Assembly (NCBI RefSeq): GCF_000331245.1
Contig: NZ_ANFZ01000006.1
Coordinates: 558,001-622,000 of the forward strand
DNA: 64,000 nucleotides
Direction of reading: 5' to 3'
Source of the DNA: Blastomonas sp. AAP53
GTDB lineage: Bacteria; Pseudomonadota; Alphaproteobacteria; Sphingomonadales; Sphingomonadaceae
Shown: one piece after another, positions 1 through 64,000 of the stretch
Numbering within the stretch: the stretch's first letter is position 1
Layout: each line of letters starts with the position of its first letter
Position numbers and translations under genes: made by a program
The notes under the pieces: model-generated
The model's input: the letters and a program-made list of their open reading frames with translations, nothing else
Databases searched by the model: none
Told to the model about the DNA's origin: nothing

Positions 1-137
1 ATGTCACCAGCGAACGTGCGCTGCGCGATGCGCTCGGGCTGATTTCGGGATGCAACCAGATTCAGCTGCTGCTCAACGGGGTGAAGTTCTCCCCCTCGGG
101 CCGCAGCTTCGGGTCCTATTATGGATATGGAGAATGA
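1..137 (+). CDS. XrtA/PEP-CTERM-locus tyrosine autokinase, C-terminal end (partial)
   Basis: The window opens inside a reading frame (frame 3) that stops with TGA at 135-137. The roughly 44 visible residues end in a tyrosine-rich tail, GSYYGYGE. Such a Tyr cluster is the autophosphorylation tail of bacterial BY-kinases that control exopolysaccharide chain length, and the preceding stretch (GCNQIQLLLN) fits the end of the kinase fold. The next gene starts 2 bases later, and the following genes are all exosortase A locus genes. The identity as the PEP-CTERM/XrtA-locus tyrosine autokinase is therefore inferred from the tail plus context. The kinase Walker motifs lie outside the window. Confidence 0.75.
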   Translation, partial: VTSERALRDALGLISGCNQIQLLLNGVKFSPSGRSFGSYYGYGE

Positions 138-139
138 CC

Positions 140-1852
140 ATGATCAAATGGTCTGATGTCAAGCATGGTACATGCAGCCTTGCGCTGGCCGTGGCGCTGG
201 TGGCTCTGCCCCAGGCCGCGCACGCCCAGCAGGGCGGCAATGGTGCGCAGGGCGGCGGCCAGTCGGGTGGACAGGGTGGCGGCAGTGCCAGCGTGCCTGC
301 CAATCGCCGGTCGGTCGTGGTGCCCTATCTGGAAGTGGGGCAGGTGCTCAGCGCCGACCTGAAGAACGGTGGCGACCTGCTGACCTACAGCCTGGCGGCC
401 GTGGGCGTGGATGCGGCGGTGCAGACCTCGCGCGTCGAGGCGCAGGTCAGCGTCCGCTATGAACGGCGTTTTTCGTGGAACGACGATATCGGTGATCAGG
501 ATGCGATCAGCGGCATCGCGCGCGCCAATGTCCAGATCATCCCCAATGCGCTCTCGATCGAGGCAGGCGCGCTGGGCATACGCTCGCGCATCGACAACCG
601 GGGCGCAGCGCCCAGCAACCTGATCGGCGGATCGGACAACGTCACGCAGATCTATTCGGTCTATGCCGGGCCCACGCTGGCCACCAATGTCGGCGGGGTC
701 GAGGTCAACGGCCTGTATCGCATCGGCTATACCAAGGTGGAGGCCGACGCGGTGGCACTGCCCGCAGGCGCGCGTCCGCTCGACCTGTTCGATGACAGCG
801 TCAACCATGCCGCCAGCCTTGCCATCGGGCAGCAGCCGGGCGGCTTCCTGCCCGTCGGATGGTCGATCAGCGGCGGCTATTATCGCGAAGACGCCAGCCA
901 GCTCGACCAGAGGTTCGAGGACAAGATCGTCCGCGCCGATGTCACGGTTCCGGTGAGTGCCACGCTCGCGGTCGTGGGCGGCGTTGGCTACGAGGATATC
1001 GAGATTTCAGAGCGCGATGCGGTGCGCGACGCAGCCGGCAATCCGGTTGTCGGCAACGATGGACGTCTGGTGACGGACCGGAACTCGCCCCGCCTGCTGT
1101 CCTATGATCAGGATGGCCTGATCTGGGATGTCGGCGTGCTGTGGCGGCCCAGCCGTCGCACCTCGCTGGAAGCGCGGGTCGGTCGTCGCTATGACAGCAC
1201 CACCTATTATGGATCGTTCACCTACACGCCCAACCAGCGGCTGGCGGCGAACCTGGCAGTCTATGACCTAGTGTCGGGCTTCGGTTCGCGGCTCAACGAC
1301 AATGTGGCGGGCCTGCCGACCCAGTTCGATGCGACGCGCAACCCATTGAGCGGCGATCTCAACTCGTGCTTCTTCAGCGGTGGCGGCGGCAATTGCCTCA
1401 ACGACACGCTACAGTCGGTGGCGTCTTCGGCATTCCGCACCCGCGGCGTGACCGGCCAGATCAGCCTGACCAGCGGCAGCTGGCAGCACGGCTTTGGCGC
1501 AGGTTACAGCCGTCGCAGGTTCTTCGCCGCCGAAAACGGCGCATTGGCAGGCTTCGATCAGACGATCGACGAAATCTGGTTCGCCAGCTTCAACACCTCC
1601 AAGCAGCTCGATGCCCGATCCAGCCTGACCGGTACGGTCTATGGCACGTATCTGGAAAACGGCCCGGGCCAGGCGTTGAATGGCGGCGGCAGCGACGTGC
1701 TGGGCATTGGTGCCAATGCAGCTTACGGGCGCAATTTCACCAACCGGTTCACCGGCACCCTGGCGCTGGGGCTCGATTATTTCGATCCGCAAGGCTTTGA
1801 AAGCAGCCTGGTCGCATCGGCGCTGCTGGCGCTGCGTTACTCGTTCCAGTAA
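140..1852 (+). CDS. XrtA/PEP-CTERM system-associated outer-membrane beta-barrel protein
   Basis: About 570 residues. I place the start at the ATG at 140, which has GGAGA at 129-133 and opens a clean signal peptide (MIKWSDVK, a hydrophobic core, then cleavage after AHA near residue 30). An upstream ATG at 50 would overlap the kinase frame. A Gly/Gln-rich linker follows. The rest alternates polar and aromatic residues as in a transmembrane beta-barrel and ends with LRYSFQ, an outer-membrane-type C-terminus. Position between tyrosine autokinase and ATPase matches the TIGR03016-type barrel of exosortase loci, a likely outer-membrane component of polysaccharide export. Some databases mislabel this family as YajC. 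Confidence 0.8.
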   Translation: MIKWSDVKHGTCSLALAVALVALPQAAHAQQGGNGAQGGGQSGGQGGGSASVPANRRSVVVPYLEVGQVLSADLKNGGDLLTYSLAAVGVDAAVQTSRVEAQVSVRYERRFSWNDDIGDQDAISGIARANVQIIPNALSIEAGALGIRSRIDNRGAAPSNLIGGSDNVTQIYSVYAGPTLATNVGGVEVNGLYRIGYTKVEADAVALPAGARPLDLFDDSVNHAASLAIGQQPGGFLPVGWSISGGYYREDASQLDQRFEDKIVRADVTVPVSATLAVVGGVGYEDIEISERDAVRDAAGNPVVGNDGRLVTDRNSPRLLSYDQDGLIWDVGVLWRPSRRTSLEARVGRRYDSTTYYGSFTYTPNQRLAANLAVYDLVSGFGSRLNDNVAGLPTQFDATRNPLSGDLNSCFFSGGGGNCLNDTLQSVASSAFRTRGVTGQISLTSGSWQHGFGAGYSRRRFFAAENGALAGFDQTIDEIWFASFNTSKQLDARSSLTGTVYGTYLENGPGQALNGGGSDVLGIGANAAYGRNFTNRFTGTLALGLDYFDPQGFESSLVASALLALRYSFQ

Positions 1853-1881
1853 ACATCACAGAATAACCAGGGGGTAAGCCC

Positions 1882-3123
1882 ATGTTTGAAACCCATTACG
1901 GACTGACCGGACGGCCATTCCAGCTGACGCCTGACCCGCGCTTCTATTTCGAGAGCGCGACGCACCGCAAGGCGATGTCGTACCTGGGCTATGGTCTGGC
2001 ACAGGGCGAGGGCTTCATCATCATCACCGGCGAGATCGGTGCAGGCAAGTCGACTCTGGTCGCGCACCTGATGCAGACGGTGGACAAGGCCCGGCTGACC
2101 GCAGCGCAGATCGTCACGACCCAGCTCAAGGGCGATGACCTGCTGCACATGGTCGCCAGCAGCTTCGGCATTGCCACGGCGGGTCTGGACAAGACCGGAA
2201 CGCTGGGTGCGATCGAGCAGTTCCTGCATGGCGAAGCGCGCGCCGGGCGCCGCTGCCTGCTGGTGGTGGATGAATCGCAGAACCTGCCGTTTGCTGCTCT
2301 GGAAGAGCTGCGGATGCTCTCGAACTTCCAGCTGGGCAGCCACCCGCTACTGCAGATATTCCTGCTCGGCCAGCCCGAGTTCCGCGCAACTGTGCACGGC
2401 GCGCCCGGGCTGGAGCAGCTGCGCCAGCGGATCATCGCCACCCATCATCTGGGTGCGATGGAGCAGCACGAAGTTCAGCCCTATGTCGAACACCGGATGA
2501 CACTGGTCGGTTGGCATGGCCACCCGGCCTTTGCCGACGATGTCTGGCCACGCATGTTCGCAGAAACAGGCGGTATCCCGCGCAAGGTCAACATGCTGAT
2601 CAACCGCGTGCTGTTGATGGCGGCGGTGGACAATCGCGACAGCATTGATGCCGCGCTGATCGATGCGGTGCTGGCCGATCTTTCCGTCGACAGCATGTCC
2701 GATGAGGATTGGCAGAACGAGGCGATGCTGGCGAGCGCTGCGCGCCATGCGGAACATGCTAGCAATGCAGCACCTGCTCCCGCACCGGTTGCCGAGGTTG
2801 CCACGCCGGTGGCCGCAGCGATACCCGAAGTCAGTCGCACCGATTTCAACCACTTCGTGCGCGAAGTGCGCGCGTTCGCGGGCGAGCAACAGGAAGCCCG
2901 CACGCTTCTGGTGCAGGAACTGCAAACCGCGCTCGATCGCATCCAGACGCTCGAGGCGCGCCCCGCCGACACCACCGACTTGCAGCCACTGCTCAACCGG
3001 ATCGATGCGCTGGAGCAGCTTCAGGCTGAACAGCAAAAGGCATTGCACAGGGTACTGGCTTTGCTGGTAGGCTGGGTCGAAGATGATTCCGCCGGCATGT
3101 GGCCACAGGGCCGCGCCGCCTGA
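1882..3123 (+). CDS. XrtA/PEP-CTERM system-associated AAA ATPase (ExeA-like)
   Basis: 413 residues. The start has AGGGGG 8 bases upstream. Residues 1-270 form an ExeA/GspA-like AAA module: N-terminal FETHYGLTGRPF, Walker A GEIGAGKS at about 50-57, Walker B LLVVDES near 127. This matches the TIGR03015 ATPase of exosortase loci. Residues 285-330 are an Ala/Pro-rich linker, and the C-terminal part (about 335-400) is charged and heptad-like, probably a coiled coil. It probably energises or organises polysaccharide synthesis or export at the inner membrane; the exact role is not established. It follows the barrel gene by 29 bases. Confidence 0.88.
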   Translation: MFETHYGLTGRPFQLTPDPRFYFESATHRKAMSYLGYGLAQGEGFIIITGEIGAGKSTLVAHLMQTVDKARLTAAQIVTTQLKGDDLLHMVASSFGIATAGLDKTGTLGAIEQFLHGEARAGRRCLLVVDESQNLPFAALEELRMLSNFQLGSHPLLQIFLLGQPEFRATVHGAPGLEQLRQRIIATHHLGAMEQHEVQPYVEHRMTLVGWHGHPAFADDVWPRMFAETGGIPRKVNMLINRVLLMAAVDNRDSIDAALIDAVLADLSVDSMSDEDWQNEAMLASAARHAEHASNAAPAPAPVAEVATPVAAAIPEVSRTDFNHFVREVRAFAGEQQEARTLLVQELQTALDRIQTLEARPADTTDLQPLLNRIDALEQLQAEQQKALHRVLALLVGWVEDDSAGMWPQGRAA

Positions 3124-3167
3124 TCGCTTTGCTATCAATACAGCCCGCCGGGCAGGAGTGAGTCATC

Positions 3168-4058
3168 GTGCGCGAAGCATCGCTGGGCCAGAACCGCATT
3201 GCCGAGCGGTACATCGTCAACGGGCTGTCGGTCGATGTGGAAGAGTATTTCCAGGTCGGCGCATTCGAAAACACCATCGACAAGGGTGAATGGGACGGCA
3301 TTGCCAGCCGGGTAGAGCTCAACACCGGCGCAGTGCTGGACCTGTTCGCGCGCTGCGGCGTGAAGGCCACCTTCTTCACCCTGGGATGGGTGGCGCACCG
3401 CTACCCTGCGCTGATCCGCCGGATCATCGCCGAAGGCCACGAGATCGCCAGCCATGGCTGGGATCATACCCGCGTGTTCACGATGACGCCGCAGCAATTC
3501 GGCGAGGATATCGACCGTGCCCGCAACGCGCTGGAAGATGCCGGCGGCGTGGCGATCAAGGGCTATCGCGCACCCAGCTTCTCGATCGACCAGCGCACGC
3601 CCTGGGCACACCCGATGCTGGCCGAGCGGGGCTATGCCTATTCGTCGAGCGTCGCGCCGATCGCGCACGATCATTACGGATGGCGCGCGGCACCCCGCTT
3701 TGCCTTCCACCCCGTCGAAGGATCGAGCCTGATTGAACTGCCGGTGACCACCGTGCAACTGGGCGAGCGCCGCTTTGGTGCAGGCGGGGGCGGGTTCTTC
3801 CGTATCCTGCCCTATGCGCTGTCGCGCTGGGCGCTGCGCCGGGTCAACCAGACCGATGGCCAGGCTGCGATCTTCTATTTTCATCCGTGGGAGGTCGATC
3901 CTGACCAGCCCCGCGTCGCAGGTGCGCCGCTCAAGTCTCAGGTGCGCCATTACACGCAGCTGGGTGCGATGGCGGGCAAGCTGACGCGGCTCACGCAGGA
4001 TTTCAGCTGGTGCCGAATTGACGAGATCGCGCTGCCGCTGGCGGCGGGGCGGCTGTGA
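3168..4058 (+). CDS. XrtA system polysaccharide deacetylase
   Basis: 296 residues, starting at GTG 3168 with GCAGGAG just upstream. NodB-type polysaccharide deacetylase: metal-site motif SVDVEEYF with Asp23 and Glu25, then ASHGWDH with His96 and His100. The C-terminal half contains FYFHPWEVDPDQPR, typical of the DUF3473 extension of the TIGR03006 exosortase-locus deacetylases. It would remove acetyl groups from the nascent or exported polysaccharide. No signal peptide is visible, so export or a cytoplasmic-face role is open. The stop overlaps the start of the next gene, implying translational coupling. Confidence 0.92.
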   Translation: MREASLGQNRIAERYIVNGLSVDVEEYFQVGAFENTIDKGEWDGIASRVELNTGAVLDLFARCGVKATFFTLGWVAHRYPALIRRIIAEGHEIASHGWDHTRVFTMTPQQFGEDIDRARNALEDAGGVAIKGYRAPSFSIDQRTPWAHPMLAERGYAYSSSVAPIAHDHYGWRAAPRFAFHPVEGSSLIELPVTTVQLGERRFGAGGGGFFRILPYALSRWALRRVNQTDGQAAIFYFHPWEVDPDQPRVAGAPLKSQVRHYTQLGAMAGKLTRLTQDFSWCRIDEIALPLAAGRL

Positions 4059-5152
4059 TGCTGCATTTCGTTCCGCCCGTTTCGGCGGCACCCGCCATCC
4101 GCATTGTTCAATTGGCCGACCCGCAGGAGCGCGCGCGGCTGGAGAGCTGGCTGGCCGCACATCCGCGCGCCACCGCGTTCCATCGACCCGCATGGGGCGA
4201 AGCGATCGCCTCGGCCACCGGGCATGACTATCTGGCGCTGATTGCCAAGGATGCGCCCGGCGCGATCACCGGTTTTCTGCCGCTGCATGCGGTGCATTCG
4301 CCCTTGTTCGGGCGGGCGATGGTTTCTGCGGGCTTTGCCGTCGATGGCGGCATATTGGCCGATGACGATGCCAGCGCAGCGGCGCTGGCGGATGCCGGTT
4401 GGCAGCTTGCCGAACGCTACAGCGCGCCGACGCTGGAACTGCGCGGCGGCTGGCTGCCCGATGATCCGCGCTGGACGATCAAGTCGAACGCGCACGCCGG
4501 TTTTGCCGCCGATCTGGTTGCCGACGGCCCCGATGCCGATCGGAAGCAGCTCGAATGGGTGCCCCGCAAGCAGCGCGCGGAGGTCCGCAAGGGCCTCGCC
4601 AACGATCTGGTTGTGCGCACCGGCGCCGGCGCGCTCGACCGCGCGCAGCATTACGCGGTGTATGCCGAAAGCGTGCGCAACCTTGGCACGCCGGTGTTCC
4701 CGCGCACGCTGTTCGATGCGGTGCTCGACGCGTTTGGCGACGATGCCGATATCCTGACCGTGCTGCATAATGATGTGCCGGTGGCCAGCGTTCTCAGCCT
4801 CTATCATCGCGGCACCGTGATGCCCTTCTGGGGCGGTGGCGTGTGGGCTGCGCGCGGGCTGCGCGCCAATGACATCATGTATTATGCGCTGATGAACCAT
4901 GCGCGCCGGCGCGGGTGTATACGCTTTGATTTCGGCCGGTCGAAGGTTGGCAGCGGCCCGTTTGCGTTCAAGAAGAACTGGGGCTTCGAGCCTGCGCCGC
5001 TCAGCTATGCGGTGCGCAACGCCGATGGCCAGCCGCCGCGCGACGTCAACCCGCTGAGCCCCAAATACCGGCTGCAGATCGCGCTGTGGCAGCGGCTGCC
5101 GCTGGGCATCGCCAACCGGCTGGGGCCGTGGATCGCGAACGGGCTGGGCTGA
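4058..5152 (+). CDS. FemAB-family XrtA/PEP-CTERM system-associated protein
   Basis: About 364 residues. GTG at 4055 or ATG at 4058 can start it; both overlap the upstream stop. The protein has the paired GNAT-like fold of FemAB/FemX transferases, with visible stretches LEWVPRKQRAEVRKG mid-protein and a C-terminal block (RRGCIRFDFGRS, FKKNWGFEP) typical of the FemAB-like group TIGR03019. FemAB proteins transfer aminoacyl groups; in exosortase loci the substrate is unknown, perhaps an amino-acid decoration of the glycan. The gene sits inside the overlapping chain of deacetylase, this gene and glycosyltransferase. Confidence 0.88.
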   Translation: MLHFVPPVSAAPAIRIVQLADPQERARLESWLAAHPRATAFHRPAWGEAIASATGHDYLALIAKDAPGAITGFLPLHAVHSPLFGRAMVSAGFAVDGGILADDDASAAALADAGWQLAERYSAPTLELRGGWLPDDPRWTIKSNAHAGFAADLVADGPDADRKQLEWVPRKQRAEVRKGLANDLVVRTGAGALDRAQHYAVYAESVRNLGTPVFPRTLFDAVLDAFGDDADILTVLHNDVPVASVLSLYHRGTVMPFWGGGVWAARGLRANDIMYYALMNHARRRGCIRFDFGRSKVGSGPFAFKKNWGFEPAPLSYAVRNADGQPPRDVNPLSPKYRLQIALWQRLPLGIANRLGPWIANGLG

Positions 5153-6375
5153 TGGGCGAACTGCTGTTCTTGGCGCACCGCATTCCCTTTCCGCCGGACA
5201 GGGGAGACAAGATCCGCTCCTGCGCCATGCTCAAGGCGCTGGCTGCGCGCGGCCCGGTGCATGTCGCGACCTTCGGCGAGACCGATGCGGATATGGCCGC
5301 GGAAGCCGAACTGGCGAACGTGGCCGCAAGCCATCTGCTCGTCCGCCGCACCATATCCAATCTGCGCGCCGGGCTGAATGCGCTGCCCAGCGGCAAGCCG
5401 GTATCGCTGACGGCTTTTGACAGCCGGGACATCCACCATTTTATCAGCCGGCTGCTGGCGACGCGGCCGATCGATACGATCTTCGTGTTCTCCGGCCAGA
5501 TGGCGCAGTTCATTCCGCCAAGCTTTGCCGGACGGGTGGTGATCGACTTCGTCGACATGGATTCAGCCAAGTTTGCCGCCTATGCCAAAGCAACCAGCGG
5601 GCCGATGAAGCTGGTTCACGCGCGCGAGGCGCGTCTGCTGGGGGCGTTCGAGCGCGAAATGGCTCAGCGGGCGCAGCTCAGCCTGTTCTGCAGCCCCGCC
5701 GAGGTGGCCGAGTTCCAGCTGGGGCTGGGCGATCGCCACGTCCGGGTGGACTCGGTGGTCAACGGCATCGATACCGTGTTTTATGATCCTCGGGGCGTGG
5801 CAGCCGCGCCTTATGCGGGGCAGGGTGGGCCGCACATGGTGTTCACCGGCCAGATGGATTACGCGCCAAACATTGATGCGGTCGTGCATTTCGCGCGCCA
5901 TGTGCTGCCACTGATCCGCGCACATCACCCCGATGCACGTTTCCATATCGTCGGGCGCAATCCTTCGGCAGCGGTCAGCGCGCTGGCCGATCAGCCAGGC
6001 GTTGCCGTGGCAGGCGCTGTCGATGACATCCGCCCCTGGATCGCGTCTGCCGATATCGTGGTTGCGCCGCTGCGGATTGCGCGCGGTATCCAGAACAAGG
6101 TGCTCGAAGCGATGGCGATGGCGCGCCCTGTGGTGGCTTCGTCTGCCGCAGCCGAAGGCATCGAGGCAACGCACGGCGAGCATTTCTGCGTCGCGCGCGA
6201 TGACGCTGCGATGGCTGAGGCGGTGTGCGGGCTGGCCGCTGATCCCGCCCGCGCCAAGGCGATGGGGCAGGCGGCGCGCGAGCATATGCAGCGCCACTAT
6301 CAATGGGAGGCGCAGCTTGCGCCGCTGCTGGACTGGCTCGACCAGCCGCCCGCGCTGATGCCGAGCGCAGCCTGA
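5152..6375 (+). CDS. XrtA/PEP-CTERM system glycosyltransferase (TIGR03087 type)
   Basis: 407 residues from the ATG at 5152, which overlaps the TGA of the upstream gene by one base; the frame is open further upstream but that overlap fixes the start. The N-terminus ELLFLAHRIPFPPDRGDKIRS is diagnostic of the exosortase-locus sugar transferase family. The C-terminal half is a GT-B group 1 domain: HMVFTGQMDYAPNIDAV, FHIVGRNPS, and a nucleotide-sugar site around IVVAPLRIARGIQNKVLEA. It likely adds a sugar to the lipid-linked exopolysaccharide repeat in the cytoplasm. The stop overlaps the start of the exosortase gene. Confidence 0.92.
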   Translation: MGELLFLAHRIPFPPDRGDKIRSCAMLKALAARGPVHVATFGETDADMAAEAELANVAASHLLVRRTISNLRAGLNALPSGKPVSLTAFDSRDIHHFISRLLATRPIDTIFVFSGQMAQFIPPSFAGRVVIDFVDMDSAKFAAYAKATSGPMKLVHAREARLLGAFEREMAQRAQLSLFCSPAEVAEFQLGLGDRHVRVDSVVNGIDTVFYDPRGVAAAPYAGQGGPHMVFTGQMDYAPNIDAVVHFARHVLPLIRAHHPDARFHIVGRNPSAAVSALADQPGVAVAGAVDDIRPWIASADIVVAPLRIARGIQNKVLEAMAMARPVVASSAAAEGIEATHGEHFCVARDDAAMAEAVCGLAADPARAKAMGQAAREHMQRHYQWEAQLAPLLDWLDQPPALMPSAA

Positions 6376-7922
6376 TGGCAACGCTTGCTGCTGACCATCC
6401 CGATGCCGCCAATCCCTTGCCGGTGAGCCCTGCGTGGCGCACCGCGCTGATCCGGCTGGGCATCGCCTGGGCCATCATCCTGGGACTGTTCGCGCGCGAC
6501 GCAGGCGACATGGTGATGATCTGGTGGGACAGTTCCACCTTCAACCACATCCTGCTGATCCCGTTCATCCTGGGCTGGCTGGTGATGCAGCGCGCGGACG
6601 AGCTGAAGCACATCACGCCTTCGTTCTGGGCGCCCGGCCTTGCCGTGATGGCAGCGGCCGCAGGCGGCTGGGTGCTGGGTGAGGCCGCTGGCGTTGCCGT
6701 CGCGCGGCATCTGGCGCTGGTCATGTTCCTTCAGGGCAGCACGCTCGCACTGCTGGGGCCGCATGTCGCGCGCGCGCTGCTGTTTCCCCTGGTCTATGCG
6801 CTGTTTCTGGTGCCGGTGGGCGAGGAACTGGTACCGCCGCTGCAGGTCATCACCGCCGATATCTCGATGGTGTTGTTGAGTCTCGCGGGCATTCCAGCGC
6901 ATATCGAAGGCGTGTTCATCTCCACCCCCACTGCGCTGTTCCGGGTGGCTGAAGCCTGTTCGGGGGTGAAGTTCCTGGTTGCCATGGTCGCCTATGGCGT
7001 ACTGGTGGCCAATGTCTGCTTCAAAAGCTGGCCGCGCCGCTTTGCCATCATCGCCGTGGCCATCGTGGTGCCGGTGCTGGCCAATGGCCTGCGCGCCTTT
7101 GGAACCATCTATATCGCCCACCATCACGGGCTCGATTTCGCGGCCGGGTTCGATCACATCTTCTACGGCTGGATATTTTTCGCCATCGTGCTGCTGCTGG
7201 TGATGGGAATCGGCTGGCGGTTCTTTGACCGTCAGGTGGCTGATCCCTTCATCGAGCCAGAACTCGCTGATCGGCTGGCCATCGCATCGCGCAACGTTTC
7301 CGGCAACGCCCGCGTGGTGATCGCTGCAATGGGTCTGCTGCTTGCCGTCCCCATCGGCTGGGCTTTGCTGGGGTTGCCCGCACCCGCCGCCCTGCCTCAG
7401 CGCGATGGCCTGCCACAGATCGCTGGCTGGCAGCGCGAGACCTTTTCTCCCGTCAGCCCCTGGATGCCGCGCGCTGATGGCAGCAACCGTACCATGATCG
7501 CCAGCTATGTGCGCGGTGGCCAGCGTGTCGATGTGTATGCCGCACTGTACGATGGCCAGTCCGAAGGGCGCGAAATCACCGCCTACGGCCAGGGCGCGCT
7601 GGACCCGCTGGCCGCATGGTCATGGGTCGAGAGTGGACCGTCCGTTGGCGATGGCAAGGCTGACGTCATTACCGGCCCGGGCAGGGCGGTCCGTGATGTC
7701 GCCACCTTCTACCGCGTCGGCGATATCGTGACCGGCAGCAATCTGGCGATCCGCCTGGAATCGCTGAAAGCACGGCTGCTGCGCCGCAGCCAGAGCGCGA
7801 TGATCCTGATCGTCAGTGCCGAGCGGGGCGGGGACGGATCGGCACGCCCGGCCATCGACGCGTTGCTGCGAGACGCAGGCGGGGCGAGGGCGCTGTCCGA
7901 TACTGTGCTGGCGGGGGGCTGA
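6375..7922 (+). CDS. xrtA: Exosortase A with fused EpsI-type domain
   Basis: 515 residues from the ATG at 6375 (overlaps the upstream TGA). Residues about 20-290 are a polytopic membrane domain with the three catalytic residues of exosortases: Cys195 in EACSGVKFL, Arg240 in NGLRAFGTIY and His261 in FDHIFYGW. Exosortases are transpeptidases that recognise PEP-CTERM tails and move the protein toward the cell surface. From about residue 310 a further membrane segment is followed by a soluble domain (GWQRETFSPVSPW, YVRGGQRVDVYAALY) resembling EpsI/DUF3485, so this is the long fused form. No PEP-CTERM substrate is encoded in the window. Confidence 0.95.
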   Translation: MATLAADHPDAANPLPVSPAWRTALIRLGIAWAIILGLFARDAGDMVMIWWDSSTFNHILLIPFILGWLVMQRADELKHITPSFWAPGLAVMAAAAGGWVLGEAAGVAVARHLALVMFLQGSTLALLGPHVARALLFPLVYALFLVPVGEELVPPLQVITADISMVLLSLAGIPAHIEGVFISTPTALFRVAEACSGVKFLVAMVAYGVLVANVCFKSWPRRFAIIAVAIVVPVLANGLRAFGTIYIAHHHGLDFAAGFDHIFYGWIFFAIVLLLVMGIGWRFFDRQVADPFIEPELADRLAIASRNVSGNARVVIAAMGLLLAVPIGWALLGLPAPAALPQRDGLPQIAGWQRETFSPVSPWMPRADGSNRTMIASYVRGGQRVDVYAALYDGQSEGREITAYGQGALDPLAAWSWVESGPSVGDGKADVITGPGRAVRDVATFYRVGDIVTGSNLAIRLESLKARLLRRSQSAMILIVSAERGGDGSARPAIDALLRDAGGARALSDTVLAGG

Positions 7923-7928
7923 ACGGTC

Positions 7929-9818
7929 ATGTGCGGCATCGCCGGTATCTTCCACCTCGAAACGGCCAAGCCGGTCGATCCTGCGCGCATCCGGCTGATG
8001 ACCGATGCGATGCTGCATCGCGGACCGGACGGCAACGGCTGCTGGACCGCGCCTGGCGTCGGGCTGGGGCACTTGCGGCTGTCGATCATCGATCTGGAAG
8101 GCAGCGCGCAGCCGATGCTGAGCGAGGACGAAGCCTGTGTCCTGACCTTCAACGGCGAGATCTACAATTTCCAGGAGGTCCGCGCCGAGCTCGCCGCACT
8201 CGGCCACCGCTTTCGCACCTCGGGCGATACCGAGGTGATCCTGGCCGCGTGGCGGCAATGGGGCGAGCGTTGCCTTGATCGGTTGAACGGCATGTTCGCC
8301 TTTGCGCTCTACGACCAGCGTCAGCAAAGGCTGTTCATGGCGCGCGACCGGCTGGGCGTGAAGCCGCTGCATTATGCCAGCCTGCCAGATGGCAGCGTGA
8401 TCTTTGCCTCGGAACTGAAGGGGCTACTCGCGCACCCGGCGCTGCGCCGCGCGCCCGACCCGCAGGCGGTCGATGACTATCTGGCGTTCGGCTATGTCCC
8501 CGATCATCGCTGCTTCGTCGCGGGGGTGAAGAAGCTACCCGCCGGGCACTATCTGATGCTCGAGCGGGGCAAGCCGCTGCCCGAGCCGGTTCAGTACTGG
8601 GACGTCGATTTTTCAGCCCGCACGCGTGTGTCGGTCGCCGATCTCCAGGCCGAGCTGCTGCACCATATGCGCGAGGCGGTGGCATCGCGGATGGTCGCCG
8701 ACGTGCCGTTGGGAGCATTTCTTTCGGGCGGCGTGGACAGCTCGACCGTGGTCGCGCTGATGGCCGAGCGCAGCACCCAGGCGGTCAAGACCTGCAGCAT
8801 CGGATTCGATGTCGCCGAACTTGACGAGAGCGACTATGCGCGCCGCATCGCCGAGCGCTTCGCGACCGATCATCGCAGCCGCACTGTCTCGCCCGATGAC
8901 ATCGCGATCATCGACCAGGTTGCCGCGCAGTTCGACGAGCCCTTTGCCGACGCCTCGATGCTGCCGACCTTCCGCGTGTGCCAGTTGGCGCGCGAGAGCG
9001 TGACCGTGGCCCTTTCGGGAGATGGCGCGGACGAGGCGTTTGCAGGCTATCGCCGTCATGTCTTCCATCACGGCGAAGAGCGGGTGCGGGGCATGCTGCC
9101 TCAGGGTTTGCGCGGGCCTCTGTTCGGCGGACTGGGCGCATTGTACCCCAAGGCGGACTGGGCGCCGCGCCCGTTGCGCGCCAAATCGACTTTGCTCTCG
9201 CTCGCGCGGACGGGGGCCGAAGGCTATACCGATGCGGTTGGCGTGACCGGCTATGACCAGCGCCAGTCGCTCTATTCGGACAGCCAGCGTTCCGCGCTGG
9301 GCGGCTATCGCGGCGAGGATCACATGATCGCGCTGATGGCAGGTGCACCGGCGCGCTCGGGCCTGGATGCTGCGCAATATGCCGACATGAAGCTGTGGTT
9401 GCCCGGCGACATCCTGACCAAGGTCGATCGCACCAGCATGGCGGTCAGCCTGGAGGCGCGCGAGCCGCTTCTCGACTACCGGCTGATCGAATTTGCCGCA
9501 ACGCTGCCCGAGGCGATGCGCGTGCGCGGCGGACAGGGCAAATGGCTGATGAAACGCGCGATGCGCGGCACTCTGCCCGACGATATCCTCTACCGTCCCA
9601 AGATGGGTTTCGTCAGCCCGATCGCGCAGTGGTTTCGCGGGCCGCTGGCCGATCAGGCGCGCGCCATCGCAAGCGGATCGGCGCTGGCGCGCAGCGGCTG
9701 GTTCAACACCGCGCGACTGAGCGATATCGCAGAGGCGCACATTTCAGGACGCAGCGACAATGCGCGGCTGCTGTGGCAATTGTGGATGCTCGACAAGGCG
9801 CTTGACCGGGTGTTCTGA
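7929..9818 (+). CDS. XrtA/PEP-CTERM system amidotransferase (asparagine-synthase type)
   Basis: 629 residues, beginning MCGIAG, so Cys2 is the N-terminal nucleophile of a class II glutamine amidotransferase domain (about 1-210, with RGPDGNG and FNGEIYN). The C-terminal half is an asparagine-synthase ATP-pyrophosphatase domain with the PP-loop FLSGGVDSS and ALSGDGADE. Such proteins end exosortase A loci (TIGR03108) and are presumed to amidate a sugar acid or protein rather than make asparagine. It follows xrtA by 6 bases and is the last gene of the run; the next gene is convergent after 7 bases. Confidence 0.93.
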   Translation: MCGIAGIFHLETAKPVDPARIRLMTDAMLHRGPDGNGCWTAPGVGLGHLRLSIIDLEGSAQPMLSEDEACVLTFNGEIYNFQEVRAELAALGHRFRTSGDTEVILAAWRQWGERCLDRLNGMFAFALYDQRQQRLFMARDRLGVKPLHYASLPDGSVIFASELKGLLAHPALRRAPDPQAVDDYLAFGYVPDHRCFVAGVKKLPAGHYLMLERGKPLPEPVQYWDVDFSARTRVSVADLQAELLHHMREAVASRMVADVPLGAFLSGGVDSSTVVALMAERSTQAVKTCSIGFDVAELDESDYARRIAERFATDHRSRTVSPDDIAIIDQVAAQFDEPFADASMLPTFRVCQLARESVTVALSGDGADEAFAGYRRHVFHHGEERVRGMLPQGLRGPLFGGLGALYPKADWAPRPLRAKSTLLSLARTGAEGYTDAVGVTGYDQRQSLYSDSQRSALGGYRGEDHMIALMAGAPARSGLDAAQYADMKLWLPGDILTKVDRTSMAVSLEAREPLLDYRLIEFAATLPEAMRVRGGQGKWLMKRAMRGTLPDDILYRPKMGFVSPIAQWFRGPLADQARAIASGSALARSGWFNTARLSDIAEAHISGRSDNARLLWQLWMLDKALDRVF

Positions 9819-9825
9819 CCCGCCG

Positions 9826-11202
9826 TCAGAAATTCACCGTCATCTGCCCATAGGCATAGCGCGTGTCGCCGAAGCCTGTGGCATTGGGTGCATCGTCGAG
9901 CAGACGATCGCCGGTCATGATCGCGGTGCCAGCTTCCAGCCGCAGCCGTTTTTCGATCAACCAGTGGCCCAGCCGGACCTCCAGCAGATGCCCGGCAAAG
10001 CGGCCCGATTGTCCTTGCGGATCAACCGGGCCCGCGTTGCCGAAACGGTCGCGGCGATCGTGGACCCATGCGGGCCGCCACAAGGCCATCGCATCCCAGC
10101 GCGGGGCGGGGCGAACTTCGGCGCGCACCCCGGGCGATATGATGTTGGTCCGCGCGAGGGCACCGAAGAGTCCGCTGGGGCCGAACTCCCATCGGCGCGC
10201 GCCGAACAGCGTATCGAACCGGGTAAAGCTGGCGCTGCGCGGATCATCGCCACTGGCGATATCGAACAGCACGGACAGGCGCGGCTTGCCCGGCAGGTCG
10301 GGGCTGTAGCCGAGTTCGGCATGGCCGAAAAACGCCCGGACATCCTGACGTGCTGCACCTGGCGCGACGGACTGCCGAATGGTGCCTGTCTGCACCGCGC
10401 CCTCCATGTCGATATCCCAGCGTCCGAGTGCTGGCGCGCGATGGAGCCTGGCACCCCAGGTGATCAGGCGCCGGTTGCGGGTCGGACCGTTGTCGCCATC
10501 GCGCTCGTTCAGCCCGAACACATTGGTCTGCAGCGTGATGCCGTCGAACAGATCGGGCCGCGTGTAATGCGCGCCCCAGAACGTCAGGTCGAAGCTTTCA
10601 CGATCCCAGCGCACGCGGTTGTCGACAAGATCGGCACGCGCGCTGGGAAGCCGGGTGTGCGGCAGGACATAGAACGCTGTGAGCGTGTCTTCGGCTTGAC
10701 CATGCCAGTCGACCCTGACCCCGGTGAAGCTGTTGATGGTGTTGCGAAACGCATTGCGCGCCGCCAGCCGGCGCGAGCCGAGATTGAGATGCAGCCGTCC
10801 GGCGGTCAGTTCGAAAGGGCCATGGCGGTAGCTTATCGACGCACGGCTGAGCTCGAACGCATTGACCTCGCCGGTGCTTGCTGCGCCTGGCGCATCGATC
10901 AGGTAACCGCGCGCATCGACGAGCTCGGCCGACAAATGCCACGGACCACTGCGATAATCCGCGACGATCAAAGTCTGCAGGGTGATCGCGTCGTCGCGCG
11001 GTGGCAGGCCGGGGCGGTACTGGGCTTCCAGCATTTCATAACGCAGCCGATAGCTCCCGGAGAGTGTGAGACCGTTATCCGCTTCGGACTGCGCGTGCGC
11101 TGGCGCTGGCGCTGCAATCAGCGCCGCTGCTGTTGCCATTCCGCTTAACGCTGCTGTGCGCACGAACATTCCCCCGAAGATCATGCGGCGGGAAGCGACC
11201 AT
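9826..11202 (-). CDS. Alginate-export-family outer-membrane porin
   Basis: About 458 residues. A signal peptide (FVRTAALSGMATAAALIAAPAPAHAQ) is clear; the exact start (ATG at 11202, 11184 or 11169) is not, since none has a strong ribosome-binding site. The mature protein begins GLTLSGSYRLRYE and continues as alternating beta-strands with many Arg/Tyr, ending GQMTVNF with a terminal Phe. This pattern (LRYEMLE, RDDAITLQTL, SRRLAARNAFRNT) is that of the AlgE-like alginate export family (PF13372), outer-membrane channels for anionic polysaccharides or other solutes. It lies about 20 bases behind mnmA on the same strand and is convergent with the XrtA locus; a link to XrtA polysaccharide export is only a possibility. 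Confidence 0.8.
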   Translation of the reverse strand: MVASRRMIFGGMFVRTAALSGMATAAALIAAPAPAHAQSEADNGLTLSGSYRLRYEMLEAQYRPGLPPRDDAITLQTLIVADYRSGPWHLSAELVDARGYLIDAPGAASTGEVNAFELSRASISYRHGPFELTAGRLHLNLGSRRLAARNAFRNTINSFTGVRVDWHGQAEDTLTAFYVLPHTRLPSARADLVDNRVRWDRESFDLTFWGAHYTRPDLFDGITLQTNVFGLNERDGDNGPTRNRRLITWGARLHRAPALGRWDIDMEGAVQTGTIRQSVAPGAARQDVRAFFGHAELGYSPDLPGKPRLSVLFDIASGDDPRSASFTRFDTLFGARRWEFGPSGLFGALARTNIISPGVRAEVRPAPRWDAMALWRPAWVHDRRDRFGNAGPVDPQGQSGRFAGHLLEVRLGHWLIEKRLRLEAGTAIMTGDRLLDDAPNATGFGDTRYAYGQMTVNF

Positions 11203-11222
11203 GGGACCGAAGCGCCGACAGA

Positions 11223-12359
11223 TCAGGCCGCGAGTGCAGGCTCGACCGGTTCGGTGCTGGCGATCCATCCGCCGCCCAGCACCCGGCTACCGGCGTACAG
11301 AACGGCGGCCTGTCCGGGCGCGACGCCATATTCGGGCTGAAGGAAAACCAGACGGCGGTTTGCACCGGTGCCCTCGATCCGCGCCGCGGCGGGCTTGGCC
11401 AGCGACCGGACCTTGACCTCCATCGGGCCTTCATAGTCATCGCCGATCCAGTTCATGTCGACAATCTCGGCTGCACCGATGGCCAGTGCGGCGCGGGGTC
11501 CGACGATCACACGGCGCGTGGCAGCATCGATCTTCACGACATACAGCGGCTCAGGCTGGCCGCCGATCTCCAGCCCCTTGCGCTGGCCGATGGTGAAATG
11601 GATCAGGCCCTTGTGCTCACCCAGCGTGCGGCCATCGACATGCACGATGGCCCCGCCGGTATCGGCATCAGGGCGTACCTTGCGCACCACGGCGGCATAG
11701 TCGCCATCGGGGACGAAGCAGATATCCTGGCTATCGGGTTTCGCCGCGACCACCAGGCCCATTTCCTGCGCCAGCGCGCGGACTTGCGGCTTGGGGAGGT
11801 CGCCCAGCGGAAAGCGCAGGAAATCCATCTGGTCGTCGGTGGTGGCGAACAGGAAATAGCTCTGGTCGCGCGCAGGGTCATGCGCGCGGTGGAGTTCTGC
11901 CCGGCCCGTGCTGCCGATCATGCGGCGGACGTAATGACCGGTGGCCAGGCAATCGGCCCCCAGATCGCGCGCCATCTGCAGCAGATCGGTGAACTTCACG
12001 CCCATGTTGCACTGGATGCAGGGAATGGGGGTGCGTCCGGCCATATATTCGTCGGCGAAACGATCGACCACGGACTCGCGGAACCGGCTTTCGTGGTCGA
12101 AGACATAATGCGCGATGCCAAGGCGATCGGCGACCGCGCGAGCATCGCGAATGTCCTGCCCGGCACAGCACGAGCCCGCGCGTTTGACCGCTGCGCCATG
12201 ATCGTAAAGCTGCAGCGTGATGCCGATCGTCTCGGCACCCGTTGCGGCGGCAAGCCCGGCAACGACAGACGAGTCGACACCGCCCGACATGGCCACGACG
12301 ATTCGTCGCGTCTTCATGTCGCCATCGAGTTGAAAACCGGAGAAGGGCTGTGCCTGCAT
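11223..12359 (-). CDS. mnmA: tRNA-specific 2-thiouridylase MnmA
   Basis: 378 residues from the ATG at 12359 (an ATG at 12368 is also possible; the frame is open to 12434). MnmA activates U34 of tRNA Lys, Glu and Gln with ATP and inserts sulfur. The PP-loop [10 protein letters not shown] lies near the N-terminus. The catalytic cysteines are visible in PIPCIQCN and [10 protein letters not shown], and the C-terminal tRNA-binding barrel contains [16 protein letters not shown]. Length is normal for the family. It is divergent from the sciP region. Confidence 0.95.
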
Positions 12360-12548
12360 GGCGTGCATGTAGCGCTGGCGGCACCTTTCTGCCAGCCCGA
12401 TGCGGCAATTTTTTGCAGCAGCCCAAAGCCGCAAAACACCCGAAATCCTTGGGTTTAGACCGCAGTGTTATCAGCAATTAACCAAGTCTAATCAGCGATG
12501 AAGGGCACTTTTACCTGCTCTTACGGTTTGGCTGGTACACCGTTGGCC

Positions 12549-12917
12549 ATGGATATGAACTTTCCTCATGACGCGGTCGGTCAGGCTCGCAGCGGCGCGG
12601 CAAGGCTGCGCACGCTCGATATGGATATCCTGCGTGCGCTGGCCTCTACGCCCATGATGGCGTGCATGGGGCGCAGACCCCTGGTGGTCGAATCGCTCGA
12701 TCCGGATCAGGCGATGACCAGCTGGATGGCGGGGCTGGCGCGCGCCGATGGCGTGACGCCGGGAAGCTTCAACAGGCACTTTGTCGATGCCCTGAACCAG
12801 CTCGCCCCAGCGGAACAGATTTGTGAAAGTGGTGTTTACCATTGTGCTTCAGGCAATCGAAAAGCGGCCGGGTTAGACAGTCCCCACGCGCATTTGTGCA
12901 CGAACCAGGCCTTTTGA
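12549..12917 (+). CDS. Small hypothetical protein upstream of sciP (doubtful)
   Basis: An open frame of 122 residues from ATG 12549 (open from 12498). No family is recognised. The first 90 codons have the GC-rich third positions expected here, but the last 30 (from about 12820) do not, and no good ribosome-binding site precedes any start. The 3' part may instead be the sciP promoter region, with the true gene shorter or absent. The region between mnmA and this ORF contains the AT-rich motif TTAACCAA. Confidence 0.35.
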   Translation: MDMNFPHDAVGQARSGAARLRTLDMDILRALASTPMMACMGRRPLVVESLDPDQAMTSWMAGLARADGVTPGSFNRHFVDALNQLAPAEQICESGVYHCASGNRKAAGLDSPHAHLCTNQAF

Positions 12918-12921
12918 GGAC

Positions 12922-13224
12922 GTGATGATCGAAAATCAGAAAATCAAACCGGCACAGGTCATTGGTCCGCTAGGCGAACCCTTGACGCTGGATAACCTGC
13001 CGGCGCCGGGCACCAAGCGGTGGGTGGTACGCCGCAAGGCGGAAGTGGTGGCGGCCGTCAATGGCGGTCTGCTGACCATCGACGAAGTTTGCGAACGCTA
13101 TGACCTCACGCTCGAGGAGTTCGCTTCGTGGCAGCGCGCCGTTGACCGATCGGGCATGCCCGGTCTGCGCGTCACGCGCATCCAGCATTATCGCGACCTC
13201 TACGAACGCCAGCAGCGATATTGA
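12922..13224 (+). CDS. sciP: CtrA inhibitor SciP (DUF1153)
   Basis: 100 residues. Characteristic DUF1153 sequence: VIGPLGEPLTLDNLP, TKRWVVRRKAEVVAAVNGGL, and a helix-turn-helix region LTLEEFASWQRAVDRSG ending in RITRIQHYR-like residues (RVTRIQHYRDLY). In Caulobacter SciP binds CtrA and blocks its activation of transcription, controlling cell-cycle genes. The Lys/Arg-rich HTH start is conserved here. The gene is monocistronic, ending in a strong terminator 17 bases downstream. Confidence 0.93.
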   Translation: MMIENQKIKPAQVIGPLGEPLTLDNLPAPGTKRWVVRRKAEVVAAVNGGLLTIDEVCERYDLTLEEFASWQRAVDRSGMPGLRVTRIQHYRDLYERQQRY

Positions 13225-13240
13225 ACGACCCGCTTCGGCG

Positions 13241-13288
13241 AACGAAAAAGGGGTGCGATCCGGTTGTGGATCGCACCCCTTTTTCGTT
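13241..13288. terminator. Bidirectional rho-independent terminator between sciP and the DUF4167 gene
   Basis: A perfect 21-bp inverted repeat: left arm 13241-13261, loop GGTTGT, right arm 13268-13288. The GC core is flanked by five A on the left and five T on the right, so it can terminate both sciP (+) and the convergent DUF4167 gene (-). Confidence 0.92.
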
Positions 13289-13365
13289 TGGGTGGTCAGT
13301 CGAGCGCCAGAACGGCGCTGCAGCTGGTTTCTTCTCCCGCGCAACCTGCACGGGAGAAGCGGAAT

Positions 13366-14298
13366 TCATTCAGCGGCGGCAGCCTCGACGTCGCCCGATT
13401 CTGCGGCCTTGCGACGCGGAGCGGCCCGGCGCTTGGGCTTGGGAGCCTCCGCATCGGTCTTGTCTTCGGCAGGCACGCCAATTGCCGGCGGCAGGATCAT
13501 CGGATCAAGGCCATTGCTGGCTTCAGCCTCGACCGCACGGGGCGGACGTCCGCGGCCGCGCAAGATGCGGCGGGGCGCGCCAGACTGATCCTCGGTTTCT
13601 GTTGCAGGCGTTGCAGCGGGGGCCGGGCTGGGGGCAGGGGCCGGAGCAGCGGCACGCGGTGCCTGCTCCTGGCGATCGCTGCGCGGACGGCCCTGGCGTT
13701 CCTGGCCCTGGCGTTCCTGGTTCTGGCGATCCTGACCCTGACGTTCCTGGCCCTGGCGTTCCTGATTGTCTTCGCGGGGACGACGCTCGCGCCGTCCTTC
13801 ATTCTGACGACCCTCGCTCTGGCGACCTTCGTTGCGCTGGTTGCCGTTGCCGCGATTGCCGCGGTTGTCGTCCTGATCGTCGCCGTCATCGTCCTGGCCG
13901 CTGCGGGCCGAAGCTTCGTCCGACTGATCCTGCGAATAATTGCGCGGGCTGGGGCTCGAGTTGAAGCCCATATCGTCATCGTCATCGGCATAATCGCTGC
14001 CATTGTCGCGATTCTGCTCTTCACGCGGACGACGGTATTCGTCCTGACGGGCACGGTTGTCGGCGAGCACGCGGAAATAATGATCGGCAAATTGCAGATA
14101 ATATTCGGTGGCCACACGGTCACCGTTCATCTGCGCATCGTGCGCCATTTTCTTGTATTTCTCGAGCATCTGCGTCGCATTGCCACGCGCGCGGCTATCG
14201 ATCCGGTTGCCCTGATCCATGCCGCCGCTGCGGCCACTGGGCTGCGGACGATTATTGCCACGGCCGCGACGACGGCTCGTTCCACGATTGTTGTTCAA
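13366..14298 (-). CDS. DUF4167 domain-containing protein
   Basis: 310 residues. The start is probably TTG at 14298: it has AAGGAAG 8 bases upstream and gives the family-typical N-terminus LNNNRGTSRRRGRGNN. The frame continues open upstream without sense. The DUF4167 domain (about 30-80) is visible as RIDSRARGNATQMLEKYKKM followed by GDRVATEYYLQFADHYFRVL. The remainder is low complexity: acidic Asp runs, then a 5-residue QERQG-type repeat, then Ala/Pro and Lys/Arg-rich segments. This suggests an RNA- or ribosome-associated protein with a long disordered tail; its function is not known. It follows prmC at 233 bases and may have its own promoter. Confidence 0.88.
   Translation of the reverse strand: MNNNRGTSRRRGRGNNRPQPSGRSGGMDQGNRIDSRARGNATQMLEKYKKMAHDAQMNGDRVATEYYLQFADHYFRVLADNRARQDEYRRPREEQNRDNGSDYADDDDDMGFNSSPSPRNYSQDQSDEASARSGQDDDGDDQDDNRGNRGNGNQRNEGRQSEGRQNEGRRERRPREDNQERQGQERQGQDRQNQERQGQERQGRPRSDRQEQAPRAAAPAPAPSPAPAATPATETEDQSGAPRRILRGRGRPPRAVEAEASNGLDPMILPPAIGVPAEDKTDAEAPKPKRRAAPRRKAAESGDVEAAAAE
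13690..13764 (-). repeat. 15-bp tandem repeat coding QERQG units in the DUF4167 gene
   Basis: About five imperfect copies of a 15-bp unit (on the + strand tggcgttcctggccc) encode the pentapeptide QERQG/QDRQN inside the disordered tail. The in-frame unit length permits expansion or contraction without frameshift. Confidence 0.75.
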
Positions 14299-14531
14299 CG
14301 TTGACGCTTCCTTATCAGTCGCAAGTTGCCTGCGTGTCCTCTGCGCGTCCGTGCGGCCCGTCGCCAAAAGGCGCGCCGCGCGTCCCAAGCCTTTCATCCG
14401 CTTTGAGTGGCTGTGATAAGCTGCCCGAAATAGATGATTGGGGTCAGCAAGCGTGATGGGCCTAGTGCCTAGCATCACCTCTCCTGCTTCTGCGGTGGTA
14501 GCGGCTCGCCAAGGGCTTGCCAAGCGAAATA

Positions 14532-15377
14532 TCAGGCAGCGCGCTGCGGGCGCAATATCAATGCGCGATCGTGTCCGGCGAGATCCTTGCAGCATTGTGC
14601 ATCAAAGCCCGATGCCTCTGCCAGCGCGACAACGGCGGCGGACTGGGTCGATCCGATCTCGAACACCGCCACGCCGCCCGGCGCCAACAAGCCGGGCAGG
14701 GCAGGGATGAGGATGCGATAATCGTCCAGCCCGTCTGGCCCGGCGAACAGTGCGCTGTGCGGTTCGTGCTGCGCGACCTGCGGCGCCAGCGCCGCGTGGG
14801 TCTCGACATAGGGTGGATTGGCAAGGATCAGGTCGAACGGCGCCTGCAGCGCTTCGATCCAGCCTGTGGTACGCCAGTCCGCCAGTTGCAGCTGTGCGCG
14901 GTCGGCCAGACCGGTGGCGACCGCATTGCTGCTGGCGATCGCAAGCGCTGCTGCACTCGCGTCAATTCCGGTGCCGCGTGCCAGTGGCCAGTGCGAAAGT
15001 GCCGCCAGCAGCAGCGCGCCAGAGCCAGTGCCCAGGTCGAGGATCCGGGCAGGCGGATGGTCCTGAAACGCTGCGATCGCCGCCTCGATCAGCGTTTCGC
15101 TATCCGCGCGCGGGATCAGCACGCCGGGCGATACGGCCAGCGTCAAAGTCCAGAAATCCTGCCGCCCCAGAATGTAGGCGACCGGTTCATGGCCGAGGCG
15201 GCGTTGCAGGAGCGCATCGAAATGCGGCGGTGCATCATCGCGCATCCGCCCCAGCAGCATCGCGCTGCGGGTGATGCCGAGTGCCTCGGACATCAGCAGT
15301 TCCGCATCCAGCCTTGGGGTGTCGGACACCGCCGCCAACGCCTCTGCGGCCTGGCGCAGCGCCTCGTTGACGATCAT
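14532..15377 (-). CDS. prmC: Peptide chain release factor N5-glutamine methyltransferase PrmC
   Basis: 281 residues. PrmC methylates the Gln of the GGQ motif of release factors RF1 and RF2 using SAM. Motif I DLGTGSG is at 114-120 and the catalytic NPPY at 187-190; the N-terminal helical domain (1-80) has the usual TPRLDAELL. The gene lies 55 bases downstream of prfA, its substrate's gene, an arrangement conserved in many bacteria. Confidence 0.95.
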   Translation of the reverse strand: MIVNEALRQAAEALAAVSDTPRLDAELLMSEALGITRSAMLLGRMRDDAPPHFDALLQRRLGHEPVAYILGRQDFWTLTLAVSPGVLIPRADSETLIEAAIAAFQDHPPARILDLGTGSGALLLAALSHWPLARGTGIDASAAALAIASSNAVATGLADRAQLQLADWRTTGWIEALQAPFDLILANPPYVETHAALAPQVAQHEPHSALFAGPDGLDDYRILIPALPGLLAPGGVAVFEIGSTQSAAVVALAEASGFDAQCCKDLAGHDRALILRPQRAA

Positions 15378-15432
15378 CGCTGCAGATGCGGGGATCCCGC
15401 GGTCGTTGTATCTCGCCTAACGTGCGTTGGGT

Positions 15433-16521
15433 TCACCCCAATGTTTCCATATTCGCAAGGCGGTCCGCCTGATCCTGCGCGGTCAGCGCATCGATCAGTT
15501 CATAAAGCCCTTCCCCTGCCAAAATCTCGTCCAGCCGGTGCAGCGTGAGGTTGATGCGGTGATCAGTCACTCGACCTTGCGGGAAATTGTAGGTGCGGAT
15601 GCGTTCCGACCGGTCGCCGGAGCCGACCATCGACTTGCGCGCGTCTGCCTCGGTCGCTGCGACCTTGCTGCGTTCCAGTTCATACAGCCGCGCGCCCAGA
15701 ACCTTGAGCGCCTTGGCCTTGTTCTTGTGCTGGGACTTTTCGTCCTGCTGCGTCACCACGAGACCCGAGGGCAGGTGGGTGATGCGCACCGCGCTGTCGG
15801 TGGTGTTGACATGCTGCCCACCCGATCCCGACGCGCGGTAGACATCGATGCGCAGATCGTTGTCGTTGATCTGGATGTCGACCGCCTCGGGTTCGGGCAG
15901 CACGGCCACGGTGGCGGCAGAGGTGTGGATCCGTCCGCCGCTCTCGGTTTCGGGAACGCGCTGGACGCGGTGCACGCCGCTTTCGTACTTCAGCTTGGCG
16001 AACACGCCCGCGCCGTTGACCGACGCGATCACTTCCTTGAAACCACCGACATCGGACGGGCTGGCAGAAATGATCTCGATCTTCCAGCCGCGATCTTCGG
16101 CGAAACGGCTGTACATCCGCAGCAGGTCACCTGCGAACAGCGCGGCTTCGTCGCCGCCGGTGCCGGCGCGGATTTCGAGCATGGCGGGCCGCATGTCGGC
16201 GCTGTCACGCGGCAGGAGCTTGAGCGCCAGAGTCTGCTCGGCAACGGGAAGCCGCTCGCGAATACCGACCGATTCGCCTGCCGCCAACGCCACGATGTCG
16301 GGGTCGGACGCGGTATCCGCGATCAGGCCTTCGAGCACCTCAAGCTCGGCGCGCAGGCGGCGCACCTCGGCGGCAGCCCGTGCGACCGGCTCGAGTTCGG
16401 CATAGTCCTTGGCCATCTGCACGAATTCTTCGCCATCCAGCGTGCCGGACGACATCCGCGCCTGGATCTTGCCGAATCGTGCCTCGATCTGCGCAATGCG
16501 TTCACCGGAAATCCGGGTCAT
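15433..16521 (-). CDS. prfA: Peptide chain release factor 1
   Basis: 362 residues from ATG 16521 ([13 protein letters not shown]). RF1 reads UAA and UAG and triggers peptide release. The catalytic GGQ is at 234-236 in [13 protein letters not shown], and the codon-recognition PxT motif appears as PET at 190-192. The C-terminal block [16 protein letters not shown] is diagnostic. The PxT-type motif (rather than SPF) makes this RF1, not RF2. It lies between hisS and prmC in one minus-strand run. Confidence 0.97.
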
Positions 16522-16588
16522 TATTGTTCTCCCCCCAACCTGCTGCACGGTGAGGGCGAGCAGGCGACTTTCGGCGTTCTCAATGGCA

Positions 16589-17836
16589 TCATTTGGTTGC
16601 AGAAACGTTCAGCACGTCTGCAACTTTGGCATGCAGGTCGCTTTCCGGAGCAGACCGGATATTGGCCTTGGCCAGTTCACCATCATGCTGGAAGGAAATC
16701 AAGACTTTGGCGTTGCTCTTGGCGGCCTTGTCGTAACGTTTGCGGGGGGAACCGGTGGCGATCATGTCGCACGAGATGCCGCTGTTGCGCAGGCTTGCCT
16801 GTGCAGCCGTTGCCTCAGCCAATGCCCGATCGTCCTCCAGCGCGATGATCACATCCAGACCGCCGCCGAGCGCCGCGTCATCGCACAGCATGGCCAGCCG
16901 CTCGATCCCCGCTGCCCAGCCGACTGCAGGTGTCGAAGGCCCACCCAGGCTTTCTATCAGCCCGTCATAGCGCCCGCCGGCCAGCACCGTGCCCTGCGCA
17001 CCCAGCCGGTCGGTGACGAATTCGAACGCGGTGTGGCGGTAATAGTCCAGCCCCCGCACCAGCCGGGCATTGCGGGTCCAGGCGACGCCTGCCGCGTCGA
17101 GGCCGCCAGTCACGCTGTCAAAGAACGCGCGCGCCTCATCGGTGAGAAAGGCGTCGATGTCGGGGGCGGAGTCCGCCACCGGACGATCCTGCGCCTCCTT
17201 GCTGTCGAGGATCCGCAACGGATTGCGCTCCAGGCGGTCCTGCGAATCCTTGGACAGTTGGTCCTTGTGCGCCTGAAAATGCTCGATCAATGCCGCGCGC
17301 CAGGCGTCCCGGCTGGCGGCATCGCCCAAGGTGTTGAGTTGCAGCGTCACGCCTTCGGTGATTCCCAGTTCGCGCAGGACATGATCGGCCATCACCAGCA
17401 GTTCGACATCGGCCTGCGGGTCGCCCGATCCGATCATTTCGGCATCGATCTGGTGGAATTGGCGGTAGCGCCCCTTTTGCGGGCGTTCATAGCGGAACAG
17501 CGGCCCGTGCGTGGCGATCTTGAGCGGAGCATATTGCTGCCAGCCGTTGGTGAGATACGCGCGCGCCAGCCCGGCGGTGAATTCTGGCCGAAGGGTCAGC
17601 GAGTCGCCGCTGCGGTCCTCGAACGAGTACATCTCCTTCGACACCACATCGGTGGTCTCGCCCAGCGAGCGGGCGAATACCGCCGTGGCTTCGAACACCG
17701 GCATTTCGACGCGGCGAAAGTTGTACAGACGGCGCACCCGATCGAACGTGTCGACGACATGGCCGAACCGCTCCTGATCTTGCCCAAAGATGTCCTGCGT
17801 TCCGCGGATCGCGCCCGGTGTTGTAATCTTGCCCAT
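16589..17836 (-). CDS. hisS: Histidyl-tRNA synthetase
   Basis: 415 residues, start [15 protein letters not shown] at 17836. Class II synthetase: motif 2 region [19 protein letters not shown], the histidine A motif region [18 protein letters not shown], and motif 3 [11 protein letters not shown]-terminal anticodon-binding domain follows (DVIIALEDD to the end). First gene of the hisS-prfA-prmC run, divergent from the M61 peptidase gene. Confidence 0.97.
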
Positions 17837-17946
17837 ATTCCGCCGCCATTAGCGAGTTTTTGAGCGGACGCCAAACAGGCGGGTGCTTTTTTTTGCGGTC
17901 GGCGTTTATGATGTTCGACCACGCGAATTCAAAAGGGTCTGAAACT

Positions 17947-19875
17947 TTGCGCCACCTGATCTCCACCGCCTGCCTTGCCATCGCTCTTGCGGCGTTTCCG
18001 GCCACCGCTCAGAACAGCGAACCCCAGCCTCAGCCGGTGGTCGACATCGTGCCGCCAGCGCGCGATATCGAATTTCCCGGCGTGATGACGCTGGAGGTTG
18101 ACGCAACCGATGTCGGGCGGGCGATCTTCGCGATGAAGCAGACGATCCCGGTGCCCGAAGATGCGCGCGCCAATGGGCGGTTCACGGTGCTGTATCCGCA
18201 ATGGCTGCCGGGCAATCACGCCCCGCGCGGGGAGATCGAAAAGCTGGTAGGGCTGACCTTCAGCGCGGCAGGCAAAGCGCTTGCCTGGCAACGTGATTCG
18301 CTCGACATCAACGCCTTCCATATCACCGTTCCGCAGGGCGTGCGCGAGGTCGTGGCGAATTTCCAGTTCGTCAGCCCGACCGCCTCGAATCAGGGGCGCG
18401 TCGTCGTCGCACCCAGCATGATGAACCTGCGCTGGAACAACGTTGCGCTGTATCCGGCAGGTTATTTCGCTCGCAACATCGCGGTAGACGCCACGGTCAC
18501 CTGGCCGACCGGCTGGCAGGCGGGCAGCGCGATGCGGGCGAAGCGCACGACCGGCAGCAAGGTCGCTTACGAGCGCGTCGACTTCGACACTCTGGTCGAC
18601 AGCCCGATGTTCGCCGGCGCGCATTTCAGGAGCTGGCCGCTGTCTGACAAGGTGACGCTCAACGTCGTTGCCGACGAGGCCGAATTCCTGGCCGCCACGC
18701 CCGAGCAGATCGATGCGCACAAGAAGCTGGTGGCCGAGGCCGAGCACCTGTTTGGCGTGCGCCATTACGATCGCTACGACTTTCTGCTGGCATTGTCGGA
18801 CGAGATGACCGGCATCGGCATCGAGCATCATCGCAGCAGCGAAAACGGCGTCGGCACCGGCTATTTCACCGATTGGGCCAAGGGGCCGGGCTCGCGCAAC
18901 CTGCTGCCGCACGAGATGACGCACAGCTGGAATGGCAAGCATCGCCGTCCGCAAGGCATCTGGGCGCCCGATTTCCGCGTGCCCAGTCGCGATGACCTGC
19001 TGTGGGTGTACGAGGGCCAGACCCAGTTCTGGGGCTATGTGCTGGGCGCACGTTCTGGATTGTTCACCTATCAGGAAACGCTGGATGCCTTTGCCAATAT
19101 CGCTGCCGGGCTGGATGCGCGCGCCGGACGCAACTGGCGGCCGCTGATCGATACCGCGCACGATCCCATCATCTCCGCGCGCCGGCCCAAGGCGTGGGCG
19201 AGCTATCAGCGCAGCGAGGACTATTATAACGAGGGCATGCTGGTGTGGCTGGAGGCCGACCAGATCATTCGCCGCGAATCGGGCAACACGAAATCCCTGC
19301 AGGACTTTGCCCGCAGCTTCTTCGGTGGGCGCGATGGCGACTGGGGTGTGGTGACCTATGAGCTGCCCGATGTCGTGGCCGCGCTGAACGCGGTGCTGCC
19401 CTATGACTGGCAGGGCTTTTTGCAGCGCCGGGTGTACGAGATCAACGTCGAGGCACCCAAGCAGGGCTTTGCGCTGGGCGGCTATGAACTGGTCTATGCC
19501 GCCGAACCCAGCGCCTTCATCAAATCGGGAGAGGCAGCGTCCGGGACCACGGATCTGAGCCATTCCGTCGGACTGATCGTCGCCAAGGATGGCAAGGTCA
19601 GCCAGGTGATGTGGGGCAGTCCTGCCTTCGAGGCCGGCATGACCGTGGGCGACCAGATCACCGGCGTCGATGGACGCGATTATTCCGGCGAAGCGCTGAA
19701 GACGGCTGTCGCTGCCACGACCGCCACCGGCAAGGTTGGACTGCTGGTCAAGCGCGGCAAAAGATACCGTGAAACCGCACTTTCCTATAAGGGCGGGTTG
19801 CGCTATCCGGCGCTCCGCAAGACGGGGCAGGGCGAAACCGGCCTTGACCGGCTGCTTGCGCCGCAAACCCGCTGA
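17947..19875 (+). CDS. M61-family metallopeptidase with PDZ domain, secreted
   Basis: About 642 residues. I favour TTG 17947: it has AAAAGGGTC 6 bases upstream and opens a standard signal peptide (LRHLISTACLAIALAAFPATAQ). An ATG pair at 17908 lacks a ribosome-binding site. The zinc-binding HEMTH lies at about 322-326 in LLPHEMTHSWNGKHRRP, and the third ligand is probably Glu in YYNEGMLVWLE. A C-terminal PDZ domain spans about 535-615 (SVGLIVAKDGKV to MTVGDQITGVDG). This architecture is that of glycyl-aminopeptidase-like M61 enzymes, probably periplasmic. Confidence 0.9.
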   Translation: MRHLISTACLAIALAAFPATAQNSEPQPQPVVDIVPPARDIEFPGVMTLEVDATDVGRAIFAMKQTIPVPEDARANGRFTVLYPQWLPGNHAPRGEIEKLVGLTFSAAGKALAWQRDSLDINAFHITVPQGVREVVANFQFVSPTASNQGRVVVAPSMMNLRWNNVALYPAGYFARNIAVDATVTWPTGWQAGSAMRAKRTTGSKVAYERVDFDTLVDSPMFAGAHFRSWPLSDKVTLNVVADEAEFLAATPEQIDAHKKLVAEAEHLFGVRHYDRYDFLLALSDEMTGIGIEHHRSSENGVGTGYFTDWAKGPGSRNLLPHEMTHSWNGKHRRPQGIWAPDFRVPSRDDLLWVYEGQTQFWGYVLGARSGLFTYQETLDAFANIAAGLDARAGRNWRPLIDTAHDPIISARRPKAWASYQRSEDYYNEGMLVWLEADQIIRRESGNTKSLQDFARSFFGGRDGDWGVVTYELPDVVAALNAVLPYDWQGFLQRRVYEINVEAPKQGFALGGYELVYAAEPSAFIKSGEAASGTTDLSHSVGLIVAKDGKVSQVMWGSPAFEAGMTVGDQITGVDGRDYSGEALKTAVAATTATGKVGLLVKRGKRYRETALSYKGGLRYPALRKTGQGETGLDRLLAPQTR

Positions 19876-19932
19876 ACGCTGAAGAACGGGCAGGCCGTTC
19901 GGCGGCAAACCATAACAAGGGCCTTCTTCCTT

Positions 19933-20475
19933 ATGCTTATCAAAGAGATTTCGATCGGCAAGAATCCGCCGAACAACGTGAACGTCATCATCGAAGTGCC
20001 CACTGGCGGTGAACCGGTGAAGTACGAGTTCGACAAGGCCTCAGGTGCACTGTTCGTCGATCGCATCCTGCACACGCCGATGCGCTATCCTGCCAATTAC
20101 GGCTTCATCCCGCACACGCTGTCGCCCGATGGCGATCCGCTCGATGCACTGGTGATCGCGCGTTCGCCGTTCATGCCCGGCTCTGTCGTGCGCGTCCGCC
20201 CGATTGCGGTGCTGAACCTGGAAGACGAGCATGGCGGTGATGAAAAGGTCATCTGCGTGCCCGACACTGCGACCTTCCCCTATTACACCGACGTGCGCGA
20301 AAAGGCGGACATGCCCGACATCGTGTTTGCGCAGATCGAGCATTTCTTTACCCACTACAAGGACCTGGAAGCTGAAAAGTGGGTCCGCGTCGGCAAGTGG
20401 GGCGATGCTGCCGAAGCACGGCAGATCATCATCGAGGCGATCGAGCGGGCGCAGGCCGACAAGGCTGAAGACTGA
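19933..20475 (+). CDS. ppa: Inorganic pyrophosphatase
   Basis: 180 residues, family I soluble pyrophosphatase. The metal-binding signature DGDPLDALV is at about 71-79, with YGFIPHTL just before and KVICVPDTA later. It hydrolyses PPi from biosynthetic reactions in the cytoplasm. The stop codon shares one base with the start of the following lipoprotein gene. Confidence 0.97.
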   Translation: MLIKEISIGKNPPNNVNVIIEVPTGGEPVKYEFDKASGALFVDRILHTPMRYPANYGFIPHTLSPDGDPLDALVIARSPFMPGSVVRVRPIAVLNLEDEHGGDEKVICVPDTATFPYYTDVREKADMPDIVFAQIEHFFTHYKDLEAEKWVRVGKWGDAAEARQIIIEAIERAQADKAED

Positions 20476-20813
20476 TGACACGCGTGACCGCAGCGCTGGC
20501 AGCATGGCGGCGCTCTGCTGCGCTGATGCTGGCCGGCGCTGTGGTCGCCGCTGTGTCGGGCTGTGCAACTCCAGAGGCGCGGACCCGCGCTGCGCTTGAA
20601 AAGACCGGGCTCAGTCGGCCCGTATCCGCCTGCATGGCCGAACGCATGGTAGACCGCCTGTCGCTGGCGCAATTGCAGCGGCTCGGGCGTATCGGGCAGT
20701 TGCAGCAGGCGAACGATTTCGACGAATTTCTGCGCCGGACGCGCGCGTTGCGCGATCCTGAAATCCTCGCAGTGGTCAGTTCTTCCGGACTGGTTTGCGT
20801 GGTGCGCAACTAA
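20475..20813 (+). CDS. Small predicted lipoprotein
   Basis: 112 residues, no recognised family. The N-terminus carries Arg residues and a hydrophobic stretch ending in a lipobox VSGC with Cys30, so the mature protein would be a roughly 80-residue lipoprotein. It has two further Cys (in VSACMAE and GLVCVVRN) that could form a disulfide in the periplasm. Start overlaps the ppa stop (TGATG), so it is probably co-translated. Confidence 0.75.
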
Positions 20814-20973
20814 GTTGCGAAAAAGCGTGGTGCCCTGCGCGATTGCAGGGTTTCATTTGCACCGCGTCTATGCTTTAGCGCCCCTCACAACCGTTCATCG
20901 ACCGCTTAATGGCCTGGTGTCGACCGCTTGTGAGTCGCACGCCCGGCCCGCTCAGAAAGGCATGGGATCCTTC

Positions 20974-22173
<1,200 letters not shown>

Positions 22174-22182
22174 TGCGCTTTA

Positions 22183-22372
22183 CCCCTCTCCCTTGACGGG
22201 AGAGGGTTGCGAAGACTTGGCGCTACAAGCGCCTAGTCGAAGCTGGGAGAGGGTGACGCAGCGGTGGCTTTGTGTCGCAACCGCAGGCCCTCTCCAATTC
22301 CGACTAGGCAGTCCTTCGACAAGCTCAGGACTGCCGAGTCTCCATATCCTCTCCCGTAAAGGGAGAGGAGGG
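22183..22372. repeat. Hairpin-forming repeat element (gggagaggg family), copy 1
   Basis: The sucC-etfB gap contains nested inverted repeats: CCCTCTCCC / GGGAGAGGG pairs at 22184-22207 and again at about 22351-22372. Between them lie gttgcgaagacttgg, tagtcgaagctgggag, and a second small hairpin cagtccttcgac...ctcaggactg at 22308-22333. The first half closely matches the element at 32653-32725. No open frame is convincing here. Confidence 0.75.
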
Positions 22373-22461
22373 GAGCAACGCCTAAGGTCGGCGACTGCAC
22401 CACTTGACGTTTACGTGAACGGAAACTAAATAGCGTTCACGATCATTAGGAAGGAAGCGCC

Positions 22462-23211
22462 ATGAAGATCCTTGTGCCCGTAAAACGGGTCATCGACTAT
22501 AACGTGAAGCCGCGCGTCAAGGCGGATGGCACCGGGGTTGACCTGGCCAACGTCAAGATGAGCATGAACCCGTTCGACGAGATCGCAGTGGAAGAAGCGC
22601 TGCGGATCAAGGAAGCGGGCAAGGCTGAAGAAGTCATCGCCGTTTCGGTTGGACCTGCAAAGGCCCAGGAAACGCTGCGCACCGCGCTCGCCATGGGTGC
22701 CGATCGCGCGATCCTCATCGAAACCGACGAAACCGTCGAGCCGCTGGCCGTCGCCAAGCTGCTTGCCAAGGTGGCAGCCGAGGAAAACCCCGGCCTGATC
22801 CTGCTGGGCAAGCAGGCGATCGACGACGACAGCAACCAGACCGGCCAGATGCTCGCAGCTTTGCTCGGCTGGGGCCAGGCCACGTTCGCCAACACCGTGA
22901 CCGTCGAAGCCGACAGCATCACCGTTGCTCGCGATGTCGATGGCGGTCTGCAGACGGTCAAGCTCAACACGCCTGCGATCGTCACCACCGACCTTCGCCT
23001 CAACGAGCCGCGTTATGCTTCGCTGCCCAACATCATGAAGGCGAAGAAGAAGCCGCTCGATGTGAAGACCCCGGGTGATTACGGCGTGGACATCACGCCG
23101 CGCCTGACCACGCTCAAGGTCGCTGAACCGCCGGTGCGCAGCGCCGGAATCAAGGTGGCAGATGTCGACGCACTGGTCGGCAAGCTCAAGGAAATGGGAG
23201 TTGGCGCATGA
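22462..23211 (+). CDS. etfB: Electron transfer flavoprotein beta subunit
   Basis: 249 residues, strong ribosome-binding site GGAAGGAAG. Begins [16 protein letters not shown], as ETF-beta does, and contains the family signature region [25 protein letters not shown] at about 174-198. ETF carries electrons from acyl-CoA and other dehydrogenases to ETF-quinone oxidoreductase. Overlaps etfA by the ATGA at 23208-23211. Confidence 0.97.
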
Positions 23212-24137
23212 AGACGCTCGTATGGGTTGAACATGACAATGCTGTCATGAAGGATGCGACGCTGGCGGTGGTCACCGCTGCCGGCAAGCTGGGTGAAGTG
23301 CACGCATTGGTCGCGGGCAAGGGTTGCGCGGCTGTTGCCGATCAGGTCGCCAAGGTTGCCGGTGTCGCCACCGTGCACCTCGCCGACGATGCCTCGCTTG
23401 AGAACGGCCTCGCTGAAAACGTCGCGCCGCTCGTCGCGAGCCTCATGGCCAGCCATGACGCGTTCCTCGCGCCTGCTACCACCACCGGCAAGAACATCGC
23501 GCCGCGCGTTGCTGCTCTGCTCGACGTGATGCAGATTTCGGACATTCTCTCGGTCGAAGGCCCCAAGACCTTCACCCGTCCGATCTATGCCGGCAACGCG
23601 ATTGCCACCGTCGAATCGTCGGACGCCAAGCTGGTGATCACCGTGCGGGGCACCGCGTTCGAAAAGGCCGCCACCGAAGGTGGTTCGGGCACCGTCGAAG
23701 CCGTCGGCGGCGCATCGGATTCGGGCCTGTCGAGCTTTGTCAGTGCCGAAATCGCCAAGAGCGAGCGGCCTGAACTGACCAGCGCCAAGATCATCGTATC
23801 GGGTGGTCGCGCGCTGGGTTCGGGCGAGAAGTTCGAGGAAGTCATCACCCCGCTGGCGGACAAGCTCGGCGCTGGCATCGGCGCGTCGCGCGCTGCTGTC
23901 GACGCAGGCTATGTTCCCAACGACTATCAGGTCGGCCAGACCGGCAAGATCGTCGCTCCGGAAGTCTACCTTGCGGTCGGCATCTCGGGCGCGATCCAGC
24001 ACCTTGCAGGCATGAAGGACTCCAAGACCATCATCGCCATCAACAAGGACGAGGACGCCCCGATCTTCCAGGTCGCCGACATCGGTTTGGTCGCGGACCT
24101 GTTCACGGCTGTTCCGGAACTGACCGGCAAGCTGTAA
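23208..24137 (+). CDS. etfA: Electron transfer flavoprotein alpha subunit
   Basis: 309 residues, partner of EtfB. The FAD-binding C-terminal domain is clear: [37 protein letters not shown] and [13 protein letters not shown]-like [17 protein letters not shown], ending with [17 protein letters not shown]. Translationally coupled to etfB; followed by a strong terminator. Confidence 0.97.
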
Positions 24138-24163
24138 GGGGCTGATTGCCTTTTGAATGATTG

Positions 24164-24193
24164 AAAACCCCGGCAGGCGACTGCCGGGGTTTT
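24164..24193 (+). terminator. Rho-independent terminator of the etf genes
   Basis: Perfect 13-bp stem (AAAACCCCGGCAG / CTGCCGGGGTTTT) closed by a GCGA tetraloop and followed by a T-rich run, 27 bases after the etfA stop. Confidence 0.93.
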
Positions 24194-24388
24194 CTTTTGC
24201 GCGGCCTCCGCTTGCTGAGCGGGTAATGATGCTTCCACGTGTTGAAAGGCACCCGGTACCCTGTTCATGTAAAATGCGCTTTACCTGAACAATTCCTGTC
24301 ACCTCAGTTCAGCCTCGCCACATCGCCGAATCGCTAGATCGTTTTTTGACCCCGCAGGAACGGGGTGACCGGAAGAAGGAACAGGACG

Positions 24389-24766
24389 ATGGCAAAGACT
24401 GGCGGTGTGGTTGGGGGTGTTTTCGGCGCGGCGCTGCTCGGTGCTGCTGCCATGGTTTCAGCGGCTGTCCCGGCGGCAGCGCAGTGGCACGGCGGAGGTC
24501 CCGGCTGGGGCGGGCGCGGTGATCGCGCGGTCAAACAGTGCGTCCGTGCTGCCGAGTTCGAAGCGCGCCGTTTTGGCCGGTTCGCTCAGGTCACCGACAT
24601 CCGGGACATTGATCGCACCCGTTATGGCCTGCGCGTGCAGGGTCGCATCGTCGTGGAAGACGGCGGACGCTGGCGCAGCGGTGTCGATCGCGGTCGCTTC
24701 ACCTGCTTTGTGGATCGGGGCAGGGTGCGTGACCTGCGTCTGAACGGACTCGGCAATTTCCGTTAA
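24389..24766 (+). CDS. Small secreted protein, paralogue of the next gene
   Basis: 125 residues from ATG 24389, with AAGGAACAGGA upstream (open to 24365). Signal peptide to about AAAQ at residue 32, then a Gly/Trp-rich linker. The C-terminal 75 residues contain two Cys (VKQCVRAAE and GRFTCFVDRGR) framing a basic, beta-rich segment (GLRVQGRIVVEDGG). The same spacing recurs in the C-terminal domain of the protein at 24884, so the two are probably diverged duplicates. No known family recognised; probably periplasmic with one disulfide. Confidence 0.75.
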   Translation: MAKTGGVVGGVFGAALLGAAAMVSAAVPAAAQWHGGGPGWGGRGDRAVKQCVRAAEFEARRFGRFAQVTDIRDIDRTRYGLRVQGRIVVEDGGRWRSGVDRGRFTCFVDRGRVRDLRLNGLGNFR

Positions 24767-24792
24767 GACAAGGGCATTCACCCATGGTCCGG

Positions 24793-24824
24793 GGCGGTTC
24801 AGCCTGGCGACAGGCTGAACCGCC
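24793..24824. terminator. Strong hairpin between the two secreted-protein genes
   Basis: Perfect 13-bp stem GGCGGTTCAGCCT / AGGCTGAACCGCC with loop GGCGAC, 27 bases after the upstream stop. No T run follows, so it could attenuate, protect mRNA ends or act as a weak terminator. Confidence 0.6.
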
Positions 24825-24883
24825 TAAATCAGACACCATCAGGCTGAAGCGCTTCCGCGCTGCCTGGCACGAAAGGCAAGAAC

Positions 24884-25564
24884 ATGCTGAAATCACTGAC
24901 AGGTCTGGGTGCCGCTGGCGCGATGCTCGTCACCGGTTTTGCGCCTGCGATGGCAGCTCCGGTGACTGCTGGTACAGTTGGCAGCGGCGATTATTCCACG
25001 CTGGGCGATCTGGGCTGGGATCAGGGCGACGAGCAGGCCGAGCAATGGCGCGGCGGCTGGGGCAACCGGCGCTGGCGTGGCCGTAACCGTGGCATCGATG
25101 GCGGAGACATTCTGGCCGGCGCGCTGATCATCGGCGGGATTGCCGCGATCGCCAGCGCGGCCAGCAACAGCAGCCGCAACCGCAACGGTCCCAACGATCG
25201 CTATAGCTATAATGATGATGTCCGCTCTGCTTCCACGCAATGCGGCGCGGCGGCTGCGGCGCAGTCCGGCTTCGGTGCGCGGGTCGAACGGATCGACAAT
25301 GTGGTGCGCGATGGCAATGGCTGGCGCGTCGAAGGACTGGTCGGATCACGCAACAACGGCGTCGACAGCTTTACCTGCGGGATGAGCTATGGACGGATCG
25401 ATTATGTCCGCTTCAATCGCGCCAATGGCGCATGGGGTGCGGGCGATGTCGGTGTGAACGGCCAGGTGTTCGGCGATGGCAGTGACCCATCCTATGTGCC
25501 GCCCCAGCCGGGCGATGATGATTTTGCCTATCGGAATGATGCGGACCCGTATCTGCCTGAATAA
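24884..25564 (+). CDS. Secreted or envelope protein with glycine-rich membrane-like segment
   Basis: 226 residues. Signal peptide (MLKSLTGLGAAGAMLVTGFAPAMA), an Arg/Trp/Gly-rich region, then a hydrophobic Gly/Ala/Ile stretch at about 74-95 (GDILAGALIIGGIAAIASAAS) that could be a membrane or glycine-zipper segment. The C-terminal domain (about 117-190) has two Cys (STQCGAAAAA, SFTCGMSYGR) and resembles the domain of the preceding gene. The tail is acidic. Function unknown; likely envelope-located. Confidence 0.75.
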   Translation: MLKSLTGLGAAGAMLVTGFAPAMAAPVTAGTVGSGDYSTLGDLGWDQGDEQAEQWRGGWGNRRWRGRNRGIDGGDILAGALIIGGIAAIASAASNSSRNRNGPNDRYSYNDDVRSASTQCGAAAAAQSGFGARVERIDNVVRDGNGWRVEGLVGSRNNGVDSFTCGMSYGRIDYVRFNRANGAWGAGDVGVNGQVFGDGSDPSYVPPQPGDDDFAYRNDADPYLPE

Positions 25565-25596
25565 GCAAACCTTTTACCGGGCGATCAGGGCTGAAC

Positions 25597-26313
25597 TCAG
25601 CCCTTGTTTCCCGGCTTCAACCCCTGCGGCGCGCTTCGCCCCTTCGTGCGCCGCAGGGGTAACAGCATGATCCCGATCAGGATCGAGACGACCGCTAGCG
25701 CGGCAAAGCCGATCAGGATTGGGTGGTTGGTATCCTCGCGCGTCTGCAGATCCATGATGTGCAGCCCCCACATGAAATCGAACACGCGCCACAATGCGCT
25801 GCGCGTGGCGAGAACCGCGCCGGTTTCCGCATCGACATAGAGGTGCGTTCCGTCATCAAATCGCGCCTGCCAGCTGGGGCGCGGGCGGCGCAGTTCGAGC
25901 GGCGCGGCGTCGGCCGAGAAGCGTGTCACGCCTATGAGCCTGGCATCGCCGGCAAAGGCGGAGCGCGCTATGCCGCCAGCCTCGCGGGCGCTAACCATCG
26001 GCAACAATCTTCCGCTGCGGGCGTCGGCTCTGCTTTTGCCGCCATCGGCATAATCGATCAGCCAGACAGGCTGGCCCGCCTGTTGCGCCAGGGTGAGCGT
26101 CTGCACCGCGCGACCCTGCAGCATCGGTGCGACGGGTCGGATCGCTGGCAGGGCGAGTGTTTCGGCCTTCAGATGCTCCCCGCGAATGGTGTCGATAGGG
26201 AAGCTTGCCATGAACAGGCCCGATGCCGTCCACAGCAACAACGGCACGCCGATCAGCCAGCCGAGCCACACATGCCAGCGCATCACCATCCGTCGCCGCA
26301 GCCTGAATGCCAT
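25597..26313 (-). CDS. PepSY-associated membrane protein
   Basis: 238 residues from ATG 26313, 4 bases after the stop of the TRIC gene (frame open further upstream). N-terminal basic stretch RLRRRMVMRWHVWLGW then a membrane helix (about 15-33). A periplasmic PepSY-like segment follows (FDDGTHLYVDAETGAVLATRSALWRVFDFMWGLHIMD). A second helix spans about 203-224. The HxWxG start and YVDAETGAVL motif are those of PepSY-TM proteins, often found with iron-uptake or reductase systems. Substrate unknown. Confidence 0.8.
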   Translation of the reverse strand: MAFRLRRRMVMRWHVWLGWLIGVPLLLWTASGLFMASFPIDTIRGEHLKAETLALPAIRPVAPMLQGRAVQTLTLAQQAGQPVWLIDYADGGKSRADARSGRLLPMVSAREAGGIARSAFAGDARLIGVTRFSADAAPLELRRPRPSWQARFDDGTHLYVDAETGAVLATRSALWRVFDFMWGLHIMDLQTREDTNHPILIGFAALAVVSILIGIMLLPLRRTKGRSAPQGLKPGNKG

Positions 26314-26317
26314 GCGC

Positions 26318-26965
26318 CTAATCCTCCGTATTCCCGCCGCCGCGATAGGCCGGCAGCGCGATATTGTAGCGGATGGCAAGTCCTCGTAGCACGAAGCCTG
26401 CGATCGCGCCGATGACGGCGGCGACCGGGCGATCGACCTCGATCAGCCGCAGCCCGACATACAGTCCCGAGGCCAAGGCAGCAGCGGTCACATACAATTC
26501 GGGGCGCAGGATGATCGATGGTTCACCCGCGAGAACATCGCGGATGATGCCGCCAACGCACGCGGTGATCACGCCCATCATCACGGCGGGCAGCGGATCG
26601 ACGCCAAACTGCATGGCCTTGGCCGCACCGAACACGCCGTAAGCGCCGAGACCTGCTGCATCGAACCAGTCGAGCATCTTGCCCTGCCACCAGCGTTGCG
26701 GGGTGACCCAGAGCAGTCCCGACACGGCGAGCACCACCACCAAAACGCTCGAGTTGACGATCCAGAACACCGGCGCGCCGATCAGCAGATCGCGCACCGT
26801 CCCGCCGCCGACGCCGGTGACCAGCGCAAAGAAGGTAAAGGTGACAAACGTCTGACGCTTCGCCGCCGCCGCAAGCGCGCCCGAGGCGGCGAACACTGCG
26901 ATCCCGAACATATCGAGCGTGCCGAGAATGGTGCCGAAGTCGAATGCGGGGAGCGGCGTGGTCAT
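26318..26965 (-). CDS. TRIC-type cation channel family protein (UPF0126)
   Basis: 215 residues, about seven hydrophobic helices. Two internal repeats each carry the Gly-rich motif: VTGVGGGTVRDLLIG near 49-63 and ITACVGGIIRDVLAGE near 133-148. This duplication is the hallmark of the UPF0126/TRIC family, trimeric cation channels of the inner membrane. The two basic residues in the motifs are retained. Forms a pair with the PepSY gene. Confidence 0.92.
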   Translation of the reverse strand: MTTPLPAFDFGTILGTLDMFGIAVFAASGALAAAAKRQTFVTFTFFALVTGVGGGTVRDLLIGAPVFWIVNSSVLVVVLAVSGLLWVTPQRWWQGKMLDWFDAAGLGAYGVFGAAKAMQFGVDPLPAVMMGVITACVGGIIRDVLAGEPSIILRPELYVTAAALASGLYVGLRLIEVDRPVAAVIGAIAGFVLRGLAIRYNIALPAYRGGGNTED

Positions 26966-27009
26966 TGCGCGGCCTTAGAGGAACGGCCGCGCGATTTCAC
27001 GTATCATCT

Positions 27010-27035
27010 GCTCTCTCCCCTTAAGGGGAGAGAGC
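27010..27035. repeat. 26-bp perfect palindrome downstream of lpd
   Basis: GCTCTCTCCCCTT/AAGGGGAGAGAGC is a perfect inverted repeat 10 bases past the lpd stop. Its arms resemble the gggagaggg repeats at 22183 and 32653. It may act as terminator or mRNA-stabilising hairpin for the TCA operon. Confidence 0.7.
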
Positions 27036-27045
27036 GATGTCTGCT

Positions 27046-28458
27046 TCAGATGTGGATCGGCTTGCCCTGCACCGCCATGGCGGCTTCCTTGAGCGCCTCG
27101 CTGTGCGTCGGGTGGGCGTGGCAGGTGTAGGCGATGTCCTCGCTCGTGCCGCCGAATTCCATCGCCTGGGCTGCCTGCGCAATCATCGTCCCGCCGAGCG
27201 ACGCGATGATCCACACGCCCAGGATGCGGTCGGTCTTGGCGTCGGCAATCACCTTGACCATGCCGTCGCCCTCGTGATTGGTCTTGGCGCGCGAGTTGGC
27301 CATCATCGGGAACTTGCCGACCTTGATCGAGCCCCCCGTCTTTTCAAGGCGTTCCTTGGCCTGCTCTTCGGTCAGACCCACGCCCGCGATCTCGGGCATG
27401 GTGTAGACCACGCTCGGGATGATGTCGTGGTTCACGATGCCGGTGAGGCCCGCGATATTCTCGGCCACCGCGATGCCTTCGTCCTCAGCCTTGTGCGCGA
27501 GCATCGGGCCGGGAACGACATCGCCGATCGCCCAGATGCCGGGAACCGAGGTGCTGAAGTCGTGGTCGATCTCGACCTGACCGCGACCATTGACGGCCAG
27601 CCCTGCCTTGTCGAGCGCGAGGCCATCGGTGTTGGGACGACGGCCGATCGACACCAGCACGACGTCGGCTTCGATCGTTTCGGCATCGCCGCCCGCCGAA
27701 GGCTCGACGGTGAGTTCAGCCTTGCTGCCGTTCACCGTTGCGCCGATGACCTTGGTCGAGAGCTTGAACTCGATGCCCTGCTTCTTGAACACCTTGAGCG
27801 ATTCCTTGCGGATTTCGCCGTCCATGCCGGGCAGGATCATGTCGAGATATTCGACCACGGTGACCTTGGCGCCCAGGCGCTTCCAGACCGAGCCGAGCTC
27901 GAGGCCGATCACGCCGCCGCCGATGACGACCATGTGACCCGGCACCTTGGCAAGCTCGAGCGCGCCGGTGGAATCGACGATAATCTGCTGCTCGTTATCG
28001 ACCGTGATGCCGGGAAGCGGTGTGACCGACGATCCGGTGGCGATGACGATGTTCTTGGCGCGATAGGTCTTGCCGCCGACATCGACGGTATCGGTGCCGG
28101 TGAACGCGGCGCGGCCCTTGAGCCATTCGACCTTGTTCTTCTTGAACAGATATTCGATGCCGCCGGTCAGGCCCTTCACCGCATCGCGCCGCTGCGCGTG
28201 CATGGTTTCCAGATCGAGCGTGACCGATCCCTTGATGCCGAGCTTGGCGAGCTTGCCGCTGGCGGCCTCCTCGAACAGTTCGGACGCGTGCAGCATCGCC
28301 TTCGAAGGAATGCAGCCGACGTTGAGGCAGGTGCCGCCCAAGGTCTCGCGGCTCTCGGCGCACGCGGTCTTGAGCCCCAGCTGCGCTGCGCGGATCGCGG
28401 CCACATAGCCGCCGGGTCCGGCACCGATCACCAGAACGTCGAAATCATAGTCAGCCAT
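27046..28458 (-). CDS. lpdA: Dihydrolipoyl dehydrogenase (E3)
   Basis: 470 residues from ATG 28458, with GGAG 7 bases upstream; an in-frame TTG two codons earlier is less likely. FAD-binding GAGPGGYVAAIRAAQ at the start, redox-active disulfide GGTCLNVGCIPSK, NAD-binding VIGGGVIGLELGSVW, and the catalytic His-Glu pair in HAHPTHSEALKEA near the C-terminus. Reoxidises the lipoyl arm of the 2-oxoglutarate dehydrogenase complex encoded directly upstream. Confidence 0.97.
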   Translation of the reverse strand: MADYDFDVLVIGAGPGGYVAAIRAAQLGLKTACAESRETLGGTCLNVGCIPSKAMLHASELFEEAASGKLAKLGIKGSVTLDLETMHAQRRDAVKGLTGGIEYLFKKNKVEWLKGRAAFTGTDTVDVGGKTYRAKNIVIATGSSVTPLPGITVDNEQQIIVDSTGALELAKVPGHMVVIGGGVIGLELGSVWKRLGAKVTVVEYLDMILPGMDGEIRKESLKVFKKQGIEFKLSTKVIGATVNGSKAELTVEPSAGGDAETIEADVVLVSIGRRPNTDGLALDKAGLAVNGRGQVEIDHDFSTSVPGIWAIGDVVPGPMLAHKAEDEGIAVAENIAGLTGIVNHDIIPSVVYTMPEIAGVGLTEEQAKERLEKTGGSIKVGKFPMMANSRAKTNHEGDGMVKVIADAKTDRILGVWIIASLGGTMIAQAAQAMEFGGTSEDIAYTCHAHPTHSEALKEAAMAVQGKPIHI

Positions 28459-28498
28459 TTTCAAACTCCATCGTGCGCCAGTTTGGGGCGCACCAAAA

Positions 28499-29746
28499 TT
28501 ACAGGTCGATCAGCAAACGCGTCGGATCCTCGATCGCTTCCTTGATACGCACCAGGAACGTAACCGCCTCACGGCCATCGATCAGGCGGTGATCATAGCT
28601 GAGCGCCAGATACATCATCGGGCGTGCCGCGATCGAGCCATCGGGCATCACGACCGGGCGCTGGTCGATGCGGTGGAGGCCGAGGACCGCGCTCTGCGGG
28701 GGGTTGATGATCGGGGTCGACATCAGCGATCCGAACACGCCGCCGTTCGAGATGGTGAACGTGCCGCCCATCATCTCGTCCATCTTGAGCGTGCCGTCCT
28801 TGGCGCGCTTGCCGAAGTCGGCGATGGTCTTTTCGATGCCGGCAAACGACAGCGTCTCCGCGTTGCGGATGACGGGAACGACCAGGCCGTTGGGCGCGCT
28901 GACCGCCACCGAGATATCGGCGTAATTGTGGTAGACGATCTCATCGCCCTCGATCTGTGCGTTGACCGACGGAACGTCCTTCAATGCCAGGCACGCAGCC
29001 TTGGCGAAGAAGCCCATGAAGCCCAGGCGGATGCCATGCTTCTTCTCGAACAGGTCCTTGTACTTGGCGCGCGCCTCGATCACCGCGGTCATGTCGACAT
29101 CGTTGAACGTGGTCAGCATCGCCGCGGTGTCCTGCGCGGACTTGAGGCGCTTGGCGATGGTCTGGCGGATGCGGGTCATGCGCACGCGCTCGGTCTCGCG
29201 ACCGGCAACGGCATTAGCGGCGGGCGCGGCGGCAGGGGCGGCAGCAGGCGCGGGCGCAGCCTTGGCGGTTTCAGCCGCAGCCAGCACGTCTTCCTTGGTC
29301 AGGCGGCCATCCTTGCCGGTGCCCTTGATGCTGGTGGGATCGAGCCCGTGCTCGAGCACCAGACGGCGCACGGCGGGCGACAGGCTGACGGGTTCGCCCG
29401 AGCTCACGGCGGCGGTGGGCGCCGGGTCAGCCTTGGCGGCAGCAGGTGCGGGGGTCGGCGCGGGCGCCGGAGCCGGCGTGGCGGGCGGGGACGCGGCAGC
29501 CGCGCTGCCGGCAGCTTCGATCATCGCCAGCAGCGCGCCGACCTGAACGGTATCGCCTGCGGCATACATCTGCTGGCCCATCACGCCGGCAGATGGAGCA
29601 GGCACTTCGACCGCGACCTTGTCGGTTTCCAGGCTGGCAATCGGCTCGTCGGCGGCAACCGCTTCACCGGGCTTCTTCAGCCACTCGCCGATGGTGGCTT
29701 CGCTGATGGACTCGCCCAGAACGGGCACTTTCACTTCGATGCTCAT
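28499..29746 (-). CDS. odhB: Dihydrolipoyllysine succinyltransferase (E2 of 2-oxoglutarate dehydrogenase)
   Basis: 415 residues. One N-terminal lipoyl domain with the modified Lys in [12 protein letters not shown] (about residue 43). An Ala/Pro linker follows, then a peripheral-subunit-binding domain ([15 protein letters not shown] to GRLTKEDVL), a second Ala/Pro linker and the catalytic domain ending [13 protein letters not shown] with the active-site His. The [10 protein letters not shown]-like region ([12 protein letters not shown]) marks the succinyltransferase rather than acetyltransferase type. It forms the core of the complex with SucA and Lpd. Confidence 0.97.
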
Positions 29747-29809
29747 GGTTCACAAACCTTCGTCACTGTCCGCTTCAATTCGCGGATATCATTGTATGTT
29801 AGGCGGGGG

Positions 29810-32635
29810 TCAGCTGCCGCGCTGACGCCGGATTTCGTCGCGGACATCATGGCCCAGAGCGTCTGCAATGAGCGCGCCCTGTTCGGCCTGGTGGCGCTTG
29901 GCAAGACCGGTGGCGGGCGATGCCGCCGCGATCCGGCCCGCGTAACGCGCCCGCTTGGGGGCAACGCCGGCATCGGCCAGGCATTCCTCGATGAAGGGCT
30001 CGACGAAGAACCAGCTGCCGTTGTTGCGGGCTTCTTCCTGCGCCCAGACGACCTCTTCCAGATTGACCATGCGCTTGAGGCGGATGGTCAGCGGCTCGCC
30101 GGGGAAGGGGTAGAGCTGCTCGAGGCGGATGATAGCGGTGTGCTTGTCGCCCGCCGCGTCGCGCGCTTCCATCAGGTCGAACGCCACCTTGCCCGAACAC
30201 AGCACCAGACGCTTGATGTCCTTGTCCTCCGGCTGAGCCGGGTCGGACAGGATGCGCATGAAATGGCTGTTGCCGCAGAAATCCTGCGTCTTCGAGACCG
30301 CCATCTTGTGCCGCAGCAGCGACTTGGGCGTCATGATGATCAGCGGCTTGCGGAACGGACGGTGCATCTGCCGGCGCAGTACATGGAAGTAGTTGGCCGG
30401 CGTGGTGATGTTGCACACCTGCATGTTGTCGCCCGCGCACAGCTGCAGGAAGCGTTCGAGACGCGCCGAGCTGTGTTCCGGACCCTGGCCTTCCATGCCA
30501 TGCGGCAGCAGCATCACCAGACCGTTGGCGCGCAGCCACTTGGCCTCGCCGCTGGCGATGAACTGGTCGATCATGATCTGCGCGCCATTGGCGAAATCGC
30601 CGAACTGCGCTTCCCACAGCACCAGGGTCTTCGGGTCGGCCATGGCGTAGCCATATTCGAAGCCCAGCACGCCGTATTCGGACAAGGGGCTGTCGAGCAC
30701 TTCGAACCGGCCATGCGGCACCTGCTCGAGCGGCAGATAACGGCCGCCGGTGTTCTGGTCGATCCACACCGCATGGCGGTGGCTGAACGTTCCGCGTCCG
30801 GAGTCCTGACCCGAGAGACGGACGGCATAGCCTTCCGACACCAGCGAGCCGAACGCCAGCGCTTCGCCGGTCGCCCAGTCGAAGCCTTCGCCCTTTTCGA
30901 ACATTTCGCGCTTGGCATCGATGACGCGGCGCAGGGTCTTGTGGACCTCATGCCCTTCGGGGATGTTGGTCAACGTGCGGCCGAGGCTTTCGAGCAGCTT
31001 CTTGTCGATGCCGGTCTCGACATTGCGACGCGCGTACTCGGGGTCGGCAGGCGCGTGCAGGCCCGACCAGCGTCCGGCAAACCAGTCTGCCTGATTGGCC
31101 TTGTAGGTCTTGCCGGCCTCGAATTCGAGCTCGAGATTGTCCGAGAACGCAGTCGCAGTGCCGTCGATCCAGTCCTGCGACACCACGCCCTGTTCGATCA
31201 GCCGGTCGCCGTAGATCTTGCTGACACGCGGGTGCTGGCGGATCTTGGCGTACATCTGCGGCTGGGTGAAGCTGGGCTCGTCGCCCTCGTTGTGGCCGAA
31301 GCGGCGATAGCACCACATGTCGATGACGACGTCGCGATGGAACTGCTGGCGGAAATCGATCGCCATCTTGCAGGCAAAGGTCACCGCTTCCGGGTCATCG
31401 CCGTTGACGTGCAGGATCGGCGCCTGAACGCCCTTGGCGACATCCGACGGATAGGGCGAGGAGCGCGCAAACTGCGGGCTCGTCGTGAAACCGATCTGGT
31501 TGTTGACGATGAAGTGGATGCAACCACCGGTATTGTATCCGCGGATGCCCGAGAAACCGAGGCATTCCCACACGATGCCCTGACCGGCAAAGGCGGCATC
31601 GCCGTGCAGCAGCACCGGCAGCACCTGGCTGTGATCGGTCAGGTCGTCGCGGTTGACCTGCTGCGCGCGGACCTTGCCGAGCACAACGGGGTCGACCGCT
31701 TCAAGGTGCGAAGGATTGGGGACCAGCGACATATGGACACTGATGCCGTCGAACTCGCGGTCGGTGCTGGTGCCGAGGTGATATTTCACATCGCCGGAGC
31801 CTGCGACGTCATCAGGGTTGGACGAGCCGCCCGAGAATTCGTGGAAGATCACGCGATAGGGCTTGGCCATCACGTTGGCGAGCACGTTCAGGCGGCCACG
31901 ATGCGGCATGCCATAGACGATTTCCTTGAGGCCGAGCTGGCCGCCGTACTTGATCACCGCTTCGAGCGCGGGGATCATCGATTCACCGCCATCGAGGCCG
32001 AAGCGCTTGGTGCCGACGTACTTCTTGCCGAGGAAGTTCTCGAACGTCTCGGCCTCGATCACCTTGGAGAGGATCGCCTTCTTGCCGTTTTCGGTAAACT
32101 CGATGACCTTGTCGACGCCTTCCATCCGGTCCTGGAAGAAGCGGCGCTCCTCCACGTCCGAGATATGCATGTATTCCAGGCCCACCTTGCCGCAGTAATT
32201 GGCGCGCAGGGTATCGATCAGCTGGCGTACGGTGGCGCTTTCAAAGCCCATCGTGCCGCCCAGGAACACCTTTTCGTCCATCTCGGCAGCGGTGAAGCCG
32301 TGATATTCTGGCGTAAGGTCGGCGGGCAGTTCCTGCTGCGACAGGCCCAGAGGATCCAGATCGGCTGCGAGATGGCCGCGCACCCGGTAGGTGCGGATCA
32401 GCATCATCGCGCGGATCGAACGATCCGCCGCGCGCGCGACCGCCGCTTCATCCACCGGCTGGCCAGCGGCTGCCGATGCGTTGCGCACCGCCGCTTTCAC
32501 GGCTGCCTGCATCTGCATCGGGTCGAGCGCTGCCGTCAGGTCGTCGCCATCGCCCAGCGGCCAGTTGCTGCGCTGCCAGGTCGGCCCTGCCTGGGGGCCT
32601 TCTGCCGGATCGAAATCATATGCGTCGTAGGTCAT
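29810..32635 (-). CDS. sucA: 2-oxoglutarate dehydrogenase E1 component
   Basis: 941 residues, thiamine-diphosphate enzyme that decarboxylates 2-oxoglutarate and succinylates the E2 lipoyl arm. Visible features are GMPHRGRLNVLANVM near 245, the ThDP motif beginning GDAAFAGQG and running to NNQIGFTTSP, and GDEPSFTQPQMY. The C-terminal transketolase-like part has LLPHGMEGQGPEHSSARLERFLQLC. The N-terminus contains the usual NSSAAAGQ-like helical arm. A repeat element separates it from sucD upstream. Confidence 0.97.
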   Translation of the reverse strand: MTYDAYDFDPAEGPQAGPTWQRSNWPLGDGDDLTAALDPMQMQAAVKAAVRNASAAAGQPVDEAAVARAADRSIRAMMLIRTYRVRGHLAADLDPLGLSQQELPADLTPEYHGFTAAEMDEKVFLGGTMGFESATVRQLIDTLRANYCGKVGLEYMHISDVEERRFFQDRMEGVDKVIEFTENGKKAILSKVIEAETFENFLGKKYVGTKRFGLDGGESMIPALEAVIKYGGQLGLKEIVYGMPHRGRLNVLANVMAKPYRVIFHEFSGGSSNPDDVAGSGDVKYHLGTSTDREFDGISVHMSLVPNPSHLEAVDPVVLGKVRAQQVNRDDLTDHSQVLPVLLHGDAAFAGQGIVWECLGFSGIRGYNTGGCIHFIVNNQIGFTTSPQFARSSPYPSDVAKGVQAPILHVNGDDPEAVTFACKMAIDFRQQFHRDVVIDMWCYRRFGHNEGDEPSFTQPQMYAKIRQHPRVSKIYGDRLIEQGVVSQDWIDGTATAFSDNLELEFEAGKTYKANQADWFAGRWSGLHAPADPEYARRNVETGIDKKLLESLGRTLTNIPEGHEVHKTLRRVIDAKREMFEKGEGFDWATGEALAFGSLVSEGYAVRLSGQDSGRGTFSHRHAVWIDQNTGGRYLPLEQVPHGRFEVLDSPLSEYGVLGFEYGYAMADPKTLVLWEAQFGDFANGAQIMIDQFIASGEAKWLRANGLVMLLPHGMEGQGPEHSSARLERFLQLCAGDNMQVCNITTPANYFHVLRRQMHRPFRKPLIIMTPKSLLRHKMAVSKTQDFCGNSHFMRILSDPAQPEDKDIKRLVLCSGKVAFDLMEARDAAGDKHTAIIRLEQLYPFPGEPLTIRLKRMVNLEEVVWAQEEARNNGSWFFVEPFIEECLADAGVAPKRARYAGRIAAASPATGLAKRHQAEQGALIADALGHDVRDEIRRQRGS

Positions 32636-32652
32636 AAACTACCGTCCCTATA

Positions 32653-32809
32653 TCCCCTCTCCCCACCGAGGGAGAGGGTTGCGCAGACTTGGGCACGCCT
32701 GGCCCCAGTCGAAGCTGGGAGAGGGGGCAGCGACGCTACCGGTCGTGCTCCCAGCCCTCTCCCTCGCATCGCTGTGCGATGCTTCCCCTCTCCCCTCAGG
32801 GGAGAGGGT
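32653..32809. repeat. Hairpin-forming repeat element (gggagaggg family), copy 2
   Basis: Fills the sucD-sucA gap. CCCTCTCCCC / GGGAGAGGG arms at 32655-32678, followed by gttgcgcagacttgg and cagtcgaagctgggagaggg as in copy 1. A second CCCCTCTCCCCT/AGGGGAGAGGG hairpin lies at 32786-32809. It lies inside the TCA operon, where a hairpin could separate or stabilise mRNA segments. Confidence 0.78.
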
Positions 32810-32817
32810 CATTATCG

Positions 32818-33705
32818 TCACACCGTCTCAAGCAACTCAGCAAGGGTCGTGCCAAGCAGCGAGGGCGAGGGGGAGACGCGGATGCCCGCTTCTTCCATCG
32901 CCGCGATCTTTTCTTCCGCGCCGCCTTCGCCGCCCGAAACGATTGCCCCTGCATGGCCCATGCGGCGTCCCGGAGGCGCCGTGCGGCCCGCGATGAAGCC
33001 GACCATCGGCTTCTTGCGACCACGCTTGGCCTCGTCCTTGATGAACTGCGCGGCTTCTTCTTCCGCACTGCCGCCGATTTCACCGATCATGATGATCGAG
33101 GTGGTCTCGTCATCGGCGAGGAACAGTTCGAGCACGTCGATGAAGTTGGTGCCGTTGACCGGATCGCCGCCGATGCCCACAGCCGTGGTCTGGCCGAGGC
33201 CCACTGCGGTGGTCTGGTGCACGGCTTCATAAGTCAGCGTGCCCGAGCGCGAGACGACGCCGACCGAGCCCTTCTTGAAGATGCTGCCGGGCATGATGCC
33301 GATCTTGCATTCATCAGGCGTCAGCACGCCGGGGCAGTTCGGGCCGATCAGGCGCGAGCCGCTGCCGACGAGCGCGCGCTTGACGCGGACCATGTCGAGC
33401 ACGGGAATTCCTTCGGTGATCGCCACGATCAGTTCCATCTTGGCGTCGATCGCTTCGAGGATCGAGTCCGCTGCGAACGGTGGCGGAACGTAGATGCAGG
33501 TCGCGGTCGCGCCGGTGGCGGCCTTCGCTTCTGCCACGGTGTTGTAGTTGGGCAGGCCGATGTGCGTGGTGCCGCCCTTGCCGGGAGTCACGCCGCCGAC
33601 CATCTGCGTGCCATAGGCCAGCGCCTGTTCGGTGTGGAATGTACCGGTCGCACCGGTCATCCCTTGCGTGATCACCTTGGTATGCTTGTTGACGAGAATG
33701 CTCAT
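32818..33705 (-). CDS. sucD: Succinyl-CoA synthetase (ADP-forming) alpha subunit
   Basis: 295 residues from ATG 33705 ([18 protein letters not shown]). CoA-binding [16 protein letters not shown], a central [22 protein letters not shown], and the phosphohistidine in [12 protein letters not shown]. Partner of SucC, which is encoded about 10 kb away on the other strand. Its start overlaps the stop of the upstream unknown gene (ATGA), so the two are translationally coupled. Confidence 0.97.
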
Positions 33706-34309
33706 GGTTTCAGAAACTCCATTGCAGTGGCCGTAAAGACGAGGCCGGATAACGGGATATTGGCGGCGGCGAGCGCGCCTTGCGGAACGAAACTGACTTC
33801 CATTTCGATGTGGCCGGGTTTCAGGCCCGGGCTCCATACGTGCTTGATCATGCCGCCTTCGGGCGTCTGGGTGTCGTTGGGCTTGCGAACGGCCCACTCT
33901 TCAAGATCTTCGGACGAAATGGGGATGGCGGCGGTGAAATCATAGACCCGGCAGCCATGCGACCGCAGCGTTTCCAGGTCGACGCCCGAAAGCACCACGC
34001 CCAGCTCGCGGCCCGCGACGGTCATGCGGTATTCGCCGCCGTCGATCAGTTTCATGTCGGGATCGCTCTCGGCGAGCTTGGCCTTGCCGAACGCGACCAG
34101 CTTCATCAGCGCGCCAGTGTCATCGGCAGGAACCGGCTGCCAGCCTGCGGCGAGCACGCTGGCCTTGGCGACGGCCATGTTCTCGATACCCGAACAAGCG
34201 GTCGCAAACGCGGAGAGCACCTCACGCGCAGGGTAGGGGTTTTCGGCTGGCGGCGCGTCTTGCATCGCCGCCAGCGCGAAAAGTCCGATCAGAAGACCGG
34301 AAGCAGGCA

Positions 34310-34310
<1 letters not shown>
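33702..34310 (-). CDS. Unknown secreted or envelope protein between mdh and sucD
   Basis: 202 residues from ATG 34310, which overlaps the mdh stop (TGATG); its own stop overlaps the sucD start (ATGA). The N-terminus [21 protein letters not shown] looks like a short signal peptide. One Cys pair is present ([10 protein letters not shown] and SHGCRVYDF), compatible with a periplasmic disulfide. No family recognised. Its double coupling to two TCA genes suggests fixed co-expression, but a metabolic role is not shown. Confidence 0.78.
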
Positions 34311-35711
<1,401 letters not shown>

Positions 35712-36728
35712 ATGGCTACCAAAGTGCAATATACAGTCGATACCGAGTTGTCGCTCAAGCTGTTTCAGGATGGCGCCAGCGCGCAGGAGAATTTCGACAG
35801 CTCGATCACGGGCAAATGCCGCGACGGTGAGTTCGGAATTTTCTACCAGATGGACCGGCTCGAAGCCTATGGTCTGACTGGCGTGTTTTTCGTCGATCCC
35901 ATGCCCGCGCTTGTCTACGGACCGGGCGTCGTGGCCCGGATCGTGGAACCGATCCTGAAGCGCGGACACGAGGTTCAGCTGCACATCCACACCGAATGGC
36001 TGGAATTTGCGCGCGATCATGAACTGAGCCATCTGCGCGGACGCAATATCGCCGATTTTTCGCTGGAAGATCAGATCCGCCTGCTGGATCAGGCGCGCGC
36101 GCTGCTCATGCTCGCAGGCGCGCCCCAGCCCACGGCCTTCCGAGCCGGCAATTTTGGTGCAAACGACGACACGCTCAGAGCCTTGAATGCGCTGGACGTC
36201 CAGTATGACAGCAGCTTCAACCCGGCGTTCCTCGAAGGCGAATGCGCGATCCGCCTCCCACCCGGTACGCCGCCGTTTGCTGAGCATCTTGGTGTCGATA
36301 TCATCCCGGTCAGCGTCATCGAGGACCGGCCAGGCAATATCCGTGCGGTCCAATTGTGCGCATTGTCGGCATGGGAAATGCGTGATGCGCTCACCCATGC
36401 AGCGCAACATGAATGGCCCTGTTTCACGATCGTCAGTCACAGCTTCGAACTGCTCAGCCGCGACCGCACGCGCGTGAACGCCATCGTCAAGCAGCGCTTC
36501 GAAGCCATGTGCCTGAACATTGCAGAGCAGTCCAAGCTTGAGCATGCGGGGTTCAATGCCCTGCTGCCAAAGCGCAAGGGTTCGCTGATTGCGGTGCCCG
36601 CCAATCTGGTGCGCACGGCGATGCGCTATGGCGAGCAGGCAATCAGCCGCCTGCGATACGAGGTGGGCATTGCGTCCACCTTTTTCCTGAACGAATTTGC
36701 AATGGCGGAGTCGCTCGTAGCGCTCTGA
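35712..36728 (+). CDS. Polysaccharide-deacetylase-like protein
   Basis: 338 residues. The N-terminus has VDTELSL in the position of the NodB metal-binding Asp pair, and GHEVQLHIHTEW resembles the histidine motif of these enzymes. FRAGNFGANDDTLRAL matches the third motif region (RAxxF). The fold is probably a divergent NodB/CE4-like barrel acting on a surface glycan. It has no signal peptide. Downstream neighbours (GNAT/FemAB-like, methyltransferase) suggest a small envelope or lipid-linked sugar modification group. The specific substrate is unknown. Confidence 0.75.
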   Translation: MATKVQYTVDTELSLKLFQDGASAQENFDSSITGKCRDGEFGIFYQMDRLEAYGLTGVFFVDPMPALVYGPGVVARIVEPILKRGHEVQLHIHTEWLEFARDHELSHLRGRNIADFSLEDQIRLLDQARALLMLAGAPQPTAFRAGNFGANDDTLRALNALDVQYDSSFNPAFLEGECAIRLPPGTPPFAEHLGVDIIPVSVIEDRPGNIRAVQLCALSAWEMRDALTHAAQHEWPCFTIVSHSFELLSRDRTRVNAIVKQRFEAMCLNIAEQSKLEHAGFNALLPKRKGSLIAVPANLVRTAMRYGEQAISRLRYEVGIASTFFLNEFAMAESLVAL

Positions 36729-36740
36729 CGTTGCGGTCTG

Positions 36741-37655
36741 TCAGCCGCGCAGCAGCTTGCGGATACGGGCCTTGGCGCCGATGCGATCGAGCCACGCGCC
36801 AGAGCCTTCGACGGTGGCGTTGAACCTGTGATGGGCCGTGAGCAAGGCCCGGTTGGTGAGCGTCGGCTTCATCAGAAACACCGTTGCGCATTCGACCTGA
36901 TCGGTGCCGAACAGGGCCTTGTGCGCGCCATCGCCCTCGGTAAAATCAAAGTAACGGAAGCGCGCTTCCGCAAACAGTTGCTCGAGAGCATGCATCTGAA
37001 GCACTGTGCCGGGTGATAACGACGCCGTGGCCTGATCATAGCCCAGATAGGCATAGATCAGGATATCGCCGACCACTGGCAGATAGAGATAGGCAATCGC
37101 GCGCTCATCGAGAAACAGGATATACGCGCGCAGGTTGTCGGCCTCGGCCAGCCGATGCGCTTCCTGGCGGAACGTATCGTATCCAGGCAATCCGGCATCG
37201 AGCAGCCGCGCCTGATAGGTCTGGCTGGAGAGCGGCAGCGCCGTATCAAAAAACGCGTCGATCAACTCGGGGCGATGATAGCTGCGAATGTCAAGCGAGC
37301 CGCCGCCTGCGTCAGCGAGCTTGCGCATCTTGCGCTTCAAGGTGGCGCGCGTCTTTGACGAGAACTGCGCCATATAGCCATCATGGCCCAGCGCCATGTC
37401 GATATAGTGGCGGGCGTAGATCTGGGGTTGCGAGGCAACGAGGCCGGGAAAATCCGTCGACAGGCGAGCAAGCATCGCGACCGGGGCCGATTGCAGCCGA
37501 TATCCGTCCGCGTCGACCGGCAATGGTGCAGGGGACAGTGTCTTTGCACCCAGGATCGCATCAAGACCGTAAGGCAATGGCACCAGCATCCGCCGCGCAC
37601 GTGCAACGCAGCGATCTCCCAGCAGGAAGCGGATGTCGGAGGGAACAGGCTGCAT
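36741..37655 (-). CDS. GNAT/FemAB-like acetyltransferase (Acetyltransf_6 type)
   Basis: 304 residues from ATG 37655; the frame is open to 37871 but would then overlap the divergent methyltransferase gene. The pattern SSKTRATLKRKMRKL near 105 and the later HRLAEADNLRAYILFLDERAIAYLYLPVVGD and RYFDFTEGDGAHKALFG are those of GNAT domains grouped as BioF2/CelD-like or FemAB-like (PF13480). Probably transfers an acyl or aminoacyl group onto a cell-surface component. Convergent with the deacetylase-like gene after 12 bases. Confidence 0.8.
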   Translation of the reverse strand: MQPVPSDIRFLLGDRCVARARRMLVPLPYGLDAILGAKTLSPAPLPVDADGYRLQSAPVAMLARLSTDFPGLVASQPQIYARHYIDMALGHDGYMAQFSSKTRATLKRKMRKLADAGGGSLDIRSYHRPELIDAFFDTALPLSSQTYQARLLDAGLPGYDTFRQEAHRLAEADNLRAYILFLDERAIAYLYLPVVGDILIYAYLGYDQATASLSPGTVLQMHALEQLFAEARFRYFDFTEGDGAHKALFGTDQVECATVFLMKPTLTNRALLTAHHRFNATVEGSGAWLDRIGAKARIRKLLRG

Positions 37656-37839
37656 CGGTACGATCCGGTGGTATGAAGTGCGGGTGTCGGTGACAGGACT
37701 TACGGGATTACGGTTAAGATCGCTTGAACCAGCGCGGCACCAAGCGGCCTGATTTACCGGATTTTCACGACAGCCCATTAGCAACTCAAGCTCGAGCTGC
37801 GACCTCGAGATCATCATTGGTAACCGACGGGACAGGACC

Positions 37840-38718
37840 ATGACGCAGCTCATGCCGCATGCGGCTTGCAATCATTGCGGATCGCGCGACGCGCGTCTGG
37901 CTGCGCGGGTGGATGGCTATACGCTGGTGCGGTGCGTTGCTTGTGACCTGGCATTTGTGGCCGACCCGCCATCGCCCGAGCGGCTTTCAGCGCTGTACCA
38001 AGCCAGCAACGAATATCACAGGACGCTGCACGACCCTGCCAGCGGCGATTATGCGCGGATGGCCAAAGTCGCGTGCGAGCATCTGGCCTTTGTGCGCCGC
38101 TGGGCATCGGGCGGCAGGCTTGTCGATGTGGGCTGTTCAACAGGGCTGTTCCTCAACGAGGCGCTGCGCGTGGGCTTTGATGTGTCCGGCGTCGAATTTT
38201 CCGCCACATCCGCACAGTTCGCCCGTGATCAATTCGGTATTCGTGTGATTGATGGCGATATCCACGCGCTGGACCCCGCACCCGAAAGCCTGGATATCCT
38301 GACGATGTTCGACGTCATCGAGCATGTCCGCGACCCTGCAAGCGATATCGCGGCAGCGTACCGCATGCTCAAGCCTGGCGGATTGTTCATCGTCTCCACG
38401 CCGAACATCGACGGGCTTTTCCCCAGGGCGTCCGAACCCCTGGCCGGGTTGCTTGGACACTGGCCGCATCCCGAACCGCCCTGGCATCTCTACCAGTTCT
38501 CGGTCCGCACCCTATCCAATATGCTGAAAAAGCAGGGATTTGCGCCATTGGGTACGCAGCACACCGCCATCGATCTTGCCTATAGCTTTGGAACGCTGCG
38601 CGACCTGCGGCGCAGCCCCAAAAGGCTGGCCTATGCACTTGCCTTCGCCCCGCTCGCCTGGGCCGGCCCTAAGATCGGCATGGGCGACTGGTTCTATCTG
38701 GCCGCGCGCAAAACCTGA
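37840..38718 (+). CDS. Class I SAM methyltransferase with N-terminal zinc ribbon
   Basis: 292 residues. N-terminal CNHCGSRDARL and VRCVACDLAFV form a four-Cys zinc ribbon, common in methyltransferases acting on sugar nucleotides or surface glycans. SAM motif I is VDVGCSTGLFLNEAL near 91-105, and DILTMFDVIEHVRDP near 148 is the acidic motif (Methyltransf_23-like). The C-terminal third is hydrophobic and basic, perhaps membrane-associated. It forms a divergent pair with the GNAT gene and converges with the DUF1989 gene. Confidence 0.88.
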   Translation: MTQLMPHAACNHCGSRDARLAARVDGYTLVRCVACDLAFVADPPSPERLSALYQASNEYHRTLHDPASGDYARMAKVACEHLAFVRRWASGGRLVDVGCSTGLFLNEALRVGFDVSGVEFSATSAQFARDQFGIRVIDGDIHALDPAPESLDILTMFDVIEHVRDPASDIAAAYRMLKPGGLFIVSTPNIDGLFPRASEPLAGLLGHWPHPEPPWHLYQFSVRTLSNMLKKQGFAPLGTQHTAIDLAYSFGTLRDLRRSPKRLAYALAFAPLAWAGPKIGMGDWFYLAARKT

Positions 38719-38721
38719 TGC

Positions 38722-39306
38722 TCAGCCGCTGATTTCATAGGCGATCGGCTTGAACGATCCGTTGTTCGATTGCAGGGCGGAGCAAGCGGTCAGACCGATG
38801 ATCAGATCCATGTGCGCCACGAATCGGATGCTGTCGCCCGCCTTGCTCAGCGGAGGATCCACGCGCAGCTCGCCGGTCGTGCCATCGACGGGCACGTTCA
38901 TGAAGCAGTTGAACGCCACCGGAATCATGTCCGGCGTGACGCCATAGGGCTCCAGCGCCGCGACCAGATTGCCGAAACACCCCCGGTGCGGGTCGGTATC
39001 GCCATAGATGATGCGGAACGTGTCTTTGGAGCAGGGTGTCAACAGGAAGTCATGCCGTCCGACATCATCGGCGACGATCTCCAGCATCACCTCCGAGCGG
39101 TTGGAATAGAGCGTATCGCCGGTGCTCAGATAGATGCGGCTGGCATAATCGAGCGTCCGCCCGGACGAGATCACCTCGCCGATGTCATGCGCATTGAACG
39201 CGAGCAGATCAGCGACCTGTTCTCCCCGAACATCGGTGACCGTCAGCGTCTGCCCTTTGGCCAGCATGAATGCCGTGCCGGAACGCGGCGGAATTTCACA
39301 GGGCAT
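38722..39306 (-). CDS. DUF1989 (urea carboxylase-associated) family protein
   Basis: 194 residues from ATG 39306, overlapping the end of the upstream gene by 11 bases. Typical DUF1989 sequence: KGQTLTVTDVRGEQVADLLAFN near the start, CSKDTFRIIYGD then HRGCFGNL, FNCFMNVPVDGTTGELRVDPP, and C-terminal LIIGLTACSA. The fold is cupin-like; relatives accompany urea carboxylase or amidolyase genes and have been linked to nitrogen-compound metabolism, without a settled reaction. No urea carboxylase is nearby here; the partner is a YqcI/YcgG protein. Confidence 0.9.
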   Translation of the reverse strand: MPCEIPPRSGTAFMLAKGQTLTVTDVRGEQVADLLAFNAHDIGEVISSGRTLDYASRIYLSTGDTLYSNRSEVMLEIVADDVGRHDFLLTPCSKDTFRIIYGDTDPHRGCFGNLVAALEPYGVTPDMIPVAFNCFMNVPVDGTTGELRVDPPLSKAGDSIRFVAHMDLIIGLTACSALQSNNGSFKPIAYEISG

Positions 39307-39991
39307 ATTCGACGCTCTTTCTGGGCTTGAGGGGACACTGCCATCGTTCATCGACAACGCGTCCGCTGTACTGCCTGGCTTCGGATAGTGTGCCGTGCTT
39401 GGCCAGCATGGGGTTGATGTTCCCCGCCAGCGCAATATCGCGGTCGAGGATCGTGCCACGCATCTTGTCATACACGCCCGACGCGCGCAGTTGCTCGAAC
39501 TGGTCGTGCAGATTGAACACGATCACGGGCCGATCAAACCGGCGTGCCGGACGGCTGGCACCAGGGTGCAGCCCGACCACGAAAAAGGCCTCGCCGCCGA
39601 AGCTGAGCGAAAAATGCGGATCGTTGGGATCGGAGCTGACACGCGGATCGACCGGCTGGCCGAGCCAGTCGTCCTTGTCGCTCAATGACTGCAGCCGTTC
39701 CCAGAGATGCCGCTCGAATGTTGCCTCGTCCAGGCCGGCATCTTCCTCGAACACCACTGCCAGCGACTGGAATGGCGTCGGATCGACCGCATAATCCTGC
39801 GCGATGTCGAGCAGGGCGGGGTGGATGCGCAGATCATCCCAGGCCGACCGCAGATCGCGTCCCACGATGATGCGCATGTTGCCCTTGGCCAGCGCGGATT
39901 TGGCGCCGACACAGGGAAAATTGCGGTCCTGAATGAATTCGCGAAACCGCTTTGCCAGCGGGTTGTCGTGGGTCGTTTTCGATGTCGTCAT
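39296..39991 (-). CDS. YqcI/YcgG family protein, candidate heme-dependent N-oxygenase
   Basis: 231 residues from ATG 39991. Family signatures: FPCVGAKSAL near 25-34 and the block GLHPGASRPARRFDRP at about 140-155 followed by FNLHDQFEQLR. This family includes characterised heme-dependent enzymes that N-oxygenate amino acids such as arginine or lysine (for example GntA in guanitoxin synthesis, AglA, BelK/HrmI), with His in the GxHP motif (here His142) a candidate heme ligand. The substrate here cannot be read from sequence. It starts 7 bases after the UdgX gene and overlaps the DUF1989 gene, so the four genes probably share one transcript. Confidence 0.85.
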   Translation of the reverse strand: MTTSKTTHDNPLAKRFREFIQDRNFPCVGAKSALAKGNMRIIVGRDLRSAWDDLRIHPALLDIAQDYAVDPTPFQSLAVVFEEDAGLDEATFERHLWERLQSLSDKDDWLGQPVDPRVSSDPNDPHFSLSFGGEAFFVVGLHPGASRPARRFDRPVIVFNLHDQFEQLRASGVYDKMRGTILDRDIALAGNINPMLAKHGTLSEARQYSGRVVDERWQCPLKPRKSVEYAL

Positions 39992-39998
39992 GGCAGGG

Positions 39999-41474
39999 TT
40001 ACGCAAATCCGGCGTTGGGGTTGCCGTGCGTGTTCGGCAAACTTTCGGCCATCGCTTTGGCGCGTGCCAGATCGGCAATGAAAGCGCGCCGTTCGATTGC
40101 CGCACGCTCCTGGTCGGGCAGCCGCAACAGGTAGGACGGATGCACCGTCGCGATCAGCTGCGCGCCGCCTTCGAGCGCGTGGACCTTGCCCCGCATCGAA
40201 CTGATGCTGGGGCTTTTGCCGGTGATACCACGCAGCGCGCTGCCCCCCAGCGAGACGATGATGTCGGGCTGCACAAGCGCGCGCTCCTGGTCGAGCCACC
40301 AGCGGCAGATGTCGATCTCGCCGGTGTTGGGGTTCTGGTGGAGGCGGCGCTTGCCGCGCGGTTCGAACTTGAAATGCTTCACCGCATTGGTGACGTACAG
40401 CGTCGCACGGTCGAGCCCCGCTTCGGCCAGGGCCTCGTCGAGCAGCTGGCCTGCGGGGCCCACAAACGGGCGTCCTTCCAGATCCTCGCGATCACCGGGC
40501 TGTTCGCCCACCAGCATGATACGCGCATCCGCGCGGCCTTCGCCCGGCACCGGCTGGGTTGCATGGCAATGCAGCGGGCAGCGGGTGCAGCCCTTCAGCG
40601 CTGCCGAGATATCCTCGAGCGAACGGATTGCATCGCCGGGCTCCGCATCCTGGGCCACGCCGCGAACGCGCCATTTGTCGCTGCGGGGATTGGCGAGCGA
40701 AACTGCGGTTTCGCGCATCTTGTCCACCCGCGCCGCGGCGCCTGCCAGCAACGGCGCGATGTCCTGCGCCTCGGGCAGATTGTGCCAGTATTTCTTGGGC
40801 ATTTCCGCGCGCATGGCGGCAATCTTGACCCGCGCGGGGTTGAAGATCGCGCCGTAATAGGTGCGCCATTGATCCTCGACGATATCCCGGTCGGGAACCT
40901 CGTCGCGTGTCCCGGCAGGACCGAAGCTCAATTCTTCCGACTGCCAGATCGCGCGCGCATCTGGAGTCAGGATCGCCCAGTCCATGCCGTAGAACCGCTT
41001 GCGAAAGAACGGCGCGGCGAGGCGCAATATGCGGTGCTCGGGCTCGAACCAGGCCACATAGGATTCGCGATCCGCCTCGCTGCCGCCCAGGCGGCGGAAG
41101 CGGACAAAGGCGTGCATCTTGTGCAGGTCGCGCCGGATCGCCTTGTCCATCTTGGCGAGCCAGTCGACATCCGGATCGGTGCGCCGCTCGAGCAGCCGTC
41201 GGTCATCGAGCGCGCGCCAGACGACGCGATAAAGCCTCGACGGTACGGCAGGATCACGATGGCAGATGACCCGGTCGGCGATCGTCACCAGTTCGCGGGG
41301 AAGGGTGATAGTGCGTTTGGGGTCAAGATTGGCGCTATCCGCAAACAAGGACCCGCTTTCCCCCGCGTGCCGCCACAGCACCTCTTGCGGCGGCACGCCG
41401 GCTGCCAGCAGCGGTCGCGCCGCGCTGCGCCATTCGGTAAAATCGCCGGGATTGTGAAGCGTAACCTCGCGCAT
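39999..41474 (-). CDS. udgX: DUF4130-UdgX fusion: uracil-DNA binding/glycosylase-like protein
   Basis: 491 residues, two parts. Residues about 1-265 are a DUF4130 / TIGR03915-type domain (DLHKMHAFVRFRR, FEPEHRILRLAAPFF, RTYYGAIFNPARVKIAAMR, PKKYWHNLPEA). Residues about 285-491 are a UDG-superfamily domain of the UdgX type. It has the Fe-S cysteines Cys296 and Cys299 (CTRCPL), the active-site loop GEQPGD at 323-328, and the UdgX-specific insertion with KRRLHQNP at 375-382 containing His379. The C-terminal motif is HPSYLLR. In mycobacterial UdgX the equivalent His bonds covalently to the uracil-excised DNA site. Co-transcribed with the radical SAM gene 10 bases upstream. Confidence 0.93.
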   Translation of the reverse strand: MREVTLHNPGDFTEWRSAARPLLAAGVPPQEVLWRHAGESGSLFADSANLDPKRTITLPRELVTIADRVICHRDPAVPSRLYRVVWRALDDRRLLERRTDPDVDWLAKMDKAIRRDLHKMHAFVRFRRLGGSEADRESYVAWFEPEHRILRLAAPFFRKRFYGMDWAILTPDARAIWQSEELSFGPAGTRDEVPDRDIVEDQWRTYYGAIFNPARVKIAAMRAEMPKKYWHNLPEAQDIAPLLAGAAARVDKMRETAVSLANPRSDKWRVRGVAQDAEPGDAIRSLEDISAALKGCTRCPLHCHATQPVPGEGRADARIMLVGEQPGDREDLEGRPFVGPAGQLLDEALAEAGLDRATLYVTNAVKHFKFEPRGKRRLHQNPNTGEIDICRWWLDQERALVQPDIIVSLGGSALRGITGKSPSISSMRGKVHALEGGAQLIATVHPSYLLRLPDQERAAIERRAFIADLARAKAMAESLPNTHGNPNAGFA

Positions 41475-41484
41475 GATCGCCGCC

Positions 41485-42735
41485 CTAGAACGCCAGGCTC
41501 ATCTGCTCGGGTGGCGGGGCGAAGCGCGCGCGCAGGTTGGCGCTGTCGGTCAGCCCGCCGGGCCGCCAGTCGGGCGTCGTGACGAAGGGCAGTACCTTCT
41601 TCACCGACGCGGTCAGCTTGGCCAGATCGCCGATGCGCACCGCGCCCAGCCGCCGTGCCGATAGGATCCGCTCGACCGCCTTCGTGCCCAGCCCGGGCAC
41701 CCGCAAGAGCATCTCGCGCGGTGCCCGGTTGATATCGACCGGAAAGGATTCGCGTCGCTGCAACGCCCAGGCAAGCTTGGGGTCGATCGTCAGATCGAGC
41801 ATCCCGTCCTGCGCGCCGATCATGATTTCCTCGCGCGCAAACCCATAAAAACGCAGCAGCCAGTCAGCCTGGTACAATCGGTGTTCGCGCATCAGCGGCG
41901 GACGCACCGGGGGCAGATCGCTGCTGGCATCGGGAATAGGGCTATAGGCCGAATAATAGACCCGGCGCAGGCGATAGCCCGAATACAGGCTGGTGGCCGA
42001 TTGCAGGATATCGTTGTCGCGTGCGCTGTCTGCCCCCACGATCATCTGTGTCGACTGACCTGCGGGCGCGAAACGCGGGGGTTTGGCCTTGCGGAGCAGG
42101 CGACCCTTGCGTGCATCGGCGGCATCGTCCAGCCCGACGCGAACCCCCGCCATCGTCTTGCGGATGGTCGCGGAGGTCTTTTCGGGCGCGAAGCTCTTGA
42201 GCCCTTCCTCGGTCGGCAGTTCGACATTGGTGGACAGCCGGTCAGCATACAGGCCCGCGCGGGCAATCAGTTCGGGTGAGGCGCCCGCGATCGTCTTGAG
42301 GTGGATATAGCCCTGAAAGCGATGCTCTTCGCGCAACAGTCGCGCGACTTCGATCAACTGCTCCATCGTGTAATCCTCTGACCGGATGATGCCCGATGAG
42401 AGGAACAGCCCTTCGATATAATTGCGCTTGTAGAAATCCAGCGTCAGGCGGACCACCTCTGCCGGGTTGAACCGCGCGCGCGGCACGTTGCTCGAGGCGC
42501 GATTGATGCAAAAACGGCAGTCGTAGATGCAGAAGTTGGTGAGCAGGATCTTGAGCAGCGATATGCAGCGGCCATCGGGCGCATAGCTGTGGCAGATGCC
42601 CATGCCGCCCGTCGATCCGATCCCCTTGGTGCCGGTCGAATCGCGTTTGATCGTGCCCGACGACGCGCAGGATGCATCATATTTCGCCGCATCGGCGAGC
42701 ACGGCCAGTTTTTCCAGAATCGGTTTTTCGCTCAT
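41485..42735 (-). CDS. Putative DNA modification/repair radical SAM protein
   Basis: 416 residues from ATG 42735 (MSEKPILEKL). Radical SAM motif C69-x3-C73-x2-C76 in NFCIYDCRFCINRASSN. Downstream regions FLSSGIIRSEDYTMEQL and GYIHLKTIAG fit a TIM-barrel. The C-terminus has helix-hairpin-helix DNA-binding motifs (PREMLLRVPGLGTKAVERILSARR near 360). This is the TIGR03916 family, which is almost always encoded next to the DUF4130-UdgX protein, as here. The reaction is unknown; DNA repair or modification is assumed from the HhH and partner. Confidence 0.92.
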   Translation of the reverse strand: MSEKPILEKLAVLADAAKYDASCASSGTIKRDSTGTKGIGSTGGMGICHSYAPDGRCISLLKILLTNFCIYDCRFCINRASSNVPRARFNPAEVVRLTLDFYKRNYIEGLFLSSGIIRSEDYTMEQLIEVARLLREEHRFQGYIHLKTIAGASPELIARAGLYADRLSTNVELPTEEGLKSFAPEKTSATIRKTMAGVRVGLDDAADARKGRLLRKAKPPRFAPAGQSTQMIVGADSARDNDILQSATSLYSGYRLRRVYYSAYSPIPDASSDLPPVRPPLMREHRLYQADWLLRFYGFAREEIMIGAQDGMLDLTIDPKLAWALQRRESFPVDINRAPREMLLRVPGLGTKAVERILSARRLGAVRIGDLAKLTASVKKVLPFVTTPDWRPGGLTDSANLRARFAPPPEQMSLAF

Positions 42736-42839
42736 GAACCCGATATAGGCCATGGAACAAAGAAAGAACAGAGGCTTATGCCGCCTCGGCGCTCCATCCA
42801 CCCCGGATCGGCCGGGAGGACGGGGTGCGGCCTAGAGCC

Positions 42840-43676
42840 CTATTTGCGGATGAACGCCAGAATATCGGCGTTGACGGTATCGGCATTCACCGTGAGCATG
42901 CCGTGCGACAGGCCTTCATAGATCTTCAGCTCGCAATCCGGGAGCAGGTCGGCCTGCAGCAGCGCTGCGTTCTGGTAGGGCACCACCTGGTCGTCATCGC
43001 CGTGCAGCACCAGCGTGGGCACCGTCATCGCCTTCAAATCTTCGGTCTGGTCGGTTTCGGAAAAGGCCTTGATGCCTTCGTAATGCGCCTTGGCGCTGCC
43101 TATCATCCCCTGCCGCCACCAGTTTTCGACCACCGCTTCATCAGGTTCCGAATCTTCGCGGTTGAAGCCGTAGAACGGGCCCGAGGCGACATCGCGGAAA
43201 AATGTGGCGCGGTTGGCGGCCAGCGCGCTGCGGAAGCCATCGAACACATTCATGTCGAGCCCGCCCGGATAGCGATCTGTCTTCACCATGATCGGCGGCA
43301 CGGCAGCGACCAGCACCGCCTTGGCGACGCGCCCCTGCGGAATGCCATGCTGGGCGACATAGCGTGCAGCCTCGCCGCCGCCGGTCGAATGGCCAATATG
43401 CACCGCATACTTGAGGTCGAGATGCGCCGCGACGGCTGCCGCATCGGCAGCATAATGATCCATGTCATGACCTTCGCTGACCTGCTCCGACCGACCATGG
43501 CCGCGTCGGTCATGCGCGACGACGCGAAAGCCGTGCTGCAGAAAGAACAGCATCTGCGCGTCCCAATCGTCGGACGACAGGGGCCAACCGTGATGGAACA
43601 CGATCGGCTGGGCATCCTTGGGGCCCCAGTCCTTGAAGAAGATCTGCGTTCCATCGAATGAAGTGACATAGGCCAT
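42840..43676 (-). CDS. Alpha/beta hydrolase (non-heme haloperoxidase/esterase type)
   Basis: 278 residues. Oxyanion-hole HHGWPLSSDDW near 28-38, nucleophile Ser97 in GHSTGGGEAARY, acid Asp in HGDDDQVVP, and His in EGLSHGM near the C-terminus form a complete catalytic triad. Sequence and length match cofactor-free chloroperoxidase/arylesterase-like enzymes; physiological substrate unknown. It lies 104 bases upstream of the radical SAM gene on the same strand and may or may not share its transcript. Confidence 0.92.
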   Translation of the reverse strand: MAYVTSFDGTQIFFKDWGPKDAQPIVFHHGWPLSSDDWDAQMLFFLQHGFRVVAHDRRGHGRSEQVSEGHDMDHYAADAAAVAAHLDLKYAVHIGHSTGGGEAARYVAQHGIPQGRVAKAVLVAAVPPIMVKTDRYPGGLDMNVFDGFRSALAANRATFFRDVASGPFYGFNREDSEPDEAVVENWWRQGMIGSAKAHYEGIKAFSETDQTEDLKAMTVPTLVLHGDDDQVVPYQNAALLQADLLPDCELKIYEGLSHGMLTVNADTVNADILAFIRK

Positions 43677-43872
43677 GGCGATCTCCTGTGCGTCGGGGCA
43701 GTGTTAGCGAAAGTCTGCGACAGATGCGTGACGCCGATGGGCGCCATAACAGAACGACGAACACCGTCTCAGACGATCAGTTCCACGGTCAAGTACAGAA
43801 GGTATTCGGTGCGAAGCCTGTAAAAGTCTACCCGGAGGTTCGCGGGACTGCAAAACCGCATGGCGGAGCGAT

Positions 43873-44442
43873 TCAGCCCGGTTTCGGCATCGTACCGGGA
43901 CGCAGGAAAGCGAACATGTGCGCGACATAATCCGCCTTGCCCAGGTTTACGCCCTGCGCACGCAAGATCGCATAAGCGGCCATCACATGAAAATAGAGCT
44001 GCGGTATGGCCCAGTCGCGGACATATTGCGCGGCGGTCAGATCGAAGACCATGCCATTGGGCAACCGGTGCGCGATGGGGGCTTCGGGCGCGAGGTCGGC
44101 CATGTCGGCTGCCGCTGCTTCGATGATGCGGATGGTTTCGGCGATCCGCGCCTGCGCATCGGCGATCGACCGGGGTGCGTCTTCTGCATTGCGTCCATCG
44201 GCCAGTAGCGTGGCGACCGAGCGGGGCAGGTCGTCCTGCCGCAGCCGGAAAATGCCCTCCTGCGCCTGCACGCAGGCAAAGCAGATCTGGGTAAACAGCG
44301 GGAACATGTCATCCGCGAGGCGCGCATGCATGATCGATGCGGCCGTGTCTGGAGCCAATTGCTGCGATGCCTTGTCGAGCCAGACGGAGAGCGCCTTCAG
44401 CATCTGCAGGTAGGTAGGGGCCAGTATATCGTCGAGCTTCAT
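43873..44442 (-). CDS. DUF1993 domain-containing protein
   Basis: 189 residues from ATG 44442, with AGAGGAAC upstream. The sequence KLDDILAPTYLQMLKALSVWLDKASQ, MFPLFTQICFACVQAQEGIFRL and the late DWAIPQLYFHVMAAYAILRAQGV is that of DUF1993, a DinB-like four-helix family with possible metal-binding His. Cytoplasmic, function unknown. Nothing recognisable lies in the 196 bases between it and the hydrolase gene downstream. Confidence 0.85.
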   Translation of the reverse strand: MKLDDILAPTYLQMLKALSVWLDKASQQLAPDTAASIMHARLADDMFPLFTQICFACVQAQEGIFRLRQDDLPRSVATLLADGRNAEDAPRSIADAQARIAETIRIIEAAAADMADLAPEAPIAHRLPNGMVFDLTAAQYVRDWAIPQLYFHVMAAYAILRAQGVNLGKADYVAHMFAFLRPGTMPKPG

Positions 44443-44532
44443 GCCATGTTCCTCTCGTTGGCGAGGGTCATAGCTGGCACGCAAAGCTGCGGAAATGACA
44501 AAGGGCGTAGGCAGCAGGTAAAAGTGGGAAAG

Positions 44533-44608
44533 TGGTGCCCGGGGACGGGGTCGAACCGCCGACACTGCGATTTTCAATCGCATGCTCTACCAACTGAGCT
44601 ACCCGGGC
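44533..44608 (-). tRNA. tRNA-Phe (GAA)
   Basis: 76 bases on the minus strand including an encoded CCA. Acceptor GCCCGGG pairs with CCCGGGC; D-arm GCTCAGTTGGTAGAGC; anticodon stem CGATT-GAA-AATCG gives anticodon GAA; T-arm GGTTCGACC is present. Follows yacG in the infA-maf-rng-yacG-tRNA-Phe block typical of sphingomonads. Confidence 0.97.
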
Positions 44609-44737
44609 ATCGGGTTTCACCACATCTGCAAGCAGACCGGTGAGCCGTTCATCGCCAGACCGGCGATTTGGAGCGCCGCCTATAGGCAGGCTTGGTGGGG
44701 CTTGTCCATAGCAAAATCGCCAAGCCCCGAACGCATG

Positions 44738-44902
44738 TCATTCATACTCCTCGTCGGGCTGGTCCGCAGGCGGTCCAGGCACGCGATAGCCTTCGCCCAG
44801 CCACTGCAGAAGGTCGCGATCCTTGCAGGCCTTGCTGCAAAAGGGCGTGAATTCGGCGCGCGCAGGCTTGGCGCACAGGGGGCAGGGGCGAGGGTTGGCC
44901 AT
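44738..44902 (-). CDS. yacG: DNA gyrase inhibitor YacG
   Basis: 54 residues, short enough to be easily missed. Starts MANPRPCPLCAKPA and has four zinc-binding Cys (7, 10, 22, 26) in the CPLC and FCSKAC motifs, followed by DRDLLQWLGEGYRVPG and an acidic tail. YacG binds the GyrB C-terminus and inhibits gyrase in E. coli. It starts 9 bases after the RNase E/G-like stop, the usual neighbourhood in this group. Confidence 0.92.
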   Translation of the reverse strand: MANPRPCPLCAKPARAEFTPFCSKACKDRDLLQWLGEGYRVPGPPADQPDEEYE

Positions 44903-44911
44903 GGCGCGTAT

Positions 44912-45892
44912 CTAGGCAGTAGCCGGTTGAACCGCAACCGCGCGACCTGTCCGGCGCTGCAGTGCATCGAGCCATGCCGGCTCGCGCGCCAGTAGCTGCG
45001 ATTCGGCAGCGCTGAGGTCGAGCGCCAGCACGCCTGTGCCGCCATCGCGTTCGGCGCTGCGCAGGGCGGCCATGACATGCCAGCGGACCGGATCTGCGGC
45101 GAACAGTTCCATCAGTGAGGCGCGGGTGCGCTTGAGCACGATCTGCATCAGCCCATAGCCGTTAATGGCGGTGCGCTCGCAGGGGAGCGGCATGGCCGCG
45201 TCATAATAGTTCGCCACCGCGTTGCGGTCCGCCTTGTCGGCCAGGGTCGGGAAATCTACGACCACGCTGCCGCCGATCCCATGGCGACGGATTGCGTGCG
45301 CGATCTGAGTCGCCGCCGCCAGTCCCAGCGCGCGCGGCGCGATATCTCCATCGACGTCGATCACCGTCATCGCAGGCGTGGGCGAGAGCGTCAGCGATCC
45401 GCCGGTAAAGGCGATCTGGCCGGTTTCGGCCTCGGCCAGCACATCGTGCCAGCCCGATTCGGCCAGCACATCGGGGCCGTGTGCAGACACGCGGATGATG
45501 TCATGGCCATCGGCGGTAATGCGATCGAGCAGACTTGGAGCCTCCCGAAGCGGCGTGTCCGCCGCCACGGCGCGCAGCCGCGCCGGTTTGTGGCGCGTGG
45601 TTGCAGGCGAGAGGCCGGGTTCGACCAGTGCCTCGCGCACCACTTCGGCGCGCACGGTCTTGCCCTCGCTCAGGTCCTTGGGCACCGGCTGCAGCATGGC
45701 TTCGCTGCCATCGCTCAGCAGGATTCGGGCACGGTGACCGCCAGCGCTTTTGGCCAGCAACCGCCCCGCGACGATTGCGCCGCAGCCCCCCGTCTGATCG
45801 CTGCGCTGGATACGTGCTTCAACGATGCGGCCATGTTCGATCAACGCTGCGCGTTCCTCGCCGATGCCGTCTTCATACAACCAATGTGTCAT
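44912..45892 (-). CDS. RNase E/G-family protein (short form)
   Basis: 326 residues from ATG 45892, overlapping the maf stop (ATGA). An S1-like N-terminal region (about 15-90) is followed by the RNase E/G catalytic core. Metal-binding Asp candidates lie in TVIDVDGD (Asp179, Asp181) and VVVDFPTL (Asp213), with GYGLMQIVLKRTR downstream. It is shorter than RNase G (about 490) and lacks the CPxC zinc-link. It may be a reduced ribonuclease or an RNA-binding protein. Its place next to maf and infA is conserved in alphaproteobacteria. Confidence 0.85.
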   Translation of the reverse strand: MTHWLYEDGIGEERAALIEHGRIVEARIQRSDQTGGCGAIVAGRLLAKSAGGHRARILLSDGSEAMLQPVPKDLSEGKTVRAEVVREALVEPGLSPATTRHKPARLRAVAADTPLREAPSLLDRITADGHDIIRVSAHGPDVLAESGWHDVLAEAETGQIAFTGGSLTLSPTPAMTVIDVDGDIAPRALGLAAATQIAHAIRRHGIGGSVVVDFPTLADKADRNAVANYYDAAMPLPCERTAINGYGLMQIVLKRTRASLMELFAADPVRWHVMAALRSAERDGGTGVLALDLSAAESQLLAREPAWLDALQRRTGRAVAVQPATA

Positions 45893-46470
45893 GAAGCAGG
45901 GTTCCACAGGCCAGCGGTGATCAGCATGCTGCGTGTTTCATACAAGGGCAGGCCCATGATACCGCTGTAGCTGCCGGCGATGGACCTGATCAGCGCCTCT
46001 GCGCTGCCCTGGATGGCATATCCGCCAGCCTTGCCCTGCCACTCGCCGCTGGCGATATAGGCGGCAATCTCGTCTTCATGCAGCCGCTTGAAGGTCACGG
46101 TGCTTTCGCTAAGCCGGTGCAGGCTGCGGCCGCCGGGTAGCGATAATGTGACGGCGGAAAGGACCAGATGCCGTCTTCCCGAGATGAGGTCGAGGCAATG
46201 ACGGGCATCGGCTTCGCTCTCAGCCTTGGGCAGAATGCGGCGCCCGACCGCGACCACGGTATCGCCTGAAAGCACCGCGCTGTCCGGATGAAGCGCGGCG
46301 ACGACAGCGGCCTTTTCTGCCGCCATGCGCTGCGCATAGACGCGCGGAAGCTCTGACTTCAGCGGGGTTTCATCGATATCGGCGGGGACAATCGCGTCCG
46401 CAGTTATGCCGATCCGCGCCAGCAATTGCTGGCGGCGCGGACTGGCCGATGCAAGGATCAGCGGTGGCAT
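45889..46470 (-). CDS. maf: Maf-like nucleoside triphosphate pyrophosphatase
   Basis: 193 residues. The Maf signature SASPRRQQLL is near the N-terminus, with DIDET, VLSGDTVVAVGRRILPK and GYAIQGSAEALIRSIAGSYSGIMGLPLYET following. Maf proteins hydrolyse dTTP/UTP or modified NTPs as house-cleaning enzymes. Starts at the infA stop (one-base overlap at 46470). Confidence 0.95.
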   Translation of the reverse strand: MPPLILASASPRRQQLLARIGITADAIVPADIDETPLKSELPRVYAQRMAAEKAAVVAALHPDSAVLSGDTVVAVGRRILPKAESEADARHCLDLISGRRHLVLSAVTLSLPGGRSLHRLSESTVTFKRLHEDEIAAYIASGEWQGKAGGYAIQGSAEALIRSIAGSYSGIMGLPLYETRSMLITAGLWNPAS

Positions 46471-46688
46471 TACTTAAAGCGGTAGGTAATCCGGCCCTTG
46501 GTCAGATCATAAGGGGTCAGTTCCACCAGAACTTCATCGCCAACCAGAACGCGGATGCGGTTCTTGCGCATCTTGCCGGCGGTGTGGCCAAGGATTTCGT
46601 GGTCGTTTTCCAGCTTCACGCGGAACATGGCGTTGGGCAGCAGTTCGACCACCTGGCCGCGCATTTCGAGAAGTTCTTCTTTTGCCAT
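46470..46688 (-). CDS. infA: Translation initiation factor IF-1
   Basis: 72 residues, a single S1/OB domain: [24 protein letters not shown], then [19 protein letters not shown] and [16 protein letters not shown]. Complete and normal length. IF-1 occupies the ribosomal A site during initiation. First gene of the minus-strand infA-maf-rng-yacG run. Confidence 0.98.
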
Positions 46689-46896
46689 TCGGCCCCTGCA
46701 ATTTGGTTCTGGTGTTGACGCAGCGACCGTTCGCTCCGCCGGGTGCGCGCGCCCTTGAAAATCATGGGCCTGCGCAAAGTTCAGCGCGCCTTACAGACAA
46801 AGCGTGCAAAAGAAAAGACGGGAGTTTGCGCGGTTTGCCGCAACCGTCCCGATTATCAGCGCCGCTGCGCGATCCGAAGCGTTTGGGCAACACTCG

Positions 46897-46919
46897 GTAA
46901 CAATGCCAAAATTTGTTAC
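46897..46919. promoter_or_regulatory. Palindromic GTAACA-N11-TGTTAC site
   Basis: In the infA/TonB-receptor divergent region, GTAACA (46897-46902) and TGTTAC (46914-46919) form an interrupted palindrome in AT-rich DNA, a spacing usual for a dimeric regulator. It lies about 108 bases before the receptor start. The regulator is unknown. Confidence 0.4.
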
Positions 46920-47026
46920 AATTCAGCACTGGCTAAGGCGACGGGCCGCATCATATTGCGCTGCAACAGATAAAGTCCCCCATGCGCTTCCCCGGCGCCG
47001 CCCAAGAACAAGAGAACGCCTTTCCC

Positions 47027-49861
47027 ATGATGCTCAAGCTGCGACCCCGCATTTCGGCCTTAGCGCCTTCGCGCCCGGCGATTACGCTGTCCTTTGCCTC
47101 GGCCTTGCTGGTCGCCACCAGCCCCGGAGCACTCGCTGTATCGCTGGAGGACGACACCGCTCTCAAGGCAGACGCTGCCAGTGCCGCCCAGGCCCAGATC
47201 CAGACGCCCGCCGCACCCGATACCGAGCCTGACGATGACGGCGATACCATCGTGGTGGTCGCCGAGCGCCTGCGCGGATCAATCCAGACCGATGTGCCGC
47301 CAGTGGCGGAGCTCAATGCAGCGGATGTCGCGATTTATGGAGCATCGTCGCTCGCTGAACTGCTGCAGCAGATTGCGCCGCAGACCGGCAGCGCGCGGGG
47401 CAGGGGGGGCGATGGCCCGGTCGTGCTGCTGAATGGACAGCGTGTTTCCGGTTTCCGCGCGATCCGCGACATTCCGCCCGAAGCGATCCAGAAGGTCGAG
47501 GTGTTCCCCGAAGAGCTGGCGCTGAAATACGGCTTCCGTCCCGATCAGCGCGTCATCAATTTCATTCTCGTCGAGAACTATCAGAGCCTTGCAGCCGAGG
47601 TCGACCAGAGCCTGGCGACCCAGGGCGGCTATGGCACCACCGAGTTCGAGGGAACCTTCACCAAGCTGGGCAAGAACACCCGGCTGATCGTCGATGTCGA
47701 GTATGAAATGGCATCCTCGCTGCTCGAAAGCGAGCGTGGCATCCTTCAACCCGACAGCAGCGCTCCCTTTGCGCTGGGCGGCAATGTCGGCGCATCGCCA
47801 TTTGGCACAGGTTCCGCAATCGATCCGGCGCTCAGCGCGCTTGCAGGTCGGCCGCTGACGCTGGTGGGCATCCCTCAGGGTATCAGCGGCGCGCCTGCTC
47901 TCTCCGCTTTCACCGGCGCTGCAAACACGACCGACCTGGGTCAGTTCCGGACACTGGTTCCCAATTCCGACCGGATTCAGGCTAACGCGACTTATATCTA
48001 CAACCTCAGCCCCGACACAAATGTGCAGGTCAATGGAACCTACACCAACAATTATGCGACATCGCTGCTCGGGCTCAACACCGCGACGCTGCTCATTCCT
48101 GCAACCAACCCCTTTTCCCCATTCAGCAATGATGTCAGCTTGCTGACCGCCTTCGGCGATCCGCGTGCGATCACCCGGACGGTCGATACCGACACCTATT
48201 CGCTGGGCTTCAACGCCAACGGCGTCTTGCCAGCGAACTGGAAATGGGCGCTGACCGGAGACTACACCCGCGTCGATACGCTGACCATCATCGACCAGTC
48301 GGTCGATGTGAGCGGGCTTCAATCCGCGATTTCCAGTACCACCAATCCGATCAATCCGTTCACCGGAACGCTGGGAACGCTGCTGCCCGGACTGGTGAGC
48401 GATTCTGCGCAGAGCCGCAACCAGCTGTTCAACAGCCAGCTCACCGCCAATGGCAAGCTGGCAGACCTGCCCGCCGGGCCGGTCAACATGACGCTGGTCG
48501 GAGGGTTCGCTCGCCGCCTGCAGGATTCGGTCGATAGCCGCCGGGCAGGGCAGGGCAGCAATTCGCTGGCCCGCAGCGAGGCCAATGTTTCTGCCAATAT
48601 CGATGTGCCACTGGTCGATGACTACATGAGCGACTGGTTCGGCAAGCTCTCGGTCAACGGCAATCTGGGCTATCGCGAGTTGAGCGATGCAGGTGGCCTG
48701 CTGAGCTTTGGCTATGGCCTCAACTGGTCACCGACCGACACGGTGACCATCCAGGCTTCGTTGATCGCCGAAGAAGCGGCCCCGGGCATCAGCCAGTTGG
48801 GCGATCCGCAGATCGTCACGCCCAATGTCAGCACGTTCGATCTGGCGCGCAACCAGACCGTGCTTGCAACCGTCATTTCTGGCGGCAATCCATTGTTGAC
48901 GCCCGAGGAGCGGCGCGACGTCAAGGTATCGCTCAACTATCGCCCGCCGTTTATCGAAGGGCTCGATTTCCTGGCGGAATACATCCGCAACCGCAGCTAT
49001 GGCACGACATCCTCGTTCCCCATTCTGACCCCGGAGATCGAGGCGGCTTTCCCCGATCGCATCATCCGCGATACCGATGGCACATTGCTCGCGATCGACC
49101 AGCGCGCGATCAACTATGACCGGGTGACGAGCGATCGGCTGCGCTACGGCATCAACTTTTCGCGGCGGATTGCCGGGGATGAGCGCGCCGCCGGACCCGG
49201 TGGGGCACGCGGCGGCCCCGGCGCGGGCGGTCCTCCACCTGGCGCTGGACCGCGTGGGCCAGGCGCAGGAGCGGGCGGTACGCCCCCGGCAGGAGGTCCT
49301 CGCGGTGAACGGGCCCGCGCGGGCGGACCACCGCGCGGGCCGAGCGGCGGCTTCGGCCCGGGTGCAGGCGGCCGCGGCGGCCGCTGGAACATCTCGATCT
49401 ATCACACCGTGCGCTTTGCCGAGACGATCCGCATTCGCCCCGGTCTGCCGGAGCTGGACCTTCTGGGTGGATCGGCGGTTGGATCGAATGGCGGCGTGCC
49501 CCGGCATGGCGTGGAGATGGAGGGCGGGCTCTTCCTCAACGGCGTGGGCCTGCGCTTTACCGGCAATTACCAGAGCGGATCGCGGGTCGACGGCGGCGGC
49601 CTTCCAGGCGCGACCGATCTGCGGTTCAACGATATCGCGACATTCGGCATGCGGGCTTTTGTCAATCTCGACAACAAGCCGAAGCTGACCGATGCGCTGC
49701 CGTTCCTCAAAGGGTCACGGCTGCGGCTGGGCGTGGACAACATCTTCAACGCCCAGCAGCGCGTAACCACCGATGCCGGCGATGTTCCGCTGCGCTATCA
49801 GGCCGGCTTCATCGATCCGCAGGGGCGCGTCGTCTCGCTGAGTTTCAGAAAACGGTTCTGA
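47027..49861 (+). CDS. TonB-dependent receptor with Gly/Pro-rich loop insertion
   Basis: About 944 residues from ATG 47027 (AAGAGAA upstream; an ATG at 46982 is also in frame). Signal peptide to about residue 38, then a TonB-box-like segment DTIVVVAERL. The plug domain (LLNGQRVSGFRAIRDIPPEAIQKVEVFPEELALKYG) and a 22-strand-type barrel end in LSFRKRF with terminal Phe. Between about residues 719 and 787 is a low-complexity Gly/Ala/Pro/Arg insertion, probably an extracellular loop. The substrate is unknown; no siderophore or sugar genes are adjacent. Confidence 0.93.
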   Translation: MMLKLRPRISALAPSRPAITLSFASALLVATSPGALAVSLEDDTALKADAASAAQAQIQTPAAPDTEPDDDGDTIVVVAERLRGSIQTDVPPVAELNAADVAIYGASSLAELLQQIAPQTGSARGRGGDGPVVLLNGQRVSGFRAIRDIPPEAIQKVEVFPEELALKYGFRPDQRVINFILVENYQSLAAEVDQSLATQGGYGTTEFEGTFTKLGKNTRLIVDVEYEMASSLLESERGILQPDSSAPFALGGNVGASPFGTGSAIDPALSALAGRPLTLVGIPQGISGAPALSAFTGAANTTDLGQFRTLVPNSDRIQANATYIYNLSPDTNVQVNGTYTNNYATSLLGLNTATLLIPATNPFSPFSNDVSLLTAFGDPRAITRTVDTDTYSLGFNANGVLPANWKWALTGDYTRVDTLTIIDQSVDVSGLQSAISSTTNPINPFTGTLGTLLPGLVSDSAQSRNQLFNSQLTANGKLADLPAGPVNMTLVGGFARRLQDSVDSRRAGQGSNSLARSEANVSANIDVPLVDDYMSDWFGKLSVNGNLGYRELSDAGGLLSFGYGLNWSPTDTVTIQASLIAEEAAPGISQLGDPQIVTPNVSTFDLARNQTVLATVISGGNPLLTPEERRDVKVSLNYRPPFIEGLDFLAEYIRNRSYGTTSSFPILTPEIEAAFPDRIIRDTDGTLLAIDQRAINYDRVTSDRLRYGINFSRRIAGDERAAGPGGARGGPGAGGPPPGAGPRGPGAGAGGTPPAGGPRGERARAGGPPRGPSGGFGPGAGGRGGRWNISIYHTVRFAETIRIRPGLPELDLLGGSAVGSNGGVPRHGVEMEGGLFLNGVGLRFTGNYQSGSRVDGGGLPGATDLRFNDIATFGMRAFVNLDNKPKLTDALPFLKGSRLRLGVDNIFNAQQRVTTDAGDVPLRYQAGFIDPQGRVVSLSFRKRF

Positions 49862-49865
49862 ACGG

Positions 49866-49901
49866 GGCAAAAGCCGTGGCAAATTTGCCATGGCTTTTGC
49901 C
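49866..49901 (+). terminator. Hairpin downstream of the TonB receptor
   Basis: An 18-bp near-perfect palindrome (GGCAAAAGCC outer arms, GCAAATTTGC centre, one G-T wobble) begins 4 bases after the stop codon. It lacks a T run after the stem, so it may be a terminator, 3'-end protector or operator. Confidence 0.6.
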
Positions 49902-49979
49902 GAAGGCGACCGTTAAAGACGCTGACCTTGAGCCGGAGCGCAAGCTTTTCGGCAACGCTGGTTATGCAAGGAGCCCCAA

Positions 49980-50747
49980 TTGGCGCTGACACCTAACAAG
50001 GACGCAGATGCCGCGCGTGACAACATGTTCCTGCGCGAGGTGGATGACGCCCTGCGCCAGGACCAGATGGCCGGCATCGTTCAGAACTATGGCAAGCTCA
50101 TCCTGATCGGGATCGTTGTCCTGCTGCTCGCGCTGGGCGGCTGGTTTTGGTATCAACATTCCAAGAGCGAAGCGGCGGGGCTGCGCGGCGAAGAGATGAC
50201 CAATGCGCTCGATGCGGTGCGCAGCGGCAATCTTCCTGGCGCGGCCAATGCCCTCAAGGCGCTCGAAACGGCCGATCAGCCGGGTTATCGTGCGATGTCT
50301 CAAATCCTGGCTGCCGGCATCAAGCAGGAACAGAACGATCCCAAGGCCGCTGCAGCTGCCTTTGCCAAGGTTGCTGCCGATGAAAGCCTGCCGCAGCCGC
50401 TGCGCGATCTGGCGCTGGTCCGTCAAACGGCCGCGGAATATGACAGCCTCCAGCCGGCAGAGGTGATAGCGCGGCTGAAGACCCTCGCCGTACCGGGCAA
50501 CCCCTGGTTCGGCAGCGCAGGCGAAATGGTCGCGATCGCGCACATGCGGATGGACAAGCCCGATTTGGCCGGGCCGTTGTTCCAGAAGCTGGCCGACGAC
50601 AAGGATGTGCCGGAAACGATCCGTTCACGTGCGCGTCAGTTGGCCGGTGTCATGGGCGTCGATGCGGTGGTTGATCCCAGCAAGGCACAAGGCGTTGGCA
50701 CGCCGGCTGCCGTATCGGGAATGGCTGCACCGGCGGGTGCGCAATGA
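49980..50747 (+). CDS. Tetratricopeptide-like membrane-anchored protein
   Basis: 255 residues, start TTG 49980 with AAGGAG 6 bases upstream. N-terminal acidic/basic region FLREVDDALRQDQ, then a single membrane helix at about 39-58 (KLILIGIVVLLLALGGWFWYQ). A periplasmic helical repeat domain follows (pairs such as YRAMSQILAAGIKQEQNDPKAAAAAFAKVAAD). This is the YfgM-like/DUF2659-type architecture, which in E. coli works with PpiD and SecYEG and is encoded beside bamB and der, exactly the neighbours found here. Confidence 0.88.
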   Translation: MALTPNKDADAARDNMFLREVDDALRQDQMAGIVQNYGKLILIGIVVLLLALGGWFWYQHSKSEAAGLRGEEMTNALDAVRSGNLPGAANALKALETADQPGYRAMSQILAAGIKQEQNDPKAAAAAFAKVAADESLPQPLRDLALVRQTAAEYDSLQPAEVIARLKTLAVPGNPWFGSAGEMVAIAHMRMDKPDLAGPLFQKLADDKDVPETIRSRARQLAGVMGVDAVVDPSKAQGVGTPAAVSGMAAPAGAQ

Positions 50748-50812
50748 TAGTAATTTTGCGGGTCGCTACCGTTGATGATGCAGTTTTGATGTTTCGGGGA
50801 GCTTGACTGGCA

Positions 50813-52141
50813 ATGCAAAAGACCAAATGGGCGATGTTGCTCGCGCTGTCGGCAACGCTGGCAGGATGCGGTGTCCTGGGCGGTGGTGACAAACCCAAGG
50901 TGACACCGACGGTGGGCAATCGCACATCGATTCTCACCCGCGCCGAAAGCGGTGCAAACGTCGACAAGGATCTGGCTGGTGTTGCGGTGATCCTGCCGCC
51001 GGCCACGGTCAACGCCAACTGGGGCCAGCCTGGTGGCAGCGCCACAAAGGCCGTCGGCCACCTTGCCATTGGCGAGACGATCAGCCGCGCCTGGAGCACC
51101 CGGATTCCCGGGTCGAGCCTGCGCGTCCGGCTGGCTGCCGCGCCCGTCGTCTACGGGGGCAGGCTGTATGCGGTTGATACCGATGGCATGGTCCATTGCT
51201 ATGATACGGCGACCGGATCGCAGGTCTGGTCCGTCAAGCTGGAAGCGGCTGGTGATGGTTCCTCATCGGTATTCGGCGGCGGAGTCAGTGTCGATGCGAC
51301 GCGCGTCTATGCCACCAATGGCGTGGGCGAAGTCGCTGCGCTCAACCCCGTTGACGGATCGCAGATCTGGCGTGTGAAGCCCGCAGGTCCGCTGCGCGGC
51401 GCTCCGACCCTCGCGTTCGGGTCGCTGTACGTGATGACGCAGGACAACCAGCTGATCGCGCTCAATCAGGCCGATGGCACGATCATCTGGAACCAGAGTG
51501 GATCGCTGGGCCAGGCGGGCGTGTTCGGCGTGGCTGCTCCGGCAGCCGGCCAGGGCACCGTGGTCGCTGGCTTCTCCAGCGGCGAGCTGATCGCCTATCG
51601 CTATGAAAACGGACGTAACCTGTGGTCGGACGCGCTGGCACGCACCAGTATCTCGACCTCGGTGTCGACACTCACCGACATTGATGCCGACCCGATCATT
51701 GATCGCGGCCGCGTCTATGCAGTGGGTGAAGGCGGCCGCATGGCTGCCTATGAACTGGTGACTGGCCAGCGGATCTGGGAACTCAATATCGCGGGCATCT
51801 CCACCCCGGTGATCGCGGGTGAATGGCTTTTCGTGCTGACCGATGATGCGCGCATCCTGTGCATCGCGCGCGCCACCGGCAAGGTGCGCTGGTCGACCCA
51901 GTTGCAGCAGTATCGCAAGGAAAAGAAGAAAGAGGGCCAGATCTACTGGAACGGCCCGGTTCTCGCCGGTGGTCGCCTGTTCACCGCGAACACCAATGGC
52001 GAGGTCGGCTCGATCAACCCTTCAGACGGCACGTTCACCTTGCTGTTCGACGTGAAGGAAAAGGTCTCTCTGCCGCCGATCGTGGCGGACAACACGCTCT
52101 ACATCCTGGATGATGGCGGGACGATTACCGCTTACCGCTGA
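50813..52141 (+). CDS. bamB: Outer-membrane assembly lipoprotein BamB-like (PQQ-type beta-propeller)
   Basis: 442 residues. Lipobox LAGC with Cys19. Repeated blades of the type DTATGSQVWSVKLE, LNPVDGSQIWRVKPAG, LNQADGTIIWNQSG and ELVTGQRIWELNIAG form an eight-bladed propeller. BamB supports BamA in inserting outer-membrane proteins. The yfgM-like - bamB - der order is conserved across proteobacteria and supports the call. Confidence 0.93.
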   Translation: MQKTKWAMLLALSATLAGCGVLGGGDKPKVTPTVGNRTSILTRAESGANVDKDLAGVAVILPPATVNANWGQPGGSATKAVGHLAIGETISRAWSTRIPGSSLRVRLAAAPVVYGGRLYAVDTDGMVHCYDTATGSQVWSVKLEAAGDGSSSVFGGGVSVDATRVYATNGVGEVAALNPVDGSQIWRVKPAGPLRGAPTLAFGSLYVMTQDNQLIALNQADGTIIWNQSGSLGQAGVFGVAAPAAGQGTVVAGFSSGELIAYRYENGRNLWSDALARTSISTSVSTLTDIDADPIIDRGRVYAVGEGGRMAAYELVTGQRIWELNIAGISTPVIAGEWLFVLTDDARILCIARATGKVRWSTQLQQYRKEKKKEGQIYWNGPVLAGGRLFTANTNGEVGSINPSDGTFTLLFDVKEKVSLPPIVADNTLYILDDGGTITAYR

Positions 52142-52209
52142 CACGCCGGATCGCATGCATCTGATCGCGGGGGGAGACAAAAGCTCTTTCCCGCGATACA
52201 GGCGCAGTC

Positions 52210-53616
52210 ATGTTACCCGAAATCGTCATCATCGGCCGACCCAATGTCGGCAAATCCACCATGTTCAACCGTCTGGTTGGCAAGAAGCTCGCGCTGGTCG
52301 ACGACCAGCCCGGCGTGACGCGCGACCGGCGGCTGGGCAAGGCAGAGCTGCTGGGCCTGCACTTCCAGATCGTCGATACGGCAGGCTATGAGGACGAAGA
52401 CCCTGAGACCCTGCCTGGCCGCATGCGCCGGCAGACCGAACAGGCCGTTGCGACCGCGCGCGCTGCGCTGTTCGTGTTCGATGCCCGCGCCGGAATCACG
52501 CCGCTGGACGAGGAAATCGCCCGGTGGCTGCGCACGACCAAGACGCCGATCATCCTCATGGGCAACAAGGCCGAAGGTCGCGCGGCCGATGCCGGCCTGA
52601 TGGAATCCTATGCGCTGGGCCTGGGCGAACCGATCGCCTTCAGCGCCGAGCATGGCGTGGGAATGGCCGAGCTGTTCGATGCCCTGCGCCCGCTGATCGA
52701 GGATTGGGACGAGGGCAATGAAGACGACACGCAACTGCCTGCGATCAATGTCGATGCTGATACCGTCGATGAAAACGCGGTGGAAGCCGCGCCGCTGCAG
52801 CTGGCCATCGTCGGACGCCCCAACGCCGGCAAATCGACGCTGATCAACAAGATACTGGACGAGGACCGGCTGATCACTGGTCCGGAAGCCGGCATCACGC
52901 GCGATTCGATCGCCATCGACTGGGTCTGGCATCCGGCGGACGATTCGCCGTCGCGTCCGGTTCGGCTGATCGACACCGCCGGCATGCGCAAGAAAGCCAA
53001 GGTGGTCGACAAGCTGGAAAAGCTCTCGGTTGCCGATGCGCGCCGGGCGATCGATTATGCCGAAGTCGTCGTTCTGCTGCTGGATGCAACCCGCGGCTTG
53101 GAGCTGCAGGAACTCAAGATCGCCGACAGCGTGATCCAGGAGGGCCGAGCGCTGATCATCGCGATCAACAAATGGGACGTGGCGCAGGACGCCTCCAGCC
53201 TGTTCAACGGCATCAAGGCAGCGCTCGACGATGGCCTGGCGCAGCTGCGCGGGGTGCCGGTGCTGACCATCTCGGGGATCACCGGCAAAGGCATCGACAC
53301 GCTGATCAAGGTCGCGTTCGAAACGCGCACGGCATGGTCGCGCCGCGTGTCTACAGGGCAGCTCAACCGCTGGTTCGAAATGGCGGTGGAAACCAACCCG
53401 CCGCCGGCCCCCGGCGGCAAGCGCATCAAGCTGCGCTATATCACCCAGGCCAAGGTGCGCCCGCCGGGCTTTGTCATCTTCGGAACGCGTGTTGACGAAT
53501 TGCCCGAAAGCTATTCGCGCTATCTGATCAACGGCTTACGCCGGGAGCTGGGCTTCGGCGCGGTTCCGGTTCGGATAACCTATCGTGCGCCGAAAAATCC
53601 TTTCTCCAAGGATTGA
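52210..53616 (+). CDS. der: Ribosome-biogenesis GTPase Der
   Basis: 468 residues with two GTPase domains: GRPNVGKST at about 8-16 and GRPNAGKST at about 202-210, each followed by DTAG (VDTAGYED, IDTAGMRKKAK) and NKxD-type motifs (NKAEG, NKWD). A C-terminal KH-like domain ends ITYRAPKNPFSKD. The first domain has NKAE rather than NKxD, a variation seen in some Der proteins. Der acts in 50S subunit maturation. Confidence 0.96.
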   Translation: MLPEIVIIGRPNVGKSTMFNRLVGKKLALVDDQPGVTRDRRLGKAELLGLHFQIVDTAGYEDEDPETLPGRMRRQTEQAVATARAALFVFDARAGITPLDEEIARWLRTTKTPIILMGNKAEGRAADAGLMESYALGLGEPIAFSAEHGVGMAELFDALRPLIEDWDEGNEDDTQLPAINVDADTVDENAVEAAPLQLAIVGRPNAGKSTLINKILDEDRLITGPEAGITRDSIAIDWVWHPADDSPSRPVRLIDTAGMRKKAKVVDKLEKLSVADARRAIDYAEVVVLLLDATRGLELQELKIADSVIQEGRALIIAINKWDVAQDASSLFNGIKAALDDGLAQLRGVPVLTISGITGKGIDTLIKVAFETRTAWSRRVSTGQLNRWFEMAVETNPPPAPGGKRIKLRYITQAKVRPPGFVIFGTRVDELPESYSRYLINGLRRELGFGAVPVRITYRAPKNPFSKD

Positions 53617-53758
53617 AGCAGTTAGCTGCAATTTGATGGTAATGAATTGTCGATTGTTGATCCGCTTTGCGGTTACTTCTTTGCGGCAAGGATTCATTTA
53701 CCACTCCTGATGTATTTTCCAGTCCTAAGTGCTTTCAAGCACGACTGGAGGTTGCATC

Positions 53759-54208
53759 ATGTCCTATCAAGAAGGGCCGTTGATTAACTGGTCGACCTAC
53801 GCTCAGTCGAGAGCGACTCTGGGCGGCGATTTCGTCCGCATCCTCGGCTATTTCCGGGAAGACGGCGTCAAGTCGGTGGAAGCGATCGAGACGGCCATGC
53901 GCGAGGCCAGCGCGGCTCGGCTGGTGCTGCCGGCGCACACGCTCAAAAGCGAGGCGCTGCAGTTCGGAGCAGAGCAGCTGGGGATGCTGGCCGAGAAGAT
54001 CGAGATGACCGCGCGGCATTGTGTCGAGATCCAGGAATCGCCGGACGAATTGCTGCAGGACATCGTCGGCCTGCGCGAACTCTTCCGCGTCTCGCTGGCT
54101 GCGCTCGAGAAAGAGGCCAATCCGCTGGTCGAACGCCGCACCTTCGGACGTCGTCCGCCGATGGCAGGCGCGGCGATGGGCGCCCAGCGCACCTTTGGCC
54201 GCAGCTGA
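53759..54208 (+). CDS. HPt domain protein
   Basis: 149 residues from ATG 53759 with GGAGG 7 bases upstream. The four-helix HPt core contains [17 protein letters not shown] with the phosphorylatable His60. No kinase or receiver is encoded alongside, so it would be a free phosphotransfer protein in a phosphorelay whose partners are elsewhere. The C-terminus is a basic, Arg/Gly-rich tail ([12 protein letters not shown]). The AT-rich 142-base leader suggests its own promoter. Confidence 0.85.
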
Positions 54209-54261
54209 CTGTCTGTCCCGCATGGCTTGACCATCGGGGCTTGCAGTCATATCTGGGCGAC

Positions 54262-54786
54262 ATGGCTATCCGTCCCATCCTTGAAGTGCCCGATCCGCGG
54301 TTGAAGACCGTCTCCACCCCTGTCGAGGCGTTCGACGACGATCTGCGCACTCTGGTCGCCGACATGTTCGAGACCATGTACGACGCGCCCGGCATCGGCC
54401 TGGCGGCGATCCAGGTGGGCGTGCCCTTGCGCGTTCTGGTGATCGACCTGCAGTCCGAAGAGGACGAGGAAGGCAAGCCGATCCGTGCGCCGCGCGTGTT
54501 CATCAATCCCGAAATCCTCGATCCTTCGGCTGACTATACGCTGTATAACGAGGGCTGCCTGTCGGTCCCCGATCAGTATGCCGACGTCGAACGCCCCTCG
54601 TCGATCCGTGCCCGCTGGCAGGATCTGGACGGCAAGGTGCACGAAGAGGCGATGGACGGCCTGATGGCCACCTGCCTGCAGCACGAGATGGACCATCTCG
54701 AAGGCATCCTGTTCATCGACCACCTCTCGCGGCTCAAGCGGCAGATGGTGCTGAAAAAGCTCGAGAAGATGCGCAAGGCGGCCTGA
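54262..54786 (+). CDS. def: Peptide deformylase
   Basis: 174 residues from ATG 54262 ([15 protein letters not shown]); the frame is open upstream into the HPt gene but the family starts here. Motif 1 [10 protein letters not shown] near 44-53, motif 2 EGCLS with Cys99, and motif 3 QHEMDHLEG with His141, Glu142 and His145 as the metal site and catalytic residue. Removes the formyl group from nascent Met. Here not followed by fmt, but by rmuC. Confidence 0.96.
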
Positions 54787-54809
54787 GCGCGACACATCGC
54801 TGCAACATC

Positions 54810-54894
54810 GGGCTCCGCCGGCGAAGGCAGGAGCCCAGCTCCTACGTTCACTGCCAGACGCACGGTCCGGAGATGGACCCCCGCCTTGGCGGGG
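54810..54894. repeat. Intergenic hairpins of REP-like type
   Basis: Two inverted repeats in the def-rmuC gap: GGGCTCC/GGAGCCC around a gccggcgaaggca core (54810-54836) and CCCCCGCC-TT-GGCGGGGG (54877-54894). The second resembles the common proteobacterial tgctccccCGC-type short palindromic repeats. Promoter of rmuC probably lies just downstream. Confidence 0.6.
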
Positions 54895-55007
54895 GAGCAT
54901 TGTAGGGGCATCAGTTGTCCCCAGCGCGTAGGCGTTGCCCCATTGCCAAGCCACCGCCCGCGCTCTAGGTTCGCTTTTCGTTCCAATTTCATGCGCGGGA
55001 AGTTTCC

Positions 55008-56516
55008 ATGGACCTGTGGGTCGCAGTTCTCATCATTGTTGCCCTGATCGCAGGGCTCGCCATCGGCTGGTTCATCGGTGGCAAGCCCGTCACTGATGCA
55101 CGCGCTGAGCGCGAAGAGGCGCAAACCGCGCTCAAGGCGCTGCAGGAGCAGTTCAACGCCGCGATCCGCGATCTGGCAGGCACAAGCGAACGCGCGAAGC
55201 TGGCCGATGATCTGTCCTTGCGGCTGGAGGCGGTTCGCACGGACCATGCCGCGCTCTCGGGTCAGTTGGCTGCCGCTGCCGAACGTGCACGCCAGGCCGA
55301 TGATCTGGCCGCCCGGCTCGACACGCTGCGCGCAGAGCATGCCGCGTCCGCGCGCGAACTGGCGACGATGAAGGCGGATGCGGCCAATCACGAAAAGCAG
55401 GTGCGGCTGCTGGTGGAAGCGCGCGAACAGCTTTCGCAGCAGTTCGGCGAGGTCGGCAACAAGCTGTTGGGTGAGGCGCAGGAGGCGTTTTTGCGCCGCG
55501 CCAACGAGCGGTTCGCTCAGTCCGAGGAAAAGAACGAGGAGAAGATCCGCACGCTGCTTGCCCCGGTGGGAGAGCGGCTCAAGACCTATGAGGAGCAGGT
55601 CCAGAAGATCGAGGCGACCCGCAGCGAGGCCTATGGCACGCTGACCGGGCTGATCGAGCAGATGCGCGCCGGGCAGGACCGGGTGCAGGCCGAGGCCGCG
55701 CGGCTGGTCAACAGCTTGCGCAATGCTCCCAAGGCGCGCGGACGCTGGGGCGAGCAGCAGCTGCGCAACGTGCTCGAAAGCTGCGGGCTTGCCGAACGCA
55801 CCGATTTCGCGATGGAGGTCAGCCTGGATACCGAAGACGGGCGGCTGCGCCCCGATGCGGTGGTCAAGGTGCCCGGCGGGCGGTCGCTGGTGATCGATGC
55901 CAAGGTGTCGCTGAACGCCTATCAGGACGCATTCGGCGCGGATGACGATGGCGCGCGCAAGATCGCGCTCGCGGCGCACTGCGCTTCGATGAAGGCGCAT
56001 ATCGATGGCTTGTCGCGCAAAGCCTATTGGGACCAGTTTTCCGACGCGCCTGACTACGTGATCATGTTCGTCCCCGGCGAGCATTTCCTCTCGGCCGCGC
56101 TCGAGCATGACCCGTCGCTGTGGGACCATGCGTTCGACAAGAAGGTACTGCTGGCAACGCCGACCAACCTCGTTGCCATCGCGCGTACGGTGGCGAGCGT
56201 CTGGCGGCAGGAAGGGCTGGCGGCAGAGGCCAAGCAGATCGGCCAGCTGGGCAAGGAGCTCTACGACCGGCTCGCGGTCTCCGCCGAGCATTTGAAGCGC
56301 GTGGGATCAGGCCTGTCGAGCGCGGTCGGCCATTACAACAAGTTCGTCGGCAGCTTCGAACGCAACGTGCTCTCCACCGGTCGCAAGTTCGCCGCGCTCA
56401 ACATCGAGACCGGCAAGCGCGAACTGGAAACGATCGACGAGATCGAAGCGCTGCCGCGCTATGGCGACGCCGCGCTGATAGAGGCGGGAGAGGAAGTGAA
56501 GGACGCGGCGGAGTGA
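55008..56516 (+). CDS. rmuC: DNA recombination protein RmuC
   Basis: 502 residues. N-terminal membrane helix (about 4-25, VAVLIIVALIAGLAIGWFIGG), then a long coiled coil (about 30-200), then the RmuC nuclease-like domain: KARGRWGEQQLRNVLE near 245, VIDAKVSLNAYQDA near 297 and VMFVPGEHFLSAAL near 350. RmuC limits DNA inversions at short repeats in E. coli. Single-gene unit between def and an unrelated convergent gene. Confidence 0.94.
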   Translation: MDLWVAVLIIVALIAGLAIGWFIGGKPVTDARAEREEAQTALKALQEQFNAAIRDLAGTSERAKLADDLSLRLEAVRTDHAALSGQLAAAAERARQADDLAARLDTLRAEHAASARELATMKADAANHEKQVRLLVEAREQLSQQFGEVGNKLLGEAQEAFLRRANERFAQSEEKNEEKIRTLLAPVGERLKTYEEQVQKIEATRSEAYGTLTGLIEQMRAGQDRVQAEAARLVNSLRNAPKARGRWGEQQLRNVLESCGLAERTDFAMEVSLDTEDGRLRPDAVVKVPGGRSLVIDAKVSLNAYQDAFGADDDGARKIALAAHCASMKAHIDGLSRKAYWDQFSDAPDYVIMFVPGEHFLSAALEHDPSLWDHAFDKKVLLATPTNLVAIARTVASVWRQEGLAAEAKQIGQLGKELYDRLAVSAEHLKRVGSGLSSAVGHYNKFVGSFERNVLSTGRKFAALNIETGKRELETIDEIEALPRYGDAALIEAGEEVKDAAE

Positions 56517-56603
56517 CCTAGGCCCTGTCAGATACAAGCTCTGCGAAGATTTTAGGCCGAGCCAATACGGCAAGATGTTATCGCTTGCGAAATTGGCCGA
56601 TGG

Positions 56604-57299
56604 TCAGGTGAACGAGCACTTGTAATACTCGCCCCATAAAGGGCGACATTCAACAAGATCACCGCCGAAAAGTTTTGTCACCCTATCGGGGGCATAGAAC
56701 TTGCCTGTTTCCTGGTTAAACCCCTCAGCCAGCATCACATCACCGCTAGGGTCAAACACTATCGCAGACCAGTTATCCAGAAAGCCAGCGGGGTTGAAGG
56801 CCACGCGGATCGGGGGGCCGAGATCTATGGAATAGATAACGCCTTCGTTCTCGGCATACCATTCCGCTTTCTTAGAGATACGGGCCATATTGACGATGTC
56901 TCGGTAATGGCTTTCGTTGACTGCCAATCGAGATAAATCTCCAAGATATTCCCCGGCCCAGAGGACAGGTAGGGCAGTCACTAGCCAAAGAGCAAGCAAG
57001 CCCGGGGCCAAAGTCACTGCCAGAGCCTGCTCGCCAAGGTTTTGGCCATACCCAACAACACGGATTCCGCCCCAAAGTTTGAAGCAAGTAACGACGAGCA
57101 TTACAAATGCTGTTGGGATGCCAACAAAAACAAAAAGGACAAAGCCTAAGCCTACACTCCATGCTCCGATAATTCCTAGAATGAACGGAACGATGGCTGT
57201 CAGCAGGAACAAGTGAACCGTATTGCCGGTATAACGGCCTAAAGGTTCGCTCGCCAGAAAGGCAATGATACGGGCTTTTGATGCACTGGGCGAGAACAT
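56604..57299 (-). CDS. Unknown membrane protein in lower-GC DNA
   Basis: 231 residues, no recognised family. Three or four hydrophobic segments lie in the N-terminal half (about 27-72 and 92-114), followed by a soluble C-terminal half with many aromatics, ending GEYYKCSFT. Base composition is near 50% GC with AT-ending codons, clearly lower than its neighbours, which suggests horizontal acquisition. It is flanked by rmuC (convergent) and a small conserved-looking gene; no mobility gene is seen. Confidence 0.7.
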   Translation of the reverse strand: MFSPSASKARIIAFLASEPLGRYTGNTVHLFLLTAIVPFILGIIGAWSVGLGFVLFVFVGIPTAFVMLVVTCFKLWGGIRVVGYGQNLGEQALAVTLAPGLLALWLVTALPVLWAGEYLGDLSRLAVNESHYRDIVNMARISKKAEWYAENEGVIYSIDLGPPIRVAFNPAGFLDNWSAIVFDPSGDVMLAEGFNQETGKFYAPDRVTKLFGGDLVECRPLWGEYYKCSFT

Positions 57300-57340
57300 G
57301 GGACTATCCCTAGCTCAGCTGCAGTCGGCGTGAAACCCCG

Positions 57341-57658
57341 TTACTTCCCCGTGAACTTCTTTGCGAAGCCCATGATGTCGTTGATCGGATTGCCATCGCC
57401 GTCCTGATCCAGAAAACCGGTAACCTTCTTCAGCGCATCTTCGCCGCCGACTTGCGCGAGCAGATCGTTGAGCTTGTCCATTGGCAGGCCGGTGGACTGC
57501 GCTGCAGAAGCAACCGTGTCGCCGGGTTGAGGTGCGGCCTTGCCCAGGGCGGCCATCGCCGACTGCACCTGCTCTTCGCTCAGGCCCACCTGCTTGGCGA
57601 GGCCTGCGATCTTGTCGACGCCGCCCAATTGGCCGACGATGTTGTTGAGAAATTCCAT
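57341..57658 (-). CDS. Small DUF937/YidB-like protein
   Basis: 105 residues from ATG 57658, with GGGGGAGCG upstream (open to 57703). MEFLNNIVGQLGGVDKIAGLAKQVGLSE repeats short amphipathic helices typical of YidB/DUF937-like proteins. A C-terminal FLDQDGDGNPINDIMGFAKKF carries an EF-hand-like DQDGDGN that could bind a metal. Function unknown; family assignment tentative. Confidence 0.7.
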   Translation of the reverse strand: MEFLNNIVGQLGGVDKIAGLAKQVGLSEEQVQSAMAALGKAAPQPGDTVASAAQSTGLPMDKLNDLLAQVGGEDALKKVTGFLDQDGDGNPINDIMGFAKKFTGK

Positions 57659-57728
57659 GATTGCGCTCCCCCGGAGTAATGATCGGATGCCCGATGTTAT
57701 CATGCGGGCTTTGCGCCTGCCATCGCCT

Positions 57729-58196
57729 TCACGTGGGAAGGGGCGTGAGATCAGGTAAAATCACTGCACGCCGCGCCTCGATCGAGAACAGCCGGTCGCG
57801 CGAATAGAAATGCAGCTGCCAGTCGCGTGCGCCTTCGGGGGCATCGAGCAGCATGTTGACCTTGGCCGCCAGTTCCAGTGCGGGATCGACGCGCGTCAGG
57901 AACGTTGCGACGCCCACCACATAGCAATGCGTGATCGTCGCGTGGAATCCACTGCTGTCAGTATTGGGCGTGCCGACACTGTCATTGTGCCGCCGGATGA
58001 TGGTGGGGAAGTCGCGCGCCGCGTCAAGATCGGGCCGCTCGGCGATCAGCCACAGGCACGCGGCGACATGCGCCTCGTGGGTCCATTCGTCGCGCGGCAG
58101 GCAAGACGCAATCAGCCGCTCGCCCAGAAGGCGAACGGCTGATGACGATTCAAAAGTGCGTACAGTGTATCCGGTCACGATCGGGCTTTCGTTCAA
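57729..58196 (-). CDS. Hypothetical protein, conserved-looking
   Basis: 155 residues from a TTG at 58196; a GTG 6 codons later is an alternative, and no clear ribosome-binding site decides. Contains DEWTHEAHVAACLWLIAERP and FHATITHCYVVGVATFL, a helical His-rich pattern that might bind a metal. No family name recognised. Sits between the DUF937-like gene and pckA on the same strand, with normal GC composition. Confidence 0.65.
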   Translation of the reverse strand: MNESPIVTGYTVRTFESSSAVRLLGERLIASCLPRDEWTHEAHVAACLWLIAERPDLDAARDFPTIIRRHNDSVGTPNTDSSGFHATITHCYVVGVATFLTRVDPALELAAKVNMLLDAPEGARDWQLHFYSRDRLFSIEARRAVILPDLTPLPT

Positions 58197-58222
58197 GAAC
58201 GCCCGATCTGATCCGGGCAGTA

Positions 58223-59830
58223 TCAGGCGGCAACCGCCTGACGTTGGGGCGCAGCGGCGCGGACCGCTTCGTCGACATGGTCTTCGAACTGCGCGAAATT
58301 GTCGATGAACTGGCCGACCAGCTTCTGGGCGGTGGCATCGTATTCCGCCTTGTCCGCCCAGGTGCCGCGCGGATTGAGGATGGCGCTGTCGACACCCGGA
58401 ACGCTGACCGGAACCTCGAAACCGAAGTTGGGATCGATCTCGAACTGGGTGTTGTTCAGGCTTCCATCGAGCGCAGCATTGAGCAGCGCGCGCGTTGCCT
58501 TGATCGGCATGCGGTTGCCGACGCCGTACTTGCCGCCGGTCCAGCCGGTGTTGACCAGCCAGCAGGTAACATTGCCCTTGGCGATGCGTTCCTTGAGCAG
58601 GTTGCCATACACAGACGGGTGACGCGGCATGAACGGTGCGCCGAAGCAGGTGGAGAAGGTTGCCGAAGGCTCGGTCACGCCGATTTCGGTGCCGGCGACG
58701 CGTGCGGTATAGCCCGACAGGAAGTGGTACATCGCCTGCTCCGCCGTCAGCCGTGCGATCGGAGGCAGCACGCCATAGGCGTCGGCGGTGAGGAAGATGA
58801 TGTTCTTCGGCACCGGCCCAAGGTTATCTGCCGAGGTGTTGGGGATGAAGTCGATCGGGTACGATCCGCGGCTGTTTTCCGCCAGCGTGTTGTCGGCGAA
58901 ATCGAGCGTGCGGGTTTCGGGATCCATCACCACGTTTTCGAGCACCGTGCCGAAACGCTGCGTTGTGGCGTAGATTTCCGGCTCGGCCTCGGGCGAAAGG
59001 TTGATCATCTTGGCATAGCAGCCGCCTTCGAAGTTGAACACGGCCGTGTCCGACCAGCCATGCTCGTCATCGCCGATCAGCGTGCGGCTGGCATCAGCCG
59101 ACAGCGTGGTCTTGCCGGTACCCGACAGGCCGAAAAACACTGCGGTGTCGCCTTCGGGGCCGATATTGGCCGAACAGTGCATCGGCATCACGCCCTGGGT
59201 GGGCAGCAGATAGTTGAGGATGCCGAAAACCGACTTCTTCATCTCGCCGGCATAGGCGGTGCCACCGATCAGGATCAGCTTTTCGCTGAGGTTCACCGCA
59301 ACCACGGTTTCGCTGCGGGTGCCGTGGCGGGCCGGATCGGCGCGGAAGCTGGGGAGATCGATGATCGTATATTCGGGCGCAAAGTCGGCCAGCTGGTCGG
59401 CGGTCGGGCGGACCAGCAGCGTGCGGATGAACTGGCTGTGCCAGGCGAACTCGTTGATCACGCGGACGTTGACGCGATATTCGGGCTGCGAACCACCGAA
59501 CAGGTCCTGCACGTACAGCTTCTGCTTTTCGCCGAGGAAGGCGAGGAAATCGGCCTTGAGCGTCGCAAAGTTTTCCGGGGTCATCGACACGTTGGTCTTG
59601 CCCCACCAGACGGTGTTTTCGGTCTCTCCATCGCGCACGATGAACTTGTCGCTGGCGCTGCGTCCGGTGTGCTTGCCGGTGGCTACAACCAGGGCGCCGC
59701 CCTTGGCCAGCGATCCTTCGCCGTTGCGCAGGGCCTCTTCGACCAGAGCCTCGGTGCCCAGGTTCCAGTGCTGATTTTCGGTTGCGGTAAAGCCTTGATC
59801 GGAAAGCGAAACTTTGGATTTGATAGCCAC
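58223..59830 (-). CDS. pckA: Phosphoenolpyruvate carboxykinase (ATP)
   Basis: 535 residues. ATP-type PEPCK: substrate loop [26 protein letters not shown], the P-loop [11 protein letters not shown] at about 240-250, and the kinase-2-like LIGDDEHGW. It converts oxaloacetate to PEP in gluconeogenesis. Divergent from chvI; in Agrobacterium and relatives pckA lies next to chvGI and is regulated by ChvI, so the 287-base region at 59831-60117 is the likely shared control region. Confidence 0.96.
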
Positions 59831-60117
59831 TGCTGAAATACTCCCAATTTGCTGCCGCTCTTGGCTGACCTCGCGCCCAACCTTCAGCCCGCGATTATGT
59901 GCGGCGACTCACGCAGCTCAACCCCCGTGATACCAAGCTCCAAGACCACTGGCCGATGATCTGTCAATAGCTGCTACCGGTGTCATAACATGGGTAGTGC
60001 AGAGTTATCGTTCACACCCCCAAATGCTGCGGTGCGGCATGCGCCACAAAGCTGTTTACGCTGGCGCTGCGATATGCGACCGGCACCAGGAGTTGATCGA
60101 GGAGGATTGAGCCACTC

Positions 60118-60825
60118 ATGGCGGCAGTGATTGCGCTGGTCGACGACGACCGCAACATTCTGACTTCGGTTTCGATTGCACTCCAGGCGGAGGGCTTTGT
60201 CACGCGGCTGTACTCTGACGGAGAGGCGGCGCTGAAGGCGATCATCGAAACACCGCCCGATCTGTGCCTGTTCGATATCAAGATGCCGCGCATGGACGGG
60301 CTGGAGCTGCTGCGCCGGGTCCGCGAAAGCAGTGCGGTGCCGGTCATCTTCCTGACGTCCAAGGATGAAGAGCTGGACGAGGCACTGGGCCTCGCTATGG
60401 GCGCAGACGATTATATCACCAAACCGTTCTCGCAGCGGCTGCTGATTGCGCGGATCAAGGCCATATTGCGCCGCGCAGAGCTGATGCGCGCGCCCGACGC
60501 ACCCTGCGACCAGCCGGTGGCGGAGCCGATCGTGCGGGGCAGGCTGGAGATGGACCCGGCGCGCCACATGGTCAGCTGGGATGGCTTGAAGGTGACACTG
60601 ACGGTCACCGAATTCCTGATCCTCGAGGCGCTGGCGGCGCGGCCCGGGGTGGTCAAGAGCCGCAACCAGCTGATGGACGCGGCCTATCAGGACGATGTCT
60701 ATGTCGATGACCGCACCATCGACAGCCATATCAAGCGCCTGCGCCGGAAATTCCGCGAGGTCGACACCGAATTTTCCGCTATCGATACGCTGTATGGCGC
60801 CGGCTACCGTTTCTCAGGAGAATAA
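60118..60825 (+). CDS. chvI: Response regulator ChvI
   Basis: 235 residues, OmpR/PhoB type. Receiver domain with the acidic DDD at 9-11 and phosphorylation site Asp53 ([11 protein letters not shown]), the conserved Lys near KPF at 103, and a C-terminal winged helix ([38 protein letters not shown]). GAGGAGG precedes the start. Partner of ChvG, whose gene overlaps its end. ChvGI senses acid or envelope stress in rhizobia and agrobacteria and regulates surface and metabolic genes. Confidence 0.93.
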
Positions 60826-62392
60826 TCCTCCGGCGCTGCGATTGCGCTGGACCCGCCGGGTGTCGCTGACCTGGCGGATCCTGGCGGTGAACGTGTTCGC
60901 TATCGCCATGCTGGGCGGCGGTCTGCTGTATCTCGACAGCTATCGCGAACAGATCATCCAGGAGCGGCTCGAACAGGAGCAGCAGAGCATCTGGCTGCTG
61001 GGCCATGCGCTGGAACGGCTGGAGCAGCCCGAGCGGATTGCCATGCTGCGGTCCGTCAGCGATCGGTATGACTCGCGCATCCGGCTGTATGACACGCAAG
61101 GCAGGCTGCAGCTGGACAGCTTCACATTGACGCCGCCAACCTATGTCCTGCGCGACCCCGCACAGGAGCCGTGGCAGCGCCATGCCGCGCGCTTGCTCGA
61201 CCAGGGCTTTGACTGGCTGGTGGATGCGCAGCGCGTGGAGCGGTTTGTCGAGCGCACGCCCGACCGCCTGCAGAACTGGCCTGAGGCCGTGGCGGCGCAG
61301 AAGGACCGGTCGGCGCATGCGATGATGCGCTATGCCCCCGACCGCACGCCGATGATCAGCGCGGCGATCGCGCTGCCACGCGGCGATGGCGTGCTGTTCA
61401 CCAGCGACAATGCGCGCGATATCACGCGCATCGTCCGAGCCGAACGGTTCAACCTGGCGATGATCGTGCTGGGCACCGCTTTGGTCTCGGTGTTGTTCTC
61501 TCTGTTCCTGGCGCGGACCATCGTCCAGCCGCTGCGACGACTGGCCTCGGCAGCGGTGCGGGTGCGGCTGGGCCGGGCGCGCGAAGTCGTGGTGCCGCGC
61601 TTGCCGTCGCGTGGCGACGAAATCGGCCTGCTCGCCCGCTCGCTATCGGACATGAGCATGGCGCTGCGGCAGAAGATCGATGCAACCGAGGCGTTTGCCG
61701 CCGATGTCAGCCATGAGCTCAAGAACCCGCTCGCCTCGTTGCGGTCTGCACTGGAAGGGCTGGCGAGCGTCAAGGACGAGGGGTTGCGCGCGCAATTGTT
61801 CGACATAGCATGCAGCGATGTCCGCCGCCTCGACAGGTTGATCACCGACATATCCGAAGCATCGCGCGTCGATGCGCAGCTGACCCGCACCCGGTTCGAG
61901 CCCATCGATCTGGGCGAGATGATCGAGAACCTGCTCGAGGTGCGGCAGGTGCGCGGGTTGAACGAGGGGCGCGAAACCGCTTTCGCGCGGCCCCGGCGCG
62001 GCGTGGCCGTGGTGATGGGCGAGGGCACAAGGCTGGAGCGGGTCATCTCGAACTTGCTAGACAATGCCGTCTCCTTCTCTCCCCCCGGCGGGTTGGTCCG
62101 GATCGAGGCGACGCAGCTGCGTGGCCGTGTGCTGGTGCGCGTGATCGACGAGGGGCCCGGCGTTCAACCCAGCGAACGCGAAGAGATTTTCCGCCGCTTC
62201 CACAGTGCCCGGCCAGACGGCGAGGCTTTCGGTCAGCATAGCGGCCTGGGACTGGCCATTGCCCGCACCATCGTGGAAGGGCATCACGGAACCATCACGG
62301 TCGAGGATCGCGATGATGGGGCGACGGGCGCGGTGTTCGAGATATGCCTGCCCGCGATGAATCATCAGGAACTGCCCATTTCCCCTGCCTGA
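60794..62392 (+). CDS. chvG: Sensor histidine kinase ChvG
   Basis: 532 residues from ATG 60794, overlapping chvI by 32 bases. Two membrane helices (about 20-42 and 219-243) bracket a roughly 180-residue periplasmic sensor. Then a HAMP segment, the H-box [15 protein letters not shown] with His307, and an HATPase domain (N-box LLDNAVSF, G-boxes DEGPGV and [11 protein letters not shown]). The overlap with chvI implies coupled translation. Cognate of ChvI. Confidence 0.93.
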
Positions 62393-62436
62393 AACCGGGG
62401 GTAACATGGCACGAGACACAATGCGGGGAGGGCAGG

Positions 62437-62871
62437 ATGAGCCAGGCCGATCACAGCACTTATCCGGCCAGTTGCGTCAGCATCAACGGGCTTGCCATAT
62501 TGATCAGCGGTGAATCGGGAATCGGCAAGTCCGAACTGGCGCTGGCGCTGATCGATCGCGGAGCGCGGCTGATCAGCGATGATCATACTGCGTTGCGGCC
62601 CGAAGGCGGGCGCCTGATCGCATCGCCGGCGCAGAACATCGGCGGGCTGCTCGAGGTCCGCAATCTGGGGCTGCTGCCGATCGCGCCCGGTCCGGACTGC
62701 CCGGTGGGCTTGCTGATAGAGCTCAACCGCGCCGCGCCCCGCTGGATCGAGCGGACCCAGCAGCGCACGATCATGGGCATCGGAATTCCTGAAATCCTGC
62801 TCGCTCCCGACAGCCATGTGCTGCCGATCAAGGCGGAAATGGCGTTGCAAGCCTATGGGATGAAAGGCTAG
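62437..62871 (+). CDS. hprK: HPr kinase/phosphorylase, short alphaproteobacterial form
   Basis: 144 residues from ATG 62437 with GGGAGGG upstream. Contains Walker A GESGIGKS at 25-32, the DDH region (LISDDHTALR) and the C-terminal IMGIGIPEI loop, but lacks the N-terminal domain of the 310-residue Gram-positive enzyme. In alphaproteobacteria this form phosphorylates HPr on Ser and links PTS state to ChvGI signalling. Gene order chvG-hprK-rapZ-IIA is conserved. Confidence 0.93.
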   Translation: MSQADHSTYPASCVSINGLAILISGESGIGKSELALALIDRGARLISDDHTALRPEGGRLIASPAQNIGGLLEVRNLGLLPIAPGPDCPVGLLIELNRAAPRWIERTQQRTIMGIGIPEILLAPDSHVLPIKAEMALQAYGMKG

Positions 62872-62920
62872 GGCAGCGTCATGCGCCGCGCCGTTTTGTG
62901 CGCTACGCCAGGGGTGGCAG

Positions 62921-63871
62921 ATGAGCGAATCGAACACAGAGCTGTCAGCGCCTGAACAGCCTGAGCGGCATCGGGTCATGCTGGTGACGGGCCTGTCGGG
63001 TGCCGGCAAGACGACGGCGCTCAAGACCCTGGAAGATCTGGGGTGGGAGGCGATCGACAACTTTCCCATCCGGCTGCTGACACGCTTGATGAGCACCCCC
63101 CAGGCGATCCGTCAAACGGGGCAGGAGCGGCCGCTGGCGATCGGGTTCGACACCCGTACGAGAGGGTTCGATCCTGGATCAATCGTGCGCCAGGTGCGTG
63201 ATCTGGAGCGGCGTCCCGATTATGCCATCAGCACGCTGTTTCTGGATTGCGCCGGGCGCGAACTGCAGCGGCGCTATGCCGAAACACGGCGGCGTCATCC
63301 GCTGGCGCAGGATCGCTCGGCAGAGGCGGGGATTGCCGAAGAGCGCGAATGGCTGCAGCCGCTGCGGCGCTGGGCGGAAAACGTCATCGATACCACCAGC
63401 ATGCCAGCCTCGGACCTGCAGCAGGAGATCCGCCGCCGGTTTGCGCTGGAACGGTCACCCACCAGCATCATCATCACCAGCTTCGGCTTTGCGCGCGGCA
63501 TGCCGCCCAGCGCCGATCTGGTGTTCGACATGCGGTTTCTGCGCAATCCCTATTGGGACCGGTCGCTGCGGGACATGACCGGACTGGATGCGCCGGTGGG
63601 AGAGTTCGTCCGGAAGGACGAAGCCTATCAGGGTGCTGTCGACCGCATTGTCGACCTTCTCGCCTTTCTGCTGCCGCGCTACCAGGCCGGAGCCAAGGCC
63701 TATGTGCATATCGCCATCGGGTGTACCGGGGGGAGACACCGGTCGGTGTTCGTCGCGCAGGAGATCACCAAACGCTTGCAAGCAGCGGGCTTTTGTCCCA
63801 CTGTCCAGCATCGCAATCTGACGTCGCGACCCACAGATGCCATAGAAGAAAGCCCTGTACCGCCGCAGTGA
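62921..63871 (+). CDS. rapZ: RNase adapter protein RapZ
   Basis: 316 residues. Walker A GLSGAGKTTAL near 24-34, LEDLGWEAIDNFPIRLL, and the conserved C-terminal domain with HIAIGCTGGRHRSVF near 265-280. In E. coli RapZ delivers GlmZ sRNA to RNase E to control glmS; in alphaproteobacteria its target is less clear. Sits between hprK and the PTS IIA gene in the usual order. Confidence 0.95.
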   Translation: MSESNTELSAPEQPERHRVMLVTGLSGAGKTTALKTLEDLGWEAIDNFPIRLLTRLMSTPQAIRQTGQERPLAIGFDTRTRGFDPGSIVRQVRDLERRPDYAISTLFLDCAGRELQRRYAETRRRHPLAQDRSAEAGIAEEREWLQPLRRWAENVIDTTSMPASDLQQEIRRRFALERSPTSIIITSFGFARGMPPSADLVFDMRFLRNPYWDRSLRDMTGLDAPVGEFVRKDEAYQGAVDRIVDLLAFLLPRYQAGAKAYVHIAIGCTGGRHRSVFVAQEITKRLQAAGFCPTVQHRNLTSRPTDAIEESPVPPQ

Positions 63872-63978
63872 CAGCGACGTTCCGCCGGGCAGGAGAGAGT
63901 TCGAAAAAGCGGCGCACGGGTCCGCACGACGTCTGCAACCCAAGTTTCAAGATATAACAATTGGTACAAGAACCCCCC

Positions 63979-64000
63979 ATGATCGGACTCATTCTCGTCA
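63979..64000 (+). CDS. PTS sugar transporter subunit IIA, start only
   Basis: ATG at 63979 followed by IGLILV before the window ends. In this conserved cluster the gene after rapZ is a mannose-family EIIA whose N-terminus reads MIGLVLVTHG, and the visible codons agree. Only 7 residues are seen, so the call depends mainly on gene order. Confidence 0.6.

Follow-up and report, generated by a model that had tools for sequence, protein, structure and literature searches.

A four-gene run behind a LexA box in Blastomonas

We analysed a stretch of 64,000 nucleotides from Blastomonas sp. AAP53 (the window), in which four minus-strand genes follow one another, the first three separated by 10 and 7 nt and the last two overlapping by 11 nt. 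They encode, in this order, a radical SAM protein of the TIGR03916 family (41485..42735) with a putative role in DNA modification or repair, a fusion of DUF4130 (TIGR03915) and UdgX (TIGR03914; 39999..41474), a YqcI/YcgG family protein predicted to be an AglA-like heme-thiolate guanidine N-hydroxylase (39296..39991), and a DUF1989 protein (38722..39306), which is the dedicated partner of YqcI and a predicted zinc hydrolase. All four were called as open reading frames and assigned by Pfam and NCBIfam profile scores measured against cut-offs, complemented by a structure alignment for the fusion, the fold for YqcI and the conserved residues Cys92, His107, Cys110 and Cys175 for DUF1989. An earlier, sequence-only reading had proposed the same layout and the same families; recomputation reproduced the former exactly, and all four assignments lie above their cut-offs.

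The first two genes are the recognised pair that this reading had taken them for. The radical SAM protein, which we take to be COG4277, reaches 563 bits against TIGR03916 (cut-off 343.5) and carries the CX3CX2C motif (FCIYDCRFC); the fusion scores 192 bits against TIGR03915 (cut-off 112) and 306 against TIGR03914 (cut-off 190), and its UdgX domain aligns to M. smegmatis-type UdgX structures. Hallmarks of UdgX, as given in an excerpt of PMC10359453, are motif A GEQPG and the R-loop KRRIH. Here, motif A is GEQPG, the R-loop reads KRRLH, with one conservative change, and motif B is HPSYLLR, in which Y replaces the S/A of HPS(S/A)(L/V)(L/V)R. Excerpts of two further papers report SOS control of a two-gene UDG operon in Bacteroidetes and, by citation, in Verrucomicrobia and Alphaproteobacteria (PMC8565304), and tie DUF4130 with radical SAM and UDG to the SOS response (PMC3765255), so that both the pair and its SOS control are already known.

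A LexA box, GTTCTTTCTTTGTTC (42755..42769, minus strand), lies 19 nt before the start codon of the radical SAM gene and is the sole site of the LexA-type motif GTTC-N7-GTTC in 38.7-42.8 kb of the window. Such a box stands upstream of the radical SAM gene in 9 of 9 Blastomonas genomes (shuffle expectation 0.04), and the lexA gene of the same genome has its own, GTTCCTTATTCGTTC. Outside the genus, we drew 40 radical SAM loci from the 82 genomes of the Sphingomonadales sample that carry this gene, and found the motif within 250 nt upstream in all 40 (shuffle expectation 0.34), its distance from the start being 0-4 or 18 nt in 38 cases; the background rate at YqcI loci is 15 in 674 other genes. 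A further LexA-type box, GTTCGCTTTTCGTTC, occupies 54969-54983 of the window, 24 nt before an RmuC-family gene (55008-56516, plus strand), which may therefore belong to the SOS regulon of this genome.

The identical four-gene run is present in all nine Blastomonas genomes, and this genus-wide presence argues that the grouping is more than chance. Named members of the genus are Sphingomonas (Blastomonas) ursincola KR-99, B. natatoria DSM 3183 and two assemblies labelled Blastomonas sp. With gene starts set from the homologous start, the junction between the radical SAM and UdgX genes measures 4-11 nt and that between the two pairs 7-44 nt, while DUF1989 either begins 11 nt inside YqcI or follows it after 10 nt. 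All four genes are under purifying selection, with median dN/dS values over 36 genome pairs of 0.063 (radical SAM), 0.182 (UdgX), 0.123 (YqcI) and 0.104 (DUF1989). The adjacency, which the sequence-only reading had considered might be peculiar to this strain, is thus real, genus-wide and placed behind an SOS box, yet we found it in one genus only.

That reading had also taken the four genes for a single transcript, and we infer the same. Because the LexA box precedes the first gene in 9 of 9 genomes, lexA has a box likewise and the run is tight and conserved, the genes very probably form one SOS operon. We detected no sigma-70 promoter in 38600-43000. The same interval holds five terminator-like sites against 2.5 in shuffles, none of them at a gene junction of the run. 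Two are intragenic on the minus strand (41972-41960 and 39603-39588) and could speak against an operon by ending transcripts early, although the excess over shuffles is small.

Predicted chemistry of YqcI and DUF1989

The YqcI protein scores 193 bits against PF08892 (cut-off 27) and 247 against NF041366, 'GntA' (cut-off 145). Its predicted structure matches the fold of AglA, a heme guanidine N-hydroxylase to which it is about 21% identical, and the invariant cysteine of the family is present. It is most likely a heme-thiolate guanidine N-hydroxylase, in line with the earlier suggestion of an N-oxygenating enzyme. None of the other gnt (guanitoxin) pathway genes occurs among the eight window proteins scanned. 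In plasmid records most YqcI genes are annotated gntA, for guanitoxin biosynthesis, even alphaproteobacterial ones that are accompanied by DUF1989; this use of the name seems too broad, and serves as a warning against reading such a label literally.

The DUF1989 protein (PF09347, 198 bits, cut-off 27) is predicted to be a zinc hydrolase. Its Cys92, Cys110 and Cys175 are invariant in 41 sequences and match the zinc cysteines of the family, an assignment that follows the Tdm numbering in the available part of PMC12560246. Two further DUF1989 genes of the same genome are 26-29% identical to that of the run. These two, of the UAAP1/UAAP2 type, lie at locus L096 (G000:C6:364000-382000), where their neighbours encode a biotin-dependent carboxylase, an allophanate hydrolase and, by reading, an ABC transporter. 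We rejected CgdAB (UAAP1/UAAP2) as the identity of the run's protein, which stays far below the cut-offs of the carboxyguanidine deiminase models TIGR03424 (123.5 vs 284.7 bits) and TIGR03425 (81 vs 206 bits), the carboxylase-side pair being that other locus.

The DUF1989 family does take in carboxyguanidine deiminase, according to an excerpt of PMC11271267. The YqcI-DUF1989 pair might, in a manner resembling this enzyme, degrade free guanidine or methylguanidine for nitrogen or detoxification, and the carboxylase and allophanate hydrolase next to the other two DUF1989 genes would suit such a role. We nevertheless regard it as quite unlikely: those catabolic genes form a separate locus, neither a transporter nor a carboxylase is conserved beside the pair, a guanidine riboswitch is absent in the 20 loci tested, and the promoters of the pair are of the EcfG or LexA type.

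YqcI-DUF1989 as an independent module

YqcI and DUF1989 form an independent module with a DUF1989 protein dedicated to it. Among 196 Sphingomonadales genomes (the order sample), 46 carry 50 YqcI copies of at least 50% identity, and DUF1989 stands directly behind 44 of these (same strand, at most 120 nt). The other six copies suggest that YqcI may work alone, which counts against the explanation we prefer below. Of 289 genomes in a class-level sample, nine have YqcI of at least 49% identity (G246 in two pieces); the same nine and no others carry a DUF1989 of at least 64% identity, adjoining YqcI, the remaining DUF1989 proteins among the matches listed being at most 39% identical. The pair is present in 65 of 80 named loci. 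Six of nine Sphingopyxis loci (L121, L124, L125, L132, L135 and L136) have no DUF1989 directly behind YqcI, which is there convergent to genes for cyanophycinase, an isoaspartyl-dipeptidase-like protein and cyanophycin synthetase.

We found 19 plasmid records with YqcI and opened 15, of which one was unannotated and 14 were tested. DUF1989 adjoins YqcI in 12 of these, in 11 by annotation and in Hymenobacter by tblastn (two frames), with Comamonas, Deinococcus and Chryseobacterium among the hosts; in the Streptomyces and Rahnella records YqcI has no adjoining DUF1989. Beyond the alphaproteobacteria, the pair thus reaches Betaproteobacteria, Deinococcus and Bacteroidota, and its surroundings vary from genus to genus.

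The free module also has a promoter signature of its own. The EcfG-type motif GGAAC-N16-18-GTT, which we take to be the EcfG consensus, precedes YqcI at 12 of 45 Sphingomonadales loci outside Blastomonas, against 16 of 674 other genes there (Fisher 1.2e-8). When the named loci are included, 121 YqcI upstream regions give 44 matches (antisense 10, shuffled 1.0), and after thinning at 80% YqcI identity 24 of 77 non-redundant regions match (antisense 4, shuffled 0.43). Matches depend on the spacer, with 13 at 17 nt and 10 at 18 nt, and 0-2 at each length from 12 to 16 and from 19 to 22. The motif is absent from 53 of the 77 regions, and the four antisense matches exceed the shuffle figure, which weakens the EcfG reading. 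By this motif, the module would often stand under a general-stress promoter of the EcfG type, in part of the lineages only.

Probable capture by an SOS pair and comparison with known systems

In Blastomonas, the EcfG-type motif is found before YqcI in none of the nine genomes. Since it occurs elsewhere, and the single YqcI copy stands behind a LexA box in this genus, the module most likely moved from general-stress to DNA-damage control there. YqcI is single-copy in the 3.6-Mb genome of AAP53, and the Blastomonas sequences form one clade (quick tree, SH-aLRT 99), as fits one capture.

Outside the genus, the two pairs lie apart. Of the 46 YqcI genomes of the order sample, 44 also carry the radical SAM gene and two do not. 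Only four have both on one contig within 7 kb: two Blastomonas, the only genomes with both in one run, G172, where 1.6 kb containing a gene on the opposite strand separates them and the radical SAM gene is preceded by its own LexA box, and G171, where 6.4 kb separate them on different strands. Conversely, 38 of 82 radical SAM genomes lack a YqcI of at least 50% identity (G118 among them has a weak one), and in the 80 named loci the radical SAM gene falls inside the 6-kb flanks only in the four of Blastomonas. Four genomes carry the nearest radical SAM proteins outside Blastomonas (84-87%) and, judging from where G119 falls in the YqcI tree, probably belong to Sphingopyxis; they share the LexA box, but no YqcI stands behind UdgX. 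No shared operon of the two pairs was found outside Blastomonas in the genomes examined.

Repair genes do adjoin the module in some places. The ligase-associated DNA damage response helicase TIGR04121 lies directly downstream in G128 and G159, two other genera; it follows the pair by 27 nt in L077 (6269-8719) and by 61 nt in L115 (9084-11552). On a Sphingomonas insulae plasmid (L249, 5947-11379), four genes overlap head-to-tail, encoding YqcI, DUF1989, a deaminase of the TadA-like type and a small HHH protein, and an Mfd-like helicase follows. A Chryseobacterium plasmid (L245, 3992-8666) combines repair and cyanophycin contexts, the pair adjoining ligD with cphA nearby.

A single pathway, the idea of the sequence-only reading, would have the second pair generate a reactive N-oxygenated product, for instance hydroxylamine or hydroxyurea, that harms bases or nucleotide pools, and the radical SAM-UdgX pair repair the damage or protect the producer. 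The shared operon throughout Blastomonas, the repair neighbours (TIGR04121, the TadA-like and Mfd-like proteins, LigD) and the 44 of 46 YqcI genomes with the radical SAM gene are consistent with it, and these neighbours may reflect a real bond between the chemistry of the pair and DNA repair. Most neighbours of the pair, however, have no tie to DNA, for which reason we keep this bond as a rival, and the repair-gene adjacency comprises individual cases from a few lineages. With the pairs apart outside Blastomonas, each present in genomes that lack the other, and the second often behind its own EcfG-type promoter, a general functional bond is not supported. The single pathway is unlikely, and repair of the second pair's damage by UdgX is not supported as a general rule, though it could apply within Blastomonas.

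The many different neighbourhoods of the pair make its landing sites look haphazard, and it could have arrived behind UdgX by chance, to be merely read through, under SOS control without benefit. This, too, we find improbable, as the junctions stayed tight in 9 of 9 genomes despite YqcI divergence to 74-77% identity, and the dN/dS values of the pair are 0.10-0.12.

On balance, we think it probable that a known SOS pair gained a YqcI-DUF1989 stress module downstream, and that hydroxylase and hydrolase act beside repair. The radical SAM-UdgX pair would have captured the module once, in the Blastomonas ancestor, and thereby placed the genus' only copy under LexA. By analogy with characterized relatives, YqcI would use O2 and an external reductase to N-hydroxylate a guanidino substrate, most likely arginine, and the zinc site of DUF1989 would cleave the N-hydroxyguanidine in the manner of carboxyguanidine deiminase, yielding a urea- or citrulline-type compound and ammonia or hydroxylamine. 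The two pairs would work in parallel in the damage response, presumably with benefit, which does not require a common substrate.

A bolder and distinctly improbable extension is that the pair is a widespread stress effector which converts arginine to a small N-oxygenated product (hydroxylamine, hydroxyurea or one related to NO) and is SOS-wired in Blastomonas. If so, it would be the equivalent of nitric oxide synthase with a different small heme-thiolate fold, and its product in Blastomonas would play a part in the response to DNA damage, for instance by holding back ribonucleotide reduction during repair by the radical SAM-UdgX pair.

The repair half of the run is known; the YqcI-DUF1989 pair and its capture seem new to the literature, and we see the main interest in the module rather than in the grouping. 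A dedicated pair in several phyla, with promoters of the EcfG type in many alphaproteobacteria and of the LexA type in Blastomonas, suggests a general physiological role for guanidine N-hydroxylation, an idea that the Blastomonas operon makes testable. The run also illustrates clearly how a stress module can switch regulon by landing in another operon.

AglA, GntA, ChmN and DcsA are YqcI/YcgG heme guanidine N-oxygenases, a family that PMC12866846 and PMC10849742, in the portions available, frame through natural-product pathways. In contrast, we recognised no natural-product cluster around the Blastomonas YqcI, whose gene stands behind a stress promoter and which has a DUF1989 partner of its own. 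This partner shares the DUF1989 fold with CgdAB and the TMAO demethylase Tdm; its three cysteines are spaced by 18 and 65 residues, those of Tdm by 16 and 64, and a histidine lies three residues before the second cysteine, as in both known proteins. Unlike these, it is encoded by a single gene without a GcvT domain, and its partner is a heme hydroxylase where that of CgdAB is a carboxylase. The run as a whole resembles the UDG and COG4277 operon described in the excerpt of PMC8565304, in that LexA controls a UDG-family gene together with another repair gene, and differs from this two-gene operon by the YqcI-DUF1989 module added downstream.
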